Below, piece after piece: positions 1 to 64,000 of a stretch of 64,000 nt of DNA. Every line of letters starts with the position of its first letter. Positions within the stretch are counted from its first letter, which is position 1. The notes beneath the pieces were generated by a model, which did no database searches, was not told the DNA's origin, and saw only the letters and a program-made list of their open reading frames with translations. The position numbers and the translations under genes are program-made. Origin of the DNA: a virus; the IMG/VR virus record IMGVR_UViG_3300003322_000327, positions 1-64,000 of that record, one strand, 5' to 3'.

Positions 1-587
1 CCTCCACCGCCTCCGTAGAAGCCACCTCCACCGAAGCCGTAACTCGGAGGCCAGTTCTGCGACGGCTCGTCGGTCGTCGCGACCGGGTAGATAGACTTGT
101 CTTCGACCGGAGCGAGCTGTGGTCCGGCCGCCGGCTCGATGTTGATCGGCCCTTCGGCCACGGGCTCTTCCTTGGCGACGACGCGGTCGACGAGTCCGAT
201 GTTGTTGCAGGCAAGCGGCACCAGGACGCACTGCGAACCCGAGCCGCAGTATACGAGCGCGAGTTCACGATGATCGGGAGCCCAGCTCTTGGTCGTCACC
301 GGCCCGTGGCACGTGCTGTGGCCGCTGTGCATGTCGCGAAAGGCCGCGTAGTGTTCCTTGCGCGTCGTCGAGTCGACGCCCTGAGGCGTCACCGCCACCA
401 TGTCGTCGTACTTGAGGGCGTCCATCTTCGAGCCGATGAGCTTGCGGTCTTCCGGACTCAGGCTCAGGTCGGACAGCGCTCGCGTGACGTCGCCCTTGAT
501 CCGGTACGGATCGGAGCCGGGATTCGACCACTCGCATGGGTCGTGTGGTGCAGCCACGATGGCTGCGGCGAGGATGAAGGAGATCAT
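1..587 (-). CDS. Secreted Gly-rich protein, partial (cut by left edge)
   Basis: The frame opens with ATG overlapping the previous stop (ATGA) and runs without a stop to base 1, so the C-terminus is missing. The N-terminus MISFILAAAIVAA is a short hydrophobic segment that looks like a signal peptide. About 190 residues are visible, with several Cys residues (including one after the signal and C-x5-C near residue 125), then a Pro/Glu linker and a Gly/Tyr-rich end (GFGGGGFYGGGG). It is probably exported or virion-associated; no family is recognised with confidence. A longer reading in another frame of the same strand (265-651) is a shadow. Confidence 0.6.
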   Translation of the reverse strand, partial: MISFILAAAIVAAPHDPCEWSNPGSDPYRIKGDVTRALSDLSLSPEDRKLIGSKMDALKYDDMVAVTPQGVDSTTRKEHYAAFRDMHSGHSTCHGPVTTKSWAPDHRELALVYCGSGSQCVLVPLACNNIGLVDRVVAKEEPVAEGPINIEPAAGPQLAPVEDKSIYPVATTDEPSQNWPPSYGFGGGGFYGGGG

Positions 588-994
588 TCGAAAACTCCTG
601 TGTTGCGACGAACCCAGTCGTCGAGGTCCCATTGGGTGAGGATGACACCAAGCTCAGCTTCGTACCGGTATCGCAGGTTGACGATCGTATTGTGTAGGTT
701 GAGCCGCTTTGGATCTTGCCCCTGGCTCAGCAGCTTGCTCGTGTCGACGACTTGCCGATGCCGATAGGCCACTGCTTCACGTCGCCAGTCGATGGCAGTG
801 ACCTTGAGCCCTGAGAGGCGGGTGATGCCGACAGGGCTGAGCCAGAGTTCGTCGGCGGCCCAGCTGTAGATGATGTGCTTCGCGTTGGGGACGAGTGGGG
901 ACTCGGACTCTGAGACAGCCAGCTTGGTGCCCACGGGCTCTTGGAGCTGAACATCGGGCTTCGGATCATCGGGTGGTAGATTGAGCTGGATCAT
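584..994 (-). CDS. Hypothetical protein, 136 aa
   Basis: I start it at the ATG that follows GGGAGGCGA and overlaps the upstream stop, rather than at the more distal start. The N-terminal 40 residues are Pro/Glu-rich and look unstructured. The rest is mixed, with an Arg/Tyr-rich patch (NLRYRYE) and C-terminal WDLDDWVRR. No family recognised. It sits in a tightly overlapping run of small genes, which supports translation. Confidence 0.6.
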   Translation of the reverse strand: MIQLNLPPDDPKPDVQLQEPVGTKLAVSESESPLVPNAKHIIYSWAADELWLSPVGITRLSGLKVTAIDWRREAVAYRHRQVVDTSKLLSQGQDPKRLNLHNTIVNLRYRYEAELGVILTQWDLDDWVRRNTGVFE

Positions 995-1356
995 TCGCCT
1001 CCCTTCTCGGCCACGGACCTGATCCATGTCATGACTTCGGCCGGGATGCGAACGGGCTCGCGAGTGTTCTCGGAAATGCGAGACAGGACTTGAAGGCGCT
1101 GACGCGGCGTCGTCGTCCGATCGAAGATGCCGTAGGTCGCGAGGTAGTCGGTCACCTGTTGAAGCATGACGACCGGAGCTTCACGAGTCAGGAGACCGAT
1201 GCGATCCTTCTGCACCGACATGCCGGCCCACAGGGCTTCGTCGGTTTCGAACACGCACACCGCATGCTCGCGGATGTAGAGCGGCAGCTTGTAGAAGCTG
1301 AGGTCGACCTTGAAGGCTGCGAGGTCGTTGTGGGTGTTGAAGAGGATGTGCAGCAT
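991..1356 (-). CDS. Hypothetical protein, 121 aa
   Basis: The start is the ATG preceded by GAAGGAGGAATGAG (a strong Shine-Dalgarno); 58 codons of in-frame upstream sequence are Ser/Arg-rich noise. The protein has an alpha/beta look (MLHILFNTHNDLAAFKVDL, then AVCVFETDEALWAGM) and a basic helical C-terminus. No family recognised. Its stop overlaps the next gene's ATG. Confidence 0.6.
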   Translation of the reverse strand: MLHILFNTHNDLAAFKVDLSFYKLPLYIREHAVCVFETDEALWAGMSVQKDRIGLLTREAPVVMLQQVTDYLATYGIFDRTTTPRQRLQVLSRISENTREPVRIPAEVMTWIRSVAEKGGE

Positions 1357-1357
1357 C

Positions 1358-1843
1358 TCATTCCTCCTTCGAACCGGACAGGCGCTTCTCAACCTCTTCG
1401 ACGTCGAGGCTGACCGACGTGGGCCTGTACTCCTCGGCGCCGACCAGCGCGTAGATGTAGACGATGCTGATGCCGGCCGACACGACCTGCTTCTTGATCG
1501 TGGTGCGGACTTCGTCCAGGCTGGTGACACCGATCATGGGCTCCAGCCCCTCGCCGCGATCGACTGCGAAGCGATTGATCTGGCGACCGTTGATCTTGAG
1601 CTTGGGCTCGACACCCTCAGGCATCGGCGGAACGTCGTCGACCTCGTTGGCCTTGACGACGTGCAGGGAAGAAGTGGTAGACGTGTTCATTGCAGACTCA
1701 GCATCTAGATGCTGCGGTTGGGTGGGTTGGAAGTCGGGCTCAGCCCGCATCGGCTTGGCAATGGACTTGATCCGATCGGTCCAGCGCGGTGGGTTAGACA
1801 GGCCGGGAATCGACGCATTGCGTCGGATGATGAGAGTGCTCAC
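1358..1843 (-). CDS. Hypothetical protein, 161 aa
   Basis: Begins with GTG overlapping the upstream TGA and preceded by GAGGAA. An internal ATG at 1690 has a poorer ribosome site and would give about 110 residues. The first 60 residues are polar and Pro-rich; the C-terminal part has a hydrophobic strand (VVSAGISIVYIYALVGAEEY) and a charged end. Function unknown. Confidence 0.5.
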   Translation of the reverse strand: MSTLIIRRNASIPGLSNPPRWTDRIKSIAKPMRAEPDFQPTQPQHLDAESAMNTSTTSSLHVVKANEVDDVPPMPEGVEPKLKINGRQINRFAVDRGEGLEPMIGVTSLDEVRTTIKKQVVSAGISIVYIYALVGAEEYRPTSVSLDVEEVEKRLSGSKEE

Positions 1844-2073
1844 GGATTGGATTCCTCGGCTTCCGGCTCTTGCGGCTCGTTTGGCTGGACGTGAGCGAGC
1901 CAGTAGCGCGTGATGTCGGAGGCACCCATGCCCTGGCCGGGACGGAGGCCGAGAGCGTCACGCACCTTCTTGAGCACGTCCTCGGGAGGATTGACCCGAC
2001 CAAGAGAATTCCACCACTTCATGGCAGAACGGAGTTGGTCGAGCGTCGGTCGGACCTTGTCGCCGCTAGCCAC
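1840..2073 (-). CDS. Hypothetical protein, 77 aa
   Basis: GTG start overlapping the end of the preceding gene. Small mostly helical protein with a C-terminal acidic/Pro tail (EPQEPEAEESNP). No domain recognised. Kept because both ends fit the overlapping gene chain. Confidence 0.5.
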   Translation of the reverse strand: MASGDKVRPTLDQLRSAMKWWNSLGRVNPPEDVLKKVRDALGLRPGQGMGASDITRYWLAHVQPNEPQEPEAEESNP

Positions 2074-2347
2074 GTTCGCTCTCCATGGGGACCTTGGCCA
2101 GCAGCTGCTTCACGTAGCCGAGAAGCTCTTCCGCACGCTGGATGTGGGAATCGTGCGTGCTCACCTCGCTGGCGAGCACCTGTTCCTCGGAAGCGAGGAC
2201 GCGATCGCTCATAGGGCCGATGAAGACGTGACCGACACGATCACGCCAGGCGCCGGTCTGGATGCGGAGATCGAAGTGGCGAGCGCGCAGCTGGGACTGC
2301 GCGACTTCAGCCAGCGCGAGCTGGATCTGGATTTCGAGACGTGTCAT
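2066..2347 (-). CDS. Small helical protein, 93 aa
   Basis: Predicted almost entirely helical, with heptad-like Leu spacing (LEIQIQLALAEVAQSQL; RAEELLGYVKQLL), so probably a short coiled coil. Function unknown. Overlaps both neighbours by a few bases. Confidence 0.55.
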   Translation of the reverse strand: MTRLEIQIQLALAEVAQSQLRARHFDLRIQTGAWRDRVGHVFIGPMSDRVLASEEQVLASEVSTHDSHIQRAEELLGYVKQLLAKVPMESERG

Positions 2348-2472
2348 TGCAGTGTTTCCTCGTCTTCGGGTTGAGGTGGCAGGTAGTCGTCATCGTCGTC
2401 TTCATCACCATGACGAAGCGGCGGCGGACGATAGCCTGGTTGCTTCTGAGGGGTCGAAGGTTGCGGGATCAT
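2344..2472 (-). CDS. Short acidic/Pro-rich peptide, 42 aa
   Basis: The ATG overlaps the upstream stop. The product is mostly Pro, Gln and Asp, with a DEDDDDD run, so likely disordered. It bridges two well-supported genes without a gap, which is the main reason to call it. Confidence 0.4.
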   Translation of the reverse strand: MIPQPSTPQKQPGYRPPPLRHGDEDDDDDYLPPQPEDEETLQ

Positions 2473-2807
2473 TGCTGTCCCCAGTGAATGACCATGAGGT
2501 AGAGAGCGGTGACGATGACGCCGAACATCGTCGTCTGCAGCGGGTACGTGATCCACGTCTTGGTCACTCGATACAGGATGTACCAGGCCATGAAAGCCAC
2601 AACGAAGGCAGCGATGAAGATGAACGCGCTCGTGATCATGACGGCACTCAACAGCACGCACCAGGCGATGATGAAGAGTGTCGCCGACCACAGGCCGACC
2701 TGGGCGGGGAAGCTGTCAGCGTTCTCGCCGACCAGGCGCTCCATGATCCTTCGGAGCTGCGTGTCGTCGAACTTGCGGGCCTTGCGTTCAGCGTTGGTCA
2801 TCTCCAT
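2469..2807 (-). CDS. Small integral membrane protein, 112 aa
   Basis: A charged cytoplasmic N-terminus of about 40 residues is followed by two long hydrophobic stretches (residues ~40-78, possibly two helices) and a third near residues 92-106. No family recognised. A second ATG two codons later is equally possible as start. Confidence 0.6.
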   Translation of the reverse strand: MEMTNAERKARKFDDTQLRRIMERLVGENADSFPAQVGLWSATLFIIAWCVLLSAVMITSAFIFIAAFVVAFMAWYILYRVTKTWITYPLQTTMFGVIVTALYLMVIHWGQQ

Positions 2808-2985
2808 CCTCTTTACGGTTGGTGCGGCCTCCGTTGCGCCACACTTGGATCACGAACCCGAGAACCAGGCAGCCGATCAAGGTCAGTTGCCAGCTACAGG
2901 TCGGAACGAAGCCCGCTGCTTGCAGGCAGTAGATGAAGGTCGCAGCGATCAGCGACCATGCGCAAGTAACACGATCGTAAGTCAT
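2788..2985 (-). CDS. Small membrane protein, 65 aa
   Basis: Start chosen at the ATG behind GGAGAGAGA. Two hydrophobic segments (residues ~8-25 and ~30-47) separated by a short Pro/Cys turn, then a basic tail. It overlaps the next gene's start. Function unknown. Confidence 0.55.
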   Translation of the reverse strand: MTYDRVTCAWSLIAATFIYCLQAAGFVPTCSWQLTLIGCLVLGFVIQVWRNGGRTNRKEDGDDQR

Positions 2986-3182
2986 TCTCTCTCCTTCATC
3001 CGGACGTAGCAGATCATGACGACGATCACGATTGCGAACAAGATCAGTGCGAACAGCGCGGCTGCGAGACTGCCGACCTTGTTGGGACTGCACGCCGTGT
3101 ACTGTGCGGCCGACGCCGCGAGGTCATGACACATGCGGTCGAGATCTGCTGCTGGTATCGTCGTTGTCTGAGGTACTGTCAT
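2982..3182 (-). CDS. Single-pass membrane protein, 66 aa
   Basis: N-terminal polar half with two Cys residues and a single strong transmembrane helix (SLAAALFALILFAIVIVVMI) close to the C-terminus. Small C-terminally anchored proteins of this sort are common in phage accessory regions. Function unknown. Confidence 0.55.
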   Translation of the reverse strand: MTVPQTTTIPAADLDRMCHDLAASAAQYTACSPNKVGSLAAALFALILFAIVIVVMICYVRMKERE

Positions 3183-3193
3183 CTCGAGTCCTC

Positions 3194-3643
3194 CTACAGC
3201 TTGGTGGCTGCTCCGTGCCGTCGCCAGGCATCCATGGGCATCAGCTTGTCAGTTCCAGAATCGCGGAAACGCCAGAACAACCAGCCGTTTGACTGGCTAG
3301 TCTTGACGCCCGCGCCGCGCGCTTGCTTCACAGCCACCGCAGCACGTGTTAAATTGAGGAACGGTTGCGAGAAGCCGTTGACCTTGATGCCCTTGTCGGT
3401 CACCACAGCTTCGAAGACCTCGTTGTGATACGTGCCGATCATGGCCAGGCCCATCGGCAGGTACTCGTCCTCGGGCGTGATGAAGAAGTTGAGCTGGACT
3501 TTCTGCCTCTGCTTCTTGGTCTTGTTCCAGTTCTTGAGCAGCTTGACGATCACGTCGTCCACGGTGTCGACCATGGGGACTGCGATCGCAGCCAGCTGCG
3601 CGTAGACGACTGGACTGACTTCGATGTGTCGCTTCAGAGTCAT
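3194..3643 (-). CDS. RAMA-like domain protein with helical N-terminus, 149 aa
   Basis: The N-terminal ~45 residues (IEVSPVVYAQL...DTVDDVIVKLLKNW) resemble a short DNA-binding helical or ribbon-helix module. The C-terminal part has the order of features seen in RAMA domains: a PxG turn, a Y-x2-xVF strand, a GIKVNG hairpin, an AAVAVK helix, then SNGWLFWRF. RAMA domains occur beside restriction or methylase genes and are thought to read DNA or protein modifications. The assignment is by pattern only. Start is the ATG before TLKRH; upstream frame is noise. Confidence 0.5.
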   Translation of the reverse strand: MTLKRHIEVSPVVYAQLAAIAVPMVDTVDDVIVKLLKNWNKTKKQRQKVQLNFFITPEDEYLPMGLAMIGTYHNEVFEAVVTDKGIKVNGFSQPFLNLTRAAVAVKQARGAGVKTSQSNGWLFWRFRDSGTDKLMPMDAWRRHGAATKL

Positions 3644-3647
3644 GATC

Positions 3648-5660
3648 TCAGAGAGTGTAGTGTTTGTCGACGAAACCGAGCTCCGGATCTCCGCGCAGGT
3701 GCCACGGGATGCGGACCACGGTCCCCTTGTCCTTGTAGTGCCGGTCATGGGCTCGAACGAAGTGTAGACGATGGCGTTTTGTCGGCTCGTCACTCTTGAT
3801 CCTATCACCGACGTAGCGCTTGCGCTCGCGGTTCAGGTCGATGACGTGGAAGTCGTAGAGCGGGAGCTTGCCTTGCGACAGCCGCTTCTTGTTCAGGGCT
3901 GCAGGCGCCTGTACCAGCGTGTACTTCGCGGCCTGGGCCTCGATGACAACGCACGCGGCGTGGAACTGCCGATCCACGTAGGCGACGAAGTCGCGCGCTT
4001 GGTCGAGGATCGTCCAGTCGCCGCTCGCCATCTCGATCAGGCACGTCTTTGGACTGTCACCCAGGACTGGCTTGTAGCCTTCCTGCTTCGGGTCCTGCAC
4101 CAGGTAGATGACGTTGAAGCCGCTGATGCGGAACTCGAACGCGCACCTCGGTGCCGGCAGGCCAACATCGCCTTCCTTGTCGCCTTCGGACGCAGCCATG
4201 ACCGCTGCCCAGTTGTGCTTGACGATGAAGGGCGTGAACTCGCCACTGAACGTAAGGTCCCGCTTCTCCTTTTGCTTCGAACCCTGTGGCTGGATGCCGA
4301 CGGCACGACCACCCTGCACAGCCTCGATGAGCTTGTGGAGACGCGAGCAGTCGTTGGCCTGAAGCACCCAGCCACCGTTCTTCTGCGCATCTAGGAGAGC
4401 ATGCAGAAGGTCAGAGAGCTCCTTCTTCTTCGCATGATCGGCCTCTGCAATCTTGAGCTCGGACTTGAGCTGCTGTTGCCGTTGCTCAGTCTTCGACATC
4501 ATGAGGCGCATGATGACCGCGCAGTCGATCAAGCGATCGATCCACGAGATGTTATCTCGAGCCGAGCTCTCGATGATGGCATCACGCTCTTCCTTGAAGC
4601 CCTCGAAGACGCCTTGCCCCTCACCACCGTTCGGTTTCTTCTCGTTGACGGCTGCGATCAGCGCCTCGCTTCCGATCTGCTGCACCATCTCTTTGGCTTG
4701 GTCCTCGGTCTGGACCAAGTGCGCCATCTTGTAGAAGTCGGCGAACGAGACCTTGTAGCCGTCACCTTCTTTCTTGTGGTTCCATCGCTCCGGGTGAGCG
4801 ACGTACTCCATGATGTGCGAGAGCTCGGCCAGCTGCTGGACGATGATCTCGTCCGGTCCGTAGTAGAGGTTCTTGATCTGTGCCTTGAGCGCCGGATAGC
4901 GAGCGAAGATTGGTAGCGCCGCATCGGCATCGGGACCATCGAGTACGCGCTTGATCTCGCTGACGTTGGCTCGCGCCTGTTGGACAGTCATCTTCGGACT
5001 GCGCCACTTGATCCAGATGTCGTTCCACAGCCGCTTGCCTTGCGCGACGACGGCCGGACCCGTGGGTTCGACGTCGGACTCGAACACATCGGTCATGGCT
5101 CGGAGCTTCTGAACCCAAGTCTTGTCGCTGGCCCCGATCGCCTGGACCTTGTCCTTCACTTCCGGGTAGGCGACGAACATGTCGCGCACCGTTCCCTCGT
5201 CGCCGTCGAAGCCGAGGACGAAGGCATCGACCAGCTTCTTGGCCTCGGCTTCGTCCTCGATCTGGCGCCAAGCAGCGAAGGTCTCGGCGTTCTTCTTCGA
5301 GCGCTCCGCTTGCGTCAGTTCGTCGTAGGGCTTGGGGCCGAGAGCGCTTTCACGAATGATCTCAGCGCACTTGCGCAGCTGCTCCTTGGCCGAGTTGCCG
5401 CGGACAGTGAGGATCGCGTCCCTGACCTTCGGGAACCGTTGGAAGACGGGATCACGCCGCCCGAGCTTGTCACCACGGGCAGCGCGCATGATCTCGGTCA
5501 GAGCCTGGAGTGCATCGGTCTCGCTGATGTCCGGGTTCTGCCATGCTTCGATGGTCGAAGCCAACCGATCGAACTGATGCTGTCTCTTCTGAACCGAAGT
5601 CTCGATGCGAGCCTTCGACATTGCAGGGTTCGTCCTCTTCTGCTTCTTGTGCTTTGCCAT
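3648..5660 (-). CDS. Large hypothetical protein, 670 aa
   Basis: The longest unknown in the left part. N-terminus is very basic (MAKHKKQKR), the middle is helical with many charged residues and recurrent 'FxxYPxxKxxI' segments (around residues 150-175 and 245-262) that may be degenerate repeats, and residues ~395-440 are a likely coiled coil. The C-terminus (FVRAHDRHYKDKGTVVRIPWHLRGD) resembles the basic tail found in several phage proteins with a 'GHxRxY...VxPHxRG' pattern. Structural or DNA-bound roles are both possible; no call made. Confidence 0.7.
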   Translation of the reverse strand: MAKHKKQKRTNPAMSKARIETSVQKRQHQFDRLASTIEAWQNPDISETDALQALTEIMRAARGDKLGRRDPVFQRFPKVRDAILTVRGNSAKEQLRKCAEIIRESALGPKPYDELTQAERSKKNAETFAAWRQIEDEAEAKKLVDAFVLGFDGDEGTVRDMFVAYPEVKDKVQAIGASDKTWVQKLRAMTDVFESDVEPTGPAVVAQGKRLWNDIWIKWRSPKMTVQQARANVSEIKRVLDGPDADAALPIFARYPALKAQIKNLYYGPDEIIVQQLAELSHIMEYVAHPERWNHKKEGDGYKVSFADFYKMAHLVQTEDQAKEMVQQIGSEALIAAVNEKKPNGGEGQGVFEGFKEERDAIIESSARDNISWIDRLIDCAVIMRLMMSKTEQRQQQLKSELKIAEADHAKKKELSDLLHALLDAQKNGGWVLQANDCSRLHKLIEAVQGGRAVGIQPQGSKQKEKRDLTFSGEFTPFIVKHNWAAVMAASEGDKEGDVGLPAPRCAFEFRISGFNVIYLVQDPKQEGYKPVLGDSPKTCLIEMASGDWTILDQARDFVAYVDRQFHAACVVIEAQAAKYTLVQAPAALNKKRLSQGKLPLYDFHVIDLNRERKRYVGDRIKSDEPTKRHRLHFVRAHDRHYKDKGTVVRIPWHLRGDPELGFVDKHYTL

Positions 5661-5668
5661 TACGCACC

Positions 5669-5965
5669 TCAGTGTCGTGTCTGGTTCTGTGATTCGGCGT
5701 ATGCCGCCATGCGTTCGTTCGCGGACCCGTATAGGACATTCATGAAGCGTCGCGGCAGGTCCATGCGCCGCAGCCTCGAGTTGTAGGAGTCGAGCAACGA
5801 TTCGAGATCGTCACCCGACATAGTCGCTTCGATGGAGTCGGGATCATCAACGGAGATGACCTCCACGACCCCACCGCTCAGGTACAGGAAACAGTCCGTG
5901 TCGAGCCTCACCATCAACTCGTCCACGGACCACACGGTCGGAGACTCGTTGGTGGTTTGGATCAT
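5669..5965 (-). CDS. Hypothetical protein, 98 aa
   Basis: The start follows AAGGACA at good spacing. The N-terminal half is a small acidic beta-type segment (CFLYLSGGVVEVISVDD), the C-terminal half is helical and basic. No family recognised. Confidence 0.55.
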   Translation of the reverse strand: MIQTTNESPTVWSVDELMVRLDTDCFLYLSGGVVEVISVDDPDSIEATMSGDDLESLLDSYNSRLRRMDLPRRFMNVLYGSANERMAAYAESQNQTRH

Positions 5966-5975
5966 TGGATTGTCC

Positions 5976-7130
5976 TTACTTGAAACCGTCGGGGTCGTCG
6001 TCTTCGATCTCCGGCTGCATCGGAGCAGCCAGTTCTTCGACCGCGTCGAACTCCGGAGTTGGGATGCCGGTCGTGAGGGAGAAGGCGTCGCCTTCGGAAG
6101 CGTAGAGCGTGGGCTGGCTTGCCGTCTGCGAGTGGAAGGCCGACATTTTAGGGTCGGTGAGGACATCGCGGACGATCGTGCGCTCGCCGTTGCGCAACAG
6201 ATAGAGCGCACCATCCTTGATCTTGACCGTCGGCTTCCACTCACCGACCACGTTCAGTTGATGGTCGTGACGGGTCGAGTCCGGATCGTCCCAATCGCCC
6301 ATCAGGTAGAAGCCCTGCTGGTTATAGGCGTATCCGAAGTCAGACAGAAACCGACCCTCGGCTTTTGCTCCACGCATCCTGACGATGCTGCCGTTGCGGA
6401 GCCGATACTTCTTGCCGGCTTCGATGGCGAAGACCGGATCGGCCAGCTTCTCCTGCACCGGCGCGGGTGCTTGTGCGGGCGGCTGAGCCGCCGACTCGTA
6501 GTTGTCGCTCTCGTTGATGCCGTTGACCTCGAACTTGATCGGCCGCGTGACGTCGAGCAGCCGATCGTCATCGATGGCGACACCCAGAGGACTGTAGGTG
6601 ACGCCTTGATCCGAGACGAACGTCGATTGGCCTTCGACAGCATGCATCTGAACCGCGCTATGGTTGCGCAGCTGGTACCGACCGCCATGGACCAGCGAGT
6701 CAAAGCCGACGTGACTCGGGATCACGGTCGTGACGTCCTTCGGTTCAGTCACGAGTGCCAGATGCGGCTTCACCGGCTTGGGACTCGTACCTTCTTCACC
6801 GACCGTAGGGGTCGTCGGCTTCTCGTCGGCGAAGAGAATCGTGTTGGCCTTGAAGCGCTCGTGGATGTTCGCCATCGTGTCTTCCGGGCCGGTGATGGTC
6901 TCGCCGGTCAGTAGGTCGGTATCACCTTGTTGGAGGGGTGCCGCCTGCATCGCGATCTTCGCGACGTCGCGAAGGAGTTCTGAGGCCGACAGCAGGCCCT
7001 GGTCGTAGGTATCGACTGCGATCTTGATCGCCAAGATGGCGAGTGCGTGGGTCGCCTCGCGTTGTTGCTTCTTCAACTCCAGGTAAACGAGGTCGATGCC
7101 GTACTTCTCGATGCTGAGGTGCTGTTGCAT
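5976..7130 (-). CDS. Protein with three 'YxLRNG' repeat domains, 384 aa
   Basis: Residues 1-70 are helical; a Pro/Thr linker follows; then three copies of a ~50-residue beta-type unit begin at about residues 149, 238 and 306. Each opens with G-x-Y-x-LRN followed by a strand, a variable turn and a second strand. The same unit appears twice in the protein at 9790-10680. Repeated small beta domains suggest a binding scaffold or adaptor. C-terminus is acidic. Specific role unknown. Confidence 0.65.
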   Translation of the reverse strand: MQQHLSIEKYGIDLVYLELKKQQREATHALAILAIKIAVDTYDQGLLSASELLRDVAKIAMQAAPLQQGDTDLLTGETITGPEDTMANIHERFKANTILFADEKPTTPTVGEEGTSPKPVKPHLALVTEPKDVTTVIPSHVGFDSLVHGGRYQLRNHSAVQMHAVEGQSTFVSDQGVTYSPLGVAIDDDRLLDVTRPIKFEVNGINESDNYESAAQPPAQAPAPVQEKLADPVFAIEAGKKYRLRNGSIVRMRGAKAEGRFLSDFGYAYNQQGFYLMGDWDDPDSTRHDHQLNVVGEWKPTVKIKDGALYLLRNGERTIVRDVLTDPKMSAFHSQTASQPTLYASEGDAFSLTTGIPTPEFDAVEELAAPMQPEIEDDDPDGFK

Positions 7131-7158
7131 GTTCTAATGCTCGTCTGAGTGTGGTGAA

Positions 7159-7182
7159 GGGGATCAGCTTTCACCGATCCCC
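7159..7182. terminator. Hairpin, possible terminator
   Basis: Perfect 7-bp stem GGGGATC/GATCCCC with a 10-base loop, in the gap between two minus-strand genes. No clear T-run, so it may act in RNA stability rather than intrinsic termination. Confidence 0.35.
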
Positions 7183-7205
7183 TGCTTGTCGTCTAGGGCT
7201 CTTGG

Positions 7206-7463
7206 TCAGCCCTGCTGGTCGAGGCCTTCGTGCGCCTCGTCGTCGGCCGGGACACGCGACCCGGAGTTCCTGGCCGCTTGCTCGGCGCGGGCATTCGCGT
7301 GACGCTTGGCGCCGGCGGCTCGGGCCTCTTCGGACGTGAACTGATGGGCGTTGCCGCTGGCGTGGGCCGCACGGCCGCCCATGGCCGCGATCTCGCGTTG
7401 ACGCGCGCGATCCATGCCGGCGAAGCCGCGCGTCGACTTGGGCTGGTTGGTGGGGAAGACCAT
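7206..7463 (-). CDS. KGG-repeat (YciG/Con-10-like) stress-type protein, 85 aa
   Basis: Contains the pattern RGFAGMDRARQREIAAMGG followed by AAH..G.AHQFTSEEARAAG, typical of small bacterial proteins with the stress-induced acidophilic (KGG) repeat, which in bacteria are hydrophilic and linked to stress responses. Here the second repeat glycines are partly replaced (AGAKRH). The gene stands alone with its own upstream GTAAATA motif, so it may be expressed strongly and late. Confidence 0.75.
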   Translation of the reverse strand: MVFPTNQPKSTRGFAGMDRARQREIAAMGGRAAHASGNAHQFTSEEARAAGAKRHANARAEQAARNSGSRVPADDEAHEGLDQQG

Positions 7464-7515
7464 GACTCTCTCCTACTTGGGTTGATGACGGGGGACAAAA
7501 GAACGATGCGTATTG

Positions 7516-7526
7516 TATTTACGGTT
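7516..7526 (-). promoter_or_regulatory. GTAAATA late-promoter-like motif
   Basis: Minus-strand AACCGTAAATA, 53 bases upstream of the KGG-protein start and just after the stop of the preceding gene. One of the best matches to the motif found across this window. Confidence 0.6.
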
Positions 7527-8048
7527 CTAGCGGAAGACGTCGGTCTCCGTGATCAGCTCGCCGTTGAAGCGAAGGTAGATCGTACCATGCAAGAACGAGA
7601 TGGTCAGGTTGTCCTTCAAGGCCTGCAGCAGCTGCGCCTTGTCCAGCACCTGGGCGCGATCGCCTTCACGGGCGGGGCGTTCGTTCTTGATCGCTGCCAT
7701 GTGCGAGTCGAGCACAATCTTGTAGTTGATCACCGCGTCTCGGAACTCGAGCGGCGGCTTGACGTTGTGGATTTCGACGTAGTGCCGGAAGCCATCGGGC
7801 CACTCGAAGCCGTTCCAGGTGTAGGTACCACTGCCGTTCCTGGCACCACAGATGCGGCACTTGGACGTGCCTTTCGCGTGACGGCAGAAGAGCTTGCTCT
7901 CCAGCGCTCCCAACGCAACGAGAAACTTGCGTTGTCCACGCCATGGACTCGCACGCGCGATCGGCATCGGGAGCTTGTCGCCCTTCTTCTGGTCCCAGCT
8001 CTTGGCGTCCTCCGCCCAGTAGCCCACTTGCTTGATCTGTTTCTTCAT
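7527..8048 (-). CDS. Putative zinc-binding protein, 173 aa
   Basis: A Cys/His cluster at residues ~55-68 (C-R-H...C-x2-C-G) followed by NGSGTYTW, WPDGFRHYVEIHN and PP-x-EF makes a recognisable phage/bacterial hypothetical-protein pattern, probably one zinc site. The N-terminal region is basic. Role unknown. Its stop codon directly abuts the promoter-like motif of the next gene. Confidence 0.65.
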   Translation of the reverse strand: MKKQIKQVGYWAEDAKSWDQKKGDKLPMPIARASPWRGQRKFLVALGALESKLFCRHAKGTSKCRICGARNGSGTYTWNGFEWPDGFRHYVEIHNVKPPLEFRDAVINYKIVLDSHMAAIKNERPAREGDRAQVLDKAQLLQALKDNLTISFLHGTIYLRFNGELITETDVFR

Positions 8049-8055
8049 CTCGACC

Positions 8056-8253
8056 TCAGAAGATGTCGAAGGGCTTCGTGTCCTCGAAGGCTTCCCGCTG
8101 CGCGTGCTGACGCGTCGGATTGCGGCGATCGAGTTCCTCGTCCTCCAGGCGCTTGCGCCGCTGGGCGCGGAGTTCGGCCGTGATGGCGAAGCCGACCTTG
8201 TTGATGGTGCGGATCGCCTGCGGCGTCATGTAGTGGGTCGGAACCTGTGCCAT
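8056..8253 (-). CDS. Hypothetical protein, 65 aa
   Basis: The ATG lies behind a good ribosome site (AAGGAGTGCAC). Basic, helical (ITAELRAQRRKRLEDEEL), with C-terminal DTKPFDIF. No family recognised. Confidence 0.55.
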   Translation of the reverse strand: MAQVPTHYMTPQAIRTINKVGFAITAELRAQRRKRLEDEELDRRNPTRQHAQREAFEDTKPFDIF

Positions 8254-8275
8254 GTGCACTCCTTGTAGTTGTGGG

Positions 8276-8434
8276 TCAGAGGCCGGTGCCTCCGTTGGTG
8301 GCGACGACCAGGAAGATGAGGGCCAGTGCGACGGCCAGCACATCCTTTGCTCGAAGTCGGAGCGAGGATTCGTACAGGTTGCGCCGGCGCTTCAAGCCCC
8401 ACTCATCATCCAGTAGCTCATCGTCATCGTACAT
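8276..8434 (-). CDS. Single-pass membrane peptide, 52 aa
   Basis: A short frame read directly from the sequence. The ATG overlaps the upstream stop as ATGA, the N-terminus is acidic (MYDDDELLDDEW), a basic stretch follows, then one hydrophobic helix (VLAVALALIFLVVA) and a short Gly-rich tail. Fills an otherwise empty 180-bp gap. Confidence 0.5.
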   Translation of the reverse strand: MYDDDELLDDEWGLKRRRNLYESSLRLRAKDVLAVALALIFLVVATNGGTGL

Positions 8435-9084
8435 CAGTCGCCCCGGAGCGAGAAGTCCTCATCCGTCCGACGCTGACCCATGCGATCGAAGTTGGGGTCC
8501 TGCTCGACGTAGTTCGGCCTGTCGCACGGCCAGGTCTTGAGATCCGGCATGCGGCCAACGTGCGAGAAGAGGTCGGGCCAACCCACGACATTGGCCATCG
8601 GGCTCTTCTTCTGGAAGCTGGTAGCTGACCCGAAGGTCCGACCACTCTTCGCGTGGGTGTCCTCGATGCGGGCCACGTTGTAGTTGTGCAGGAGGGCCAA
8701 CGTGTTGTAGACGATAATGTGGGTCGTGTGATCCTCGCCTACGATCCAGATCGATGGGTGGGCATTGTTGCGCCACTCGACGTAGGCATGGATGAGCGGC
8801 AGCCCCGACCAGGCGGTACGTGCCATGGAGAAGCTCGACCGGGCGTTGGCGCCGATGAAGTTGGCGCAGAGGAAGCTCGCGTTGTCATCGTCGTAGTCGT
8901 CGCCGAAGTACTGCTTGGGCTCCTTGTAGGACTTCGAGTCCGGATCGATGAAGCGCTGCAGCATCCAGCAGGCGACGAGCACCGACTGGATGAACCAGGA
9001 CGAGCTGATGTCGATGAGGAAGCGATTGGCGCCCATGTTCTCGCCGCTCTGCTGATAGAGCTTGAGGTCAGGTTCGATGTGCAT
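8434..9084 (-). CDS. Hypothetical protein, 216 aa
   Basis: Soluble alpha/beta protein with central strands (PLIHAYVEWR; SIWIVGEDHTTHIIVYNTLALL). The C-terminal third is polar and rich in Asp/Arg. No motif or family recognised. Starts behind AAGGAGCAGCAAC. Confidence 0.6.
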   Translation of the reverse strand: MHIEPDLKLYQQSGENMGANRFLIDISSSWFIQSVLVACWMLQRFIDPDSKSYKEPKQYFGDDYDDDNASFLCANFIGANARSSFSMARTAWSGLPLIHAYVEWRNNAHPSIWIVGEDHTTHIIVYNTLALLHNYNVARIEDTHAKSGRTFGSATSFQKKSPMANVVGWPDLFSHVGRMPDLKTWPCDRPNYVEQDPNFDRMGQRRTDEDFSLRGD

Positions 9085-9136
9085 GTTGCTGCTCCTTGAA
9101 GTGAATGGGAAGGTTGAGTGTAACTGGGTTGAGGTC

Positions 9137-9376
9137 TCAGCTGGTGATGACCTGCTCGCCGCTGTGCGTGGCCGCCGGGCGCCAGACCACTTCGTAGGCC
9201 GAACCCATGTCGATGGTGACTTCGACGAAGCCGGCCTGGTACATCTTCATCTTGTGCTCGTTGTTGATGCGGGCACGTTCGTTACTCGCCTGCGCGATCT
9301 TGGCGAAGCCGATGAGGACCAGGAAGAGGAGGACGCCGATGGCGATGATGCCGAGGATGTTGTAGGCAGCGATCAT
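9137..9376 (-). CDS. Small membrane-anchored protein, 79 aa
   Basis: N-terminal hydrophobic helix (ILGIIAIGVLLFLVLIGF), then a basic helix and a short beta-like C-terminus. Good ribosome site (AGGAGTTTCATC). Function unknown. Confidence 0.6.
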   Translation of the reverse strand: MIAAYNILGIIAIGVLLFLVLIGFAKIAQASNERARINNEHKMKMYQAGFVEVTIDMGSAYEVVWRPAATHSGEQVITS

Positions 9377-9431
9377 GATGAAACTCCTAGAGTGAATGCG
9401 TTGAGTGGATGTGACTGCGAGTTGTCAGGGA

Positions 9432-9788
9432 TCAGTAGCGAATGGGATTCGGGTCCAGGGCGCGGCACATGGCCTCGGCCGCTGCCCAGCCCTTGTCGGT
9501 GGGAGGGAAGCGTGCGAAGACCGGGAATGCGCCGTCACTCGGAGCACTGAAGTGCGGGTCGAGCTTGTACTTGTTCGCCCGGTACAGCGCCGTCGTCGAA
9601 CTCACGTTCTCGAAGACCAGGACCTTCATGCCTTCGAAGTTCGTGCAGTTCGGGTAGTGCACCTTGAGGATCAGGAAGCGACCGACGCGCTGCGACTGCT
9701 TGACCACGAAGTTCTCCGGCTCAGGGTTCGAGTTCGGCACCGCGTAGGGACTCGAACTGCAGCTTCTACGGAATGGAGAGCATCCCAT
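9432..9788 (-). CDS. Hypothetical protein, 118 aa
   Basis: Start selected behind AAGGAGTACTGAC. Contains HYPNCTNFEGMKVLVFEN, then DPHF and ARFPPTDKGWAAAEAM near the C-terminus, an arrangement I associate with conserved phage hypotheticals. No function assigned. Confidence 0.6.
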   Translation of the reverse strand: MGCSPFRRSCSSSPYAVPNSNPEPENFVVKQSQRVGRFLILKVHYPNCTNFEGMKVLVFENVSSTTALYRANKYKLDPHFSAPSDGAFPVFARFPPTDKGWAAAEAMCRALDPNPIRY

Positions 9789-9789
9789 G

Positions 9790-10680
9790 TCAGTACTCCT
9801 TCGCGTCGACGATGTCGTAGGGACTCCAGGCCTTGGGTTCGTCGGTCGGGCTCCAGCGCATCGCGCTCTCGCCGTTCGCAGTCCAGGCGAATTGCTTCGT
9901 GCTGTTGTAGAACATGTGGCCCTTGGCTTCGGAGTCGTAGTAGACTTGCATCGTCTGACCGTTGTAGAGACGATAGACCTTGCGATCTTCGAGCTCAAGC
10001 TTCGGCGCCAGCTCCTTGATGTCGTACTCGCTCATGAAGTCTTCATCGTCACGCAGGGCGAAGTGATCGATGCACCGACCGTCGTGGGAGTAGACCGCCT
10101 CGTTGCTGCCAACGAACTTTGCCAGACCGCTCGGCTCTTCTTTCAAGCCCATGAGGATGATGGTTCCGTTCTCGAGCACGTAGCGACGGCCGGCCTGGAC
10201 CAGGAGGCGACCCCGCTCTTCGGACCTGACCTTCAAGGTGCCCGGATGCACGTCGAGGCTGCCGACGCCCTTGCGTCCGTCGTCCCGGTAGTGGAACAAC
10301 CGATCGCGCAACGTCTTCGAGCGCGATTCCAGGTCATCGTGATGTACGTGCGCCATGCGCGCACGCACCCAGTCGATGAAGTCGTCGAAGTCACGCCCGT
10401 GCGTGAGCTTCGGGACCGGCAGCCCCGTCCCGTCAGGCGGCGATCCCGCCGGCCATTCCAGACCCGAGTTGAACTCGTGGCCGTGGCCTTCATCGGCATG
10501 CGCGTCGCACAGTGCCTTGACGTTGCGCTGCAGGTTCTCGATCTGCGACTGTTGATAGACGAGCACCATCGCCCACTCGCTGATGTACTTGCGCGGTTGG
10601 GTGCCACGGTAGTTCTGGATCTTCTGCACGAGGTGCAGGATCTTTTCGTTGCCCATACGGGCGATGTCGAGCAGGAACAT
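9790..10680 (-). CDS. Protein with two 'YxLxNG' repeat domains, 296 aa
   Basis: The N-terminal 140 residues are helical with many His/Asp (AHVHHDD). Two beta-type units start near residues 162 (GRRYVLENG) and 232 (KVYRLYNG), matching the repeated unit in the 384-residue protein at 5976-7130. The two genes likely share a fold and perhaps a binding partner. No enzyme motif seen. Confidence 0.6.
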   Translation of the reverse strand: MFLLDIARMGNEKILHLVQKIQNYRGTQPRKYISEWAMVLVYQQSQIENLQRNVKALCDAHADEGHGHEFNSGLEWPAGSPPDGTGLPVPKLTHGRDFDDFIDWVRARMAHVHHDDLESRSKTLRDRLFHYRDDGRKGVGSLDVHPGTLKVRSEERGRLLVQAGRRYVLENGTIILMGLKEEPSGLAKFVGSNEAVYSHDGRCIDHFALRDDEDFMSEYDIKELAPKLELEDRKVYRLYNGQTMQVYYDSEAKGHMFYNSTKQFAWTANGESAMRWSPTDEPKAWSPYDIVDAKEY

Positions 10681-10681
10681 G

Positions 10682-11113
10682 TCAGAAGCTCCAGGTGGGA
10701 AGATCGGCGCCGAGCGCGTAGGCAGCGGCGTACGCCAGGCAGAGGACGAGGAAGCCGATGGCGAGGGGACGCCACGGCACGTGGGCGAAGATCACGTCTT
10801 CGGGCTCGACCGCACCGTTCTGGTCCTCGGCTCCGGGCTTCCGCCAGTCCGCGTGCTTGTAGAAGAAGCCGCGCTTGGTCAGCAGCCGCACGAGAGTGAT
10901 GTCGAAGCTCACCGCCGCCAGGACGGCCCACATCATGTGGGCGCCGCTGACCGCGCAGTAGGCGAACATGACGATGTTCAGCATCGCCATCATGATGGCG
11001 GTGAAGATGACGAGGCCATGGTCGACGCCTGTCACCATGTTGTAGTCCTCGGTCTCGGGACGACCCGGAACTCGGAGAGGGGTCGTGGTCGGGAGGTATT
11101 GCTTGATGTTCAT
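10682..11113 (-). CDS. Integral membrane protein, 143 aa
   Basis: Three to four hydrophobic helices (about residues 33-57, 60-78, 118-138) with short polar loops; basic between helices two and three. No family recognised. Good ribosome site (AGGAGCTGATC). Confidence 0.6.
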   Translation of the reverse strand: MNIKQYLPTTTPLRVPGRPETEDYNMVTGVDHGLVIFTAIMMAMLNIVMFAYCAVSGAHMMWAVLAAVSFDITLVRLLTKRGFFYKHADWRKPGAEDQNGAVEPEDVIFAHVPWRPLAIGFLVLCLAYAAAYALGADLPTWSF

Positions 11114-11115
11114 GA

Positions 11116-11586
11116 TCAGCTCCTGTGGTTGAGTTGGGCACGCAGCTCGCGCTGGCGCTTCTGATAGTAAGCGATGCGGGCCGGATTCGGCCCCAGACTG
11201 TACTGCAGGCTCGTCAACGTCTCCGCGTTCTGGCAGATGGCGGCGATGACGTACAGCCTGGTCCGGCCAGCCATTGGCTTGCGCCGCTTCGGCCGGTTGA
11301 CGGCCTCGAAGTGAGCCCAGAAGTTGGTCAGGTCAGCGCGCGATCCGTAGTACCAGAGGCTGCCCTGTCCGCGCCCACGTTGATCTTGGGAGTTCCGATC
11401 GGTGACTTGGAAGTCGGAACCCTGAGGCCAGGTCCGGACCGCGCGCTTAAAATGCGCCAGTTGATTGATGGGGAAGCTGGTCAGGAACTCGTTGGGCAGC
11501 GTGAACATGGGGTCATCCCAGTCATCGTGCTCACCGCTGTCCATCACGAAGTCTTCGGGATCGTGATCGTCTCTCGGGTCGTACAT
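11116..11586 (-). CDS. Hypothetical protein, 156 aa
   Basis: Acidic first 30 residues (DPRDDHDPEDF), then a soluble core, with a basic helical C-terminus (YYQKRQRELRAQLNHRS). No family recognised. Confidence 0.55.
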   Translation of the reverse strand: MYDPRDDHDPEDFVMDSGEHDDWDDPMFTLPNEFLTSFPINQLAHFKRAVRTWPQGSDFQVTDRNSQDQRGRGQGSLWYYGSRADLTNFWAHFEAVNRPKRRKPMAGRTRLYVIAAICQNAETLTSLQYSLGPNPARIAYYQKRQRELRAQLNHRS

Positions 11587-11587
11587 G

Positions 11588-12223
11588 TCAGCTCCTTTCC
11601 TTCTGCAAGGCCATACGCGTCGCCGGCGTCACGGCCGGGCCGAACTCGTCGGCGAAGATGGAGGCCGCGACTTCCTCGGGATCGGGACCGGAGAGGATCG
11701 GCTCGCGGTCCTCTTCCATGGAGTCGATCATGGCCTCGTGCTCGAGATCGCCCGCCTCGTTCTCCGGGTCATCCCAGTAGTCGTCGGCGATGAAGGAGCC
11801 GGAGCGCTCCATCTCGGCCAGCTCGGCCGCGGCCTGGTCGTTGACGCGACGTCGGCAGTCGGCGCACGTCATGTAGACCGGCCCACCCATGCCCTCGTCC
11901 ATGTCGCGGAAGGGCTTGAGGTCCAGGCCCCAGCCCTTGTGCCACTCGCACTGGCCGTCGCGCTGGACCGCGCCCGCGAGGCGGAAGGCCTCGTCGCAGG
12001 CGACGCACAGGTGCGCGTACTCGCAGCCCATGCTGTCGGTCTCGCCTTGGACGCGGAAGGCGGCCACGGTATCCGGGTGCTCGTCGCACATGATGCCGGC
12101 GTGCGGGTCGATCGACCAGCGGGTGCCCGGCATCGTCGAGACCGGCCCGTCGGAGCACTCGATGCGCTCCGTCAGCTTCGAGCTACGCTCACGCAGGGCA
12201 CGGGTGATGAAGTTCGTTTCCAT
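11588..12223 (-). CDS. Putative zinc-binding protein, 211 aa
   Basis: Start at the ATG behind AAGGAGAGAACGAAC, giving METNFI. Several Cys/His groups (CDEH, C-x5-HLCVAC, CEWH, TCADC) over residues ~45-125 suggest one or two zinc sites; the last 70 residues are strongly acidic. It does not match a family I know. Confidence 0.6.
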   Translation of the reverse strand: METNFITRALRERSSKLTERIECSDGPVSTMPGTRWSIDPHAGIMCDEHPDTVAAFRVQGETDSMGCEYAHLCVACDEAFRLAGAVQRDGQCEWHKGWGLDLKPFRDMDEGMGGPVYMTCADCRRRVNDQAAAELAEMERSGSFIADDYWDDPENEAGDLEHEAMIDSMEEDREPILSGPDPEEVAASIFADEFGPAVTPATRMALQKERS

Positions 12224-12253
12224 GTTCGTTCTCTCCTTCAACATTCGGGTTGT

Positions 12254-12451
12254 TCAATACAGCTCTTCGTGAACGGGCGCCACATCGATGCGACGCTGCA
12301 CCGCTTCCACTTGTGCGGTCGGGCCATCAATGAACGGCCCGTCACGGTCTTGCCGACAGACGACAGTCGTCTGCTGCTCATGCTCGACGTTGTATTCCTT
12401 CACCGCAGCGTCGAGCGTCACCACGGGCATCGCGTACCATACGCGCTTCAC
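12254..12451 (-). CDS. Hypothetical protein, 65 aa
   Basis: Short soluble protein, start overlapping the upstream stop. No motif. Included because it fits the overlapping series. Confidence 0.5.
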   Translation of the reverse strand: MKRVWYAMPVVTLDAAVKEYNVEHEQQTTVVCRQDRDGPFIDGPTAQVEAVQRRIDVAPVHEELY

Positions 12452-12879
12452 GGCTTCTTCTCTTCGGTGCCATCGCCTTGAACGTCCCAGCGATGATACT
12501 CATCGACTTCGTCCTCGGCCTTCGAGGCTTCGTTCGGCGCCCACCGCATCGGGATCGGCTCTTCGTTCTTCGGAGTCGTGTCCACGTAGAGCTCGATGGG
12601 GCCGCCCTCGTCGATGAACAGGGGCTTGCCCGGCGGATACTTCTTGTCGAAGGCCGCCATTGCAGCGTCTCGTTTCCGCCGCTCGTCGCGGAGGTACGCA
12701 CGCAGGGCACGGAGTTCGCCGCGGGTGCGCTTCCGATGGGGCATCGTCTCGCGCAGCCAGATGTAGGTGGTGCGCAGCGCTTCCGCCGGGAACTCGAAGC
12801 CCAGCATCAGCAGGAAGACCGGCGTGATGATGAGGAAGCGGACCGGGATCACGACCGCGTTATAGAGGTAGACGAGCAT
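12448..12879 (-). CDS. N-terminally anchored membrane protein, 143 aa
   Basis: Residues 1-30 form a hydrophobic anchor (VVIPVRFLIITPVFLLML); the rest is a basic helix then an acidic/Pro tail. Topology suggests a cytoplasmic or periplasmic soluble tail. Function unknown. Confidence 0.55.
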   Translation of the reverse strand: MLVYLYNAVVIPVRFLIITPVFLLMLGFEFPAEALRTTYIWLRETMPHRKRTRGELRALRAYLRDERRKRDAAMAAFDKKYPPGKPLFIDEGGPIELYVDTTPKNEEPIPMRWAPNEASKAEDEVDEYHRWDVQGDGTEEKKP

Positions 12880-13060
12880 CTTTGTTCTCCAGGATCAGGA
12901 TGCCGATGTACTGATCACCGCGCAGACAGGCGGGACTGCAAGCACACCGGCTGAGTTGTTGATGTGTCTGCCGCCGCAGAGCCCAGAGTTGAAGCGACAT
13001 CAGAGTCGCACGCTCGGAGATCGGAGGCGGCGGGACATAGAAGACCAGCGGGCTGGCCAT
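12860..13060 (-). CDS. Small Cys-containing protein, 66 aa
   Basis: Start behind GTAGGAGGACACATC. Contains a C-x-C-x3-C cluster (SRCACSPAC) that may bind metal. N-terminus has a PPPP run. Unknown role. Confidence 0.5.
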   Translation of the reverse strand: MASPLVFYVPPPPISERATLMSLQLWALRRQTHQQLSRCACSPACLRGDQYIGILILENKDARLPL

Positions 13061-13071
13061 GATGTGTCCTC

Positions 13072-13278
13072 CTACATGAAGCCGAGCCACTCGCCGGCTT
13101 CGTTGCGCCGGTACGTGTCGTCGCAGTGGAGATAGGACGGGCCATCGCCCATCGCCTCGTCCGGGTGCCCGTAGGCGGCGAGGTTGAACTCGTTGGCTTC
13201 GATGCCTTCGACGATCTCTTCGTCGGTGGCACCGGCTTCGATGGCGCGACGGATGGCGCTGATGTTGATGCTCGTCAT
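13072..13278 (-). CDS. Small acidic protein, 68 aa
   Basis: Start behind GAGGTGAATGTA. N-terminal helix (AIRRAIEAGATDEEIVEGIE) and a short C-terminal part with one Cys. Function unknown. Confidence 0.5.
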   Translation of the reverse strand: MTSINISAIRRAIEAGATDEEIVEGIEANEFNLAAYGHPDEAMGDGPSYLHCDDTYRRNEAGEWLGFM

Positions 13279-13283
13279 TACAT

Positions 13284-13457
13284 TCACCTCAGATGCTGGA
13301 CGGAGTGGCTGTTGATCTTGCATTCGGTAGCGCGACGACGCCCGGGAGCTGTGAAGCCGGACATTGCACGCTGCAGCGTCAGGTCGCCACGACGATGACG
13401 AGAGAAGGCACGGTAGCGCCTAGTCACGACATGAGTACGGAACGGCTGGTGCTTCAT
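13284..13457 (-). CDS. Small basic protein, 57 aa
   Basis: Very Arg/His-rich (RTHVVTRRYRAFSRHRRGD). ATGA overlap with the upstream stop and AAGGGGCA ribosome site. Could bind nucleic acid; this is inference from charge only. Confidence 0.4.
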   Translation of the reverse strand: MKHQPFRTHVVTRRYRAFSRHRRGDLTLQRAMSGFTAPGRRRATECKINSHSVQHLR

Positions 13458-13759
13458 GAGCGTTGCCCCTTCATGTTCGACAGAGCTTCCGCCAGCACGC
13501 TGTCCGCGCTGGACTGGAGATCCGTCAGGTACTCGATGCACTCGTCGGCCAGAGCCACGAGGCGGCGGATGCGATCGAGCTCGTCATCGAGAATGCGGAG
13601 CTCGCGAGCGAAGAGAACGACGCTCTCACTCCGCAGCATCTCGTGGAGACGCCGGACAGAGTTCGCCTGGAACAGGTAGTTCCGACGTTGCCGCTTCAAG
13701 TCCTCGACGCTGATGTCGAGGTTGACCATGCGATGCTTCAGCGATTCGGTCAGAGCCAT
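13454..13759 (-). CDS. Coiled-coil protein, 101 aa
   Basis: Start behind AAGGAGGCAGAA. Long amphipathic helices with Leu/Ile heptads (LRILDDELDRIRRLVALADE). No enzyme motif. Confidence 0.6.
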   Translation of the reverse strand: MALTESLKHRMVNLDISVEDLKRQRRNYLFQANSVRRLHEMLRSESVVLFARELRILDDELDRIRRLVALADECIEYLTDLQSSADSVLAEALSNMKGQRS

Positions 13760-13769
13760 TTCTGCCTCC

Positions 13770-13919
13770 TTACTTGAACCAGACCTTGACGTAGGACGTG
13801 TAGTCCTGCCCGATGCGGCACGCTTCGGCAGCGACGAAGAAGCGGACGACGGCACCGACGACCGGCAGCTGCGTGGCAATGACACGGGCGCGGATCGAGT
13901 TGCGCTTGAGGACGACCAT
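13770..13919 (-). CDS. Small basic protein, 49 aa
   Basis: Start behind ACAGGAGTTCACAAC. Basic N-terminus followed by a hydrophobic stretch (LPVVGAVVRFFVAAEA) that could touch membrane. Function unknown. Confidence 0.5.
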   Translation of the reverse strand: MVVLKRNSIRARVIATQLPVVGAVVRFFVAAEACRIGQDYTSYVKVWFK

Positions 13920-13949
13920 GTTGTGAACTCCTGTTCGTAAATGAGTGAT

Positions 13950-13968
13950 GGGACGCAGAGCGCGTCCC
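13950..13968. terminator. Hairpin, possible terminator
   Basis: Stem GGGACGC/GCGTCCC, 5-base loop, in the gap between two minus-strand genes. No T-run. Confidence 0.4.
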
Positions 13969-13978
13969 GGTTGACGTT

Positions 13979-14581
13979 TCAGGCTTCTCCGAGTTCCACC
14001 TGACGGGCGCAGGCTTCGTCCTCGGTGTCGAACCATTCGACGGTGTTGTCGGGCCAGACCACGGCCCAGGGCTTTTTGCACTTGGCCGCTTCCTCATCAG
14101 GGAGCATGCTCCGATCGTGCACCTCCACCAGCCACTCGTCCACTTCGCGGACGAAGCGTTCGTAGACGAACAACTTCGCCTTGCCTCGCTTCGCGTAGTA
14201 GCCGCGCTTGCCTTGCTCGTCGAGCACAAGGTTGGACGTGAGCTCCACGACGTAGCGACCCTTGCTTGGCATCGGCACCGACACGAATTCGCCCTTCTCG
14301 AAGGCACCGACGAGCACGTTGAAACTCGGCCAGAGCTTCGTGATGACGAACGCCCAAGCCTTCTCGGCGGTGGCGAAGGTACGGCTCTTGTGCCCGATAC
14401 ACACAACCTTCACCTTGTCCTGCGCGGACGCGTAGAAGAAGATCGGCGTGTGAGCCTTGCGCTCGATGCGAAACAGCATCCCACCCTTGGTGGTGCGCTT
14501 GTCGTACTGGTAGAACGTGACGAGCTGCGCGCCGCCTTGAACCGTCTGGAGGCTGAGGGTGATTTGCTTCTTGATCGACAT
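13979..14581 (-). CDS. Hypothetical protein, 200 aa
   Basis: Basic beta-rich protein with patches QGGAQLVTFYQYDKR and KGRYVVELTSNLVL, ending in a domain with AVVWPDNTVEWFDTEDEA. Its 5' leader (CATTCACAGGAGCACATCATG) is nearly identical to that of the next upstream gene at 14634-15329, suggesting related regulation or duplication of the leader. No family recognised. Confidence 0.6.
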   Translation of the reverse strand: MSIKKQITLSLQTVQGGAQLVTFYQYDKRTTKGGMLFRIERKAHTPIFFYASAQDKVKVVCIGHKSRTFATAEKAWAFVITKLWPSFNVLVGAFEKGEFVSVPMPSKGRYVVELTSNLVLDEQGKRGYYAKRGKAKLFVYERFVREVDEWLVEVHDRSMLPDEEAAKCKKPWAVVWPDNTVEWFDTEDEACARQVELGEA

Positions 14582-14605
14582 GATGTGCTCCTGTGAATGC
14601 GTGAT

Positions 14606-14622
14606 GAGACGCTTTGCGTCTC
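14606..14622. terminator. Short hairpin GAGACGC-TTT-GCGTCTC
   Basis: Perfect 7-bp stem with a three-base loop just downstream (minus direction) of the gene ending at 14634. May be a weak terminator or a processing hairpin. Confidence 0.4.
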
Positions 14623-14633
14623 GGTTGATGATC

Positions 14634-15329
14634 TTAGAGAGCGACGACAGCCCACGTGCCGTCGTTGTTCATGTTGCTCAGCTCGCGACGATGCTGAGCG
14701 GCGCTGCCGCCGGGCGTCAGAGAGTCGGCCATCTCCTTGAGGTAGGAGGCGATGAAATTCTTCGACCAGCCGCGACCCGGACGCATGACAACGGCATGGT
14801 CGCCGAAGACGATGCGCTTGCCCTTGACGGTGTACGACGCCGGTGCGAAGTACTCGCGCAGGACGTTGCGCACGTTGTCACGCGTCGGCTTCGTCACGAC
14901 AGAGCTTTCGCGCTTGTAGTCGATGACGATCGCACGCGGCTGGATGTGAATCACGTGCTGGCGCACATTGATCCTCGCCGTCTCGTGATGCGGATCGAAC
15001 GAGACGAGGGCGCGCTTCACGTTGACGCCGAACTCGTTCAGCATGCTTAGCACGTGAACGACGGCCGACTCCACGTCGAAGCGACGAACCTTGATGCCCC
15101 AGAACTCCTTGAGAGCGCTGGTGTACGCTTCGACGGCTGACTCTTCGAGAACGAGCGGGCTCAGGTCGAACTCGCCGGCGTCGTCCCAGTACGCGGTGAA
15201 CCAGCCCGGGCTCTTGCGGCACGGCGTGACCTTGAAGGTGCGGCGGCCGCGCATGCTGACGCGCGTCGTCTGACCCTTGCGAGCAAACGTGATGCGACCG
15301 GCGGACGTGACGACAGATTGAACGGACAT
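14634..15329 (-). CDS. Hypothetical basic protein, 231 aa
   Basis: Starts at the ATG behind CAGGAGCACATC. N-terminal beta-type region with many Arg/Thr (ITFARKGQTTRVSMRGRRTF), several basic strands, helical C-terminus. It is the first gene after a strong terminator and a conserved leader (15385-15413), so it may be an early gene. No family recognised. Confidence 0.6.
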   Translation of the reverse strand: MSVQSVVTSAGRITFARKGQTTRVSMRGRRTFKVTPCRKSPGWFTAYWDDAGEFDLSPLVLEESAVEAYTSALKEFWGIKVRRFDVESAVVHVLSMLNEFGVNVKRALVSFDPHHETARINVRQHVIHIQPRAIVIDYKRESSVVTKPTRDNVRNVLREYFAPASYTVKGKRIVFGDHAVVMRPGRGWSKNFIASYLKEMADSLTPGGSAAQHRRELSNMNNDGTWAVVAL

Positions 15330-15384
15330 GATGTGCTCCTGTGAATGCGTGATACGGGATCGAGGAACTGCGCGGTGCGCGACC

Positions 15385-15413
15385 CCTCCCCACGCCCCCA
15401 TTTTACACCGGAA
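15385..15413 (-). promoter_or_regulatory. Conserved leader/promoter element, copy A
   Basis: Minus-strand TTTCCGGTGTAAAATGGG followed by G-rich CGTGGGGAGG. Matching elements lie at 32759-32789 and 43454-43483. Core TGTAAAAT resembles a -10 box; no convincing -35 is seen at 16-18 bases. Lies 57-85 bases upstream of the gene starting at 15329. Confidence 0.55.
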
Positions 15414-15438
15414 ATGCACAAAATGCACGCCCCTGAGG

Positions 15439-15472
15439 CCAAATTGTTACAAAAATGCCCAATTTTTGAGCA
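15439..15472. repeat. AT-rich 34-bp repeat, copy 1 (inverted relative to 43536-43569)
   Basis: The reverse complement of this stretch matches the stretch at 43536-43569 at 32 of 34 positions by hand alignment. It also contains a quasi-palindrome, AAAAAT-GCCC-AATTTTT. It sits between a terminator and a conserved leader. Confidence 0.6.
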
Positions 15473-15490
15473 AAAACGCACGTTTTCGAC

Positions 15491-15541
15491 CGGAAAAAGG
15501 GCCCGTCCGACGTCCCAACCGGGGGTCTTGACGGGCCCTCT
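15491..15541 (-). terminator. Rho-independent terminator
   Basis: Ten-bp perfect stem AGGGCCCGTC/GACGGGCCCT with a 22-base loop; the minus strand continues into TTTTTCC. Ends the minus-strand unit containing the gene at 15545-15904. Confidence 0.7.
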
Positions 15542-15544
15542 GTG

Positions 15545-15904
15545 TCACCCCTCTGTGGGGGTTGCGAGCGAGAAATGATGCAGCTGATTGTCACCGATCC
15601 AGTCCAGCAGCTCGTTCGCGTCAGCAGCCTCGAACGGCAGGACCGTTGCCACCGTGTCGTATGGCAGCGTGTTCAGGATTTCACGCCTGTACTCGTCGAG
15701 CAGCGCTCCGAGGTCAGCACCCGTTGGCATCATCAGCACCATGAAGTAGCCGCACCTGGGATGCTGACTCATGCCAGCGATGAAGAGCGCGAGCTCGTGT
15801 TCCGAGCCGTAGGTTTCACGCGCCCACTCAACGCTCCGCACCATGTGGTAGTCGACTGGAGCATCCTCCATCCGAATCACGACCAGATGATCGACCTTGC
15901 TCAC
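15545..15904 (-). CDS. Hypothetical protein, 119 aa
   Basis: Soluble alpha/beta protein (DHLVVIRMED; CGYFMVLMMPTGADLGALLDEY). No motif recognised. Followed by a strong terminator, so it is the last gene of its unit. Start behind GAAGGAAAGCAG. Confidence 0.55.
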   Translation of the reverse strand: MSKVDHLVVIRMEDAPVDYHMVRSVEWARETYGSEHELALFIAGMSQHPRCGYFMVLMMPTGADLGALLDEYRREILNTLPYDTVATVLPFEAADANELLDWIGDNQLHHFSLATPTEG

Positions 15905-15913
15905 TGCTTTCCT

Positions 15914-16852
15914 TCACCCGAGCGCGGCTCGGAGCTTCTTCATCAACCGATCGGCTTGCGCCTGGTCGATCCGCATGTAGTCTCTCAGGTGCGCCATGTA
16001 CCGGTCGTAATCCCAGTCGTGGACTGCGTCCGAGTTGTCGACTCCGAGAAAGAGAGTGAAGCCAGGATCGTAGACGCCACGCGCCGCCGCCAGGAATGCC
16101 TTCACCTTCGGGTCCATCTTCGGATCGAGGGCTGCCAGCGCCTGGAGGTTGATTCTCACTTCGTTCTCGTGCTCGGGTGCGACCGAGAGCTCTGCCACTG
16201 CGTCCAGGCTGACGTTCACAGCCTGGAACTCTCCGTTCTCCTTGATCAGCTTGTTGCGCTTGCCGCGCGTGTGATGCTCGATCAGCTGGTGACCTCTGTT
16301 CTTCACCGCCGTCTTGCAGATGTTGAGGGCGTGCAGCTCCGACCTGTAGAACGGGAACTGCTTGCGCAGCGCGTAGATCGCGCCCTCGAACAACGTGTTC
16401 TCGATGTCTGTTCTCGGTTCTCCGAAATGGCGGGCGAGGAAGATGAGCTTCTTGCTCACGAACTTGCCCACATTGGTTCGCAGCTCAGCTGAGCTGATGG
16501 TAGCGACTTCCATGTTGTCGTAGTCGAACAGGGAGTACGGCTTGTAGATGGCCGGAATGTGGCTGAGATCGAGGCCTCGAAGCAGCGCCACGTCCTCTTG
16601 CATGATCCCGAACTTCGCAGGGCTGGTCGGCATGTTGCGCCCGCGGTTCCAATGCACCGCGTATGCGAACAGCTTGCAGTTCCTCAGCACGTACCCATGT
16701 CGTTCTACTCTGGCCCACACCCTCTTGGCCAGCTCCCGGTCGCCGATCTGTCGCCGGTACTCGAACTTGTCGATGGCCCGGAACAGATACTTGAACAGGA
16801 TCACCGCAACACGCTTGTGATCCTTACCCACGTCCAGAATTTCTTTCAACAC
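15914..16852 (-). CDS. Putative sigma-like transcription factor, 312 aa
   Basis: Helical, basic protein. Residues ~150-205 (a long helix, then ICKTAVKNRGHQLIEHHT and a KRNKLI segment) resemble sigma region 2, and the last 40 residues (YMAHLRDYMRIDQAQADRLM) could be a small region-4-like helical domain, the arrangement of divergent phage late sigma factors of the T4 gp55 type. The match is weak and by eye. A gp55-like factor would explain the GTAAATA/GTAAAGA sites in this window. Alternative: an unrelated helical phage protein. Confidence 0.35.
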   Translation of the reverse strand: MLKEILDVGKDHKRVAVILFKYLFRAIDKFEYRRQIGDRELAKRVWARVERHGYVLRNCKLFAYAVHWNRGRNMPTSPAKFGIMQEDVALLRGLDLSHIPAIYKPYSLFDYDNMEVATISSAELRTNVGKFVSKKLIFLARHFGEPRTDIENTLFEGAIYALRKQFPFYRSELHALNICKTAVKNRGHQLIEHHTRGKRNKLIKENGEFQAVNVSLDAVAELSVAPEHENEVRINLQALAALDPKMDPKVKAFLAAARGVYDPGFTLFLGVDNSDAVHDWDYDRYMAHLRDYMRIDQAQADRLMKKLRAALG

Positions 16853-16910
16853 TGGGTGTTCCTCTTCGTATTTTTGTTGGACTAGGGCCTGGGTTCTGCC
16901 AGGCGCCGGT

Positions 16911-17597
16911 TCAGAAGGACAGGATCTCGACCACAGAGGTGTGGCTCAGGCGCTTCTTCTTCACCTTGATCGTCGGGTCCTTCGGAGCATTGTCGATGGT
17001 CGGCGGCTCGTAGTTGTCCTCGTGCACCTTGGCCGTGATGTCGCGCTTGGTCTCGACCTTGGGGTCTTGGATGCGACCCTTGGCCCTCAGTTCGAGGAAC
17101 TTCGCGCTCCACTCCTTCGGCGTCAGCAGGGACTCGTCGTCCTGGAGGTAGGCGAAGAACGAACGGCCGCGGCCGTTGCGATCGGGGCTGCCACAGATTG
17201 CGATCTCGTTGCCGCTCGTGTAGCCGACCACGTAGCCGCTGAGGTAGTTGCTGATGTACTCGCGCCCCCGGTAGTTGATGTAGACCTTGGTTCCCATTTT
17301 CAGCTTGCGACCCATCGGCCGCTGCTGGATGATGCCGAGCAGGATCTGGCGCTGCTGTGGCGTCTTCTCCGCGATCAGAGTTGCGAGCTGGACGAACTCG
17401 TCGGTGTTCGTGATCACCTTCGTGTAGTCAGGCGTCCAGCACTTGGGAGCGACCGCGAACTGCCGGACGCCCAGCTTGGAGCACACATCATCGTAAGACC
17501 GATGCTTCGACTGCTTGAAATGAAGACAAGTTCCGCAGGTGCGGCGCTGCTCCAGACTTGCTTTCGTCGGCTGTGCGATACCATCCTTTTTCTTCAT
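16911..17597 (-). CDS. Putative zinc-finger protein, 228 aa
   Basis: Start at the ATG behind GAAGGAATCAGC. N-terminal cluster C-x2-C-x14-C-x13-C (TCGTCLHF ... VCSKLG ... KCWTPD) likely binds zinc. The central part (KVYINYRGREYISNYLSGYV) is beta-type and the C-terminus is very basic (KVKKKRL). A nucleic-acid role is possible. Not matched to a named family. Confidence 0.6.
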   Translation of the reverse strand: MKKKDGIAQPTKASLEQRRTCGTCLHFKQSKHRSYDDVCSKLGVRQFAVAPKCWTPDYTKVITNTDEFVQLATLIAEKTPQQRQILLGIIQQRPMGRKLKMGTKVYINYRGREYISNYLSGYVVGYTSGNEIAICGSPDRNGRGRSFFAYLQDDESLLTPKEWSAKFLELRAKGRIQDPKVETKRDITAKVHEDNYEPPTIDNAPKDPTIKVKKKRLSHTSVVEILSF

Positions 17598-17668
17598 ACG
17601 CTGATTCCTTCGTTTGACAGGCACGGGGACTCCTGCGGACGGAATCCCCATGGATCTCATTCTATCAC

Positions 17669-17735
17669 CGTCCCCATCGGGGACGGGGCCGATTTTGGGA
17701 CGGGGAAACCCCGATCTGAGGGGATCAGGGGACGG
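17669..17735. repeat. G-rich/palindromic intergenic element
   Basis: The 127-bp gap between two minus-strand genes contains a perfect 7-bp hairpin CGTCCCC-ATC-GGGGACG (17669-17685), a second CGGGG-AAA-CCCCG (17701-17713), and several GGGACGG units on the plus strand. It could terminate transcription or form unusual DNA/RNA structure. Confidence 0.5.
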
Positions 17736-18075
17736 AATTCAGGGTTTGCACGAGGCCCGAGGTGTTGACAGACTTCGGATCGATGCTAGAGCCCGGGTTG
17801 TGGGGCTTGATGATCGATTCCGTTGACTGCGACTCGATGTCTCGCCAGTGGCGTCTGGTGCCCGACACGTACCGGGCTTCAAGGATCGCCGTGTTCCGGT
17901 CGGCGATGACGAGCAGCGCCGCCTGTGCGTTCGTCACCTTGAGGTTCATCTGCGCGATCCAGCGCTGGACCGTCGCGTGGCTCTTCTGGAGGTCTTCGAT
18001 CGTGCCCGCCTTCTGGAGAAAGAAGTCGGTGTGCTCGAGCTTGCCACCAGTGCGAAGGTAGAGGGTGTATCTCAT
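17725..18075 (-). CDS. Hypothetical protein, 116 aa
   Basis: ATG overlaps upstream stop. N-terminal short beta segment (MRYTLYLRTGGKLEHTDF), then helices and a Ser/Thr-rich C-terminus. No family recognised. Confidence 0.55.
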   Translation of the reverse strand: MRYTLYLRTGGKLEHTDFFLQKAGTIEDLQKSHATVQRWIAQMNLKVTNAQAALLVIADRNTAILEARYVSGTRRHWRDIESQSTESIIKPHNPGSSIDPKSVNTSGLVQTLNSVP

Positions 18076-18251
18076 TTGTGTCGCTTGGTCCACCAGTCCT
18101 TGACGACGGTGCCGATCATGTAGAGGATGCAGCCGAGAAACGAGGCTGCGACTAGGAGTGCGAGCAGAACGAAGTCGGAAGTCGACGGGCACAGGCCGTC
18201 GGTACCGGGTATCGGAGTGCCCGCAGAGCAGGCTGCCAGGACGGTTCCCAT
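18072..18251 (-). CDS. Small membrane protein, 59 aa
   Basis: Starts behind AAGGACAGTG. A possible short lipobox-like LAAC near the N-terminus, one strong helix (FVLLALLVAASFLGCILYMI) and a basic C-terminal end. A lipoprotein or tail-anchored peptide; role unknown. Confidence 0.5.
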   Translation of the reverse strand: MGTVLAACSAGTPIPGTDGLCPSTSDFVLLALLVAASFLGCILYMIGTVVKDWWTKRHK

Positions 18252-18559
18252 CACTGTCCTTCGGGCCAGCGAACGAGGTCGCACTTGCCGGAGAAGGCGA
18301 GCCAGGCGCAGCGAAGCCTGAACCGGAAGCTCTCGATGCTGGCGTGCGGCCGACACGGAATCCAGGCACCGGGCTTCACCTGCGATTCGGTGGCCACCGT
18401 GCGCGCCTGCGCGAACAGCGAGGGCAGTGTCCAAAGGATTGGCACGTGTCGCTTGTGTGCCCAGTAGCGGAATAGGATCTTGAAGCAGAGCCAGAAGCCG
18501 ATGAGGTAGCACGCCGCGCGGGCGATCAGGATCGTGATGAGGAGCGCTTGCGTGGTCAT
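18251..18559 (-). CDS. Membrane protein, 102 aa
   Basis: N-terminal hydrophobic segment(s) over residues 5-32, followed by a soluble, Arg-rich C-terminal half with three Cys. Overlaps both neighbours. Function unknown. Confidence 0.55.
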   Translation of the reverse strand: MTTQALLITILIARAACYLIGFWLCFKILFRYWAHKRHVPILWTLPSLFAQARTVATESQVKPGAWIPCRPHASIESFRFRLRCAWLAFSGKCDLVRWPEGQ

Positions 18560-18987
18560 GGCTGTGCCTTTCCTGGTGTGATAGCGGCTGCGACCTGTTC
18601 CTTGGTGACTGGATTCAGCTCCTGCTGGAGCGCAGCGTAGTAGGCTTGGAGAAGCTTCGGCGGAGCCCCCATGTACTTGAGGACCTGCGAGTCCTTGAGG
18701 ATCATCTCGTTGACTCCGAGTTCCGGCATGCAGCCGAGCATCGTACCGTACTTGACGAGGGTGATCTGGGTGCTCGTGTCTTCCTTGTTCGGAAACGCGA
18801 ACACCTCGTAGGGGCGCTCCAGGTGAGAGTACGCCATGTTCATCTGCGTCGAGGTCAGAGAGCCGATCAGGATCTGGCCGCCGAGCAGGTGAACGACGCT
18901 CACAAGGCTGACCTTGGATGGGCTGTTGAGCGGCGCATCTGAACTGGTGCTCAGGCCCCGGAGAGTCTTGGCATCGTGCTCAGCCAT
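18556..18987 (-). CDS. Sm-like-fold candidate, 143 aa
   Basis: Start at the ATG behind GAAGGAGACTTCA. The segment VHLLGGQILIGSLTS, then a LERPYEVFAF strand, a TLVKYG strand and a C-terminal QLLQAY-type helix follow the layout of small phage Sm/LSm-like proteins ('GxxIIGxL...xxPxxV...Y'). Those typically form rings and may bind RNA. The assignment is by pattern, not alignment. Confidence 0.5.
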   Translation of the reverse strand: MAEHDAKTLRGLSTSSDAPLNSPSKVSLVSVVHLLGGQILIGSLTSTQMNMAYSHLERPYEVFAFPNKEDTSTQITLVKYGTMLGCMPELGVNEMILKDSQVLKYMGAPPKLLQAYYAALQQELNPVTKEQVAAAITPGKAQP

Positions 18988-19315
18988 TGAAGTCTCCTTC
19001 GGCCATGCGAGCCAGCCCCTTGCCGATGTTCTCCAGCGCAGACTCACGACCGGACTTAAAGCCGGCAGAGAACGCGACCGATGCATTGCGGATCATGCCC
19101 TGCACGACCTTGAAGCTCACGAGCTCGAAGAACTCGAGGGTGACTGGCGTGTTGCTCTTGAGGTTCACGGCCACTCTGAGCTTGGCCATTCCTTCGTCGT
19201 CACGACAGACCTGCACCTCCTTGATGTAGGACGTGTCCGACCTGGCGTACGCCTGCTTGATCTCGGCCGCAAGCGTCTCCGCTTGGTCGACCGTCATATT
19301 CCACTTGCCCCACAT
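18980..19315 (-). CDS. Hypothetical protein, 111 aa
   Basis: Helical N-terminus, a beta core (KLRVAVNLKSNTPVTLEFFEL) and a C-terminal helix with Gly residues. Start behind GAGGAGTACATC. No family recognised. Confidence 0.55.
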   Translation of the reverse strand: MWGKWNMTVDQAETLAAEIKQAYARSDTSYIKEVQVCRDDEGMAKLRVAVNLKSNTPVTLEFFELVSFKVVQGMIRNASVAFSAGFKSGRESALENIGKGLARMAEGDFNG

Positions 19316-19347
19316 GTGATGTACTCCTCGTAATGCTCAGACGGCAA

Positions 19348-19381
19348 AGGAGGTCGAACGAATTTACCCGAACGACCTCCT
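19348..19381. terminator. Hairpin AGGAGGTCG...CGACCTCCT
   Basis: Nine-bp perfect stem with a 16-base loop in the gap between the HNH gene and the downstream gene. On the minus strand it lies 3' of a GTAAAGA motif, so it would be in the leader of that transcript. Contains an anti-Shine-Dalgarno-like CCTCCT and could act on translation. Confidence 0.5.
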
Positions 19382-19387
19382 ATGCTT

Positions 19388-19399
19388 TCTTTACAGTTT
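19388..19399 (-). promoter_or_regulatory. GTAAAGA late-promoter-like motif
   Basis: Minus-strand AAACTGTAAAGA; the TAA is also the stop codon of the HNH gene. Seventy-odd bases upstream of the next start. Confidence 0.5.
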
Positions 19400-19852
19400 G
19401 AAGTAATGCTTGTACAGAACTTTCAGCCCTGCCTTGAACAGGTCCTGCCTTGACCGACCCGTCGCTTCTTGTAGTCGAGCCATCATCTGAGTCTCGGCCT
19501 GATTCAGCTGCACCGAGTTGCGGAGCAACTTGTTCGGGTCATCAGCAGTCGCGCGCTCGAACTTGACGATGTGAAGCGCCAGGTACAGAAGCTTCTGCAT
19601 CGCGACCTTGGACTCGCCGTGCATCAGCGCCTGGTAGTTCTGCTTCGCATGCAGCTTCTGCGCGATCCGATGCGCGCCTGTATGGTGCGGCTCGCACAGA
19701 CTGACGAGCGGCCCCTCAGTGCCACCTGCGTTCTGCGGCCAGATGTGATGATCTTCTCGATGCGCTGGCCCTGGCGGAGTCGATGACTTGAATCTGACTC
19801 CGCAGACCCAGCACTTGTCTCCGACCAGGGTGTCACGCCCGAGGACCATCAC
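19391..19852 (-). CDS. HNH endonuclease, 153 aa
   Basis: Has C14-x2-C17, EDHHIWPQ at 34-40, C53-x2-HH at 56-57 and a further His at 61: the zinc-bound beta-beta-alpha-metal layout of HNH nucleases. The C-terminal part (MMARLQEATGRSRQDLFKAGLKVL) looks like a ribbon-helix-helix or similar DNA-binding tail. HNH genes in phages are often homing endonucleases or DNA-processing enzymes; no intron is visible next to it, so it is likely free-standing. Confidence 0.8.
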   Translation of the reverse strand: MMVLGRDTLVGDKCWVCGVRFKSSTPPGPAHREDHHIWPQNAGGTEGPLVSLCEPHHTGAHRIAQKLHAKQNYQALMHGESKVAMQKLLYLALHIVKFERATADDPNKLLRNSVQLNQAETQMMARLQEATGRSRQDLFKAGLKVLYKHYFKL

Positions 19853-20385
19853 TCGATCCCTTCGTCCAGCTCGAGCAGCACTTGATCGGAGACGGCGCCG
19901 ATCTCCACGTAGTCCGTGTAGAAGTCGGAGTTGTCCGGCACCTGCGCCTCGTCACTCATCACCGTCTCGCCATGGAAGGTCAGGATCGGGCACGTGTCGA
20001 CCAGCTCGGTGCTGATGCTGTTGATCCAGGCCCGGATGGTGCGGCGTCGCAGCGGCGGGCACGTACCGAGGTTGAGGAAGGGCCGGAACAGCGGACGATC
20101 CCAGGCGTCGCCGATCTCGTCGTGCCGCTGCGCCATCTTCTTCGACGGGAAGAGCGGGATCAGGACGTTGCTGGCACCGATCGCCGAGTCGTACCAGACG
20201 TTCATCGAACCCGGCGCCGCATTGTACGCACGGGACTCCGCACGAGCACGGATCGCTGACATGCTCGATGCGATCTCGACCCGGAGGCTCATGAGGTCGA
20301 GCTCGAACGGACACTCACGGAAGATGTTCTCCAGAAACTGGAGAGTCGACTGGTCGGGGAAGACGATGAGGTGGTTGACGGACAT
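19849..20385 (-). CDS. Hypothetical protein, 178 aa
   Basis: Mixed alpha/beta protein. Distinctive segments: VWYDSAIGASNVLIPLFPS, WDRPLFRPFLNLGTCPPL, ELVDTCPILTFHGE. C-terminus acidic. Function not recognised. Confidence 0.55.
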   Translation of the reverse strand: MSVNHLIVFPDQSTLQFLENIFRECPFELDLMSLRVEIASSMSAIRARAESRAYNAAPGSMNVWYDSAIGASNVLIPLFPSKKMAQRHDEIGDAWDRPLFRPFLNLGTCPPLRRRTIRAWINSISTELVDTCPILTFHGETVMSDEAQVPDNSDFYTDYVEIGAVSDQVLLELDEGIE

Positions 20386-20386
20386 G

Positions 20387-21493
20387 TCACTGCGCCTTGT
20401 AGCCGGGCCGCATCTGCGGCGGGATGAAAACGGGCTTCTGCGCTGGCGTCGCCTCGCTGGTCTCCGACGAAGAGCCGGCCAGGCCCCACTTCGGCACGTC
20501 GATGCGACCGCCAGGGAACGCGCGTGAGAAGCGGGAGACGTCGGCCGCGGTCATGACCCAGAACCAGGTCCCGCCCTTGAACGAGGTCGGGACGTCGGTG
20601 ATCATCGTGTAGACGAGCCCGGTCTTGGCTTCCATGAGTCGCATGACGTGCAGCGCTTCGTCGTGGGCCGTGCGCTCGCGGCGCTTCTCGACCTTGACGG
20701 GCTTGCCGCCCTTCTGCACTTGCTTCTTGATCTTGACCATGCGTCGCTTCATGGTCGTCTTCGGCGTCGTGCCGTCTTCCTCGAAGACCGTGTTGCCGTC
20801 TTCGTCCTTGAGCTCGACCTCGGTGTAGAGCATGCGCGGGTTGATACCGATGCACAGCTGCTTCTTGACGACCGTGTAGCCGCCGATGGTCCCGGCATGG
20901 AAGCCCAGGCGATCCAGCTTGGCGACGTCGATGTAGCCGACCTTGCTGAACTTCGACTCCTTGCTGTTTGTGGACGTGAACGCGACGGGCACACGCCTGA
21001 CCATGAACTCCTTGTCGCCGAAGGCGGGAATGTCGGCCAGGGCTTCACGCGCCTGACGAATCTCGGTCTCAGAGTCGTCGCCGGTGTTGGCGATCGCGGC
21101 CTCGTTCAGGCGCTTGAGCCGCGCTTCGGCCACGGCCTTCATCTCCTTGATCTCGGAGATGGCACGGACGCCGCTGAGGAGCACCAGGTCGCTCATCGTC
21201 ACCTTGTTGGCGATGATTCCTTCGCGCATCGACTGGAGCTCGTTGTCGATGACACGGAGCATGGAGCTGATGCCTTGCACCGGCTCCGGCTTGATCTTTT
21301 CCTCGATGTAGTCCCGCGCCGCCTTGATGAGCTTCAGCTGCTTCGGCTTGTCGGCCAGCGCCAGGTTGGCCAGATGCAGGTTCAGCTTTTGGAGCCGGAC
21401 CTCCGTGGCTTCGAGTCGCGTGATGCGAGTCTGGGTCGCGACGATGCGTGTCTGCGAATCGGACCCGTAGGCTTCTGCGTGTTGCGCGTTCAT
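20387..21493 (-). CDS. Hypothetical protein with N-terminal coiled coil, 368 aa
   Basis: Residues 1-155 are helical with heptad-like Leu spacing; residues 165-230 form a beta-type region (VGYIDVAKLDRLGF; VVKKQLCIGINPRML); a basic Lys-rich stretch (KKQVQKGGKPVKVEKRRER) precedes a final alpha/beta part. No enzyme motif. Just upstream in transcription order of the K/A-rich protein region, so possibly part of a DNA-associated set. Confidence 0.6.
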   Translation of the reverse strand: MNAQHAEAYGSDSQTRIVATQTRITRLEATEVRLQKLNLHLANLALADKPKQLKLIKAARDYIEEKIKPEPVQGISSMLRVIDNELQSMREGIIANKVTMSDLVLLSGVRAISEIKEMKAVAEARLKRLNEAAIANTGDDSETEIRQAREALADIPAFGDKEFMVRRVPVAFTSTNSKESKFSKVGYIDVAKLDRLGFHAGTIGGYTVVKKQLCIGINPRMLYTEVELKDEDGNTVFEEDGTTPKTTMKRRMVKIKKQVQKGGKPVKVEKRRERTAHDEALHVMRLMEAKTGLVYTMITDVPTSFKGGTWFWVMTAADVSRFSRAFPGGRIDVPKWGLAGSSSETSEATPAQKPVFIPPQMRPGYKAQ

Positions 21494-21551
21494 GCTTGTC
21501 CCTCGGTGAAATGAATGAAGGGCGACCCTTGCGAGCCGCCCTCCGCCGACG

Positions 21552-21911
21552 TCAGATCAGGAAGCCGTCGTCGCTCTTGCTGGACTTCTTGGCGGCCTTG
21601 GCCGGCGCCGCCTTCGCACCCTTCTTGGCTGCGACCTTGGCTTGCTTGGCGTTCTTCACGACCTTGCCGGCCTTGGCCGCGACCTTCTTGGCGCCTTGCT
21701 TGGCGGCGACCTTCTTGGCGCGGGGAGCCGGCGCGTCGTCCTCGTCCTTGCTGGCGCGCGTCTTCTTCGCGACCGGGGCCTTCTTGCCGGCGGCCTTGGC
21801 TTTCAGCTTCTCGACCAGCGCGGTCAGCTTCGCGTTGACTCGCGTCAGTTTCGCGTTTTCGCGCACGGTCGCCGCGACGGCCTTGCCCAGATTCACTTGC
21901 GTGGTTGCCAT
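21552..21911 (-). CDS. Lys/Ala-rich histone-like protein, 119 aa
   Basis: Start at ATG giving MATTQVNLGK. A ~35-residue helical N-terminus is followed by about 75 residues of Lys/Ala-rich sequence (repeats like KKVAAK, KAAPAKAAKK) and a short SKSDDGFLI end. This composition is like bacterial H1-type proteins and should bind DNA or RNA non-specifically. It lies directly downstream of the topoisomerase genes and has its own GTAAATA motif. Confidence 0.65.
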   Translation of the reverse strand: MATTQVNLGKAVAATVRENAKLTRVNAKLTALVEKLKAKAAGKKAPVAKKTRASKDEDDAPAPRAKKVAAKQGAKKVAAKAGKVVKNAKQAKVAAKKGAKAAPAKAAKKSSKSDDGFLI

Positions 21912-21998
21912 GATGGAATTCCTATGTGATGAATGGCTGTGGATGACGTGCGCTGCTGTGAGTAGCGGCACACGATTCGGGAACCGTTCCCAAATTCG

Positions 21999-22010
21999 TA
22001 TTTACAGTCC
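21999..22010 (-). promoter_or_regulatory. GTAAATA late-promoter-like motif
   Basis: Minus-strand GGACTGTAAATA, about 88 bases upstream of the histone-like gene. The adjacent plus-strand CAGTCC-GAGTCT-GGACTG (22003-22020) is a 6-bp hairpin that overlaps it. Confidence 0.6.
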
Positions 22011-22033
22011 GAGTCTGGACTGCGGTTCGCAGG

Positions 22034-23548
22034 TCAGGCGACCTGCATCTTGCGTTCCTTCGAGGCCTCGAAGGCTCGATCCTTCTCGATCGCCGCCAGC
22101 ACCTCCTTGGTGTCAGCGATGACCTTGAGCTTCGGCTTCGCGAGCCAGGTCTTGAGCTGCGCCAGATGCGCGAGTTGCTCCTTCAACGTCTGCTTGATCT
22201 TGGATTGATCGAGCTTGCTGATGTTGCGCAGCTTCAAGTCGAGGACCTGCTGCGCTTGCAACTGACTCAGCTTGAACTTGCGCTGCAGGTCTCGCTCCGG
22301 GTCCATCGACTGGCGAATCACCTTGATGATCGCGTCGGCGTTCTGGGCCACGAAGATCAGGAGCTTGGAGTACGCGATGGCTTCGCGCTGCTTCTTGATC
22401 TGGTACTCGAGGCTCTTGACCTCGAGCGCCAGCCGCGCCTTGATCCACTTGACGAAGAGCTCTGGCACCGTCAGAGTGTGGTACTCGGTGACGATGTCGA
22501 CCTTGCCGTCGGAGTAGACGGGCTTGCGCTCCGTGACGTTGATCTTGAAACTGCGGGGCACCAGCGTCCGCTTCTCGACCTCTGCAACGAGGCTATCAAA
22601 TTGTGCCAGGTTGATGCCGGGGTCGGCCTCGATGAGGACGCGGGTTGCCCCGCCGCTGATGGTGATGGAGTCGACGTGCTCGAAACCCTTGCCCTTCGCC
22701 TTCATGTCGCGGATCTTGTCGATGAAGGAGTTGGGGTCGGAGCCGACCGGCCAGTCATCGAGCTCGATGACCTTGTTGTTGCGGTCGACCTCCAGCTTGG
22801 CCTTGAACATGACCCGCGCTCTCGGTTCCTCGAACAGCTTGAGCCAGTTCTTCTTGTTGTCCTTGGTCTTGTAGACGTGCCCGCCGTTGCGGTTGTAGGA
22901 GACCAGGGTGTCTGCGAAGTCCTGGGCCCTCAGGACCTCACCCTTGAGCAGTCGGATGATGACCGTGGCGATGGACTCAGGCGTGAACGAGGGAAGCGTT
23001 GTCGAAGAGCCGGCGCCAACCCCGATGCCCTCGGCGCCCGTCATCAGCACGTTCGGCAACAGGGCCGGAAGCGTCACCGGCTCGACCGTCGTGTCGTCGT
23101 AGTTGGGAACGAACGACGTGACCTCGCGGTTGATGTACTGGGCACCGAAGAAGGTCTTGCCGTAGTTGCTGAGACGGCAGTTCGTGTACCGCATCGCCGC
23201 CGCAGGATCGACCAGCGATCCCCAGTTGCCCTTGCCCAGGATCGTCGGAACGTTGGATTGGACGACGGTCGTGATCGCGTCGGACACGGACTGGTCGCCG
23301 TGAGGATGGTAGCGGCCGATGACGTCACCGACGACTCGCGCCGTCTTCACGAACTCGAAGGGCAGGTTGTGGAGGGCCCATAGCGTGCGACGCTGCACCG
23401 GCTTGAGGCCGTCGAACAGGTCGGGGGTCGCGCGGTCGAGGTTGACCTTGTCCGCGTAGACCTGCATCTCACGTGCGCCGAAGACGGCGAGGTCTTCGTT
23501 CCTGACGATGCCGAACCCGCCGCTCCTCTGCTTGATCTTGGTTGCCAT
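22034..23548 (-). CDS. Type II topoisomerase, GyrA/ParC-like (T4 gp52-like) subunit, 504 aa
   Basis: Cuts and religates DNA together with the ATPase subunit encoded upstream. Features: LKPVQRRTLWAL near residue 48, YHPHGD at 80-85, and the catalytic Tyr in AMRYTNCRLS (Y121 with the MATK start). At 504 residues it lacks the gyrase C-terminal beta-pinwheel, like ParC-short or T4 gp52 forms, so decatenation or relaxation rather than supercoiling is expected. The start overlaps the upstream stop (GTGATG), 7 bases after GGAG. Basic C-terminus. Confidence 0.95.
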   Translation of the reverse strand: MATKIKQRSGGFGIVRNEDLAVFGAREMQVYADKVNLDRATPDLFDGLKPVQRRTLWALHNLPFEFVKTARVVGDVIGRYHPHGDQSVSDAITTVVQSNVPTILGKGNWGSLVDPAAAMRYTNCRLSNYGKTFFGAQYINREVTSFVPNYDDTTVEPVTLPALLPNVLMTGAEGIGVGAGSSTTLPSFTPESIATVIIRLLKGEVLRAQDFADTLVSYNRNGGHVYKTKDNKKNWLKLFEEPRARVMFKAKLEVDRNNKVIELDDWPVGSDPNSFIDKIRDMKAKGKGFEHVDSITISGGATRVLIEADPGINLAQFDSLVAEVEKRTLVPRSFKINVTERKPVYSDGKVDIVTEYHTLTVPELFVKWIKARLALEVKSLEYQIKKQREAIAYSKLLIFVAQNADAIIKVIRQSMDPERDLQRKFKLSQLQAQQVLDLKLRNISKLDQSKIKQTLKEQLAHLAQLKTWLAKPKLKVIADTKEVLAAIEKDRAFEASKERKMQVA

Positions 23549-25563
23549 CACTTGGCTCCTTTCTTCACGGGCTTCTTCACAGTCTTGCGGGCCGTGGTCT
23601 TGCGCGCCACCTTCTTCGCAGCCGGCTTGCGTTCCACTGGTTCCTTCTCCGCCGCCTCGGCACCTTCGGCCTGACCCATGAGACCATGGAAGACCTTGAT
23701 GTCGTTGTCGGTCAGTGGGTTGATCTTGATGAGCCGTCGGGTCTCGTCCACAGCCAGGATCTTCAACACCTGCGGATCAACTTCACCCCAGCCCTTGGCG
23801 TGGAGGACCTCGACCTTGACGCCTGCCTTCTTGGCCTTCTCCTGCACCTCGGAAAGGCTGTCACCCGTGAACAGCTGGGTGCCCTTGATTGCGTAGAACT
23901 CGGGCATGTCGGCGACGAAGACCATGCCCTGCTCATACATCTCGGGCAGGTACTTGGAGGTCAGCCCGTTCAGCAGGCAGTTGATGTGCGAGCCGTCCGG
24001 GTCAGCGTCGGCCAGATAGATGATCTTGCCGATCTGGAGCTTCTTCATCGGGTCCTTGTGCTTCGGGTCGAACCCGATGGCAGCCAGGATGTTGAGCGTT
24101 GCCTTGCTGATCAGCGCCTTCTCGCCACGGCGAACCGCGTTGAGGATCTTGCCCGTCAGGGGCAGCAGGGCTTGATGCGGCGCCTTGACCTTGCGGAAGC
24201 CGCCAGCTGCCGAGTCCCCTTCGACGATGAAGAGCTCGCGCATGTGGATCGGAGTCCCACGCCGGCACGGGCTGTAGGTGGACGGGAGCCCACTGCGCTT
24301 CAGCGCGTTCAGCTCCGTGGTCACGGCCTTGGAGGCCTTGAACTTGTTCTTCAAGGAGTTGATCTTGACGGCGCGATCGCACAGGCGCTTCGCCATCGCC
24401 TTGTTGGAGGCGAAGAACTTCTTCGCAGCCGGCAGCACCATGGCTCGGAAGTCGTCGCCCATGCGATCGTCCACCAGCTTGGCCTTGTCCTGGCTGGAGA
24501 AAGACGCCTTGTGCAGCTTGGCGTTCACGATGCCGAGCATGCCATCGGAGAAGTCGCCGACCTTGAACGGGTAGACCTGCTTCTTGTCCACGGTCTTGAC
24601 GCCGGTCATGTGGGGCTTGATCGCCTCGTACAGGACAGCGACGATGGAGTCGACGTGCTTGCCGCCCTGGCTGTTGGCCAGGCCGTTGGTGTAGCCCTTG
24701 AGTTCGAAGTCGTTGGCGTTCGAGAACGCGACCACCGCGTGGCACAGCTCGTTGTTGAACTCGAACTTGTCGTCCTCGGCCACGGCCTTGAGGGCCTTGA
24801 GGCGCTTCTCGATGTACTCGACCGGGCCCTTCTCGCTCAGGTACTGCGTCGTCTTGCCCTTGATGTTGACGACGATGCGCAGGCCGGCATTGAGGTAGGA
24901 CTGGATCTCCGCCCACTCGTTGAGCATCGAAGGCGGGAACGACTTGACCGAGAAGATCGACGCGTCCGGCTTGTAGTGGATCAGCGTCCCCTTCACCATC
25001 GGCTTGTTGTTGAACGGGCTCTTCGGCGCCTTGCATTCCTGCACTGGAGTCGTGAGCTTGCCCTTCTTGAACCCGATCTTGTACCACTTGCCCTTGTAGC
25101 ACGTGACGACGTCGAAGAACTCCGAGGTCGCGTTGGTGCCCTTGACGCCGACGCCGTGCGAGCCGATGGAGACCGCGTAGGCTTCCGACTCGAACTTGCC
25201 CGAGGTGTGGAGGGTGCCGAAGATGGCCTGCATCGTCGGCGTCTTCGTCTTCACGGTCTTGCCGTTGACGCTGATCTCACCCGACTGGATGCCCTGCGGG
25301 ATGCCGGAGCCGCCGTCCTGCACCCAGTAGGAGCCGTCGGAGTCGACCTTGATGGCGCCGAACTTGTTGCGACCAGCCAGGAACTCGTCGACGAAGTTGT
25401 CGGCGGGCTCCCGCAAGATCACGAACAGGCCATGGGCGTCGGTGCCGCCGATGTACATCGACGGATTCTTGCGCACGTTTTCGGGGAAGGCGAGGGTCTT
25501 GATCGACTTGTCGTCGTAGACCCCCGCTTTCTTTGCGGCCGGGGCCGCCTTTGCTGTTGCCAT
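23548..25563 (-). CDS. Type II topoisomerase, GyrB/ParE-like (T4 gp39/60-like) subunit, 671 aa
   Basis: GHKL ATPase site: DNFVDE at 55-60 and DGGSGIP at 83-89. TOPRIM motifs: VEGDSAAGG near residue 446 and DADPDGSH near 520. The domain order (ATPase, transducer, TOPRIM) is complete in one polypeptide, unlike T4 where it is split. N-terminal MATAKAAPAAKK and the last ~30 residues (Lys/Arg/Ala-rich) are extra basic tails not usual in GyrB. Overlaps the gp52-like gene by one base, so the two subunits are co-translated. Confidence 0.95.
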   Translation of the reverse strand: MATAKAAPAAKKAGVYDDKSIKTLAFPENVRKNPSMYIGGTDAHGLFVILREPADNFVDEFLAGRNKFGAIKVDSDGSYWVQDGGSGIPQGIQSGEISVNGKTVKTKTPTMQAIFGTLHTSGKFESEAYAVSIGSHGVGVKGTNATSEFFDVVTCYKGKWYKIGFKKGKLTTPVQECKAPKSPFNNKPMVKGTLIHYKPDASIFSVKSFPPSMLNEWAEIQSYLNAGLRIVVNIKGKTTQYLSEKGPVEYIEKRLKALKAVAEDDKFEFNNELCHAVVAFSNANDFELKGYTNGLANSQGGKHVDSIVAVLYEAIKPHMTGVKTVDKKQVYPFKVGDFSDGMLGIVNAKLHKASFSSQDKAKLVDDRMGDDFRAMVLPAAKKFFASNKAMAKRLCDRAVKINSLKNKFKASKAVTTELNALKRSGLPSTYSPCRRGTPIHMRELFIVEGDSAAGGFRKVKAPHQALLPLTGKILNAVRRGEKALISKATLNILAAIGFDPKHKDPMKKLQIGKIIYLADADPDGSHINCLLNGLTSKYLPEMYEQGMVFVADMPEFYAIKGTQLFTGDSLSEVQEKAKKAGVKVEVLHAKGWGEVDPQVLKILAVDETRRLIKINPLTDNDIKVFHGLMGQAEGAEAAEKEPVERKPAAKKVARKTTARKTVKKPVKKGAK

Positions 25564-25577
25564 GTGGTTCCTACCTC

Positions 25578-25874
25578 CTACTTGATGGGTTCTACGTCAC
25601 GACGTTCGGTATCGGAGAAGATTCGCTCTACCAGGAACTGGAAGATTCCGTGACTGTCCTCGACGTTCTGCTCGGGATTAGAGTGTGTGAACACGGACAC
25701 GTCTTCTGCCTTGCCGTCCTTGAATACGGCGATGAGAAGCCAGCTCGCGGTATCAGAGCCGATGTACATGACGTCATAGGCATGATAGGCAACCCGCCCG
25801 TACAGCACGTAAGGGCGTGCCAGAAGTTCATGCACGCCCGTCAGGTCCAGCTCTCGTAGCTCGTTGTAGCGCAT
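25578..25874 (-). CDS. Hypothetical protein, 98 aa
   Basis: Start behind GTGAGGTGAAG. Central segment YDVMYIGSDTASWLLIAVFKDG is clearly like YEVMYLGENPSHWLLVVRREG in the protein at 58240-58560 on the other arm, so these are paralogues. Function unknown. A GTAAAGA motif lies 12 bases upstream of the ATG. Confidence 0.6.
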   Translation of the reverse strand: MRYNELRELDLTGVHELLARPYVLYGRVAYHAYDVMYIGSDTASWLLIAVFKDGKAEDVSVFTHSNPEQNVEDSHGIFQFLVERIFSDTERRDVEPIK

Positions 25875-25885
25875 CTTCACCTCAC

Positions 25886-25896
25886 TCTTTACAGCG
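25886..25896 (-). promoter_or_regulatory. GTAAAGA motif overlapping a stop codon
   Basis: Minus-strand CGCTGTAAAGA, with TAA being the upstream gene's stop. Very close (12 bases) to the next ATG, so a promoter here would give an almost leaderless mRNA; weaker candidate. Confidence 0.35.
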
Positions 25897-27085
25897 CCTG
25901 GATCAGCGCTTCGACTGCGCCATGCGGATCGGTCATGAACTCGAGCTCCAGCCACTTGGCCTTGATGCGCCGCACCTTCTCGAACGCGAGAGCGCAGGCC
26001 TTGTCGATCAAGTCGGCGCTCAACGGGATCGCCTGCTGCTCGTTGTCGGGATCGAAGAAGTAGGGCCACAGGGCCAGGGGCTTGTCCAGCCAGGCGACAC
26101 AGCGCTCACGTGTCAGCTCGGCCTTGATGCCCGCGTCGGCCAGGCTCGCGTTCAGCCTGGGGATCTTGCGACCCAGGCTCACCAGGGCACGCGCCTGGTC
26201 CATGATCTCTTGCTCCTTGCTGGAAAAGACGAGCCGGATGATCGCGTCCTCGACGCCCTTGGTGATCTCGCGCATCGCTGCCACCACGTCGGGACGATTC
26301 GGGTTCTTCGGAACCGGATGATCTTGCCCGACGGCGCCGCCTTGATCCAGGATCATGCGCCGGTCGTGGAACTTGGACATGACCGTGAAGAACTGGCTGA
26401 GGTCCCCGATCTGCTGGTTCACGAAGCTCGTGGTGTGGATCGACCGCCACTCGGTCCCCATCTTCTGGCTCACGTCCAGGTGGATGATGGGAGGAAGCGC
26501 CGGGCCGCCCTTGGTCGCCGGCGGCTTGTCCATGAACGTGAAACTCAGCTTCGTGAAGCCAAGCTCCAGCTCGTACTTGGTGCGCATGTCGTCGGCGCCG
26601 CTCTCGATCACCGGGTTGCGATCCGGGTCGAAGCTGTAGTCGATGACCAGCTTGATCCTGTCCGCCGTCTCCGAGTAGGATGGGACGTAGCGATGTCCCC
26701 AGCGGAGACAGAACCGGGCGAAGGACGCCTCGATCTTGGCGATGGCGCTGCGATTGCGATCTGTCGCGGGTGCGGAGAAGGCGAGCCGTGTGTCCGTCAG
26801 CTGGCACTTGCGCCCCTTCTTCGCCATCCAAGCCTCGCCGACGCGGTCGAGACGCTCATGCAGGATTTCCTCGAAGTTGCGGCTGCGCGCACGGATGCCG
26901 CGCTTGCTGGTCTGGAGCTCGAGCAGCGGCAGGTAGTCGCGATGCACCTTGAGAAGGGGCATCTTGAGATCGCGCAGGACACGGTACGACGGATCATCCG
27001 CCGGCACGTACCACTGCTTGATCTTCACGAAGTTGATGATCGGGCTTTCACTCGGTTGTTGGTGCTGATGAGTTTTCTCGCTCAT
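25889..27085 (-). CDS. Hypothetical protein, 398 aa
   Basis: Soluble mixed protein. Segments such as KLVIDYSFDPDRNPVIESGADDMRTKYELELGF and MGTEWRSIHTTSFVNQQIGDLSQFF are well ordered but match no family I know. Basic helical C-terminal third. It precedes the topoisomerase operon in transcription order. Confidence 0.65.
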   Translation of the reverse strand: MSEKTHQHQQPSESPIINFVKIKQWYVPADDPSYRVLRDLKMPLLKVHRDYLPLLELQTSKRGIRARSRNFEEILHERLDRVGEAWMAKKGRKCQLTDTRLAFSAPATDRNRSAIAKIEASFARFCLRWGHRYVPSYSETADRIKLVIDYSFDPDRNPVIESGADDMRTKYELELGFTKLSFTFMDKPPATKGGPALPPIIHLDVSQKMGTEWRSIHTTSFVNQQIGDLSQFFTVMSKFHDRRMILDQGGAVGQDHPVPKNPNRPDVVAAMREITKGVEDAIIRLVFSSKEQEIMDQARALVSLGRKIPRLNASLADAGIKAELTRERCVAWLDKPLALWPYFFDPDNEQQAIPLSADLIDKACALAFEKVRRIKAKWLELEFMTDPHGAVEALIQAL

Positions 27086-27100
27086 ACGGTCCTCTGTCCG

Positions 27101-27382
27101 TTATTTGGTCAACCACTGTTGGAACTTCTGCTTGAAGGCAGGGCTCCGCTGTTCCACCTTTTGAAGAATCTCCACTTGCCGAGAGAGATCGGAGTTGGCC
27201 TGGGCCTTCTTCATGCTGTCAGCCAGGCGACGTGCAAGCCCGACTACCGCGAATTGCACCTCCTTCGCGGGACAGTCGTTGTTGCCCTTGGTGTGATGGC
27301 AGTCATCGAATGCGACCTTTTCTTCGGGGTCGAGATGCCTGCACTTCTTGCAGTTCCTGCTGTAAAGCGCCAGGTGATCCAA
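27101..27382 (-). CDS. Small putative zinc-binding protein, 93 aa (TTG start)
   Basis: I choose a TTG start at 27382 because GGAG lies 7 bases before it; the only upstream ATG lies beyond two terminator hairpins. Cys/His group C-x2-C-x-HLD...CHH...C suggests one zinc site in residues ~12-40; the rest is helical and basic. Confidence 0.5.
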   Translation of the reverse strand: MDHLALYSRNCKKCRHLDPEEKVAFDDCHHTKGNNDCPAKEVQFAVVGLARRLADSMKKAQANSDLSRQVEILQKVEQRSPAFKQKFQQWLTK

Positions 27383-27406
27383 TTTTTCTCTCCAATGAAG
27401 CAAGTA

Positions 27407-27428
27407 AGGGTGTGATCGCTCACACCCT
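27407..27428. terminator. Hairpin AGGGTGTGA-TCGC-TCACACCCT
   Basis: Nine-bp perfect stem and four-base loop. Second of two tandem hairpins (minus direction) after the acidic-repeat gene. Confidence 0.6.
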
Positions 27429-27446
27429 GTGGTCTTGTTGCCGAAA

Positions 27447-27476
27447 GGGTGGGGACCCATCAAGCAGTCCCCACCC
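27447..27476 (-). terminator. Strong hairpin terminator
   Basis: Ten-bp perfect stem GGGTGGGGAC/GTCCCCACCC, ten-base loop, followed on the minus strand by TTTCGG. Closes the transcript of the acidic-repeat protein. Confidence 0.65.
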
Positions 27477-27493
27477 GCCGGCGCCGAGGCCGA

Positions 27494-28411
27494 TCAGTCG
27501 TCGAAGTTGAACTCGTCGTCCTCGCTGGACTTCTTCGACTTCTTCTTCGCAGCCGGCTTGGCCTTGGCCTTGGACTTCTTGGCCGGCTTCTCGTCTTCCT
27601 CGTCGTCGGAGTCGTCGTCATCGTCGTCGGAGTCATCGTCTCCGTCGTCGTCCGAGTCGTCGTCATCGTCCGAGTCATCGGAGTCGCCGTCGTCATCGTC
27701 CGAGTCGTCGTCATCCCCGTCGTCGCCGTCGTCCGAGTCGTCGTCATCGTCGTCGGAGTCATCGTCTCCGTCGTCGTCCGAGTCGTCGTCATCGTCGTCC
27801 TCGGCCGGCTTCTTCTTGCCCTTGGCCTTGGACTTCTTCGCCGGCTTCTCGTCTTCCTCGTCGTCGTCCGAATCGTCGTCCGAGTCGCCGTCGTCGTCCA
27901 CGTCCACGTCGTCGTCGGCGGCTTCTTCGTCGTCGCCGTCGTCCGAGTCGTCGCTGTCTTCTTCGGAGGCGGAGCTGGCGCCGACGCCCATCAGCGACAG
28001 GGCCGCGGTGTCGAAGACCACGATCTTGGCGCCGTCGGCGTTGACGTAGGCCGTCTGGCCCTTGATGTCCTTGACTTCGGCGATGGCGCCCAGGTCGACG
28101 GTCGCGCGGTAGTAGATCGTGTTGTTGTAGATCGCGACGACCAGCGTGCGCGGGATCAGCTGGTCGCCGACGCGGTAGGCCGCGCCTTCGAGGCTGACGT
28201 CGCCCGTGGCGCTCAGCACGACGTTCAGGCCCAGGTGCTGCACGGGGGCGGGTGCTGCCTTCTTGACCTTCTTCGGCGCCGGCTTCGTCGCCTTCACGAC
28301 CTTCTTGACGCGGGCGGGAGCGGCCTTGGCCTTGCGGACGGGCTTCTTCGCGGCCGGCTTGGCCTTGGCGCGGGTGTTGCGAACGGGCTTCTTGGAACGT
28401 GCGGTAGCCAT
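27494..28411 (-). CDS. Basic-globular-acidic protein with long Asp/Ser repeats, 305 aa
   Basis: Three parts: residues 1-55 are Lys/Ala/Pro-rich (like H1); 56-145 form a small globular beta-type domain (HLGLNVVLSATGDVSLEGAAYRV...IVVFDTAAL); 146-305 alternate long SDDD/DDD runs with Lys-rich blocks (EDEKPAKKSKAK, twice). It ends DDEFNFDD. The acidic tracts resemble histone-chaperone or DNA-mimic tails. It has its own GTAAATA motif upstream and two terminators downstream, so it is likely a separately expressed abundant protein. Confidence 0.7.
   Translation of the reverse strand: MATARSKKPVRNTRAKAKPAAKKPVRKAKAAPARVKKVVKATKPAPKKVKKAAPAPVQHLGLNVVLSATGDVSLEGAAYRVGDQLIPRTLVVAIYNNTIYYRATVDLGAIAEVKDIKGQTAYVNADGAKIVVFDTAALSLMGVGASSASEEDSDDSDDGDDEEAADDDVDVDDDGDSDDDSDDDEEDEKPAKKSKAKGKKKPAEDDDDDDSDDDGDDDSDDDDDDSDDGDDGDDDDSDDDDGDSDDSDDDDDSDDDGDDDSDDDDDDSDDEEDEKPAKKSKAKAKPAAKKKSKKSSEDDEFNFDD
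27600..27960. repeat. Low-complexity GTC/CGA-type repeat tract
   Basis: Minus-strand GAC/TCC-rich codon repeats encoding the Asp/Ser tracts. Blocks of the same 30-40 bases recur, so slippage or recombination length change is likely here. Confidence 0.7.
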
Positions 28412-28486
28412 GTGATGGTTTCCTGTGTTGTTGAACAATCGATTGTGGAGCGGTGTCAGGTTGCAGGCCCGCTACCTTGCCTGATA

Positions 28487-28687
28487 CTATTTACGGTTTC
28501 CCGTAACTCGTGGTTGCGCGTTGTCAGGGTCTCGTGCGGCGTCGATCCGGGCGCGAAGCCATGCATTGCCTCCGAGGCGCTTCAGCTTCTCCTTCTGCGC
28601 CTGGGTGAGCGCGATGCTGACCGTGTGGCCCATCGCTACGCCGTAGATCGGCTTCATGCCCGCGCCGGGTCGAGCGCCGCCTTTCAC
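28487..28687 (-). CDS. GGARPGAG-type small DNA-binding-like protein, 66 aa
   Basis: GTG start overlapping the upstream stop (GTGA). Begins MKGGARPGAGMKP and continues with VSIALTQAQKEKLKRLGGNAWLR, the common pattern of small plasmid/phage proteins thought to have a ribbon-helix-helix fold. Probably a DNA-binding regulator. An internal ATG (28657) is less likely because it would drop the GGxRPGAG signature. Confidence 0.6.
   Translation of the reverse strand: MKGGARPGAGMKPIYGVAMGHTVSIALTQAQKEKLKRLGGNAWLRARIDAARDPDNAQPRVTGNRK
28488..28498 (-). promoter_or_regulatory. GTAAATA late-promoter-like motif
   Basis: Minus-strand AACCGTAAATA overlapping the last codons and TAG stop of the 66-residue protein; 77 bases upstream of the acidic-repeat gene. 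Confidence 0.6.
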
Positions 28688-29454
28688 TCTTCTTCCGCCT
28701 CGATGTCGGCCGCGCGCTTGCGGCTGCGCTTCGGCGGCATCTGGACCTTGGTGAAGGCGGCCGGCAGGAACCGGCTGCAGCCACGCAGGAGGCGATAGAC
28801 CGGGTCGGTCTTCTCCAGGTCCTTCGGGGCGACGCGGCCGGTCTTCGCGTTCTTGACGATCTGCGAGACGGACCGGACCGTGCAGGTCAGGCTGTTGTCG
28901 GCGCTGCGTCGGCCGACGCGCATCAGCAGCTGGAACGTCGTGTTCTTGGGCAGCCGCGCGGAGCCGAACAGGGGCTTGTCGCCGTCCATCGTCGACTTGT
29001 AGGCCTTGACCACGCCGTTGACCTTGGTCTTGCCGCCGGTGTTGCGGAGCTTGATGTCGGAGCTGTACTTGCGTTCGTTGTTCGGCTTGAAGGTCTTGCC
29101 GGCCAGGCGGGCCATGATGCCTGCGGCCGTCAGCTGGTCGTAGCCACCGCCCTTGCCGTCGCACATCTCGTGCTTCTTGCGCTCGTCGGCGTCACGGCTG
29201 AACTTGCCCGTGTAGCGCGTGGCGCGCACGCGATTGCCCAGCAGGCCGTCCGCCTCGGTCGCGACCGTGACGAGCAGGAAGTGGGGCTTGAAGTCCGCAG
29301 GGGCTTGGAACGTGGGCAGCGGCTTGCGCTTCGCAGCCGGCTTGGAACCGGGCTTGCGGGCGCCACCGAAGCCGGGGCGCTTGCCGGCTGATGCAGCAGG
29401 CTTCTTGGCCACCGGCTTCTTCGCCGGGACGACCTTCTTCTTGGCAGTAGCCAT
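28684..29454 (-). CDS. Hypothetical protein with basic N-terminal tail, 256 aa
   Basis: Start gives MATAKKKVVPAKKPVAKK, a Lys/Ala/Pro-rich tail of about 45 residues; the remainder is a globular, basic domain (FLLVTVATEADGLLGNRVRATRY; NTTFQLLMRVGRR). C-terminus has RSRKRAADIEAEEE. The tail matches those on the topoisomerase and the acidic-repeat protein. No family recognised. Confidence 0.6.
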   Translation of the reverse strand: MATAKKKVVPAKKPVAKKPAASAGKRPGFGGARKPGSKPAAKRKPLPTFQAPADFKPHFLLVTVATEADGLLGNRVRATRYTGKFSRDADERKKHEMCDGKGGGYDQLTAAGIMARLAGKTFKPNNERKYSSDIKLRNTGGKTKVNGVVKAYKSTMDGDKPLFGSARLPKNTTFQLLMRVGRRSADNSLTCTVRSVSQIVKNAKTGRVAPKDLEKTDPVYRLLRGCSRFLPAAFTKVQMPPKRSRKRAADIEAEEE

Positions 29455-29498
29455 GGGTGTACCTCTTTGTGGTGAGAGAGTTGAAAGGAGTCTGAGTG

Positions 29499-29510
29499 TA
29501 TTTAGAGTTC
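29499..29510 (-). promoter_or_regulatory. TAAATA late-promoter-like motif (variant)
   Basis: Minus-strand GAACTCTAAATA; the G before TAAATA is replaced by C. About 45 bases upstream of the gene starting at 29454. Confidence 0.45.
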
Positions 29511-29512
29511 GG

Positions 29513-30175
29513 TCAGGAGCCCATTGCCAGCTCCTCCAACTCGAGCTCTCGAAGGCGCATGAGGCGCTGCTCTGCGGCCAGCTTCCTGGCTCGCTCGTGA
29601 TTCCCGGTCGAGAGCGCCCGGGCAATCTGGAACATGGGCATCTGCTGCAGGATCTGCCAGCGGATGGGAGGCTTCTCGATCTCTGTGAGCCACCATTGGA
29701 TCTGCTCGACGACCGTGCGATCGCTGGCGAGCACGAACTCCTGCAGCGACACCAGGTCGGACTGCTCGTAAGCTTCCTTTAGCTTCTGAAAGACGGCAAT
29801 GTCTTCGGAGCTGCGATCCGGATGCACGAGCTGGGCAATGCGGCGCCACGCCTTCTTGCACAGGAAGCGATGCGCCTCGCGCTGCTGGTACGTCATGCCC
29901 ATCGTATTTACGGAATCGCGCTCGCCGGCGCCGACCGTGTCGCTGAACTCGGTCATCGGAGCACCCTCGGTGCGGGCGCGGATGCGCTCCATCACCTGGA
30001 CGATCTTGTTCTCGAGTTCGGGATCGAGCGCGTAGATCGCATACACCTGGTCGTTGACCTGGTCGAGCAGCCGCTGGTAGCGCTCACGAACAGCGAAGGC
30101 GCGCCGCCGCAGACTGGCCGCGTAGGCCTGGAGCAGGGCCTCGTTCGGCGGACGCCAGAGGACGAGATTGGACAT
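29513..30175 (-). CDS. J-domain-like protein, 220 aa
   Basis: Start behind GAGGAATCCACGGC. Residues ~98-140 contain a helix, then LVHPD (HPD at 118-120), then a second helix with FQKLKEAYEQ, the hallmark helix-HPD-helix of J domains that stimulate Hsp70 ATPase. Flanking regions are helical. Phages use such proteins to recruit DnaK. A GTAAATA motif (29905-29914) lies inside the gene just before MGMTYQQRE, which would give a shorter product consisting mainly of the J domain and C-terminus. Confidence 0.7.
   Translation of the reverse strand: MSNLVLWRPPNEALLQAYAASLRRRAFAVRERYQRLLDQVNDQVYAIYALDPELENKIVQVMERIRARTEGAPMTEFSDTVGAGERDSVNTMGMTYQQREAHRFLCKKAWRRIAQLVHPDRSSEDIAVFQKLKEAYEQSDLVSLQEFVLASDRTVVEQIQWWLTEIEKPPIRWQILQQMPMFQIARALSTGNHERARKLAAEQRLMRLRELELEELAMGS
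29905..29914 (-). promoter_or_regulatory. Intragenic GTAAATA motif
   Basis: Minus-strand TCCGTAAATA inside the J-domain gene, followed within five bases by an in-frame ATG but without a clear ribosome site. Confidence 0.35.
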
Positions 30176-30270
30176 GCCGTGGATTCCTCGTGCAGAAGCG
30201 AGTACGTCCCTCATGCTGGACATGATGGGACGGGATGATAACACACCCTGGACCTTGATCCAGAGGGCTA

Positions 30271-30300
30271 TAAAAAATGTGGGCTCCACGAGGGAGCCCA
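30271..30300 (-). terminator. Rho-independent terminator
   Basis: Eight-bp stem TGGGCTCC/GGAGCCCA with five-base loop; minus strand continues ACATTTTTTATA. Located right after the gene ending at 30303. Confidence 0.75.
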
Positions 30301-30302
30301 GT

Positions 30303-30587
30303 TCACGCGGCGTCACGACCGAAGGCGACGCTGCGATTGACGGCCGTCAGCTCGATCCGGGCCGGCTTCTGATCGAGCGCGGCCGCGGAGTCGGCGACGA
30401 AGACGATGAGACCCTGCCGGCGCTCTGGAGCAAGGCTCACCCAGCCAGAACCAGGGCCACGTCTGGGTGCGATCCTGACTGCAGGAGTCTTGCTGTTCAT
30501 GAAGAACCAGTGGCCGGCGGGCACGTTGATCCTGGTTCCTGGGCGCGGTCGCTGCGCCCTACGCATCTTATTTACGGTTTCTGCCAT
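30303..30587 (-). CDS. Hypothetical basic protein, 94 aa
   Basis: Basic, Pro/Arg-rich N-terminus, then a beta-type core (GLIVFVADSAAAL; RIELTAVNRSVAF). The first codons contain the motif ACCGTAAATA (minus strand). Overlaps the previous gene's stop. Function unknown. Confidence 0.55.
   Translation of the reverse strand: MAETVNKMRRAQRPRPGTRINVPAGHWFFMNSKTPAVRIAPRRGPGSGWVSLAPERRQGLIVFVADSAAALDQKPARIELTAVNRSVAFGRDAA
30569..30580 (-). promoter_or_regulatory. GTAAATA motif at start of a coding region
   Basis: Minus-strand AAACCGTAAATA, codons 3-7 of the gene starting at 30587. If used as a promoter, initiation would be internal (an ATG follows 2 bases later). Confidence 0.4.
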
Positions 30588-30913
30588 TAGCCTTTCTCCA
30601 CGCTGCGCAACAGCGCTTGCACAGCCTTTTTACCGTTTCCGAGCAGAATGCGCTTGCGCTCGGTATCGACGCGCATGCCTTTCAGGAAGGTGCGGCCCTC
30701 GCCGTCCTTGCCGCGGCCGACGAAGACGAAAAGCCCGGGCTTGTGAGCCTTAGCCTTGCCCAGCGTGCGCCGCACCTCGGCTGTGTCGAACGATTCGTAG
30801 CTGAAAGCGCGGATGAGCGCCGGGTCGTTCTTGCTGGCCGCGACTTCGATGCCGTCGAAGCCGATGTCGGTGAGGAACTGGGTGAACGAGATGCGCTTGG
30901 TCTTGCGGGTCAT
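30587..30913 (-). CDS. Hypothetical basic protein, 108 aa
   Basis: Start at the ATG behind AAAGGCACCAACC. Pattern of short strands (GLFVFVGRGKDGEGRTFLKG) and basic helices. Function unknown. Confidence 0.55.
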   Translation of the reverse strand: MTRKTKRISFTQFLTDIGFDGIEVAASKNDPALIRAFSYESFDTAEVRRTLGKAKAHKPGLFVFVGRGKDGEGRTFLKGMRVDTERKRILLGNGKKAVQALLRSVEKG

Positions 30914-30954
30914 GGTTGGTGCCTTTCTAGGCTGAAAATGGAGCTGAAACGAAA

Positions 30955-30976
30955 CGGGCCGCACAGAGGCGGCCCG
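30955..30976 (-). terminator. Terminator hairpin
   Basis: Eight-bp GC-rich stem CGGGCCGC/GCGGCCCG, six-base loop, followed on the minus strand by TTTCGTTTC. Lies after the gene ending at 30988. Confidence 0.65.
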
Positions 30977-30987
30977 GGACTCAGGTT

Positions 30988-31746
30988 TTACTTACGCTTC
31001 GGAGCCTTCTTGGCCTTGGGGGCCGGCTTGGTCTTCTTCGGCTCGGCCTTCTTCGCCTTCGGCGCAGCCTTCACCTTCTTCGACTTGGAACCGATCACCT
31101 TGTCCTTGATGGGCTTGATCGCGCCCTTCGGGCCGACCTGGGCGCGCAGGTACTCGATGCTGTGGGGCTCGGTGGCCTGCTCGCCGATCAGGTTCTGCGA
31201 CCACAGGATCTCCAGCTCGGCGACGTTGAACTCGTTCTTGAGCTCCGTGCTGAAGCCGGCCAGCGCCTTCTCCCACGCCTGGCGCTCGATCTCGATCGGG
31301 TCTTCGTCCTCGTCTTCACGGGTCGGGTCCGCCTTCTCGGCCTGGCGCTCCTTGGCCTCCTGGTCGAGCGCGCGCTCGTTGTGCGCATCGTCCTCGGTGT
31401 CACCGTCGTTGTCGACCTTGGTGCCCAGGCCGCTCTCCACGACACCCGACGGGATCGGATCGCCTTCCTTCTGGAAGAAGCGCACGTGGTTGGCCGTCAG
31501 CTGCGACAGCTGGTACAGCGGGTGCTCGATCTCGCCCAGCACCCACGGTCCGAACCGGGCCACAATGTCGTCCGTGGTGAGGATGTCATCGATGGCCTTG
31601 ACGATCGCACCCTTGCCCATCGACGTGAGCTTGAACACGGTGCGGAACTCCTTGACGTCGAGCGCCGTGCTCGTGACGCCGGCGTGGTGGACGATGCGCA
31701 TCGTGGTTTCGACGGCGGCGAACAGCTTCTGTTGAGTCTTCGACAT
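30988..31746 (-). CDS. Hypothetical protein with Lys-rich C-terminal tail, 252 aa
   Basis: Residues 1-110 are a soluble helical domain; 115-165 are acidic; 165-205 helical; the last 45 residues are Lys/Ala/Pro-rich (KVKAAPKAKKAEPKKTKPAPK). The tail again resembles the other basic tails in 21-31 kb. No family recognised. Start behind GGAGAAATG. Confidence 0.6.
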   Translation of the reverse strand: MSKTQQKLFAAVETTMRIVHHAGVTSTALDVKEFRTVFKLTSMGKGAIVKAIDDILTTDDIVARFGPWVLGEIEHPLYQLSQLTANHVRFFQKEGDPIPSGVVESGLGTKVDNDGDTEDDAHNERALDQEAKERQAEKADPTREDEDEDPIEIERQAWEKALAGFSTELKNEFNVAELEILWSQNLIGEQATEPHSIEYLRAQVGPKGAIKPIKDKVIGSKSKKVKAAPKAKKAEPKKTKPAPKAKKAPKRK

Positions 31747-31808
31747 TTCATTTCTCCAGGTAACCAAGATTACGTTGACGAGGCCGGCTACCAGCATCCT
31801 CGCGCACG

Positions 31809-31831
31809 CCTGCAGTTGATGCCGCTGCAGG
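31809..31831. terminator. Hairpin CCTGCAG...CTGCAGG
   Basis: Seven-bp perfect stem with 9-base loop in the 104-bp gap between two minus-strand genes. No T-run; weak. Confidence 0.35.
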
Positions 31832-31850
31832 TCGGCTATTGAATTGTGCT

Positions 31851-32078
31851 CTACCTTGGGTAGAGGAAGGCGATGAGCAGGACGATGACGATGAGCGCGG
31901 CTCCGACCAGATCCATCTTGTTCTGGAAGTCGGAGTGGCGCTGCATGGCTCGCTTCTCTGTGTCGAAGTCGTGCCAGAAATCGAGAGCGTCCATCTGCTC
32001 ATCGGTGAGCTCTGAGCCGGAGCGCAAGAGTCGCCGCCACTCCTCACGTTGCTCGAAGGTTGTGTTCGGCGGGATCAT
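31851..32078 (-). CDS. Tail-anchored membrane protein, 75 aa
   Basis: Soluble helical N-terminal 50 residues and a single C-terminal hydrophobic helix (LVGAALIVIVLLIAFLY). Overlaps the upstream gene's stop. Function unknown. Confidence 0.55.
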   Translation of the reverse strand: MIPPNTTFEQREEWRRLLRSGSELTDEQMDALDFWHDFDTEKRAMQRHSDFQNKMDLVGAALIVIVLLIAFLYPR

Positions 32079-32296
32079 GAAGATTCCAGGTCGGCCTCGA
32101 ATTTGTCCGCCTCGGCATCACGGCCTTGAGCGCGAAGGCCAGTCGCGAAACGGCTGTTGTGCGGGTACTGTGGAAAGATGCCGCCGTTGCAGCGCTGACC
32201 AGCGGGCGCGCGGCACTTGTCGAACGGACAAGCGACGGCGAGTGCGATCTCGTACTGCTCGGCGGCTATGATCGGGTATCCGGGTGCGGGTGTCAT
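32075..32296 (-). CDS. Small zinc-finger protein, 73 aa
   Basis: Start at the ATG behind GGAGCCCTAC. Pattern CP-x2-CRAPAGQRC...H-x2-R (ACPFDKCRAPAGQRCNGG ... PHNSR) is a known type of short phage/actinobacterial zinc finger with three Cys and one His. Likely nucleic-acid-linked; target unknown. Confidence 0.6.
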   Translation of the reverse strand: MTPAPGYPIIAAEQYEIALAVACPFDKCRAPAGQRCNGGIFPQYPHNSRFATGLRAQGRDAEADKFEADLESS

Positions 32297-32359
32297 GTAG
32301 GGCTCCAGAAACGGCAAGAGCCGCTAGATGCGGCTACCAGGATTTTGCTGCGGAAAGCA

Positions 32360-32384
32360 AAAGGGGACCACGAGGGTCCCCTTT
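32360..32384. terminator. Bidirectional terminator hairpin
   Basis: Ten-bp perfect stem AAAGGGGACC/GGTCCCCTTT with five-base loop. Separates genes ending at 32402 (minus) from the zinc-finger gene. Confidence 0.7.
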
Positions 32385-32401
32385 CGGTTGTGCGCTGACG
32401 C

Positions 32402-32674
32402 TCAGTGCCACGCGGCCTTGACCATGCGCTTGAACGCCTGCTCCGGCGTCGTGCCGTGCTGCGTCACGACCTTGTTGCGGTTGCGGCCGATCTTGGCGAC
32501 GCCGACGAACTCGCCGCGGACGTGCTTGATCGTGATCTTCGGCAGGTCCTTGCCGGTCACCGTCACGCGCTTCGGGTGAGCGATGAACCGCACTTCGCGT
32601 TCGTCGCCGCGGCCGAACTTGACGAGCTGGCGAACGATGGGCTTGCCGGTGGAGGTGAGGGATTGCTTGGTCAT
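32402..32674 (-). CDS. Hypothetical basic protein, 90 aa
   Basis: Basic beta-type protein whose C-terminus TPEQAFKRMVKAAWH resembles NERQAFKRAAKVAWSN in the protein at 42434-42937. First gene after conserved leader copy C and a terminator, suggesting an early, strongly expressed gene. Function unknown. Confidence 0.55.
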   Translation of the reverse strand: MTKQSLTSTGKPIVRQLVKFGRGDEREVRFIAHPKRVTVTGKDLPKITIKHVRGEFVGVAKIGRNRNKVVTQHGTTPEQAFKRMVKAAWH

Positions 32675-32758
32675 GATGATGCCCTTTCTAAGGCTGGATG
32701 ACGCGACGTGCGCCGGATTGAGAAGACGAGGGATTCGGGAAATTTCGGGGTCGCCGAC

Positions 32759-32789
32759 CTTCCTCCCACGCCTCCATTTTACACCGAAA
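32759..32789 (-). promoter_or_regulatory. Conserved leader/promoter element, copy C
   Basis: Minus-strand TTTTCGGTGTAAAATGGAGG then CGTGGGAGGAAGG. The match to copies A (15385-15413) and B (43454-43483) covers about 28 bases. Lies about 85 bases upstream of the gene starting at 32674. Confidence 0.55.
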
Positions 32790-32824
32790 AATCGCCCCTG
32801 GGAAGCCCCCTGGGGACGATTTTT
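32787..32824. terminator. Bidirectional terminator
   Basis: Stem AAAAATCG-CCCC / GGGG-A-CGATTTTT, which has A/T runs on both sides and so could stop transcription from either strand. It ends the unit of the gene at 32858-33166 and overlaps the edge of leader copy C. Confidence 0.65.
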
Positions 32825-32857
32825 GGCCGATTTTGCTTAAAAATTGTGCAAAATCCC

Positions 32858-33166
32858 CTACTTTTTGGCCTCCGGACGGGAATTCCGGGGCTCCACAGGG
32901 GACGAGACCCGCATGGCCTCGAATCGACGCAGGAACGGACGGGCTTTGTGTCGGCACAGGTCCTGGTCGGAGTGCGGCTTCTTCACCACGAACGCTTGCG
33001 CGTGCAGCGCGTCGGCGACGGATCGCAGATGCTTGCCATCGAAGATGAACCAGATGGGGCCGACAGCCAGGCCCCAGTTGACCCGAGTGACGAGCACCTT
33101 GGTCCCCGCCGTCCAGTCAGCGGCCCAGAGCTTGCTGTCTCGGATGCGAGCGTCGTACCAGATCAT
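32858..33166 (-). CDS. Hypothetical basic protein, 102 aa
   Basis: Beta-type N-terminus (WTAGTKVLVTRVNWGLAVGPIWFIF), basic C-terminus with several Arg/Lys. Overlaps the upstream stop. Function unknown. Confidence 0.5.
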   Translation of the reverse strand: MIWYDARIRDSKLWAADWTAGTKVLVTRVNWGLAVGPIWFIFDGKHLRSVADALHAQAFVVKKPHSDQDLCRHKARPFLRRFEAMRVSSPVEPRNSRPEAKK

Positions 33167-33387
33167 GCGTCCTCGGCTCGAATCATGATGCAGCCTGCGC
33201 TGTCCAGCAGCTGCATGACACCGTCGACCGTCTCGCCGACTGCCTCCTTCTTGCCACCGGCGAGGCAGAGGATGGAGCCTCGCTCGCTGACATTGGACGA
33301 TCGATGTACGACCATGTCGATGGTGTCGGCTCGGACGGGGATCTCTCGACCCTCGGCATCGTGAAAGATGAGGAACTTGATGCTCAT
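33163..33387 (-). CDS. Hypothetical protein, 74 aa
   Basis: Starts behind AAAGGTTCAGCC. Small beta-rich protein (IKFLIFHDAEGREIPVRADTIDMVV). ATGA overlap with the GNAT gene stop. Function unknown. Confidence 0.55.
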   Translation of the reverse strand: MSIKFLIFHDAEGREIPVRADTIDMVVHRSSNVSERGSILCLAGGKKEAVGETVDGVMQLLDSAGCIMIRAEDA

Positions 33388-33743
33388 GGCTGAACCTTTC
33401 GCGCCTTGCGACGCATGATGCCCTTCCAGTACTCGAAGCCGTGACGCTTGTACCAGGCGGTGAGCTGGTCCTTGTCGAGGCGCTTGTCGATGGCGGGGAT
33501 GACCTCGAGCAGGAGGTCGATGCCCTTCACGTCCGACTCGATGGTGATCTCCCGCAGCAGCTGCGAGCCGTAGCCTTGACCGCGCCACGGAGCGGGCACG
33601 TTGATCCTGGTGATCAAGTATCCCTCTCCGTAGTACTCGCAGAGGTCTGCAATGGCGACGTTGACGTCACTGAGTCGGATCGTGAAGCAGCTCTTCATCC
33701 GCGGCTTCTCGATCATCGGGTCCCACATCGGATCGGCGCTCAT
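33384..33743 (-). CDS. GNAT-family acetyltransferase, 119 aa
   Basis: Motif A of the GNAT fold is clear: INVPAPWRGQGYGSQLL (R54-x-x-G-x-G/A), which binds acetyl-CoA; the WYKRHGFEYW segment near residue 95 is the usual motif B/C end. At 119 residues it is short but complete for the core. The substrate is unknown; small phage GNATs can modify host proteins or toxins. Confidence 0.8.
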   Translation of the reverse strand: MSADPMWDPMIEKPRMKSCFTIRLSDVNVAIADLCEYYGEGYLITRINVPAPWRGQGYGSQLLREITIESDVKGIDLLLEVIPAIDKRLDKDQLTAWYKRHGFEYWKGIMRRKARKVQP

Positions 33744-34448
33744 TCAGAACTCCAGCGTGTCGAGGTAAACGAAGCCGGAGCCGGCTTTCAGCGCTTCCTG
33801 CACGCGCGCGGCTGAGGCCTCGCGCCATCCGAGGATGTTGTAGTTGACGTAGTAGGACGGTGTCTTGTCCTTCTTCGAGCTGCGTGAACGCTCGGCGTAG
33901 AATTCGTCTACGAACTTTTGTGCCACCTCCGACTTGGCGTACGCTCGATAGCCATCGATCTTACGATCGCTGAAGCTGTCGTGTTCTTCGACTTCGACGA
34001 TGAACAGCATCGTTTGGGTCGAATCGATCTTGAGCAGCTGGCGCTCGCGCGCCGTCAGCTTGGCGATCGCTGCCTGCCGTTCGATTTCCTCGGTCGCGAC
34101 CACCATCGGCGTCGCCTCGAACTGGGACTCGACCTTGTAGATCGTCACCACCTCGTTGTCAGGGATGAGGAACGAGAAGCCGTTGTCGTCTCGACACGTC
34201 ACGAGCTTTGTCGCTTCGGCAAGCGACAGACGCTCGGCGTAGTCGAGCTTGTTGTTCTCGGGGTCCTCCATGAGCCAGTGGCGGCCGCTGTTCTCGTCAT
34301 AGGCACAGAGCTGCCCCTTCGAGTTCGCGACCACGTAGAACGTGGACTTGGATGAGAGCTCGAAGCCCAAGCGCTTCTTGTGCTTGGGCTGGTGACGCTC
34401 GGCCGGGAATGCACCCTTCTTCGTCTTGGTCTTGGTCTTGGTGGACAT
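33744..34448 (-). CDS. Hypothetical protein, 234 aa
   Basis: Two adjacent ATGs are possible; the second (34448) is better spaced from AAAGGAAG. Lys/Thr-rich N-terminus (MSTKTKTKTKK), then a mixed beta/alpha domain (FYVVANSKGQLCAYDENSGRHWL; LFIVEVEEHDSFS) and a helical C-terminus. No family recognised. Confidence 0.6.
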   Translation of the reverse strand: MSTKTKTKTKKGAFPAERHQPKHKKRLGFELSSKSTFYVVANSKGQLCAYDENSGRHWLMEDPENNKLDYAERLSLAEATKLVTCRDDNGFSFLIPDNEVVTIYKVESQFEATPMVVATEEIERQAAIAKLTARERQLLKIDSTQTMLFIVEVEEHDSFSDRKIDGYRAYAKSEVAQKFVDEFYAERSRSSKKDKTPSYYVNYNILGWREASAARVQEALKAGSGFVYLDTLEF

Positions 34449-34482
34449 CATACTTCCTTTCAATCAACAGGTTGAGAAAACT

Positions 34483-34800
34483 TTAGAGGACGTTGTAGCG
34501 CTTGCAAGCAAGAATCGATCGCCGCTTGCGACTGAGCGCCTGTGCTCTCTTGCGCTGCTTCACCATCATCTGATGGCGGGCGAAGACTTCCATGGCCGCA
34601 TTCCACTTCTCAGTGACTGGCATGATCTGGAGAATGCGACCTGTTGCTCTATCAAGCACGTTCACGGGTGTACGCCTGACGACCTTGGTCTTGTAGTAGG
34701 GCTCGGGCTCCCGGTCCACAGCTTTCGGATCGGTGATCGTCTTCACCCAGAAGCTGGGTGCCAACGTCACGGTGTCAAGAAAGCGAATCACTCCGCTCAT
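34483..34800 (-). CDS. Hypothetical basic protein, 105 aa
   Basis: Beta-type N-terminus and basic helical C-terminus (MVKQRKRAQALSRKRRS). Possible nucleic-acid contact by charge. ATGA overlap with the next upstream stop. Confidence 0.5.
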   Translation of the reverse strand: MSGVIRFLDTVTLAPSFWVKTITDPKAVDREPEPYYKTKVVRRTPVNVLDRATGRILQIMPVTEKWNAAMEVFARHQMMVKQRKRAQALSRKRRSILACKRYNVL

Positions 34801-35138
34801 TGCGACTCCTTCACGATGGATCGAATGTCGTCTCGGAGATCCAGCATCGTCCGGCTATAGACCGGGTCGTTCCGATCTTGACCGGCTGCGAGATCGATCA
34901 TCTGGTTGCCGGTCAGGCGCCCCATCTCCGGGTCCAGGTTGTCGAGGATCGCACCCGTCCAGAACTTGGACTCGAGGCTCCTGAGCACGAACTCGATGTC
35001 GTCGGTCGACGCTTGGTGATCCCAGTTCACCTCGTACTTGTACGTCAAGGTGATGAGGAGCATGATCGATCGCCAGCTGCAGTAGTGCACGGGCTCGGGA
35101 TACAGCGGCGTGCTGGTGATGAGCTTGGGTCTGGTCAC
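34797..35138 (-). CDS. Hypothetical protein, 113 aa
   Basis: Soluble protein (LLITLTYKYEVNWDHQASTDDIEFVLRSL). Overlaps the ligase stop, so translated with it. No family recognised. Confidence 0.55.
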   Translation of the reverse strand: MTRPKLITSTPLYPEPVHYCSWRSIMLLITLTYKYEVNWDHQASTDDIEFVLRSLESKFWTGAILDNLDPEMGRLTGNQMIDLAAGQDRNDPVYSRTMLDLRDDIRSIVKESQ

Positions 35139-37030
35139 AGCTTCAACTCCTTGAACGTGCAGACGCGGCAGCCCTTCTTCACCGCAGCGTCGACCTTGGA
35201 ACTGGCCTTGCCGTCTTCACGGTACAGGAGGATGTGCGTCCTGCCGCCGAAGGACACGACCTCGCCGCCGGCTTCGGTGACCGCGGCTTCTTCATCCTTC
35301 GATCGGTAGCCCGTCCACGACACGCACTTGCCAGTCAGCGTGCCCTTCGCAGGGCGCTTGATGGCGGGCAACGAGCCATCGACGTTCATGTACTGCTTGT
35401 ACATCTTGAGGTGCGGACGGAAGGCAGCAACACCCTTGACGACTGCTGCGGCCATCTTGTCGTCGAAGCCGAAGACGCCGGCCACCAGATTCGCCAACTG
35501 CAGATCCTTCTTCGCAGCACTGAGGGCGACGAGCGAGTCCATCGAAATCCCACCCTGTTCGAGCTGCGACAGCTTGCGCATGCCGACGCCAACCGGGAAG
35601 CACGTCGAAGCAACCATGAGCTGCTTCATCGGGATCTTATGACGACTCATCTCTCCGCCGAGCTTCGCGTAGAACTCGGCTTCGATCTTGCCCGCTGTCT
35701 TGTCGCCGACGCCAGTCAGAACGAGCTTGTTGGCCAGAGCCCTGTTCCACCAGGCTTCGAGCCACGACTCGACGGTCGGGAACCGGAAGAGCACCGATTC
35801 GATCGTCTTCGTGCCCACGAGTTCGATGCCCATCGTGGTCATGAACTTGTGGATGTTCAGGACCTTGATTCGATTCGCCGTGTTGGTCGACGCCTCCGCA
35901 ACCACGAAGTGCTTGCCCTTCAATTCGTAGCCGATCTCCGGGTACTGGATCTTCGCAGCCTTGACGACACCGACGATCTTCGGGATGACGCCGCCGGAGC
36001 GAACGATCTTGATCTTGGCACCCGGCCCGATCTTGTTGTCGATCATCCACTGCGCATTGTGCACTGTCGCGTGCTTGATGGTGACGCCGCCGAGGCGCAC
36101 GGGTTCGATCTCGACCTTGGGGACGATGCGGCCGTGGCCTGTCACCTGGTATATGATGCGCTTGACGTTGGCTTCGACCGTCTCGTCCTCGGCGTTGACC
36201 TTGAACGCCACGATGTCCTTCGGCTTGTCCGCGTTCTTGTAGTCCAGCTCGAACTCCATGTCGGCGATGACGATGCCGTCGATGGAGTACGGGCTGACCT
36301 TGCGTCTTGCATTCAGGAACGCGGTGAGGCGCTCCGGCGTCGGGTTCGCCAGGTCGTAGTGGAACACGGTGTCGAAGCCGAGACCACGGAGCTGCGGCAG
36401 GCCCGTGCTCAGCTTGGAGCCGAAGAGACCGAGGCAGATGATGTCGGTGTGACACAGCGCCATCTGCTCGTCTGGCGTCGGCTCGCCCGTCATCGAGCGG
36501 TTGAGGATGCCGGCCACGAGGTTGCGTGGATTGTCGTACTTCTTGAAGTAGATCTTGTCGAAGACCTTGTCCTTCATCACGGCTTCGCACCGGATGTGGA
36601 CTTCGCCCTTGAGCGCCACCTTCTTCGGAATCTTGAGCCACGGGATGAGGAAGCTGATGTCGCCACCGATCGTGCCGTCGCCGCGAGTGACAGCCTGCAC
36701 CGGCTTGCCGTCATTCAGCGTCAGGAGCAGGGCCGAGCCGTCCAGCTTGTCCATGGCGAAGACAGACTTGCGGGCCTTGACCCACTTGGAGCTCTGCTCC
36801 GGGTAGACCTTGTGGAGGCTCGGCATCGGACGCGCCAGAGCCGCCTTCATCTTCTTCGACTTGACGGCGGTGCCCGTCTTCCGAAGCTCGGACCACGCTG
36901 GGGCCTTGGCCTTGATCCTGTCTTCCAGCTTGTCGAACTCGGCGTCGGTCATGACCGGCTTGCCCTGCTCGTAGGCGACCTTCGCGCGCTTGTACAGCAT
37001 CTTCTGCTGTGCGAGTGTGGTGTGATTCAT
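35135..37030 (-). CDS. ligA: NAD-dependent DNA ligase (LigA-like), 631 aa
   Basis: Seals nicks using NAD+. Catalytic KLDG at 95-98 (K95 is adenylated), RGDG near 116-119, GEVHIRCEA and NPRNLVAG follow in the order of the nucleotidyltransferase domain. An OB-fold-type region (VKRIIYQVTGHGRIVPKVEIEPV), helix-hairpin-helix segments (ALANKLVLTGVGDKTAGKIE) and a C-terminal BRCT-like domain (CVSWTGYRSKDEEAAVTEAG) are present. The four-Cys zinc finger normally between the OB fold and HhH is not visible. Host-type LigA is ~670 residues, so this is slightly short. Confidence 0.95.
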   Translation of the reverse strand: MNHTTLAQQKMLYKRAKVAYEQGKPVMTDAEFDKLEDRIKAKAPAWSELRKTGTAVKSKKMKAALARPMPSLHKVYPEQSSKWVKARKSVFAMDKLDGSALLLTLNDGKPVQAVTRGDGTIGGDISFLIPWLKIPKKVALKGEVHIRCEAVMKDKVFDKIYFKKYDNPRNLVAGILNRSMTGEPTPDEQMALCHTDIICLGLFGSKLSTGLPQLRGLGFDTVFHYDLANPTPERLTAFLNARRKVSPYSIDGIVIADMEFELDYKNADKPKDIVAFKVNAEDETVEANVKRIIYQVTGHGRIVPKVEIEPVRLGGVTIKHATVHNAQWMIDNKIGPGAKIKIVRSGGVIPKIVGVVKAAKIQYPEIGYELKGKHFVVAEASTNTANRIKVLNIHKFMTTMGIELVGTKTIESVLFRFPTVESWLEAWWNRALANKLVLTGVGDKTAGKIEAEFYAKLGGEMSRHKIPMKQLMVASTCFPVGVGMRKLSQLEQGGISMDSLVALSAAKKDLQLANLVAGVFGFDDKMAAAVVKGVAAFRPHLKMYKQYMNVDGSLPAIKRPAKGTLTGKCVSWTGYRSKDEEAAVTEAGGEVVSFGGRTHILLYREDGKASSKVDAAVKKGCRVCTFKELKL

Positions 37031-37032
37031 GT

Positions 37033-37380
37033 TCAGTCCTGGAAGCTGTCTTCGTCTTCATTGTATTCATTGAGCTCGTGCTCCGACGGAGGTGCTGCCA
37101 CCGTGATCTTGATCGCCTCCGTGTACCAACGCGCTCTACACTCGCGGGGCGCACCCTGCGCGAACTCGGGGAACAGATTGATGAAGGGTTCCTTCACATT
37201 CCGGAGCACACGGGCCATCACCTGCGACTGCTGGTCCCTGCTCAGCTGATCGAAGCCGGGGACTTCGACGAGGGCATGAGTGACCGGGCGCACGTCGCGA
37301 TGCAACTGACGCAGAACGACGATGAGGGTGCGGGTCGTGATCGCGCTGGGCACGATGGCGGGCATTTTGGATTCGGTCAT
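37033..37380 (-). CDS. Hypothetical protein, 115 aa
   Basis: ATGA overlap with the upstream gene. Soluble helical protein with acidic C-terminus (HELNEYNEDEDSFQD). No family recognised. Immediately upstream of the ligase, likely in the same transcript. Confidence 0.55.
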   Translation of the reverse strand: MTESKMPAIVPSAITTRTLIVVLRQLHRDVRPVTHALVEVPGFDQLSRDQQSQVMARVLRNVKEPFINLFPEFAQGAPRECRARWYTEAIKITVAAPPSEHELNEYNEDEDSFQD

Positions 37381-37670
37381 GACAACAGTTCCTTCGGATT
37401 GAAATTCAGGACAGCGGCCTGGATGCTGTGGGCCTTGAACGTGTTCTTGATGACGCCGCTGCTGTCGAACCAAAACGACCCGCACTTGGAAAGAAAGCGC
37501 GCGCAATGTCGCGCCTCGGCGCGGGTCAGCCGCCGGTGATGGGTATCGAGCTTGGTGAACATGACGCCGTCGTTGAAGGGCTCGACGCAAAGGATCTCGC
37601 CATAGTTGCTCTTGATCGTCAGCATGTAGTACGACTTGAGAGCACCACGGAGTGTCTTCGGCTGATTCAT
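37377..37670 (-). CDS. Hypothetical protein, 97 aa
   Basis: Basic, with Arg/His cluster (THHRRLTRAEARHCARF) in the middle. Function unknown. Start behind AAGGAGTTGCA. Confidence 0.55.
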   Translation of the reverse strand: MNQPKTLRGALKSYYMLTIKSNYGEILCVEPFNDGVMFTKLDTHHRRLTRAEARHCARFLSKCGSFWFDSSGVIKNTFKAHSIQAAVLNFNPKELLS

Positions 37671-37927
37671 TGCAACTCCTTGTATGGAGAGTTGGGCGGG
37701 TACTGGACTTCCTCACCACGTTCGTTGACGCAGACAACTGGCTTGTCCAGCCCGTCGCTCGAAGCGAAGTAGTGATGATCGATGCAGTACAGCACGTCCT
37801 CACGGTACGCCTGGTGATCATAGATCACCGACGTTTCGTTTCGGTGACGCGTCGCATCGACGATGACCGGGATCATGAGCATCATGATCGAGACGACGAT
37901 GAGGGTCATGCCGATCTTGTTCTTCAC
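37667..37927 (-). CDS. Membrane-anchored protein, tandem copy 1, 86 aa
   Basis: GTG start behind GAAGGAGCAGCC. N-terminal helix (IGMTLIVVSIMMLMIPVIV) then a soluble ~55-residue domain with YREDVLYCIDHHYF...KPVVCVN...YPPNS. Closely resembles the next upstream gene in layout and in the Cys-spaced core; the two are likely tandem duplicates. Two Cys per domain could form a disulphide outside the cytoplasm. Confidence 0.65.
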   Translation of the reverse strand: MKNKIGMTLIVVSIMMLMIPVIVDATRHRNETSVIYDHQAYREDVLYCIDHHYFASSDGLDKPVVCVNERGEEVQYPPNSPYKELQ

Positions 37928-38184
37928 GGCTGCTCCTTCGGCGGTGCCTTGATCGAGTTGGGCGGGATCGCGACCGGCTGGCCGTCCTTGAGGCACGTCA
38001 CCGGTTGACCGATGCTGTCCGACGTGAACTCCCAGTCGTGGGCGATGCACCAGTTGACGTCGTCATGGTAGTCGTCCACATCGTAGACTCGATCTTCGTT
38101 GTGCCACGCGATGGCGGCTATGAAGAGCAGGGCGGCGACAAGGCCGGAGAGCGGGCCGATCTTCGATTCGAGCTTGGTCATCAT
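37924..38184 (-). CDS. Membrane-anchored protein, tandem copy 2, 86 aa
   Basis: N-terminal helix (GPLSGLVAALLFIAAIAW), then YHDDVNWCIAHDWEF...QPVTCLKDG...IPPNS. The core aligns with the gene at 37667-37927 (Y-x-DDV-x-x-CI-x-H, PV-x-C, PPNS). Overlaps neighbours on both sides. Confidence 0.65.
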   Translation of the reverse strand: MMTKLESKIGPLSGLVAALLFIAAIAWHNEDRVYDVDDYHDDVNWCIAHDWEFTSDSIGQPVTCLKDGQPVAIPPNSIKAPPKEQP

Positions 38185-38675
38185 GCCACCTTCGGAATCG
38201 TGATGAAGAACCGATTCACCATGGGCGTCCGCAGCGGCTCGCCGTGGATGCCAATCGCGGCAGTCTTGCCGGTCGGTGACTTGACCTCGGCCAGCATGCC
38301 GCTCGTGCTTCGGCTGAACCAGCCGGTGAGGCTGTAGACCTCGTCCCGGAACTCGTACTCGCGCTTGAAGATCGAGTCGTCGATCCTGATCTTGTCGACG
38401 CCGAACAGACGCAGTTCGGTCGCACGACTGGCCTCGTCTTTCACGAGCTCGATGACCGCAACTCGATCCGAGTCCACGACGTCGGACCACCACACGGGTG
38501 TCCTGTCCTCGAACTCTGCCTCGTACTCGGCTTTGCAGCGCTTCAGCGCGTCGGCCTGCATCTCCTTAATGTGGATGCCGCACATGCCGTGCTGGATGAC
38601 CACGGTCTTCATGATCTTGAGACCACGGATCGCGTGATGCATGAGGACAACGATGACAGTCGGTTTCTGGTTCAT
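38181..38675 (-). CDS. Hypothetical protein, 164 aa
   Basis: Start at ATG of MNQKPTV (a TTG codon two codons earlier could also be used). Contains a hydrophobic strand (TVIVVLMHHAI), a helical, charged middle and a beta-type C-terminus. No family recognised. Confidence 0.55.
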   Translation of the reverse strand: MNQKPTVIVVLMHHAIRGLKIMKTVVIQHGMCGIHIKEMQADALKRCKAEYEAEFEDRTPVWWSDVVDSDRVAVIELVKDEASRATELRLFGVDKIRIDDSIFKREYEFRDEVYSLTGWFSRSTSGMLAEVKSPTGKTAAIGIHGEPLRTPMVNRFFITIPKVA

Positions 38676-38708
38676 GTTCAACTTTCAGACAACAGAGAAA
38701 CGAACAAA

Positions 38709-38727
38709 GGGCGACACGAAGTCGCCC
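38709..38727 (-). terminator. Terminator-like hairpin
   Basis: Seven-bp stem GGGCGAC/GTCGCCC with a TTCGT loop on the minus strand, followed by TTTGTTCG. Ends the gene at 38755. Confidence 0.55.
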
Positions 38728-38754
38728 CGCTTGGAACTGATGTGGCTCAGCCAC

Positions 38755-39153
38755 TCAAGGCCAGAGCTCGAACGCCGCCGGGTCGAACACGGTGGGCAGC
38801 ATCGACAGCGGGCCTTCGGCCACGTAGATGTCGCCGAGCTTGACGCGGAAGCCGGCCTTGCGCGTCATGGACCAGAGGACATCGAGGTCCTCGGTGTGCG
38901 CCTGCTTCGCCAGGCTGGCGATCATGCGGTCGAAGGCTTCCTTGCGGATCAGGGTGGCGATGCGCTCGACTTCGGCCTTGTAGTCGGCCGGGCGCGTGTC
39001 GGGGCCTTCGTGGCCGGCGGGCTTCTGGAGGAAGGACTCGCGCAGGTTCTTGAACTCGCGCCAGCCCCAGGTGTGGGCCAGCTCTTCGAGATGACGGTTG
39101 AACAACGACTTCACGATCTTCGGTTCGACAGGACGGACGGCGACGGTGTTCAT
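38755..39153 (-). CDS. Hypothetical protein, 132 aa
   Basis: Helical protein with charged helices, no motif. A GTAAATA site lies 62 bases upstream. Function unknown. Confidence 0.55.
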   Translation of the reverse strand: MNTVAVRPVEPKIVKSLFNRHLEELAHTWGWREFKNLRESFLQKPAGHEGPDTRPADYKAEVERIATLIRKEAFDRMIASLAKQAHTEDLDVLWSMTRKAGFRVKLGDIYVAEGPLSMLPTVFDPAAFELWP

Positions 39154-39207
39154 TTCAGATTCCTCTTTGGGTTTGGGGACAACAACGACGAGGACCCGAC
39201 TGGGACC

Positions 39208-39552
39208 TCAACGATATTTACGGTCTAGCAAATCGCGCACCGGCTTCGGCTTCGCCGGTGCGATGAGCTTGGAGGCGAGGACGAACCCGAAGGCAGGTCC
39301 ATCTTCCTCTGCTCGGTCTTCATAGACGACAAGGGCTTTCAGACCTTGGCTCGTCATCATGTAGCCGACGACCAGGGCGGGCTCCCACATGCCCGCCAGG
39401 TGGCCACGAACTCGACATGGGCTGTTGTCTCGGGGCAGCTTCTTCAACTGCTCCGCAACATCCTTGTCACCCACGACTCTGCGGTCGATCTTATGCGCAT
39501 CGAAACCCGTCCTGTTCGATGCGTAGGCAATCATGTCGGTTCTGGCGCTCAT
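39208..39552 (-). CDS. Hypothetical protein, 114 aa
   Basis: Mixed protein with strands ALVVGYMMTSQGLKALVVYED and a basic C-terminus. The final codons include the next promoter-like motif. Function unknown. Confidence 0.55.
   Translation of the reverse strand: MSARTDMIAYASNRTGFDAHKIDRRVVGDKDVAEQLKKLPRDNSPCRVRGHLAGMWEPALVVGYMMTSQGLKALVVYEDRAEEDGPAFGFVLASKLIAPAKPKPVRDLLDRKYR
39215..39225 (-). promoter_or_regulatory. GTAAATA late-promoter-like motif
   Basis: Minus-strand GACCGTAAATA within the last codons of the 114-residue gene, 62 bases upstream of the next start. Confidence 0.55.
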
Positions 39553-39875
39553 TGGATTTTCTTTACCTTCAAGCTCTCGACCACGGTGTTCGTGTACGGC
39601 GCCTTGCGGCCCTGCTTCGCGTAGTCCTTGAGGACCTTCTCCTGGTCGAGGTGCGGCATGTCGTACTGGCTGCGGGTGACGCGCAGAACCGTGCCGTCCT
39701 GGTACTCGACGTCACAGACTTCGTCGATGTCGAAGTACTCGATGGCGAAGCCCTTGAGTCCGCGCTCCTCGGCTTCGAGGTCGCGCACCTGCGCCCGGGC
39801 CTTGGCGAGCTTGCGCTGCACGACCTCCAGGCTGCGCGTCGCATCGGACGCGCGGTATGTGAACTTCTTAGTCAC
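39549..39875 (-). CDS. Hypothetical protein, 108 aa
   Basis: N-terminal basic coiled-coil helix (RSLEVVQRKLAKARAQVRDLEAEE), then a beta-type part (DVEYQDGTVLRVTRSQYDM). Function unknown. Overlaps both neighbours. Confidence 0.55.
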   Translation of the reverse strand: MTKKFTYRASDATRSLEVVQRKLAKARAQVRDLEAEERGLKGFAIEYFDIDEVCDVEYQDGTVLRVTRSQYDMPHLDQEKVLKDYAKQGRKAPYTNTVVESLKVKKIQ

Positions 39876-39907
39876 GTTGTCTCCTTCTCAGGGTTGAGAG
39901 TTGTGGA

Positions 39908-40225
39908 TCAGAAGCCGTGCATCTTGACCGGATCGATGCCGGGCCGAAGCTTGAGGATCTGGACGCTCGCCTTGTCGAGCAGGGCGTCTGCCCACCACTC
40001 GTCGGGCTTGTCGGCCAGCGTGAGGAGCAGCTCACTGAGGTCGGCCTCTTCGATCAAGGATTTCTTCTGGTCGAGACAGGAGGTCTGGATCGTGATCCCA
40101 TCACGGCGACCTTGCGGTCCGATGTTGATCGAGAGCCAGATCGGCTCATGTTTGCTGCCGGTCGGCCGCTGGGTCTTGGCAACAACGATGTACCAAGCAG
40201 GGACGGCATTTGCGATCGTTTGCAT
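39908..40225 (-). CDS. Hypothetical protein, 105 aa
   Basis: Beta-type N-terminal half (AWYIVVAKTQRPTG; PIWLSINIGPQGRRDG), helical C-terminal half. No family recognised. Confidence 0.55.
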   Translation of the reverse strand: MQTIANAVPAWYIVVAKTQRPTGSKHEPIWLSINIGPQGRRDGITIQTSCLDQKKSLIEEADLSELLLTLADKPDEWWADALLDKASVQILKLRPGIDPVKMHGF

Positions 40226-40254
40226 TCGTTTTCCTTCGGGTTGAGGATTGCGGG

Positions 40255-40674
40255 TCAGGCCGGATCGTCGAAGTTGTAGTCGTCTTCGTCGCCGTCACCT
40301 TCGAGGACGAGATCCTTCATCGCCTTGACGGCGTCCGGGTGACGCTTGAGCTCGATCACCGGTTCGGGCTCGGGGATGACGTCAGGCTCTTCGGCGCCCT
40401 CGTCTTCATCTTCGTCATCGTCCTGGTTGGCGCAGAGCTGGATCGCGTAGGCGACGGACTGCTCCGTCGGCTCGGCAATGAACTTGAGGTCGCGCGGATC
40501 GAACCAGGAGCAGCCGTTGACGCTGTACTGGATGCAGCCGCCGCTGATGTCAGCGGCCGTGATCACCAGCGCGTCGTCATCCTTGGTCCAGTGTTGCCAG
40601 GTCGGCGATGCGTACTTGGTCAGCGTGACCTCGGTGCCGATCGCCAGGCTGATGGGATTCTTGCTATGGCTCAT
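40255..40674 (-). CDS. Small protein with acidic tail, 139 aa
   Basis: Residues 1-70 form a beta-type domain (IGTEVTLTKY...VITAADISGGCIQYSV...DPRDLKFI), followed by a long acidic region and a C-terminal DDYNFDDPA, close to the DDEFNFDD end of the protein at 27494. Short acidic, aromatic-containing tails of this type recruit partners in phage and bacterial SSB proteins, but the body here is not an obvious SSB OB fold. Confidence 0.55.
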   Translation of the reverse strand: MSHSKNPISLAIGTEVTLTKYASPTWQHWTKDDDALVITAADISGGCIQYSVNGCSWFDPRDLKFIAEPTEQSVAYAIQLCANQDDDEDEDEGAEEPDVIPEPEPVIELKRHPDAVKAMKDLVLEGDGDEDDYNFDDPA

Positions 40675-40705
40675 GTGAGCTCCTTAGGGTTGGGTTGAAG
40701 AACAG

Positions 40706-40725
40706 TGATGCCGACAACGGCATCA
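40706..40725 (-). terminator. Hairpin at gene end
   Basis: Eight-bp stem TGATGCCG/CGGCATCA with an ACAA loop, directly after the stop of the gene at 40726-41241. No T-run. Confidence 0.45.
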
Positions 40726-41241
40726 TTACCTCCGGGCGTTGAACTTGGAAGCCAGCGCCTGCATCTTCGACTGCAGGCGTTCCTGGTCACGGCGCTGCTC
40801 GGGCGTCGGCGCCCACACCGGCTGGCCCTTCGTCGCCAGCTGATGGTCGGTGTTCACCTGGCGCACCTGCTGCGCACGCTTGCGCACGATGTTGAACTTG
40901 TGCGGGTTCGCGTTCTCGGCCCGCAGGTGATCGAGATTCCACGTCTTGAGCCACACCTTCAAGCCATCGACGTTGGTGCCGAACTCTTCATTCCACTTCG
41001 AGAGATCGGCGCCCGTGATCTCGTACCAGCCGCCGCCCATCTCGAAGACGTCGGCGAACGTGGACACGGCCTTGCCCTCCGCCGTCGCCTGGAAGCGACG
41101 CATGTTCGCCCGGCTGGTCTGGAGCTTGAGGACGGCGTGCTTGTCGCCGCGGGCAGGCGTCAGAGCGTAGCGGTACGCATTCGACGCCGGCTGGAACAGG
41201 ATCTTCGTGCCGTTGCAGGTTTCGATGAGTGCGCGGTTCAT
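40726..41241 (-). CDS. Hypothetical protein, 171 aa
   Basis: N-terminal beta segments (GTKILFQPASNAYRYALTP), middle helical with WYEITGADLSKWNEEFG, C-terminus basic (RRDQERLQSKMQALASKFNARR). No family recognised. Confidence 0.55.
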   Translation of the reverse strand: MNRALIETCNGTKILFQPASNAYRYALTPARGDKHAVLKLQTSRANMRRFQATAEGKAVSTFADVFEMGGGWYEITGADLSKWNEEFGTNVDGLKVWLKTWNLDHLRAENANPHKFNIVRKRAQQVRQVNTDHQLATKGQPVWAPTPEQRRDQERLQSKMQALASKFNARR

Positions 41242-41301
41242 GTTGTGTACTCCTTCTTTCGTTCAACGTTCGTTCGGTTTTGGATCAGGGGAAGCTGGCT
41301 C

Positions 41302-41550
41302 TCACCAGCGCCCGTAGGCGTTCTCTTCGGCGTCGCGGCAGAGCTCGCGCCGGTAGTGGTTGACGAGCTCACGTTGGCGACGGCCATTGAACCGATGCGT
41401 CAACATGTCCGGCCGCGCCTCCACCTTCTTCTGGACGCGGTGCGGCGTGTTCAGCGCGTTGTTGCTGGCGCCGTTCGCCTTGCACATGAGGCGCCACGTG
41501 CGTGTGCCGCGCTTCGGGCCGAAGTTCCACGGCTTGGGTTCGAGCTTCAT
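41302..41550 (-). CDS. Small basic protein, 82 aa
   Basis: Rich in Arg, Lys and His throughout. Could bind nucleic acid; inference from charge only. Start behind AAGGAGCAAGC. Confidence 0.5.
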   Translation of the reverse strand: MKLEPKPWNFGPKRGTRTWRLMCKANGASNNALNTPHRVQKKVEARPDMLTHRFNGRRQRELVNHYRRELCRDAEENAYGRW

Positions 41551-41559
41551 GCTTGCTCC

Positions 41560-41799
41560 TTACTTCAAGAACCCGTTCCGCTGAAGCGCGCGAACGAATT
41601 GTTGTTGGTTCGTGATCCAGCCGCTGCCGACACCGAGGCCACAGTCGTGCTGACGCATGATGTTGCAGCCACGCTCGGTGACCGCGATGAAGACATTGCC
41701 CGGAAGGCGAATGGTCTTCATGTGGAAATTCCAGTCGATGTACTTGACGCCCCACTGCTTGAGACAATCGAGAACACCGTAGACGGGGTGATTCGCCAT
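41560..41799 (-). CDS. Hypothetical protein, 79 aa
   Basis: Mixed small protein with two Cys in the second half (TERGCNIMRQHDCG). Function unknown. Its ATG directly abuts the upstream stop. Confidence 0.5.
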   Translation of the reverse strand: MANHPVYGVLDCLKQWGVKYIDWNFHMKTIRLPGNVFIAVTERGCNIMRQHDCGLGVGSGWITNQQQFVRALQRNGFLK

Positions 41800-42123
41800 T
41801 CAATGAGTCCTTCCATCGTTGGGGTAGGCAGCATAGGCTGCGGACCAGGCTTGGCACACTTGCTTCGTGCTCAGCCAGGAGAAAGCGAGACGCTCGGCGA
41901 CCGCATCGGTGATCGCCTGATGACCCGGCGTCGTGCGTGAGTGCAGCATCGCGTCGTTGAGATCGTGGGTCGATGCGGGCCGCATGAAGATCCACTTCCG
42001 AGCCGTCGCGTCCCACATGTAGACATCGGAGCTGTGGCGTCGCTGTTCGTTGACGCGGTCGAGGATGATGAACTCTCCATCCCGCAGCAGGAACTGCGGG
42101 AACTCTTGTTGGACGAAACGCAT
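41800..42123 (-). CDS. Hypothetical protein, 107 aa
   Basis: N-terminal beta hairpin (RDGEFIILDRV), a VYMWDATARKWIFM strand pair and helical C-terminus. No family recognised. Start behind AGGAGCCTGTC. Confidence 0.55.
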   Translation of the reverse strand: MRFVQQEFPQFLLRDGEFIILDRVNEQRRHSSDVYMWDATARKWIFMRPASTHDLNDAMLHSRTTPGHQAITDAVAERLAFSWLSTKQVCQAWSAAYAAYPNDGRTH

Positions 42124-42132
42124 GACAGGCTC

Positions 42133-42432
42133 CTACCGGTTGATGGGTCGCTCGTAGACGCTGCGACACACCTTATGGACGCCGTCAAAGCGAAACTCGA
42201 TCTGCGTGAAGTTCGGGCCCGGTCGATCGAGTTCCGCGCTGGTGGTCGCGTCGCTGACCATGGATCGGATGCGCTTCACCTCCTTGTCCCAGCGTCGGCG
42301 CTCTTCGCGCTCGGCCACCTGCCGCGAGAACGCGGACGAGTAGTGGACAAAGAACTGCGAGTAGGGGCGGCCCAGCATCTCGGCTTCGTCGAGCGCATTG
42401 TTGACCGCGATCTTGATGAGAGACGTATTCAT
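42133..42432 (-). CDS. Hypothetical protein, 99 aa
   Basis: Helical, basic centre (REERRRWDKEVKRIRSM), beta-type C-terminus (TQIEFRFDGVHKVCR). Function unknown. Start is two bases from the upstream stop. Confidence 0.5.
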   Translation of the reverse strand: MNTSLIKIAVNNALDEAEMLGRPYSQFFVHYSSAFSRQVAEREERRRWDKEVKRIRSMVSDATTSAELDRPGPNFTQIEFRFDGVHKVCRSVYERPINR

Positions 42433-42433
42433 C

Positions 42434-42937
42434 TCAGTTGCTCCACGCGACCTTGGCCGCACGTTTGAAGGCCTGACGCTCGTTCGCGCCGTAGAACGCC
42501 TGGGTGCCGCCAGCACCGAAGTCGACGAGGGCCTTGTAGCTCTTCGACTCGTCACAGGTGCCGGCAGGACGCTGGGCGACGATGATGGAGGCGCGGCCGC
42601 GGGTCTTGACGACGACACCCACCTTCTGACGACGGAACGAGAGGACGCCGGTCGTGCCATCATCGAAACGGACGCGGCGGTTGACCATCGTCTGGCGAAC
42701 GTGCTTGCGCTTCGCCGGCTCGGCCTTCTTGGCCTTGGCCTTGGGTTCGACGACGGGCGTCGGAGCCACGACCGACAGCTTCGGCGCTTGACCCTTGACC
42801 TGCACCAGCTTGATCTGCGGGGCTTGCTTGCTCTTGATAGGCTTCGGGGTCGGAGCCTTCGGCTCTGCCTTGGGCTTGCCCTGCTTGGGTGCGTCGAAGT
42901 CGAAGAACTCGTTGAGTGCGTCGAAGCTGTTGGACAT
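42434..42937 (-). CDS. Two-part basic protein, 167 aa
   Basis: First 75 residues are Lys/Pro/Ala-rich (KPKAEPKAPTPKPIKSK), likely disordered; the remainder is a basic beta-type domain ending NERQAFKRAAKVAWSN, like the end of the 90-residue protein at 32402. The two may share a DNA- or protein-binding module. Function unknown. Confidence 0.6.
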   Translation of the reverse strand: MSNSFDALNEFFDFDAPKQGKPKAEPKAPTPKPIKSKQAPQIKLVQVKGQAPKLSVVAPTPVVEPKAKAKKAEPAKRKHVRQTMVNRRVRFDDGTTGVLSFRRQKVGVVVKTRGRASIIVAQRPAGTCDESKSYKALVDFGAGGTQAFYGANERQAFKRAAKVAWSN

Positions 42938-42980
42938 GTTGGAACTCCTAGTACGTTGTCGAGAGTGGATCGGGAACCGG

Positions 42981-43106
42981 TTACGCCGTCGCGTACAGGC
43001 GCTTGTAGAAAGCGTCCTTGAACTCGTTGGGCAGCGCTTGAAACGCTTCGTGCAGTTCGTGGAAGAGGTCGATCAGGACCAGATACTGCTTGTCGGTGAG
43101 CACCAT
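42981..43106 (-). CDS. Small helical peptide, 41 aa
   Basis: ATG preceded by GAGGGGAACGAC; sequence MVLTDKQYLVLIDLFHEL... is an amphipathic helix pair. Short but with good spacing and position directly after the next gene; moderate support. Confidence 0.45.
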   Translation of the reverse strand: MVLTDKQYLVLIDLFHELHEAFQALPNEFKDAFYKRLYATA

Positions 43107-43116
43107 GTCGTTCCCC

Positions 43117-43395
43117 TCAGTAGGCCGAGCGCGAGCTGTGCGAGCGACGGGAGCTGTTCCTGACGTCGTGCAGGAACGTCGCGAGGTCGCGCGTGCAGTT
43201 CGTGACGTAGATGCTGCCCGGGCGCTCGTTGCGAACGCAGACGCCGTGACGATGCAGTTCGATCGTCTGGTCGACGCCCTTGCGCTCGACGCGGAGGACG
43301 TGCTCCGTGCCATCAGCGCTGATGCCGCGAGTCGCGCTGATGCCGTGCGCGGCGAGAACGTTCTTGATCGCGTTGAGCTTTTGAAGACGAGTCAT
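43117..43395 (-). CDS. Small basic protein, 92 aa
   Basis: Helical N-terminus (MTRLQKLNAIKNVLAAHGI) and beta-type middle (TEHVLRVERKGVDQTIELHRHGV), Ser/Arg-rich C-terminus. First gene after leader copy B. Function unknown. Confidence 0.55.
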   Translation of the reverse strand: MTRLQKLNAIKNVLAAHGISATRGISADGTEHVLRVERKGVDQTIELHRHGVCVRNERPGSIYVTNCTRDLATFLHDVRNSSRRSHSSRSAY

Positions 43396-43453
43396 GTTCG
43401 GAACTCCTGTGAATGTGTGATGCGGGAATCGGGAAACTGCGCGGTGCCCAGTC

Positions 43454-43483
43454 CCTCCCCACGACCCCATTTTACACCGGAAA
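43454..43483 (-). promoter_or_regulatory. Conserved leader/promoter element, copy B
   Basis: Minus-strand TTTCCGGTGTAAAATGGGG then TCGTGGGGAGGG. It matches copy A over the full element and continues with a similar leader up to CATTCACAGGAG. Confidence 0.6.
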
Positions 43484-43535
43484 CCGTCGAAAAACCGCGC
43501 TTCATAGGGGAAAACGGGCGAAAAACGCTCAAAAA

Positions 43536-43569
43536 TGCTCAAAAATTGGGCATTTTTGTTACAAATTGG
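43536..43569. repeat. AT-rich 34-bp repeat, copy 2 (inverted relative to 15439-15472)
   Basis: 32 of 34 bases match the reverse complement of 15439-15472. It lies between the terminator at 43572-43608 and leader copy B. Confidence 0.6.
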
Positions 43570-43571
43570 AC

Positions 43572-43608
43572 GAAAAAAGGCCCCTGCAACCCGGAGGCTG
43601 GAGGGGCC
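43572..43608 (-). terminator. Rho-independent terminator
   Basis: Stem GGCCCCT/AGGGGCC with a 16-base loop; the minus strand continues with TTTTTT. Ends the gene at 43685-44359. Confidence 0.75.
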
Positions 43609-43684
43609 GAAAGCACAGGGGTTCGGGGCCGTGAGGACCCCGCTCGGTCGTGCTAGGAGGAGACAGGGAGGACGTGCTGCGCGG

Positions 43685-44359
43685 TCAGCCGTTCAGCTCG
43701 CCGAGCTTGCTCTTGAGGAAGGTGCAGGTGCGATCCTTCGAGCGCAGTTCCTTGAGCATGTGCTCGACCTCGCGCTTCGTGAACCGCGCACGCGAACGGA
43801 TGCGGTTGAGCGCTTCGACGTCGGTCTCTTGCTTGATGGCTTCCACGAACATGAGGAAGCCGGAGTCGAGGGCGTTCGGGTCTTCCTTCTCGGCCTCGAC
43901 CATGGTCTTGTTGTTCTCCGAGAGCTCTTGCACCGAGACGATCTCGGCTCCGGAGTTCTGGATGCCACGCGCCGCTTGCGCTTCGTCGATCTGGCGTTGG
44001 CGGGCTTCGAGGCGCTCGCGCTCCTCGTCGGCGCCGTCTTCGGCCAGGATCTTGGCGGCACGCTCGGCCGAGATGAGTTCCATGACGCGGCTGTTGACCG
44101 CGTTGCGGAACTCGGAGCTCTCGAGCAGCTGCGAGCGCGGGATCTGGTCGGTGATGCGGATCGGCAGCCACGTCATCGGCAGGAACAGGTCATCGACCTT
44201 GGTGCCGTTGCGCTTCGGGATGCCGATGTGGACCTCACCGGCTTGCTTGGCGCGGCTCTGCGCACTGGAGTTCAGCACCCAGATCGGCGCGCGATCGTTG
44301 CTGTCCTGCTCCAGATCGTCGATGGTGACTTCGTCTTTCGTGTTGACCAATGGGATCAT
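43685..44359 (-). CDS. Hypothetical protein, 224 aa
   Basis: N-terminal half has 'IWVLNSSAQ...VHIGIPKRNGTKVDDLFLPMTWLPIRIT', a compact beta-type pattern; the C-terminal half is a long helical region with a possible coiled coil (RERLEARQRQIDEAQ). It looks like a conserved jumbo-phage hypothetical protein; structural role possible. The 77-bp gap to the next gene holds nothing clear. Confidence 0.55.
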   Translation of the reverse strand: MIPLVNTKDEVTIDDLEQDSNDRAPIWVLNSSAQSRAKQAGEVHIGIPKRNGTKVDDLFLPMTWLPIRITDQIPRSQLLESSEFRNAVNSRVMELISAERAAKILAEDGADEERERLEARQRQIDEAQAARGIQNSGAEIVSVQELSENNKTMVEAEKEDPNALDSGFLMFVEAIKQETDVEALNRIRSRARFTKREVEHMLKELRSKDRTCTFLKSKLGELNG

Positions 44360-44444
44360 GATGTACCTCTATGAAATTGAGAATGCAGTTGCCTACGGTA
44401 GTGGTGCTATTGTTGGAAGGCGCGATCAGTGTCGCCCAATTCTT

Positions 44445-44741
44445 TTAGGTCTTGACCGTCACGAGTGTGTGTACCTCGTAGACATGTACGTTGGAACGCG
44501 CGAGGTAGCGATCGGGCGTCAGGATCGTGGCTACGAACTTGTAGCTCTCATCGAGCTGGTAGGAGTCCTCGACGACAGTGAAGACACGGTTCTCGGCGAA
44601 CACTGCCTTGTCACTGGTCTCGAACCAGAGTACGTAGCCTTCGGAAAGGATGTAGCCAGAGCTCAGAAACTGAGCTCCGACCGGGAGCATGGCCGAGGTT
44701 TGACCGTGGTCCTTGAGCTTGACCTTGATGACGTTCTTCAT
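44445..44741 (-). CDS. DUF7352-like protein, 98 aa
   Basis: Pattern LPVGAQFLSS...GYVLWFETS...ENRVFTVV...YKFVATIL...NVHVYEV matches small phage/bacterial proteins of the DUF7352 type (P-x-GA, LW, R-x-F, T, HV-x-E). No function is known to me. Sits just after the Tad1/Acb2-like gene with only an ATGG overlap, so it is co-expressed with it and may belong to the same counter-defence set. Confidence 0.55.
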   Translation of the reverse strand: MKNVIKVKLKDHGQTSAMLPVGAQFLSSGYILSEGYVLWFETSDKAVFAENRVFTVVEDSYQLDESYKFVATILTPDRYLARSNVHVYEVHTLVTVKT

Positions 44742-45094
44742 GGGGCTTGGGTTCCAGTAATCCCTCTCTCCCGACGATCATTCGTTCTGGCCTCGAAGGC
44801 CTGGAGTGCGGCCTGCATCGATGCGATCGCACTCTTGTTGTACTCGGACGGGCACTTGGCATCCTGTCGCTTGACGCGGTCGATCAGGATCGCCAGCATG
44901 TGCTCGTTGGTGAAGCCGTTGATGCCGACCGATGCCGGGTTCCCGTTCTGGAACTCGATGGTGGTAATGAAACCACCCGACTCCGAGCGATGCTCGATGT
45001 AGTACTGGATGCCCAGGGCATCGGTCGTCTGACTCGTGCTGATCTCGACCCCGTTGTGATCCGCGTAGATGACGCTGTTGGTGCCGGCAATCAT
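44738..45094 (-). CDS. Tad1/Acb2-hairpin-type cyclic-nucleotide sponge candidate, 118 aa
   Basis: Residues ~61-115 match the helical hairpin shared by Thoeris anti-defence Tad1 and CBASS anti-defence Acb2 families: ING-F-TNEHMLAILIDRV..., then SAIASMQAALQAFEARTNDRRERGITGT. The N-terminal ~55 residues are beta-type (IQYYIEHRSESGGFITTIEFQNG), as in Tad1. Such proteins sequester immune signal nucleotides (gcADPR or CBASS cyclic oligonucleotides). Ligand residues cannot be verified by eye. Start behind GGGAGCAGCA. Confidence 0.75.
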   Translation of the reverse strand: MIAGTNSVIYADHNGVEISTSQTTDALGIQYYIEHRSESGGFITTIEFQNGNPASVGINGFTNEHMLAILIDRVKRQDAKCPSEYNKSAIASMQAALQAFEARTNDRRERGITGTQAP

Positions 45095-45705
45095 TGCTGC
45101 TCCCGCTGACCCGGGTCTTGCGCAGCCCACTGGCGATCGGAGACCTCACGCTGCTCGGGCGGATCTTCGCGGTGCTCCTTCGCCATCCAGCCACCGGCCG
45201 GATCTTCGGACGGTACCTGCGGCTTGAGGTCAGGCACCTGCTCCACGTCGGTGCGACCTTCCGGTGGTTCGTTGCCGCGCGCCGGCTGTTCCTTCTCGGC
45301 CTTGTGCGCAGCGAGCGCAGCTTCGAGGTCGATCACGGCTTCACGCACCTGGTTCGGCACCTCGGTAGACGTCGGCTCGTCGGCCGACGCCGTCTGGTCT
45401 GGGTTGTTGGCTGCCGCTTGCGCAGCGACGTCACGCATCGCTTGCTGGTAGCCGAGTTGGTGACCCTTTTCCAGAGCGATGCGGGCTTGGCACTCGTGCG
45501 CCAGCGCCAGGATCGACTGCAGGTCGCTGATCACGTACTGCATGTTGCGGTACGTGTTCTTGGCGATCACGGCGGTGTGATCGTGGCCACGTGGCACGAT
45601 GCCGACCGACAGGCCGACACCGGGCTCGAAGTAGCCGATGAGTTGCATGAGCGGGATCTGCGGGTCCGGCGCACGCACTTGTTCACTTTGGGTTTGGTCG
45701 GTCAT
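45091..45705 (-). CDS. Hypothetical protein, 204 aa
   Basis: Start at ATG behind AGGAGATAGTG. N-terminal ~85 residues are ordered (LMQLIGYFEPGVGLSVGIV, YRNMQYVISDLQSILALAHE); the rest is Pro/Glu/Gln-rich and disordered-looking. Encoded between the NADAR and Tad1-like genes, so plausibly part of the same transcript that starts at the GTAAAGA motif. Confidence 0.55.
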   Translation of the reverse strand: MTDQTQSEQVRAPDPQIPLMQLIGYFEPGVGLSVGIVPRGHDHTAVIAKNTYRNMQYVISDLQSILALAHECQARIALEKGHQLGYQQAMRDVAAQAAANNPDQTASADEPTSTEVPNQVREAVIDLEAALAAHKAEKEQPARGNEPPEGRTDVEQVPDLKPQVPSEDPAGGWMAKEHREDPPEQREVSDRQWAAQDPGQREQQ

Positions 45706-45728
45706 CACTATCTCCTGGATGTATGGTC

Positions 45729-45740
45729 TCTTTACAGTTT
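45729..45740 (-). promoter_or_regulatory. GTAAAGA late-promoter-like motif
   Basis: Minus-strand AAACTGTAAAGA overlapping the NADAR gene's stop codon, about 24 bases upstream of the next start. Would drive the Tad1-like unit. Confidence 0.55.
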
Positions 45741-46172
45741 CAACTTTAGGCGAAGTCGGGCCCTGACTTGCATGAGGATCGTACCGAGGTGATTCAGGCC
45801 CTGACCGTCGACTGTACCCCAGAAAGTATCACCGTGGTTGTTGCCTTCGATCAGCTCTGCGTTGCGAGTGCTGAGAAGCAGCTGCCCGATCTCAGGACCA
45901 GAAGTGAACTTCGAAAGCACGATGTTGTGCATGAAGTGCAACTTCACGGTCTCCCAATCGGGTCGTCTCTCGATTGAGCGACCGACTCGCTTTGCCAAGT
46001 ATGGAGTCACTTGCGCTCGAACGAGTTCGCGGTCGTGCGCTGTCTTGGCCTTCATGGCCTGAAAGGCGTGCTCGCTCGTCTTCCACGTCTGGTGCCGGTA
46101 CGTGAATTCGTGCGCGTAGAAGTTGGACAAGAACTCGTACTCGCCTTCGAACCTGTCGATGACGGAGGGCAT
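45732..46172 (-). CDS. NADAR-family (YbiA-like) protein, 146 aa
   Basis: Conserved features of the NADAR/DUF1768 fold: FLSNFY at 14-19, SEHAFQAMKA at 33-42 (with the catalytic-type Glu), and NNHGDTFWG at 111-119. Characterised relatives cleave N-glycosidic bonds in ADP-ribose-type molecules, and some remove ADP-ribose from guanine in DNA, reversing DarT2-type toxins. In a phage this would protect DNA or nucleotides from host ADP-ribosylation. Length is normal for the family. Start behind AAGGACTGATC. Confidence 0.85.
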   Translation of the reverse strand: MPSVIDRFEGEYEFLSNFYAHEFTYRHQTWKTSEHAFQAMKAKTAHDRELVRAQVTPYLAKRVGRSIERRPDWETVKLHFMHNIVLSKFTSGPEIGQLLLSTRNAELIEGNNHGDTFWGTVDGQGLNHLGTILMQVRARLRLKLKL

Positions 46173-46182
46173 GATCAGTCCT

Positions 46183-47700
46183 TCAGTAGGTGGTGAGCTT
46201 GAAGCGTGGTCGAGTCGCTGCCACGTACAGAGACCGGAACGACTCGCGCTTGTTCGGGTTCGCCAGGATGTCGGCTTGGTCGACGTACACTTCGTCGAGG
46301 GTCGAGCCCTGGAGTCGGTGCGTCGTCATTGCGTAGCCGTGTCGGATGTCGGTGAACTTGTTCTTCAGCGACCAGAAGTCGGCCCACAGTTCCTTGCGTT
46401 TGCGGCTGTCCTTTTCACGCTGTGCCTTCGAAGCGCGCTTGTTCAGCATCGAACTCAGCTCACCCGGGTCTTCTGCCTTGAAGAGCGTGAGGTGCGAGTT
46501 GTGGAGGCTGTACGCCGTGGCTTCGAGCTTGCCTTCCGGGTACTCGAAGACACGCTCGTGCACTTCCTTGATCTGGAACTCTTCGTCGGTGAAGGCCAGG
46601 ATCTGACCCATCGAGTCGACCAATGGTTCAGCCAGCAGAATCATGTCGTCAGGCTCGAACCCATCCTTGATCTTGAAGCCAAGCGCCTCGCGGATGATTC
46701 GGTTGTAGACGTTGACGGTCTTGTTTCGCCAGCACGCGACCTTGGTCGTTCGCCAGTCTTCGAGACCACGGCCCCGGATCGAGTCCAGCATCTGGTCCTT
46801 GCTGACTACGAAGATGCCTTCGCGTCCGTCGTTGTCGTCAACAATCGGCGACTTGTAGACCTTGCCTTTCAAGCAGTTGCGGATCGCAACCGAGAGACCG
46901 AGCAGCTGATTGTCGAAGCGCTTGACTTCGGTCAGCAGCGCCTTGAACTCCGGCTTCGCCATGCCCCAGACCAGAGACCTGGACTCACCGACTGGGTTGA
47001 GCTGCGCTGGATCACCGACGAAGATCGCACGCCACCCGAGCTCTTCGCACAGGTTGCGCAGAATCTCCGCCAGGAACTCCGGGATCATGCCGGCTTCATC
47101 GATGACGAGCACCGGCCTGGCTCCGAGTTCGGGAGTGCGACCCGTCTGCTTCAGCACCTTCTCGCCGTCCTCGGCTACCATGCGGAGTCCGAGCAGCGAG
47201 TACGTGGTCTTGCACGTCTCACCGACGAAATCGGACAGCACCTTGGTCGCCTTGTTGGTAGGTGCCGAGAAGTAGAAGTTGTGGCCCTTGATCTGTCGCA
47301 CCTTGTCCATGAGGAACGACTTGCCGGTGCCTGCGTAGCCCTTGATCACGCAGTACGGCTCATCGCTGGCAAGCCAACGGTTGATCATCGCCCACGCCTT
47401 GGCTTGACCCTGCGTCATCTCCTTGCCGCCAGCGAGTTCTGAACTCACAGGGACTGAGACGAACGGCAGGTCGGTGCGCCCAGGAATGGCAATAGGCGAG
47501 GCGACCGGTGTGATGCGCCTCGCCATCATGGCGTCGAGGGTCTTCGTGTTCGCGTTCGGTGGTGCGGGCTTGAACCCTTGCCTCGCATCACGCTCGTACA
47601 TCAGCGCACTAAGGATAAGCTCGATGCGGCCGGTCGCGCCTTCGCGGTGTGAGTCGACCAACAAGTCGACAAGAGCCTTGGGATCTCGGAGGTCAGACAT
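46183..47700 (-). CDS. SF1B DNA helicase (Dda/RecD-like), 505 aa
   Basis: Walker A GYAGTGKS (121-128), PTNKA (147-151, motif Ia), DEAGM (201-205, Walker B), GDPAQL (229-234, motif III), and a C-terminal TTHRLQGSTL...LYVAATR pair that are motifs V and VI. The whole is the size of T4 Dda-type helicases, which act 5'-3' at replication start or in recombination. An ~100-residue N-terminal extension is not recognised. Overlaps the upstream gene. Confidence 0.9.
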   Translation of the reverse strand: MSDLRDPKALVDLLVDSHREGATGRIELILSALMYERDARQGFKPAPPNANTKTLDAMMARRITPVASPIAIPGRTDLPFVSVPVSSELAGGKEMTQGQAKAWAMINRWLASDEPYCVIKGYAGTGKSFLMDKVRQIKGHNFYFSAPTNKATKVLSDFVGETCKTTYSLLGLRMVAEDGEKVLKQTGRTPELGARPVLVIDEAGMIPEFLAEILRNLCEELGWRAIFVGDPAQLNPVGESRSLVWGMAKPEFKALLTEVKRFDNQLLGLSVAIRNCLKGKVYKSPIVDDNDGREGIFVVSKDQMLDSIRGRGLEDWRTTKVACWRNKTVNVYNRIIREALGFKIKDGFEPDDMILLAEPLVDSMGQILAFTDEEFQIKEVHERVFEYPEGKLEATAYSLHNSHLTLFKAEDPGELSSMLNKRASKAQREKDSRKRKELWADFWSLKNKFTDIRHGYAMTTHRLQGSTLDEVYVDQADILANPNKRESFRSLYVAATRPRFKLTTY

Positions 47701-48259
47701 TCACGTCCTCACGATACGGGTTGATGTGTACTGCTCGATGGGCCGGCACCATGAGGTAGTGCGCGAACTGGATCGGGTCGATGTCGCGACCGTGGCCGGT
47801 GAAGATGACGGGCACCTGCGGCCAACGTGCGACTACGTCTCTGGCTTTCTCGACTTGGACGTTCGTTGACTTCTGATCCAGGCCCGAGATGACGAGAAGC
47901 GTCGGCTCGGACTCTCGCTGCTTCTGATCCAGCGCGTCACGAAAGTGACCGGTGTGCTCGGCAAGCGTTGAGTCGTAGATCGGAGTCCACAGGACTTGCG
48001 CATGTCGGTCAGCTTTCAGGTGGATCTCGACCAGTCGGGCTGCGAAGTAGTTCGCCTTCAACTCCGAGTACGAGGTGACGATGAAGTGCTGACTTGCTCG
48101 ACTGTTCTTGATCCAGTCGTGGATGCTCTGCGTCTGCTGATCAGCGGTCAGGCCGTTGACGTCGCGCGGCTGCCAGCTGAACTCTGCTTGGCGCCAGACG
48201 TGGCCCGGCACTTGATGCCGGACGAACTTCTGATCGACAGAGACACGGATGGTGCTCAT
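47693..48259 (-). CDS. AAA/P-loop-like protein without Walker A, 188 aa
   Basis: The segment PTLLVISGLDQKSTN (about residues 118-132) looks like a Walker B strand with the acid changed, and VPVIFTGHGRDI like a sensor strand, but there is no GxxxxGK. N-terminal part includes ASQHFIVTSYSELKANYFAARL. It resembles a helicase-loader-type core that has lost nucleotide binding, or an unrelated Rossmann-like fold. It lies between two helicase genes and overlaps both. Confidence 0.5.
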   Translation of the reverse strand: MSTIRVSVDQKFVRHQVPGHVWRQAEFSWQPRDVNGLTADQQTQSIHDWIKNSRASQHFIVTSYSELKANYFAARLVEIHLKADRHAQVLWTPIYDSTLAEHTGHFRDALDQKQRESEPTLLVISGLDQKSTNVQVEKARDVVARWPQVPVIFTGHGRDIDPIQFAHYLMVPAHRAVHINPYREDVNV

Positions 48260-50469
48260 TTCTTGTCCTTCTTCAATGCGGCTCGCGCCTGAAGCTCCTT
48301 CAGTTCCTTCTCCCAGCGCGCCACGTTCTCTCGACGCTTCTGACTGTCTGGTGCCTTCTTGAACGCAGACCGGGCGGCGGAGAGACGACGCCGAGCAGCT
48401 GTGAGATCAGCATCGAACGTCCTACTGTATTTACGATTTACCTCCTGTGTCCGCTGGCGCTGCTTGACCTTCGACGCTTCGGACATGACCTTGAAGTGAT
48501 GCAGCACAGTCAGCGGTGGCTCGTTGACGAGCTTGAAGCCTTCGACTCCGATCTTGCGCGCCAACAAAATCGCGGACGCAACGTAGGGCACGATCATCAG
48601 CACCGGACCCTTGGCGCCTGGGTCGCGTAGATTCGTCCGGTACAAGGTCTGCACCAAGTTCTCGATCGAATGATCCTGATCGATGTCGTAGTCCGGAATC
48701 AGCAACTTGTAGAAGCGTGTCTGAGTCGGGTTCGGATTCAACGCTGCCAGATGAGTGAAGGCAATCATCGACGAATAGAGGTTGATGCCGTGCAGCGTCG
48801 GGGTGTCTGGCACCGTGAAGGTAGATGAGTCGAGTCGGTCATAGAGAACGGTCCTCAGTCGCTTGTCCCAGTGAGGTGGAACCAGGATTGCGTCGCGCCT
48901 GTGCTTGCGGTCGTAGACCGTTGACCCGGACCTTCCTGGCTTGCGAGTCAGTGAGCCGTGAGCGATCGTGAACTTGACGGTGCGCAGATAGCGCGTGCCG
49001 TTCGGATACCAGACCCGCTTGTCATTCGCGTTCAAGGCCAGTAGCGATCGATTCCCAGAGTTCGGGTAGTGGGTCTGCACCCAGGTCTCGAAGATCCGAG
49101 CGGCCGCAGAGAGCAGAGGCCAGAGCGGAGGCACCGCAAATCGCTTCAGCTGCGCTTCGAGCTCCGTGCTCTTGCACACGCTCTTGCCTTCGGGATTTGC
49201 CAGCTCGGAAATGAGCTCGTCGTGACTACGATCGAGGTCAAGCTCACCTGCTACCTCGGTAGCCAGCTTGACAGGCACAACCATACCCTTGGTCAGCAGA
49301 TACGAGCTGAGGTTCTCCCAGAAGACTTGCTTCGAGCCGAAGTACTCCGACCTGAGCAGTGTCGCCACGTGAAGGCGTCGGGTTGCTGCCCTGCGCAGGC
49401 GCTCGGACCGGGCCTTAATGTTCTTCAAGGCAGGGCTCAGCTGCTGACCTTCGAGCAGCGGCACCAGGGTGTGGCCATCGCGCTTCAGAAAGTGGTACAT
49501 CTGGCTGTCGGTGAAGAAGGCGCTGGTCAGGATCACGTGCTTGTAGTTGTTGAACAGCGCGGTCGGCCGCATCACAACCTGAACGCTGATCTTTTCCCCG
49601 CCCGGGTTCGCATCGTAGAGCTCGGAGATTTCCAGGTTCGACAGAATGAAAATCGAGCCGCGACCGGAACCTGAGTACTCCTTGTACATAGAGAGCAGGT
49701 CGCGCACGTCTTCGGGCAGCAGGCTTCGAGTCGAGACGCCGAACTGCTCCTTGATCTTCTCAAGCGGAGCAACCGAGCGAATGACGTACAGGTTCTGAGG
49801 TCGGTCGCCCTTCTCAAGTGGAATCGGATCGAGCTTGAAGCGCTTGCGCCATGCGGGCGACTCGGACTCTACCGCGTCGACCGTGATCGAGCGCCAAAGC
49901 TTCATCCACTGGTCGCGCGGAATCTTGAAATCGCGCGGTTGCATCACGCACTTGCGTGCCTCATCGAAGATGACGACCATGCGCTTCAGGAGCTGGTAGT
50001 CACGCTCGGTTGTGTCGAATCGATTGACACGAACGAACGACTCGTGGGTCGTCATGATGATCTGGCCCAACTGTGCTTCAGACTCGAGATCGTGCTTGCG
50101 CCCTGCACGGTACTTCGTGTCCAGGTAGCGCTCACGGGTGATGAGCCCGAACAGGTAGTTGAGTGCAGTCGTCGGCTGATCACCGATCACCTTGTACTTG
50201 GTGCCGAGAAAAGCCTCAGCGACCCGGTTCGGTTCAGCCACGACCTGCACTCGACTCATCACTGATTTGTCGTCGAGTTTCGCGCGCACGCGCTGGTATG
50301 TCTCGTGCAACAGGTCAGCGGTGGGTGCTACGTAGACCAGAATGTAGTTCGCGTCCTGGCGCTGCAGCAACGTCACTGCCTGATTCACGAAATACTCGGT
50401 CTTGCCCGCACCCGGCATCGCATCGATGTAGCGGAACTCTCGAGTCTCGAAGTCTTTGTCGTCGTTCAT
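48256..50469 (-). CDS. DEAD-like helicase (SF2-type), 737 aa
   Basis: I start it at the ATG behind GGAGAAGACG (upstream in-frame codons carry no ribosome site and contain the promoter motif). MPGAGKTEY at 18-26 is Walker A; VVIFDEA near 165-171 is motif II; APTADLLHE at 49-57 motif Ia; MTTHESF near 139-145 an additional conserved strand. The C-terminal half has few recognisable motifs. Probably a nucleic-acid helicase or translocase active early in infection, first gene of the minus arm. Confidence 0.75.
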   Translation of the reverse strand: MNDDKDFETREFRYIDAMPGAGKTEYFVNQAVTLLQRQDANYILVYVAPTADLLHETYQRVRAKLDDKSVMSRVQVVAEPNRVAEAFLGTKYKVIGDQPTTALNYLFGLITRERYLDTKYRAGRKHDLESEAQLGQIIMTTHESFVRVNRFDTTERDYQLLKRMVVIFDEARKCVMQPRDFKIPRDQWMKLWRSITVDAVESESPAWRKRFKLDPIPLEKGDRPQNLYVIRSVAPLEKIKEQFGVSTRSLLPEDVRDLLSMYKEYSGSGRGSIFILSNLEISELYDANPGGEKISVQVVMRPTALFNNYKHVILTSAFFTDSQMYHFLKRDGHTLVPLLEGQQLSPALKNIKARSERLRRAATRRLHVATLLRSEYFGSKQVFWENLSSYLLTKGMVVPVKLATEVAGELDLDRSHDELISELANPEGKSVCKSTELEAQLKRFAVPPLWPLLSAAARIFETWVQTHYPNSGNRSLLALNANDKRVWYPNGTRYLRTVKFTIAHGSLTRKPGRSGSTVYDRKHRRDAILVPPHWDKRLRTVLYDRLDSSTFTVPDTPTLHGINLYSSMIAFTHLAALNPNPTQTRFYKLLIPDYDIDQDHSIENLVQTLYRTNLRDPGAKGPVLMIVPYVASAILLARKIGVEGFKLVNEPPLTVLHHFKVMSEASKVKQRQRTQEVNRKYSRTFDADLTAARRRLSAARSAFKKAPDSQKRRENVARWEKELKELQARAALKKDKK
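48428..48438 (-). promoter_or_regulatory. Intragenic GTAAATA motif
   Basis: Minus-strand AAATCGTAAATA near the 3' end of the large helicase gene, about 170 bases before the next gene's start at 48259. Confidence 0.4.
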
Positions 50470-50491
50470 CGTCTTCTCCGTTTCTGACCCA

Positions 50492-50503
50492 TCTTTACAG
50501 TCT
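50492..50503 (-). promoter_or_regulatory. GTAAAGA late-promoter-like motif
   Basis: Minus-strand AGACTGTAAAGA, 23 bases upstream of the large helicase ATG. Confidence 0.55.
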
Positions 50504-50801
50504 GGGAAGAAGTCTATGCCCTTCGGGCAGCTTAGACCTCTGCACGAATAGTTTGTATCTCCTTCATATCCCTTAAAGAACGAAGTAAGCACAAACTTTT
50601 GCTCCGCAATACGTGTGCGAATGTGCTTCTGAGTGCGCGTAGCGCAATGGTTCCCGAGACCGTAGGTCGAAGGGAACTTACGAACCGGACCACGAGTTCC
50701 AGACCTCTGGTCTACGGAAGAGTGAAGTTGGAGTGGTCTGGTGCGAGCAGCTTTGATTGCCGGAAGTCTAGGTACTACTTCGATCTAGAGACGAATTCCG
50801 A

Positions 50802-50812
50802 AACCGTAAAGA
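50802..50812 (+). promoter_or_regulatory. GTAAAGA late-promoter-like motif
   Basis: Plus-strand AACCGTAAAGA followed by ATGGGCATCCC, 39 bases upstream of the first plus-arm gene. Confidence 0.55.
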
Positions 50813-50850
50813 ATGGGCATCCCCCATCCACGACCCCGAGGTCCAGTTCC

Positions 50851-51579
50851 ATGTCCGCATCTGAAGCCACTCTCATCGACGCCCTGCAAGCACACAACAC
50901 CCCGGTCGACGCCAACGACTTCGACATCGAGATCAACGTCCTCGACGAGGACGGCAACGCGGTTCGACAGCTCATCGAGTTCTCGAAGACGGTCGTGAAC
51001 TGGAGCTACGAACTCGCACCCGACGACGGTCCCGACTCCGACGACGAGGACGACATCTACTTCGACGACCTGACGGAAGCCGAGCCGGTGGCATCCAAGG
51101 GCAAGGTCGAAGCCCAGCCTGAGATCGTCGGCGGCCGTGTCGTCCGTCCCGGTCTGCTCCGAACCGATGACGACGAAGACGATGACCAGGACGACGATGA
51201 CGAAGAGCAGGTCAGCTACGACCCCGAGCGTCGCGAACTCGTGCTCATGCACCAGGTGACAGGTGCTGCCTTCCGCGAACTCAACAAGTACGTGTTCGAG
51301 CCGAAGGACAGGCCGGAGGTCTCGGTCGAGATCACGTACTACGCGACGGTCGAGCAAGGCGGAAAGCTGCTCAAGGCGCCGATCTTCGTCCACACCTTCT
51401 ACGGCATCTTCTACGTCACCGATGACCTGTCGGGCAATCGGCTGATCGGCGGTCAACGCCAAGGCCCGCTGCTGCTGACGATGCGACTCGAGACCCTGGC
51501 TGCCAAGACCTTCGGCGATCCGGCCGACCAGCACCGCCTGGCGTCGCTGATCCAGGAAACCAGCATCGAGGAGCACTGA
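50851..51579 (+). CDS. Hypothetical acidic protein, 242 aa
   Basis: Start at ATG of MSASEATL, after the GTAAAGA motif; 84 in-frame upstream codons cover the intergenic hairpins and are not coding-like. Two acidic tracts (PDSDDEDDIYFDD; TDDDEDDDQDDDDEE) separate a small N-terminal part from a C-terminal beta-type domain (SVEITYYATVEQGG; APIFVHTFYGIFYV). First gene of the plus arm; function unknown. Confidence 0.6.
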   Translation: MSASEATLIDALQAHNTPVDANDFDIEINVLDEDGNAVRQLIEFSKTVVNWSYELAPDDGPDSDDEDDIYFDDLTEAEPVASKGKVEAQPEIVGGRVVRPGLLRTDDDEDDDQDDDDEEQVSYDPERRELVLMHQVTGAAFRELNKYVFEPKDRPEVSVEITYYATVEQGGKLLKAPIFVHTFYGIFYVTDDLSGNRLIGGQRQGPLLLTMRLETLAAKTFGDPADQHRLASLIQETSIEEH

Positions 51580-51580
51580 C

Positions 51581-52597
51581 ATGTTCGTCTTCGTCGGCGA
51601 CCTCCACCTCACCGACTCGGTCGGCCGTGGTGGACTCTCGAAGCTGATCGAGAACGCAGACAAGTTTGTGGCTGACCTCGTCATCGATCAACCCATGCGC
51701 TACGCAGTCAAGCACGGCATCAAGCACATGGTGTTCGGTGGCGATATCTGCGAGGGGACTCGACTCTCGTACTCTGGTCAGCTCGCACTGGCCCGAATCT
51801 TCCGGGCCGCAAAGAAGAAGGGCATCAAGTGCTGGCTCTACCTAGGCAACCACGATGTGTTCGACACGGACCCAACGGTCGGCCACAGCCTGGAGGTCGT
51901 GCAGCTCTGGGGCTTCGACAACGTGGAGATCATCACCGAGATGCGTGACGTTACCATCGGTGACATCGAGTGTCGAGTCCTGCCCTGGCCACATCAGACA
52001 TTCTCGAAGTCGAGGCTCAACCTCGCTCACATCGACGTCCAGGGTTCGCGAACGGACTCGGGTCGACTCAACGACAAGGACGAACTGAACAAGAGCGAAG
52101 CCTGGGCGCTGATCGGCCACATCCACACGAGTCAGCGCGTGCGCAACTCCGTGTATCCGGGTACCCTGTACCAGACCAACTTCGGTGAGAAGCCGGAGAA
52201 GTTCTTCGCTGTCGTCAGATACGACGAGGGCTTCGACATCGAGCTCATTCCGGTCAAGAACGTGTACACCCTGCATTCGGTGAAGGTCGAGACCAAGGCC
52301 GATCTCAAGGGCCTTGAAGCTGGCGACCAGCACCTGTACAAGCTGGTGGTCGAAGGTCAGAAGGTCGGAGCCGCCGACTGGGCACACCTCAAGGTCGTCA
52401 AGGTCGTGACTGGCAAGGACGAAGCACAGGAGCTGGCTGTCGCCAAGCACTGGGAGAAGCTGACGAAGGGCGCCTCGATCCAGATCAGCTCTGAGGAATT
52501 TTTCGAGGCATGGCTCGACAGCCAGCCGAGGCCTGACGCATTCAAGGAGCAAGTGCGTCAGGTCCGCAAGCGTGTGCTCGCAGGAGTTTCCAAGTGA
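51581..52597 (+). CDS. SbcD/Mre11-type nuclease (T4 gp47-like), 338 aa
   Basis: Metallophosphoesterase motifs in order: GDLHL (6-10), GGD (53-55), GNHD (89-92), LAH near 150 and GHIH (179-182), all metal ligands for a two-Mn site. Together with an SbcC/Rad50 (gp46) subunit it processes DNA ends in recombination and host DNA degradation. No SbcC gene is visible inside this window, so its partner must lie outside. C-terminal ~110 residues form the capping region. Confidence 0.9.
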   Translation: MFVFVGDLHLTDSVGRGGLSKLIENADKFVADLVIDQPMRYAVKHGIKHMVFGGDICEGTRLSYSGQLALARIFRAAKKKGIKCWLYLGNHDVFDTDPTVGHSLEVVQLWGFDNVEIITEMRDVTIGDIECRVLPWPHQTFSKSRLNLAHIDVQGSRTDSGRLNDKDELNKSEAWALIGHIHTSQRVRNSVYPGTLYQTNFGEKPEKFFAVVRYDEGFDIELIPVKNVYTLHSVKVETKADLKGLEAGDQHLYKLVVEGQKVGAADWAHLKVVKVVTGKDEAQELAVAKHWEKLTKGASIQISSEEFFEAWLDSQPRPDAFKEQVRQVRKRVLAGVSK

Positions 52598-53049
52598 CTG
52601 TCATGAATTTCATCAGCCCCGTGATCGTCGATGGTCGCGGATACTCGATCGGTCAGCGTGGTACTCTGATCTGCCTCGTCTACGACCTGTGGTCGAACAA
52701 GCTGCTGACCCACGATGCCGAGTATCGCATAAGCTGCGGATCTGGCACGGACCCGAGCCACGTGGTGTGGAAGCCGGCAGGTCACGAGACCAAGGCGATG
52801 AGTATCAAGGCCCTCGGTCAGTACATCCTCAAGCAGGTGCGGACTTCGCGACCCGTTCGCCAAGGGCAGGACCCCGAGTACAGGTTCTACGCCATCATGT
52901 ACACGACGGCCGAACTTTACCCGGCGCACCTTGCACGCTTCTGGAAGCAGATCGCGCGTCACAACCTTAGGGTGCTGGAGCAAGAGCGCCGTCAGGGTCA
53001 GAGCGTCCGGCGTCGGCCCTACCCGCCGGCACAACCACTCATCGTCTAG
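52594..53049 (+). CDS. Hypothetical protein, 151 aa
   Basis: GTG start overlapping the nuclease stop, with AGGAG upstream; ATG at 52603 is a less well-spaced alternative. Beta-type N-terminus (TLICLVYDLWSNKLLTHD), helical C-terminus with Arg/Pro-rich tail. No family recognised. Confidence 0.6.
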   Translation: MTVMNFISPVIVDGRGYSIGQRGTLICLVYDLWSNKLLTHDAEYRISCGSGTDPSHVVWKPAGHETKAMSIKALGQYILKQVRTSRPVRQGQDPEYRFYAIMYTTAELYPAHLARFWKQIARHNLRVLEQERRQGQSVRRRPYPPAQPLIV

Positions 53050-53058
53050 GAGACAAGC

Positions 53059-53439
53059 ATGGCAACGTATGATGAAGCGACAAGGACCACGATCTTCACG
53101 GCCGAAGAGAAAGCGGCGTTCGCCAAGAGCGCAGCAGAAAGCCTGAAAGCCAAGATGGACAAGAACAGGGCCGAGTGCCCGAGGCCCGATGACGACAAGT
53201 GGATGTGGGAGCGAGGTATGCACTACGTCTGCACTGTCCTCGAGTTCAGGTCCAAGTACGCCTACGTTGACGACGCGATCGCCAACGCCCTGAAGTGGGA
53301 CACCGAGCGTGAAGCCTACGAGTGGCTGGTGCCGCAGCTCGACAGGGCAGTGACTGCGGCGATCGACCACGCGCACAACATCAGCTTGCGCCACATCAGG
53401 GCCGAGCTCCGACTCAAGCAACTTCGGGAGCCCGTATGA
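53059..53439 (+). CDS. Hypothetical protein, 126 aa
   Basis: Helical, charged. Start behind AGGAGACAAGC. Function unknown; tightly packed between neighbours. Confidence 0.6.
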   Translation: MATYDEATRTTIFTAEEKAAFAKSAAESLKAKMDKNRAECPRPDDDKWMWERGMHYVCTVLEFRSKYAYVDDAIANALKWDTEREAYEWLVPQLDRAVTAAIDHAHNISLRHIRAELRLKQLREPV

Positions 53440-53858
53440 GCCTCATCAGCCCACCCTTCGATCCAGACCTACCCCGTGCCTGGACCACGATCACGGGCGA
53501 ACTCTGCACCTGTCAATGCCACCGCACCCATGGTGTCTTTCACTGCATTCCGTGCTGCGGTCCGACCCGTGAGAGCGATCTGGCAATCATCGACATGCTC
53601 ACCGACAAGGACAAGGTGAGGTTCACAGTCGATGATCCCTCGAACGGCAATGCTGCTGCCTCGATCACCAACATCGAGTTCAAGGAGAATGGTGCCGTTA
53701 CGTGCATGGTGCGCATCGAATCGACAGGCGGCACCAAGGTCTCGATCAGTGACCTGGAGCCCGGCACCACCTACGGCTACAAGGCTGAGGCCACCAAGAA
53801 GTCCGATGGCACGATCGAGAACGTGCAGCTCATCTCTGTCTCCAAGGTGAGTCCATGA
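53436..53858 (+). CDS. Cys-rich N-terminus plus beta domain, 140 aa
   Basis: Residues 24-41 form a Cys/His cluster (CTCQCHRTHGVFHCIPCC) likely binding zinc; the remainder is beta-rich (AVTCMVRIESTGGTKVSI; GTTYGYKAEA) and might be Ig-like. No family recognised. Starts inside the previous gene's last codons (ATGA). Confidence 0.55.
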   Translation: MSLISPPFDPDLPRAWTTITGELCTCQCHRTHGVFHCIPCCGPTRESDLAIIDMLTDKDKVRFTVDDPSNGNAAASITNIEFKENGAVTCMVRIESTGGTKVSISDLEPGTTYGYKAEATKKSDGTIENVQLISVSKVSP

Positions 53859-54301
53859 GCAAGTGGAAGATCAGCAAGGGTACCGGCCTCAAGTTCGATC
53901 CCAAGTTCGAGCGCGACCAGCACTTGGCGTACGTGTATGGGCTCAAGGCCGACTTCGCGTTCTATCAGCCACACTCGGCGCTCTTGCACTACAACTCGAG
54001 CCCGAACATGTTCAGGGCAGACGGCAACATGTACTACCGTCTACCGACCGACAGGCCGGGCCCGATCACGCTTCTGTCTCCGGAGCAGCGACAGAAGCAG
54101 CTCATGGAGCAAGAGCTCATGAACTTCGTGGCCCAGAAGTGGGGCTCGGAGTCGAGTGCGATCCGTACTCTGAACGGTACGGTGATGCTCAAGTACGGTG
54201 ATCGAGTCATCGAGATGAGCGCCAACGTCTACGACAATCTTGTCCTTCACACCAGTGCCAAGGACGTCAAGACCAAACTCCAGTCAGGAGAGAAGCCATG
54301 A
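53855..54301 (+). CDS. Hypothetical protein, 148 aa
   Basis: Mixed protein with segments LAYVYGLKADFAFYQPHSALLHYN and a C-terminal beta part (GDRVIEMSANVYDNLVLHTS). No family recognised. Overlaps both neighbours (ATGA). Confidence 0.55.
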   Translation: MSKWKISKGTGLKFDPKFERDQHLAYVYGLKADFAFYQPHSALLHYNSSPNMFRADGNMYYRLPTDRPGPITLLSPEQRQKQLMEQELMNFVAQKWGSESSAIRTLNGTVMLKYGDRVIEMSANVYDNLVLHTSAKDVKTKLQSGEKP

Positions 54302-54585
54302 TCGAGATCAAGAAAGGCGGCAAGTACTACCTGCACGGCGCTTACCCTGCCGAAGAGGTCATCGTCATTCAAGCACCTGACGCGCCAGGCGCCGATGTGC
54401 TGGTCAAGCATCCGACAGGTCCCACGTATCAGAGTCCGGCCCGCATGCACCTGACTCGCCGACAGGCCGACGAGGCGACGCTGAGCGAGAAGATGACGCA
54501 GCTCGCGAACTTCAGAGCCAAGGTGACCGAACTTGGACTCGAGGTCGAGAGCATCGAGGTTCGCATGAAGGAGGACCAGACATGA
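54298..54585 (+). CDS. Hypothetical protein, 95 aa
   Basis: N-terminal half is a small beta unit (GGKYYLHG...VIVIQAPDAPG...DVLVKHPTG) reminiscent of the 'YxLRNG' unit elsewhere; C-terminal half is a coiled-coil helix. Function unknown. Confidence 0.5.
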   Translation: MIEIKKGGKYYLHGAYPAEEVIVIQAPDAPGADVLVKHPTGPTYQSPARMHLTRRQADEATLSEKMTQLANFRAKVTELGLEVESIEVRMKEDQT

Positions 54586-54797
54586 CTGTCTGCATTGCCG
54601 TCGGCAAGGAACTCACGGTCGCCAAGTGTCCTCTGAACAAGGGCAGCTGCTACTGGCAGCATCGGGAGACGCACGAATGCAAGGCTACGACTCAAGAACT
54701 GACAGTGCAGGAGTTCTGCGCTCACGTCGGTCTGAGGGGGAGCCCGAGCGAGGAACAGATCGGTCGATTCCAGATCAAGCTCCGACAGATGCTGTAA
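54582..54797 (+). CDS. Small Cys-containing protein, 71 aa
   Basis: Five Cys (near residues 4, 16, 23, 33, 45) with a C-P-x5-C-x9-C spacing that could bind zinc. The TAA stop lies in the GTAAATA motif used upstream of the polymerase. Confidence 0.55.
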   Translation: MTVCIAVGKELTVAKCPLNKGSCYWQHRETHECKATTQELTVQEFCAHVGLRGSPSEEQIGRFQIKLRQML

Positions 54798-54800
54798 ATA
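54791..54800 (+). promoter_or_regulatory. GTAAATA late-promoter-like motif
   Basis: Plus-strand GCTGTAAATA overlapping the previous stop, 27 bases upstream of the DNA polymerase ATG. Confidence 0.55.
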
Positions 54801-54827
54801 AGAGGCATCCCCTGCACAGGAAGAACG

Positions 54828-57800
54828 ATGCTCGAGAAGACCATCACCTATAAGGACGGGTCGAACAGTCACGACTGGAATCTGACCCTTCCGATCGATC
54901 CCAACTACGCGAACCAGAAGAAGCGACTGCTGGTCATCCTTCAAACGATCGACAGTCGCGACCTCAAGGCCGAAGGTGTGCTCGCCGACAAGCGAGTCAG
55001 GACTGCCTTCGTCGAAGCCATCAAGCTCGGGCGCAAGTTCGCCCGCCAACGCAAGCCCGATCTCGGTGAGTTCGGGCTTGCTGTCGTTAACTACAACGCT
55101 CGGCGCCATCTCCACCTGAAAGAGCAGGCACGGATCGAAGCCGAAGCCGAGTTCAAGGCTCGAGTTCAGAAGATCATCAAGAAGCTGAACCCTACGCACA
55201 TCCTGTTCTCCGGCGACCTGTCTGTCCTGTATCCGGTGAAGGACGCCCCGTTGAAGAACGGCTGGGTGCACGAGTTCGAAGGTCGCAAGGTCACGTCCAC
55301 CGTCGACTTCGCCAAGCTGCTGGACAAGGAAGGCCTGTATGCCAACCTGCTCGGCTTCTGGTGTCGTCACCTGGCCAACCTGCTTGTAGGCTCGCTACCT
55401 TACAGCCTCGCAGGTCTGGAACCGAAGCCGATGCTCGTCGACACCGTGGCCAAGTTTGACCACATGATGGCCGAGTGGGACAAGGTCGAAGCCAAGGGTG
55501 GGTTCACTGGTCTCGACACCGAGACGAAAAACCTCACGGTCAACAACAATCGCATCTTCACGATGCAGATGACGTTCGACCACGACCCACTGGTCGGCTA
55601 CGTGCTGCCTATCGACCACCCGCACAAGGACAACCCGTTCACGGTCGACGAACGCAAGTACATCAAGCGTCAACTCAAGGCTCGGTTCGGTGCACCTGAC
55701 CGCAAGTCCAAGGTCATCACCTTCAACGGCATCTTCGACATCCGAGTCATCCGCAAGGCGCTGCACCTCGACATCATCTACATGGGCATCTGGGAGTGCA
55801 TGGCCGGTGAGCACTTGCTGGACGAGAACGCATCGAGCTTGCGCTACGTTGGTGTCAGCTCCGACGACGGCCAGATCAGTGCCAACGGCTTGGCCGGTGT
55901 CCTCTGCTCCTACGGCAACGACTTTTATCTCCGGGACATGTCCTTCGGTAAGAAGGATCGTGCCACGGTCGCGAACGTGAGTCCGAGAGACAAGGGCTTC
56001 CTCAAGTACGCGGCGATGGACACAGTCTCGATGATAGGGATTCGCAAGTCGCAGATCGAGCGAGCTGATGCTCACTTCCCCGTCGCGGGTAAGGGCTACA
56101 AGTCTCCGTTCATCCGCCACATGATGCACCAGATGTCGGACACGGTGCATCAACTGTCCCACCTCAAGGAGGCAGGGTCGCTGGTGAACAAGAAGTACCT
56201 GCGATCGCTGATGCAGCCCGACTCCGTCCTCGCCAAGGCGATCAAGGAACTGGGCGAAGAATTCAAGACCTTCCCTGAGGTCATCAAGGCCAACAAGGCA
56301 CTGCTCGCCGACTCCGGCTTCAAGGCCGGAGGTCTCTTCGGATCGAAGAAGGGTGGCGGCGCCTGGACCTTCAGCTTCACCAAGGCGGCTCACAAGGCGA
56401 AGCTGTTTCTAGAAGTCATGGGCATGGAGGCAGTCAACAAGACGAAGCAGGGCGCGCCTTCGATTGACAAGGACTTCATCGAGACTTACAAGGACCGGAA
56501 CTTCCTGGTTGCCAAGTTCGGCGAGTGGACAGCAGCGAACAAGATGCTGGGCACCAACGTCAAGGGCTGGCTCAAGATCCTGACCCGGACGTTCGACGGC
56601 ACGTTCGACGATCACCTCCGGTCCGAGATCATCTTCTTCGACGTTGATACGGGTCGCCTCGCAAGCCGCAACCCGAACCTCCAGAACATCCCGAACCGCG
56701 GGAAGCTGGCGAAGATCATCAAGGAGATGTTCATCACGGTCGACGGCCACCTCATGGTCCGGTACGACTACTCAGCGCACGAAGTCCGTGGCTGGTCGAT
56801 CGTTGCCCTCGACAAGATCCTGGCGTCGGCCTTCAAGGTCGGTCAGTCTCTGCGGCAGAAGTGGATCAAGGTCCACCCGCCGATGGTGCTCGTCAACTCC
56901 GAAGGTCAGCCGATCAAGCTGCCGATGGCGAAGGACATCCGCGCCACCTACGAGGCTGAACTCAAGACCTCGAAGGACAAGGAACGCATCTCGTTGCTCA
57001 AGCGCGTCATCGAGACCGACGATCTGGCTGCGCGCTTGAAGAAGGAAGGCGACATTCACATCCAGAACGTGTTCCGGTTCTTCAACAAGTGGGTTGAGAA
57101 GTCTGATCCGTTGCGTGACGCCATCAAGGCCGTGGTCTTCGGTACCATCTACGGCAAGTCGGCGGCCACTCTAGGCAACGATACGAAGAAGGCGGAGTTC
57201 GACGCGATCAAGGAGAAGATGAGCGTCGCCCACAAGGCCGGTGACCAGAAGACTCTGGACGAACTGATCGAGAAGTACAACGCACTACAGGAAGACGATC
57301 GCGAAGACTACGCACAGAACATCATCGACAAGATGTTCTCTCAGTTCAAGGCCGGCCACAAGTGGCTGCTGACCATGAGCGAGAAGGCAGAGCAAGAGCA
57401 GCACGTGTACAGCCCGATCTTCCGCGTCCGTCACCTGTGGGCGACGATCACGAAGGATCGAGCGATCATCAGCCGCCAGGTTCGCCGTGGCATGAACGCG
57501 CCGATCCAGGGTTTCGCGTCCGAGGTCGCGGTCAAGGCTAGTCGTCTGGTCATGCTCGACTACTACAAGAACCAGGACAAGCTCAAGACCAAGATCGGTC
57601 TCGACCCCAAGGCCAAGTTCCCGATCCGATTCAACCGCATGGTGCACGACGCATCGTACTTCACGGTGCCGTACTCGATGGTGTTGCCCTTCATGCACAT
57701 CCTTCAGTACGATGCGACCTACGGCGTGACCAAGGCCTACAAGGACGAGTTCGATCTCGAGTTCACGGTCGAGCCTGAGATCGAAATGGAAGTCGGCGTC

Positions 57801-58088
57801 CAGGATACGAAGAGCAACAAGTGGGGCTGGGCGATCCCGGAACTGCTGCAGCATCTCTCGACCTCTGTCGACGACGGCATCAAGGCCGGCTTCCTCACCG
57901 AGTCGAAGGCTGACATCATGGCGCAGCTCCTGGCGCCGTGGAAGTCGGAACAGAGCCTCAAGTTCCTGAACGAGAAGTTCCCGATGCTCGGCGTCGACCT
58001 GACCGAAGAGATCAAGATCGCGGTCAAGCACTTCGAGGCCCAACAACGCAAGGCTGCGAAAGCGGCGAAGGAAAAGGTGGCAGCGTGA
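54828..58088 (+). CDS. Family A DNA polymerase with 3'-5' exonuclease, 1086 aa
   Basis: Replicative polymerase. Exonuclease: D230-x-E232 (GLDTETKN), FNGIFDIRVI (exo II) and YAAMDTVSM (exo III). Polymerase: motif A MVRYDYSAHE (D647), motif B K767...YG (KAVVFGTIYGK, Y775), motif C MVHDAS (D941). It is longer than Pol I because of a ~200-residue N-terminal region with THILFSGDLS and a G-rich strand (inference: resembles a uracil-DNA-glycosylase-like module seen in some phage polymerases, not verified) and insertions near residues 700-900. No 5'-3' exonuclease. A GTAAATA motif lies upstream. Confidence 0.95.
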   Translation: MLEKTITYKDGSNSHDWNLTLPIDPNYANQKKRLLVILQTIDSRDLKAEGVLADKRVRTAFVEAIKLGRKFARQRKPDLGEFGLAVVNYNARRHLHLKEQARIEAEAEFKARVQKIIKKLNPTHILFSGDLSVLYPVKDAPLKNGWVHEFEGRKVTSTVDFAKLLDKEGLYANLLGFWCRHLANLLVGSLPYSLAGLEPKPMLVDTVAKFDHMMAEWDKVEAKGGFTGLDTETKNLTVNNNRIFTMQMTFDHDPLVGYVLPIDHPHKDNPFTVDERKYIKRQLKARFGAPDRKSKVITFNGIFDIRVIRKALHLDIIYMGIWECMAGEHLLDENASSLRYVGVSSDDGQISANGLAGVLCSYGNDFYLRDMSFGKKDRATVANVSPRDKGFLKYAAMDTVSMIGIRKSQIERADAHFPVAGKGYKSPFIRHMMHQMSDTVHQLSHLKEAGSLVNKKYLRSLMQPDSVLAKAIKELGEEFKTFPEVIKANKALLADSGFKAGGLFGSKKGGGAWTFSFTKAAHKAKLFLEVMGMEAVNKTKQGAPSIDKDFIETYKDRNFLVAKFGEWTAANKMLGTNVKGWLKILTRTFDGTFDDHLRSEIIFFDVDTGRLASRNPNLQNIPNRGKLAKIIKEMFITVDGHLMVRYDYSAHEVRGWSIVALDKILASAFKVGQSLRQKWIKVHPPMVLVNSEGQPIKLPMAKDIRATYEAELKTSKDKERISLLKRVIETDDLAARLKKEGDIHIQNVFRFFNKWVEKSDPLRDAIKAVVFGTIYGKSAATLGNDTKKAEFDAIKEKMSVAHKAGDQKTLDELIEKYNALQEDDREDYAQNIIDKMFSQFKAGHKWLLTMSEKAEQEQHVYSPIFRVRHLWATITKDRAIISRQVRRGMNAPIQGFASEVAVKASRLVMLDYYKNQDKLKTKIGLDPKAKFPIRFNRMVHDASYFTVPYSMVLPFMHILQYDATYGVTKAYKDEFDLEFTVEPEIEMEVGVQDTKSNKWGWAIPELLQHLSTSVDDGIKAGFLTESKADIMAQLLAPWKSEQSLKFLNEKFPMLGVDLTEEIKIAVKHFEAQQRKAAKAAKEKVAA

Positions 58089-58243
58089 AACTCCGTCGCA
58101 TCAAGTGCAGGCTCGATGCCTGTAATCGCTTCACCCATCGGCGCGCCATTCGAAAGTGGCGTGTCAGTCGAGGAAAGGTTTTCAGTCAGTTCGGAATCGG
58201 AGTGGCCACGGAGATCGGTCGTACATTAGGGGCGACAGCATGA
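58085..58243 (+). CDS. Small basic protein, 52 aa
   Basis: A short frame: GTG overlapping the polymerase TGA, behind AAGGTGGCAGC; ends at an ATGA overlap with the next gene. Sequence is basic with two Cys (KLRRIKCRLDACNRFTHRR). Function unknown. Confidence 0.45.
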   Translation: MKLRRIKCRLDACNRFTHRRAIRKWRVSRGKVFSQFGIGVATEIGRTLGATA

Positions 58244-58560
58244 AGTTCGAACACAACGCTCTCAGACTTGAGACCAGCAACGTCGACTCGACGCTGCCCA
58301 TGATGTGGGCCGTCCATGATCGACCGGCCATGGGTCTGAGCTTCAACCCTCCGACGAACCCATACGAGGTCATGTACCTGGGTGAGAATCCGAGTCACTG
58401 GCTACTTGTCGTCAGGCGCGAAGGTCAGCTCGGACCCAATGCCGTACTCGTCCACGCACCGAAGAGCGAGTACAAGCTGTACGGGTCGAGGGAACTGGCT
58501 CTGTCTCGGAAGATGGAGTACCTGGGTTCGATCGCAGGCATCAAGGTCACGGCATCATGA
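58240..58560 (+). CDS. Hypothetical protein, 106 aa (paralogue of 25578-25874)
   Basis: YEVMYLGENPSHWLLVVRREG matches YDVMYIGSDTASWLLIAVFKDG of the minus-arm protein. The family is small and of unknown function; conserved in both arms, so perhaps useful at different times. Start overlaps the previous stop. Confidence 0.6.
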   Translation: MKFEHNALRLETSNVDSTLPMMWAVHDRPAMGLSFNPPTNPYEVMYLGENPSHWLLVVRREGQLGPNAVLVHAPKSEYKLYGSRELALSRKMEYLGSIAGIKVTAS

Positions 58561-59186
58561 ACATCAGCGGCTACATGGCTCTCGGTGGAGGGCCGGAGTT
58601 CGTGTTCACCGGCTTCGATCAGTACGAGGGCGAAGGGATCGGCCCTCAGCGCGGTCGATGGCGAATGAACGCCGACTTGAAGACGACGGTCCTGTCGATC
58701 CCGTCCAGGGACAAGCAGGTCCAACTCTTCTACTCGTCGAGCATCGAGTCGTTCGCTGGATCGATGGCCAGCATCGATTCGGAGCAAGGCAAGAACTACC
58801 GCGAGAAGCTCCGGTCTGTTCTCGAGTGTCTCGATTCCGGCTTCGTCGGTGCTGTAAATAATATCAGCCTGGCAGCGCATCGGTCGTTGGCGATCCTTAC
58901 CAACCAATGTCCGGTGCACTTCTACGGGCTCTACGATGTGCAGCAGCGCGGAGCCTACCTTTTCTGGACGACCGAGCCCTTGGTCGTTCAACGAGTGATG
59001 GATCAGAACCCTCTCCGGTTCCTGCTCTATCGCTTTCCTGTCCTCTTCGAGGACGTCGTGTTCCTGCCCCAAGAGCGCATCTGTGCTCTCTGGTGGACGT
59101 GGATTAAGCGGTCCGAGTTTTCGGCCCTTCAACCTTTCAACGCGTTGGAGCGTCGACTCTTCGGTCAGCCGTTGCTAACGGAGTGA
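58557..59186 (+). CDS. Hypothetical protein, 209 aa
   Basis: Beta-type N-terminus (GPEFVFTGFDQYEG; VLSIPSRDKQVQLF) and a helical C-terminal part with many aromatic residues (RFLLYRFPVLF; ALWWTWIKR). No family recognised. A GTAAATA site (58851-58860) lies within it. Confidence 0.55.
   Translation: MNISGYMALGGGPEFVFTGFDQYEGEGIGPQRGRWRMNADLKTTVLSIPSRDKQVQLFYSSSIESFAGSMASIDSEQGKNYREKLRSVLECLDSGFVGAVNNISLAAHRSLAILTNQCPVHFYGLYDVQQRGAYLFWTTEPLVVQRVMDQNPLRFLLYRFPVLFEDVVFLPQERICALWWTWIKRSEFSALQPFNALERRLFGQPLLTE
58851..58860 (+). promoter_or_regulatory. Intragenic GTAAATA motif
   Basis: Plus-strand GCTGTAAATA, 330 bases before the primase gene, inside the preceding gene. Confidence 0.35.
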
Positions 59187-59189
59187 TCT

Positions 59190-60167
59190 ATGGATCAACG
59201 CAAGCTCGATCATGTGATGCGCGAGCTGAGTCACTACTCAGGCAAGAAGAAGCCGGGCCCTGGCTCGACCTTCGTGACCTGTCCTTACCACTCGGAGAAC
59301 ACACCTAGTGGTCGCATCTTCCACTCTCCCGACACCCGTAGTCCTGGCTTCTTCCGATGCTACGGCTGCGGCAAGAAGGCGCAGTGGGATGAACTCGCAC
59401 CCAAGCTCGGCCTCAAGCCCTACCAGTGGACACCGCCTGTCGATCAGTACGCCTACGCGCTGCGGCAGCGGGACGACGAGCAGAAGGCGCGCAAGCTCGT
59501 CTTCTATCCGTTGCCAGGTGGCAAGGTCTGGCGGCAGATCCGAACTGACTTCCTGCTCACCATCGGCGCTCGCATGTGCCGCGTCATCTACCCCGATGGT
59601 GTCAGGTCGCAGAAGATGCTCTACTTTCCAGTCATGGTCAAGGGAGAGCTCAGAGGCTACATCCGGGCCCGGACACGCAAGGTCGCGGACAAGCCATCGT
59701 ACCTAAATGCGCCGGGTGACTGGTCGCACGACTATGGTCTGTTCCTCTACGATCAAGCCGTGGCCTTGATGCACAAGCTGGGACTCAAGACCGTGGTGCT
59801 GTGTGAAGGCCCTCGTGATGCTCTCCGGCTTCAGACCTTGAACATCCCAGCGATCGCGATCCTGGGCACGCAGTCGTGGTCGAAGCGCAAGAGTCAGATG
59901 ATCGAGCTGACTGGTGCGACTCGTGTTGTCCTCGCCATGGACGGCGACGACGCGGGGCTGGCTGCGATCGAACTCATCAAGCCCTTGCTCCATCAAATGG
60001 TGCAGCAGGTGCGAGTGCTGAACCTGACCGGACGAGACAGCCCATACTGGCGCTTCCGATCCGAAGAAGAACCGTCAAAGGCCGCTAAGGCCGCGGGTGT
60101 TGACCTGTGGGACCCGGGTAACATGCCGATCGAGAAAGTGGAAGAGCTGAGGTCCCTATGCAACTGA
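59190..60167 (+). CDS. DNA primase with CHC2 zinc finger and TOPRIM, 325 aa
   Basis: CPYH at 31-34 and CYGC at 57-60 make the CHC2-type zinc finger; CEGPRDA (E206) and MDGDDAG (D251, D253) are the TOPRIM metal-binding acids. It makes RNA primers for the lagging strand. At 325 residues it is about half of bacterial DnaG and lacks the C-terminal helicase-binding part, closer to small phage primases. Start ATG lies two bases after the previous stop region with GAGTGATCT upstream. Confidence 0.9.
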   Translation: MDQRKLDHVMRELSHYSGKKKPGPGSTFVTCPYHSENTPSGRIFHSPDTRSPGFFRCYGCGKKAQWDELAPKLGLKPYQWTPPVDQYAYALRQRDDEQKARKLVFYPLPGGKVWRQIRTDFLLTIGARMCRVIYPDGVRSQKMLYFPVMVKGELRGYIRARTRKVADKPSYLNAPGDWSHDYGLFLYDQAVALMHKLGLKTVVLCEGPRDALRLQTLNIPAIAILGTQSWSKRKSQMIELTGATRVVLAMDGDDAGLAAIELIKPLLHQMVQQVRVLNLTGRDSPYWRFRSEEEPSKAAKAAGVDLWDPGNMPIEKVEELRSLCN

Positions 60168-60496
60168 TCAAGATTCCGTGCCCGACCTGCGGTCAGACCC
60201 TGAACACGAAGCACACACGTGGCCGTGCGCGCAAGCGGGAGTGTCCGGAAGGTCACGTGCACTACACGTTCGACAACACGCTGGTCGAGAAGCGGGTCTA
60301 CCACATGGCTGAGTATCATGCGAAGGTCAAGCGTCAGACCCTGAACCTCGAAGACTTTCAGCTCAAGGCCATCGTTCCTCCCACTGAGGAAGAACTCGAA
60401 GCCGAGGCTGAGAAGACCGAGACACGACCGAAGACCAAGACCGGTCACTACATTACCGAGACACCAACTGGGACACGGTATGAGATGAGGTGGTGA
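60158..60496 (+). CDS. Zinc-ribbon-type protein, 112 aa
   Basis: CPTCG at 8-12 and CPEGH at 29-33 form a short zinc-ribbon-like knuckle; the middle is basic and the C-terminus Glu/Lys/Thr-rich. Overlaps the end of the primase gene. Could assist the primase; inference only. Confidence 0.55.
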   Translation: MQLIKIPCPTCGQTLNTKHTRGRARKRECPEGHVHYTFDNTLVEKRVYHMAEYHAKVKRQTLNLEDFQLKAIVPPTEEELEAEAEKTETRPKTKTGHYITETPTGTRYEMRW

Positions 60497-60497
60497 G

Positions 60498-60899
60498 ATG
60501 AGTCTCGAAGTTGAACCTATGGCTCCAGGGCAGAAGACGGCTCTGGTAGTCAGAACTGGAGTTGATCGTCGCACTCAGCTGGCGAAGCTCAGGACCTTCT
60601 ATCTGCTTTGGATCAGTAGTTCACTGACGATCGAAGAGCTGACTCGAGTGCAGGAGACGATCGACAGTTTTATCGATGCCCAAGTCACTCCGAGTTGGAC
60701 ACTGATCCGCTTCGACCGCGAGACCTTCGTCTCTCAGGTCAGACGGGCCCTCGACCCGAAGCACAAGTACATCCTGCAACTGGACCCGAGCGCCAAGGTC
60801 CTGAGCTGTAACTTCAACCTCGAACCTGAGCAAGCGCAGATGATGCGCGAGTTCCTGCACGGCGCATTCGAGAAGCCGAAGCTCGACAACAACATTTGA
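60498..60899 (+). CDS. Hypothetical protein, 133 aa
   Basis: Helical protein with RQVRRALDPKHKYILQLDP-type segments and an acidic C-terminus. Follows the primase unit without a gap. No family recognised. Confidence 0.55.
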   Translation: MSLEVEPMAPGQKTALVVRTGVDRRTQLAKLRTFYLLWISSSLTIEELTRVQETIDSFIDAQVTPSWTLIRFDRETFVSQVRRALDPKHKYILQLDPSAKVLSCNFNLEPEQAQMMREFLHGAFEKPKLDNNI

Positions 60900-60908
60900 A
60901 GGTCACCG

Positions 60909-62234
60909 ATGAGAGAACTACCAGCCCCAGGCTACTACTGGGCACCAGCTGCAATGGAGCAACTCTACAACCAGTCGCTGGTGAAGAAACCCTTCGACGG
61001 TCCCTACGAGCCCCACATGTACCGCAAGGAGTTCGAGGGCAAGGCCGCAGGCGTCCGCATCATGGAAGGCTTCGGATCGAAGATGGCGCACTCGGCGCGC
61101 ATCAAGCTCAAGGATGCCTGGCATCCCGGTCGCGAACTCCTGAAGCGCACGCACTTTGGCCTCTACAACGCCCAGGACAAGGTGATGAAGCCTTCGCACC
61201 TGGAGCAGGCCGAGGCGCTGGGCAAGCTGTGCTATCGCATTCAAGACTCGGGTGGCTTCCAGCTCTTCTCTGGCGTCCAGGACTTCATCGACCCAGTCGA
61301 GCTGGCGAAGATCCACAACGTCTTCGCAGACTCCGGAGTTGGCCTCGACTTGCCGATGAGTCTGGTCGAGGACAAGCAACTCGTGATCGCTGGCGCACGC
61401 ATGATGGCTGCGAACTCCGTGGTGCTGCAGCGTGAACGCACGACCAAGTGGGCGCTGATGAACGTGAGCCACGGGCTGACCCCTCAACTCCGCGCCACGT
61501 GGCAGAAGGTGGCCCTGGCCGATCCTCTCGACAGCCTGTGCATCGCCGGCCTTCGCGGATCGATCCTCGACACCGCAGTCGGTGCCAACCCGGTTGCGAT
61601 CGCAGCGCACCTGCTGGTCGGCATGCTGTACCCTGCCAAGTACAAGCACTACCACCTGTTGGGACTCAGCTCCGTCATCGGCATGAGTCTCGCGGCCCTG
61701 ATTGCCAACCTGCACCAGAAGGTCGTGACCTCCGACTCGACAACGTACCTGAACGGGCAGCAGTTCAAGAACTTCATCAACGGCACGATCCCACCGAAGG
61801 AAGGCAACTACGGACGGATCAAGTGCAGCTGTCCAATCTGCAACTTCATCGAGTTCGAGTACTGGATGGATGGCTTCCCGACGCTGATGCTGCTCCACAA
61901 CGCCGAGCAGATCAACAAGGGTTGCGAGACGCTGAACGGCCTCGCCAAGGTCGTGATTGCTAAGAAGCTCAAGGGCTTCGAGGCTGCCCGCTTCTTCTTC
62001 AAGGCCGGGGTCGGAATCGACAAGCGTATGATCCAGCCACTGGGTCGTGCCTTCGACATGATCCTGAACACGAAGAAGTACAGCGAGGCATGCGCCATCG
62101 ACTACTCGGTGAAGAAGGTGCAGATGGGATCACTCTTCGGCACCAAGCCCGTCACCAAGGCAGACAACTCGAGGTTCGAGGGCATCATCAAGCGGTACGA
62201 GAAGTACCACAAGCAGAAGTTCCTCAAACCGTAA
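60909..62234 (+). CDS. dpdA: DpdA-like tRNA-guanine-transglycosylase paralogue, 441 aa
   Basis: TGT-fold features: DSGGFQ (D113-), a probable nucleophile D276 in VTSDSTTY, and a zinc site C306-x-C308-x2-C311...H330 (KCSCPICNF...LLHN). Phage DpdA enzymes exchange guanine for a 7-deazaguanine base in DNA. The neighbourhood (QueC, QueE) supports this, since TGT for tRNA would not be expected in such a cluster. Length is in the range of phage DpdA. Which deazaguanine is inserted depends on enzymes partly outside the window. Confidence 0.85.
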   Translation: MRELPAPGYYWAPAAMEQLYNQSLVKKPFDGPYEPHMYRKEFEGKAAGVRIMEGFGSKMAHSARIKLKDAWHPGRELLKRTHFGLYNAQDKVMKPSHLEQAEALGKLCYRIQDSGGFQLFSGVQDFIDPVELAKIHNVFADSGVGLDLPMSLVEDKQLVIAGARMMAANSVVLQRERTTKWALMNVSHGLTPQLRATWQKVALADPLDSLCIAGLRGSILDTAVGANPVAIAAHLLVGMLYPAKYKHYHLLGLSSVIGMSLAALIANLHQKVVTSDSTTYLNGQQFKNFINGTIPPKEGNYGRIKCSCPICNFIEFEYWMDGFPTLMLLHNAEQINKGCETLNGLAKVVIAKKLKGFEAARFFFKAGVGIDKRMIQPLGRAFDMILNTKKYSEACAIDYSVKKVQMGSLFGTKPVTKADNSRFEGIIKRYEKYHKQKFLKP

Positions 62235-62237
62235 ATA
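62227..62237 (+). promoter_or_regulatory. GTAAATA late-promoter-like motif
   Basis: Plus-strand AACCGTAAATA overlapping the dpdA stop (TAG), 28 bases before the aminotransferase start. Confidence 0.55.
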
Positions 62238-62265
62238 GAAGCATCGCACCTAAGAAGGACCAATC

Positions 62266-63210
62266 ATGAATCCCAACGTCGTACCGTTCTACAGCCATCG
62301 CAGCCGCAGGTTCGAAGACCTGTTCGTCGAGACCCAAGAGCGTCTGCTTGACCTCGCCGGTCTCGATTCCAAGAAGGACATGGCGCTACTCGTCACCGGC
62401 TCGGGCACCCTGGCCAACGAGATCGTCATGAGCTCGATGTCGCGCCGTCCCCACATCGCGACCCACGGAGAGTTCAGCACGCGGCTGCAAGAGACCGCCG
62501 ACTGCTACTGGGGTGGCGAGTCGGCGGATCGTGACTACAAGTTCGGCGTCCAGTTCGAGACCGCCGAGGCGACTCTGAACTACACCGACTCGTACTTCGC
62601 AGTCGACTGCGTGTCGGCCTTTCCGTTCTATCCGCTGCCGGAGAAGGCACGGATCATGACCACGGTCAGCTCGAAGCAGCTGGGCGCCGATACGGGCCTC
62701 AGCATCATCTTCATTCGCGACTACCGCGAACTGCTGACCCAGGGCATCATCGACGGCTCCAAGCGCTCGTACCTGAGCCTGAATCGCTACATCCAGTACG
62801 CGCTCAAGAACCAGACGCCGAACACACCGGGCATCGGACTGATCGAGAGCTTGAACGAGCGCCTGAAGGTCTTCGACCCCGAAGCCGAGCGCGAGCGCAT
62901 CACCGGCTACTGGCAGCGCATCACCGATGCCATCAAGGCCAAGAAGCTGTTTGCGACCTTCACCGGCGTCAAGCCGACTCCGGTCATCACCTTCAAGGGC
63001 ATCGGCGAGCAGCTCTCCGACCTCGGCCTGTACTCGAACTCGGGCAACCCGCAGCTCTTCCTCTGGTCGGCGACCGACGATCAAGTCGATCTCGTGGTCC
63101 AGCGCATCATGGACTACGAGATGCCAGAAGTCAAGTCGGTGCTGGGCACCGTGGGCACCGCTGTTCCCTTCGCAGCAGGGGTCGGCCTCTCCATCGGAGA
63201 ATCGAAGTGA
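62266..63210 (+). CDS. Class V PLP-dependent aminotransferase-like protein, 314 aa
   Basis: Fold-type I aminotransferase with VTGSGTLANE (phosphate-binding loop, about residues 45-54), HGEFSTRLQE, the cofactor Asp in VDCVSAFP (D114) and the Schiff-base Lys in SSKQLGADTGLS (K137). The pattern is closest to alanine-glyoxylate or 2-aminoethylphosphonate transaminases. It lies between dpdA and queC with close spacing, so it is probably tied to deazaguanine modification. The substrate is unknown; it could alternatively supply an amino acid for a linked pathway. Confidence 0.8.
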   Translation: MNPNVVPFYSHRSRRFEDLFVETQERLLDLAGLDSKKDMALLVTGSGTLANEIVMSSMSRRPHIATHGEFSTRLQETADCYWGGESADRDYKFGVQFETAEATLNYTDSYFAVDCVSAFPFYPLPEKARIMTTVSSKQLGADTGLSIIFIRDYRELLTQGIIDGSKRSYLSLNRYIQYALKNQTPNTPGIGLIESLNERLKVFDPEAERERITGYWQRITDAIKAKKLFATFTGVKPTPVITFKGIGEQLSDLGLYSNSGNPQLFLWSATDDQVDLVVQRIMDYEMPEVKSVLGTVGTAVPFAAGVGLSIGESK

Positions 63211-63872
63211 GCATCCTCGCACATCTCAGCGGCGGCTTCGACTCCGCTGCCTCGACCCTCAAGGTCGCGAACACGGGCGTCACGTTCAGGACCCTGCTCA
63301 TCAATCTGGGTCAGCCATATCTGCTGCAAGAGCGCAAGGCGGCTGAAACCTTCGCCGGCTGGCTGTCGGAGAAGTATCCGAACTACCTCGGTCATCATGA
63401 ACTGAAGGTCGACATGGCGCTCTCACAACAGGGCCAGGTCAGCGCCTATATTCCGGTGCGCAACCTCGTGATCGGTGCCATGAGCGCCAACTTCGCACTC
63501 GCCACCGGATGCGACACCATCGCGGTCGGCAACAAGACGCTCGAACTCAGGCCCGAGGACCCGTACTGCTTCAACGACTGCAGCCTCGAGTTCTACACGG
63601 AGCTGGGCAAGCTCGCGACTTTCGCGTCGCAAGGGCAGAGCGTCCAGTTCATCATGCCACTGCTCGATCTCGTTCACGACAAGTGGGTCGAGGGTGTCGA
63701 GATCAAGAAGCGAGTGCCGATGTCGAAGCGCGAGGTCGTGCTCTATGTCCAGGAGCAAGGGTACGACGTGCGCCGGCTGTGGAGCTGCTACGAATCGTCG
63801 ATCCGTCCGTGCGGCAAGTGCCATCACTGCGCCGAACTCATCAACGCTGGCGTCTGGGACCTCGTATCATGA
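63207..63872 (+). CDS. queC: QueC-like 7-cyano-7-deazaguanine synthase, 221 aa
   Basis: Converts 7-carboxy-7-deazaguanine to preQ0 using ATP and ammonia. PP-loop SGGFDS at 8-13; zinc cluster C194...C202-x2-C205-x2-C208 near the C-terminus (CYESSIRPCGKCHHC). The size and motif order match bacterial QueC. ATGA overlap with the aminotransferase and with QueE, so one transcript. Confidence 0.9.
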   Translation: MSILAHLSGGFDSAASTLKVANTGVTFRTLLINLGQPYLLQERKAAETFAGWLSEKYPNYLGHHELKVDMALSQQGQVSAYIPVRNLVIGAMSANFALATGCDTIAVGNKTLELRPEDPYCFNDCSLEFYTELGKLATFASQGQSVQFIMPLLDLVHDKWVEGVEIKKRVPMSKREVVLYVQEQGYDVRRLWSCYESSIRPCGKCHHCAELINAGVWDLVS

Positions 63873-64000
63873 CCATCATCCCCATCAAGCCGGATCGTGT
63901 GATCCAGAACGTCGATCGCGTCGTCACTGCGCGCGAGTTCGAAGGTCAGGACGACCTGTTCGTCACCGGCCATCCATTCCTCACGATCCAAGGTGAAGGC
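63869..64000 (+). CDS. queE: QueE-like 7-carboxy-7-deazaguanine synthase, partial (cut by right edge)
   Basis: Start ATG overlaps the queC stop. The first 44 residues are visible, including FVTGHPFLTIQGEG, the characteristic N-terminal segment of QueE radical-SAM enzymes. The CxxxCxxC cluster and the rest lie beyond the window, so the assignment rests on this motif and the context. Confidence 0.75.
   Translation, partial: MTIIPIKPDRVIQNVDRVVTAREFEGQDDLFVTGHPFLTIQGEG

Follow-up and report, generated by a model that had tools for sequence, protein, structure and literature searches.

The locus discussed here raises the question of whether a small gene in an uncultured viral genome encodes a Tad1-type nucleotide sponge and, if so, which signal it might capture. 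The stretch analysed (the window, 64,000 nucleotides) comes from a virus record of 109,605 bp whose DNA polymerase shares 44% identity, over 98% of the length, with those of BcepSaruman and BcepSauron, two jumbo phages of Burkholderia, and 40% with that of Achromobacter phage Motura. A megablast search of 24 kb against named phages gave no match at the DNA level. Judged from these data, the record probably covers part of the jumbo-phage-like genome of an uncultured virus. The tad1 homologue occupies positions 44738..45094 on the minus strand. The reading frame runs exactly from 45094 to 44738, starts with ATG, comprises 118 codons and is open over its full length. A gene model self-trained on the window also predicts it, inside a dense leftward operon. 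Stop/start overlaps of 4 bp were found on both sides of the gene: the upstream gene g86 (45091..45705, minus strand, 204 aa) ends at 45091, and the downstream gene (44445..44741, minus strand), encoding a DUF7352 protein of 98 aa (PF24043, E 2.4e-8), starts at 44741. Scans for promoters and terminators revealed nothing beyond chance level, and tRNA and Rfam searches returned zero matches.

Using the single sequence of the window protein as query against the PDB, we recovered CmTad1 (8kbb, E 1.7e-6, residues 44-116), phiKZ gp184 (E 1.3e-4) and CbTad1 (7uav, E 0.0025), and the confident sequence matches were to Tad1 only. A viral scan with the window protein alone found zero relatives; an alignment of near relatives as query succeeded. 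Two alignments were prepared. The first (A1, 13 sequences including 12 phage relatives) was too diverse for use in a pattern scan, and the second (A4) holds 28 window, viral and genome sequences. The A4 profile found CmTad1 (5.1e-23) and CbTad1 (1.1e-14), though A4 contains neither. A profile of classical Tad1, consisting of five sequences only (three from phages, CbTad1 and CmTad1), gave the window protein 58 bits over residues 38-116, compared to at most 5.4 bits in 1000 shuffles. A profile made from the remaining 27 sequences of A4 gave it 101 bits, and shuffles did not exceed 8.3.

The original prediction had assigned the C-terminal half to the helical hairpin shared by Tad1 and Acb2. Indeed, the hairpin (residues 58-118, INGFTNEHM...RERGITGTQAP; 44741..44923, minus strand), placed by the classical-Tad1 profile together with the model helices, scored 44.5 bits on its own against that profile, again versus 5.4 bits or less for shuffles. 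The prediction had further described the N-terminal half as divergent, and this description holds: the first 57 aa alone reached a non-significant 3.2 bits against classical Tad1 and a weak 12.5 bits against close relatives. In A4 the close relatives align across this region via a Y/H-x-D-x-N-G-V motif. The match to classical Tad1 reaches the last N-terminal strand, and that to close relatives covers the whole length.

A comparison with the Pfam hairpin family, which had been proposed as a check, did not bear out the assignment, since PF24729 (Acb2_Tad1_hairpin) did not match the window protein above the curated cut-off. This model is narrow: it detects 3 of the 28 A4 members (E <= 0.1) and misses the other 25, and we therefore set it aside as an arbiter of membership. 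PHROG_2428, a family listed as of unknown function, matches every one of the 28, and the window protein over residues 17-116 (E 2.8e-26). On sequence grounds this family could be renamed Tad1-like. Because PF24729 misses 25 of 28 members of this Tad1 branch, phage counter-defence is under-counted.

Tad1 proteins are built from strands beta1-beta4 followed by helices alpha1-alpha2, and Acb2 has a different layout (PMC12043709). An AlphaFold2 monomer model of the window protein, computed on A4 (mean pLDDT 80.5), shows four strands (residues 5-11, 16-22, 29-35 and 42-47) and two long helices (63-80 and 84-109). Confidence in the N-terminal strands is moderate (block pLDDT 66-84). The predicted antiparallel beta1-beta4 sheet followed by two long helices corresponds to the Tad1 layout, and the earlier reading of the N-terminal region as beta-type and Tad1-like is thereby supported, as are the paired helices. 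The model does not have the Acb2 layout of a short protein with an N-terminal helix and no beta-sheet. Acb2 (anti-CBASS 2; 94 aa in PaMx41) has the C-terminal hairpin family (PF24729) in common with Tad1 but, unlike the window protein, carries a short N-terminal helix and no sheet. Since the four-strand N-terminal sheet is present in the model, we assign the protein to the Tad1 type rather than the Acb2 type. Fold searches of the PDB at E<=1e-3 returned CmTad1 chains only (apo, cAAA- or cAAG-bound; E 1.4-3.4e-4, TM 0.66-0.74), with the next-best match at E 0.73. In BFVD, seven matches had E<=1e-3, among them two named Acb2/Tad1 hairpin proteins. CmTad1 (8kbb, 8kbc, 8kbd) is thus the best match in both sequence and fold. 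It shares with the window protein the beta-sheet and helical hairpin, the N/R/R anchor residues, and the FQ.G and NG motifs. Identity in the structural alignment is 20-23%, and the window protein differs by a loop one residue shorter and by loss of the F82/Y87 equivalents.

In the pocket of CbTad1 (7uav, 7uaw, 8smd; from a Clostridium botulinum prophage), F82 (stacking), N92, R109 and R113 are reported to contact the ligand (Leavitt et al. 2022). The letters at these four positions agree with the chain numbering of 7uav. The profile match to the window protein extends over most of the CbTad1 length. The equivalents of N92, R109 and R113 do not vary across 41 aligned homologues; in the window protein they are N86, R103 and R107 (R103 and R107 at 44774..44788, minus strand). 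Position F82 behaves differently. In its column 28 of the 41 sequences have L, eight F and three Q, and an aromatic residue occurs in only nine, including CbTad1 and CmTad1. The stacking aromatic is absent from the window protein, which has Q77 or a gap here. We presume that F82 sets ligand specificity and does not define the family. The F87 column is aromatic in 39 sequences of the same alignment, and the window protein has C81. Relative to CbTad1, A84 is deleted and R57 is replaced by P53. The alpha1-alpha2 loop (residues 77-86, QDAKCPSEYN; 44837..44866, minus strand) is one residue shorter than in CbTad1 and CmTad1, and a loop shortened by one residue occurs in 28 of the 41 aligned sequences. 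An alternative loop alignment shifts the gap towards the N-terminus by one or two residues, and the aromatic is missing either way.

Consequently, ligand choice cannot be read from the characterised Tad1s, because the loop is shortened and F82 lost. The original prediction had left ligand specificity open on account of the N-terminal half. The openness stands, and its main reason is the altered loop (shorter, F82 and F87 lost), not the N-terminal half alone. It is possible, at somewhat below an even chance in our estimate, that the short-loop branch has kept the Tad1 fold with a retuned gcADPR/CDN pocket and binds another signal, no longer the classical ligands. This would be a sub-case of the sponge function, so that confidence in the two overlaps. 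Conceivable ligands of such a pocket, at the same tentative level, are cyclic oligonucleotides of another kind bound at the trimer interface, a gcADPR isomer or another TIR product. The shorter loop in 28 of 41 sequences, the replacement of F82 by L in 28 sequences and by Q in the window protein, and the exchange of F87 for C, next to an invariant N92/R109/R113 set, are consistent with retuning, and so are the tad1 products at the same locus in two related contigs (L187 and L089), whose loops VDKKMPC and LNAKVAC also lack both aromatics. However, packing on a base may still be possible with a leucine, and the gcADPR/CDN and CTN sites of Tad1 are separate, so the loop change may merely weaken one of them (PMC12043709).

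In a phylogenetic tree the window protein falls inside a 26-member clade (support 96/95), which it shares with Acinetobacter prophage-type, uncultured viral and Polaromonas sequences. Nearly all members have a helix-helix loop one residue shorter and have lost F82. A 152-aa protein of Acinetobacter prophages and phage ABMM1 is one such member, with 49% identity over residues 42-115; it differs in its longer N-terminal region and comes from an unrelated phage. The branch of the window protein is long (1.5 changes per site), and hence its exact position within the short-loop clade is not fixed, and drift or a changed function are possible. A decaying or non-functional tad1 remnant would also explain a long branch and lost loop aromatics, but we regard this as extremely unlikely: the frame is full-length and start/stop-coupled on both sides, the anchor residues are intact, and the gene is kept in place in related contigs despite divergence to 35-37% identity. 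Two further short-loop Tad1s (L092 and L093) are 206 aa long, with an extra N-terminal region of about 90 residues whose start resembles a signal or membrane segment. In L094 (5140-6237) the reading frame of a Tad1 hairpin protein continues upstream for about 250 residues, which reflects either a fusion or an internal start that was overlooked.

The Tad1 assignment is supported jointly by the profile scores, the predicted fold, the invariant residues and the tree, and we conclude that the gene very probably encodes a Tad1-family nucleotide sponge, as originally predicted. Oligomerisation, binding and protection are inferred for the window protein by analogy with solved Tad1s, in which the N-terminal beta-sheet and C-terminal hairpin pair into dimers and, as trimers of dimers, into hexamers. 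Such an assembly would sequester, without cleaving them, cyclic nucleotide signals made by Thoeris (gcADPR) and/or CBASS (cyclic di-/trinucleotides), and suicide effectors would then not be triggered during infection. A jumbo-phage precedent for this role exists, since phiKZ Tad1 (gp184/PHIKZ184) is injected (PMC10449902) and blocks both CBASS and Thoeris (PMC13282480). Its hairpin matches the window protein, as noted above (E 1.3e-4). Unlike the window protein, gp184 has 230 aa with a long N-terminal extension, is packaged in the virion and keeps the long-form loop (QAGPF). That gp184 is an injected virion protein and a chain in PDB 8y6v, and that a baseplate gene is found close to the ABMM1 relative, could suggest that the window protein is itself virion-associated or structural, with the Tad1 fold serving as an oligomerisation module and not as a sponge. 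We consider this very unlikely, given the description of phiKZ Tad1 as an injected blocker of CBASS and Thoeris, the replication/helicase surroundings of the window gene, with no recognised virion gene among them, and the lack of a gp184-like N-terminal extension.

The original prediction had placed the gene in an accessory block, and this proved partly correct. Upstream of g86 lies a gene for a 146-aa NADAR-domain protein (45732..46172, minus strand; PF08719, E 1.5e-28), predicted to act in guanine de-ADP-ribosylation. The syntenic anchors are a Dda-like helicase gene upstream (46183..47700, minus strand; phrog_325, E 1.7e-76) and a phrog_17686 gene downstream (43685..44359, minus strand), identified by PHROG match and synteny. 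In the closest contig that we found (L187, 104 kb) the genes run from helicase-like g90 through g89, Dda helicase, NADAR, g86 and tad1 to the phrog_17686 gene, and a 136-kb contig (L188/L089) has the same order minus NADAR. The tad1 products of both are 35-37% identical to the window protein, yet hold the same position. Hence tad1 is retained in the two related contigs, while NADAR (46% identity in L187, not found in L188) and the DUF7352 gene (no match in related contigs) come and go. Around the phrog_17686 homologue of BcepSaruman and Motura no tad1 was found, and neither phage is among the tblastn matches listed for named phages. A search for Tad2 (PF11195) anywhere in the contig was negative. 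In L188 the Dda helicase match is split (4480-4590 and 5980-7101 within 4480-7101) with about 1.4 kb between, as if interrupted by an intron, intein or other insertion.

The coupled gene g86 also lies beside tad1 in both related contigs (L187 7180-7542; L188 7155-7649). Searches of Pfam, the PDB and named phages with its product found nothing, and a low-confidence model (pTM 0.33), which has a core of three strands and a long helix with a disordered tail, gave no significant fold match. Tested members of the NADAR superfamily, one of them from a phage, strip ADP-ribose off guanine in DNA, and it has been suggested that such proteins shield phage DNA against ADP-ribosyl toxins of the host (PMC11125620). 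The best named relatives of the NADAR protein are from Bacillus phage SPbetaL3 and Acidovorax phage ACP17 (48-49% identity). It is suggestive that NADAR and tad1 would be two nearby genes against NAD-derived attack, and two contigs are too few for a functional unit to be claimed. A broader proposal, which we hold to be rather doubtful as a whole, is that short-loop Tad1s, as found in jumbo-phage-like contigs and in Acinetobacter prophages, have an aromatic-less pocket for another nucleotide signal than that bound by classical Tad1 and here also work within a conserved NADAR-g86-Tad1 cassette, which would blunt NAD-derived defences on two fronts, gcADPR-type signalling and nucleic-acid ADP-ribosylation.

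The Tad1 family, its mechanism and its occurrence in jumbo phages are already known. As far as our searches show, the window member, the short-loop branch mostly missed by Pfam and the conserved NADAR-g86-tad1 order are new. A Pfam-blank gene thereby becomes a testable counter-defence candidate, and the altered loop offers a natural variant series for what sets Tad1 ligand choice. Elsewhere in the window (54582-54797, plus strand) and in L183 (7620-7889) we noted a small conserved protein, common to BcepSaruman gp189. Finally, in T4-like and OBP-like phages (L002, L004, L005, L006 and L007) a tad1 homologue is repeatedly followed by an RNA ligase gene as its immediate downstream neighbour.
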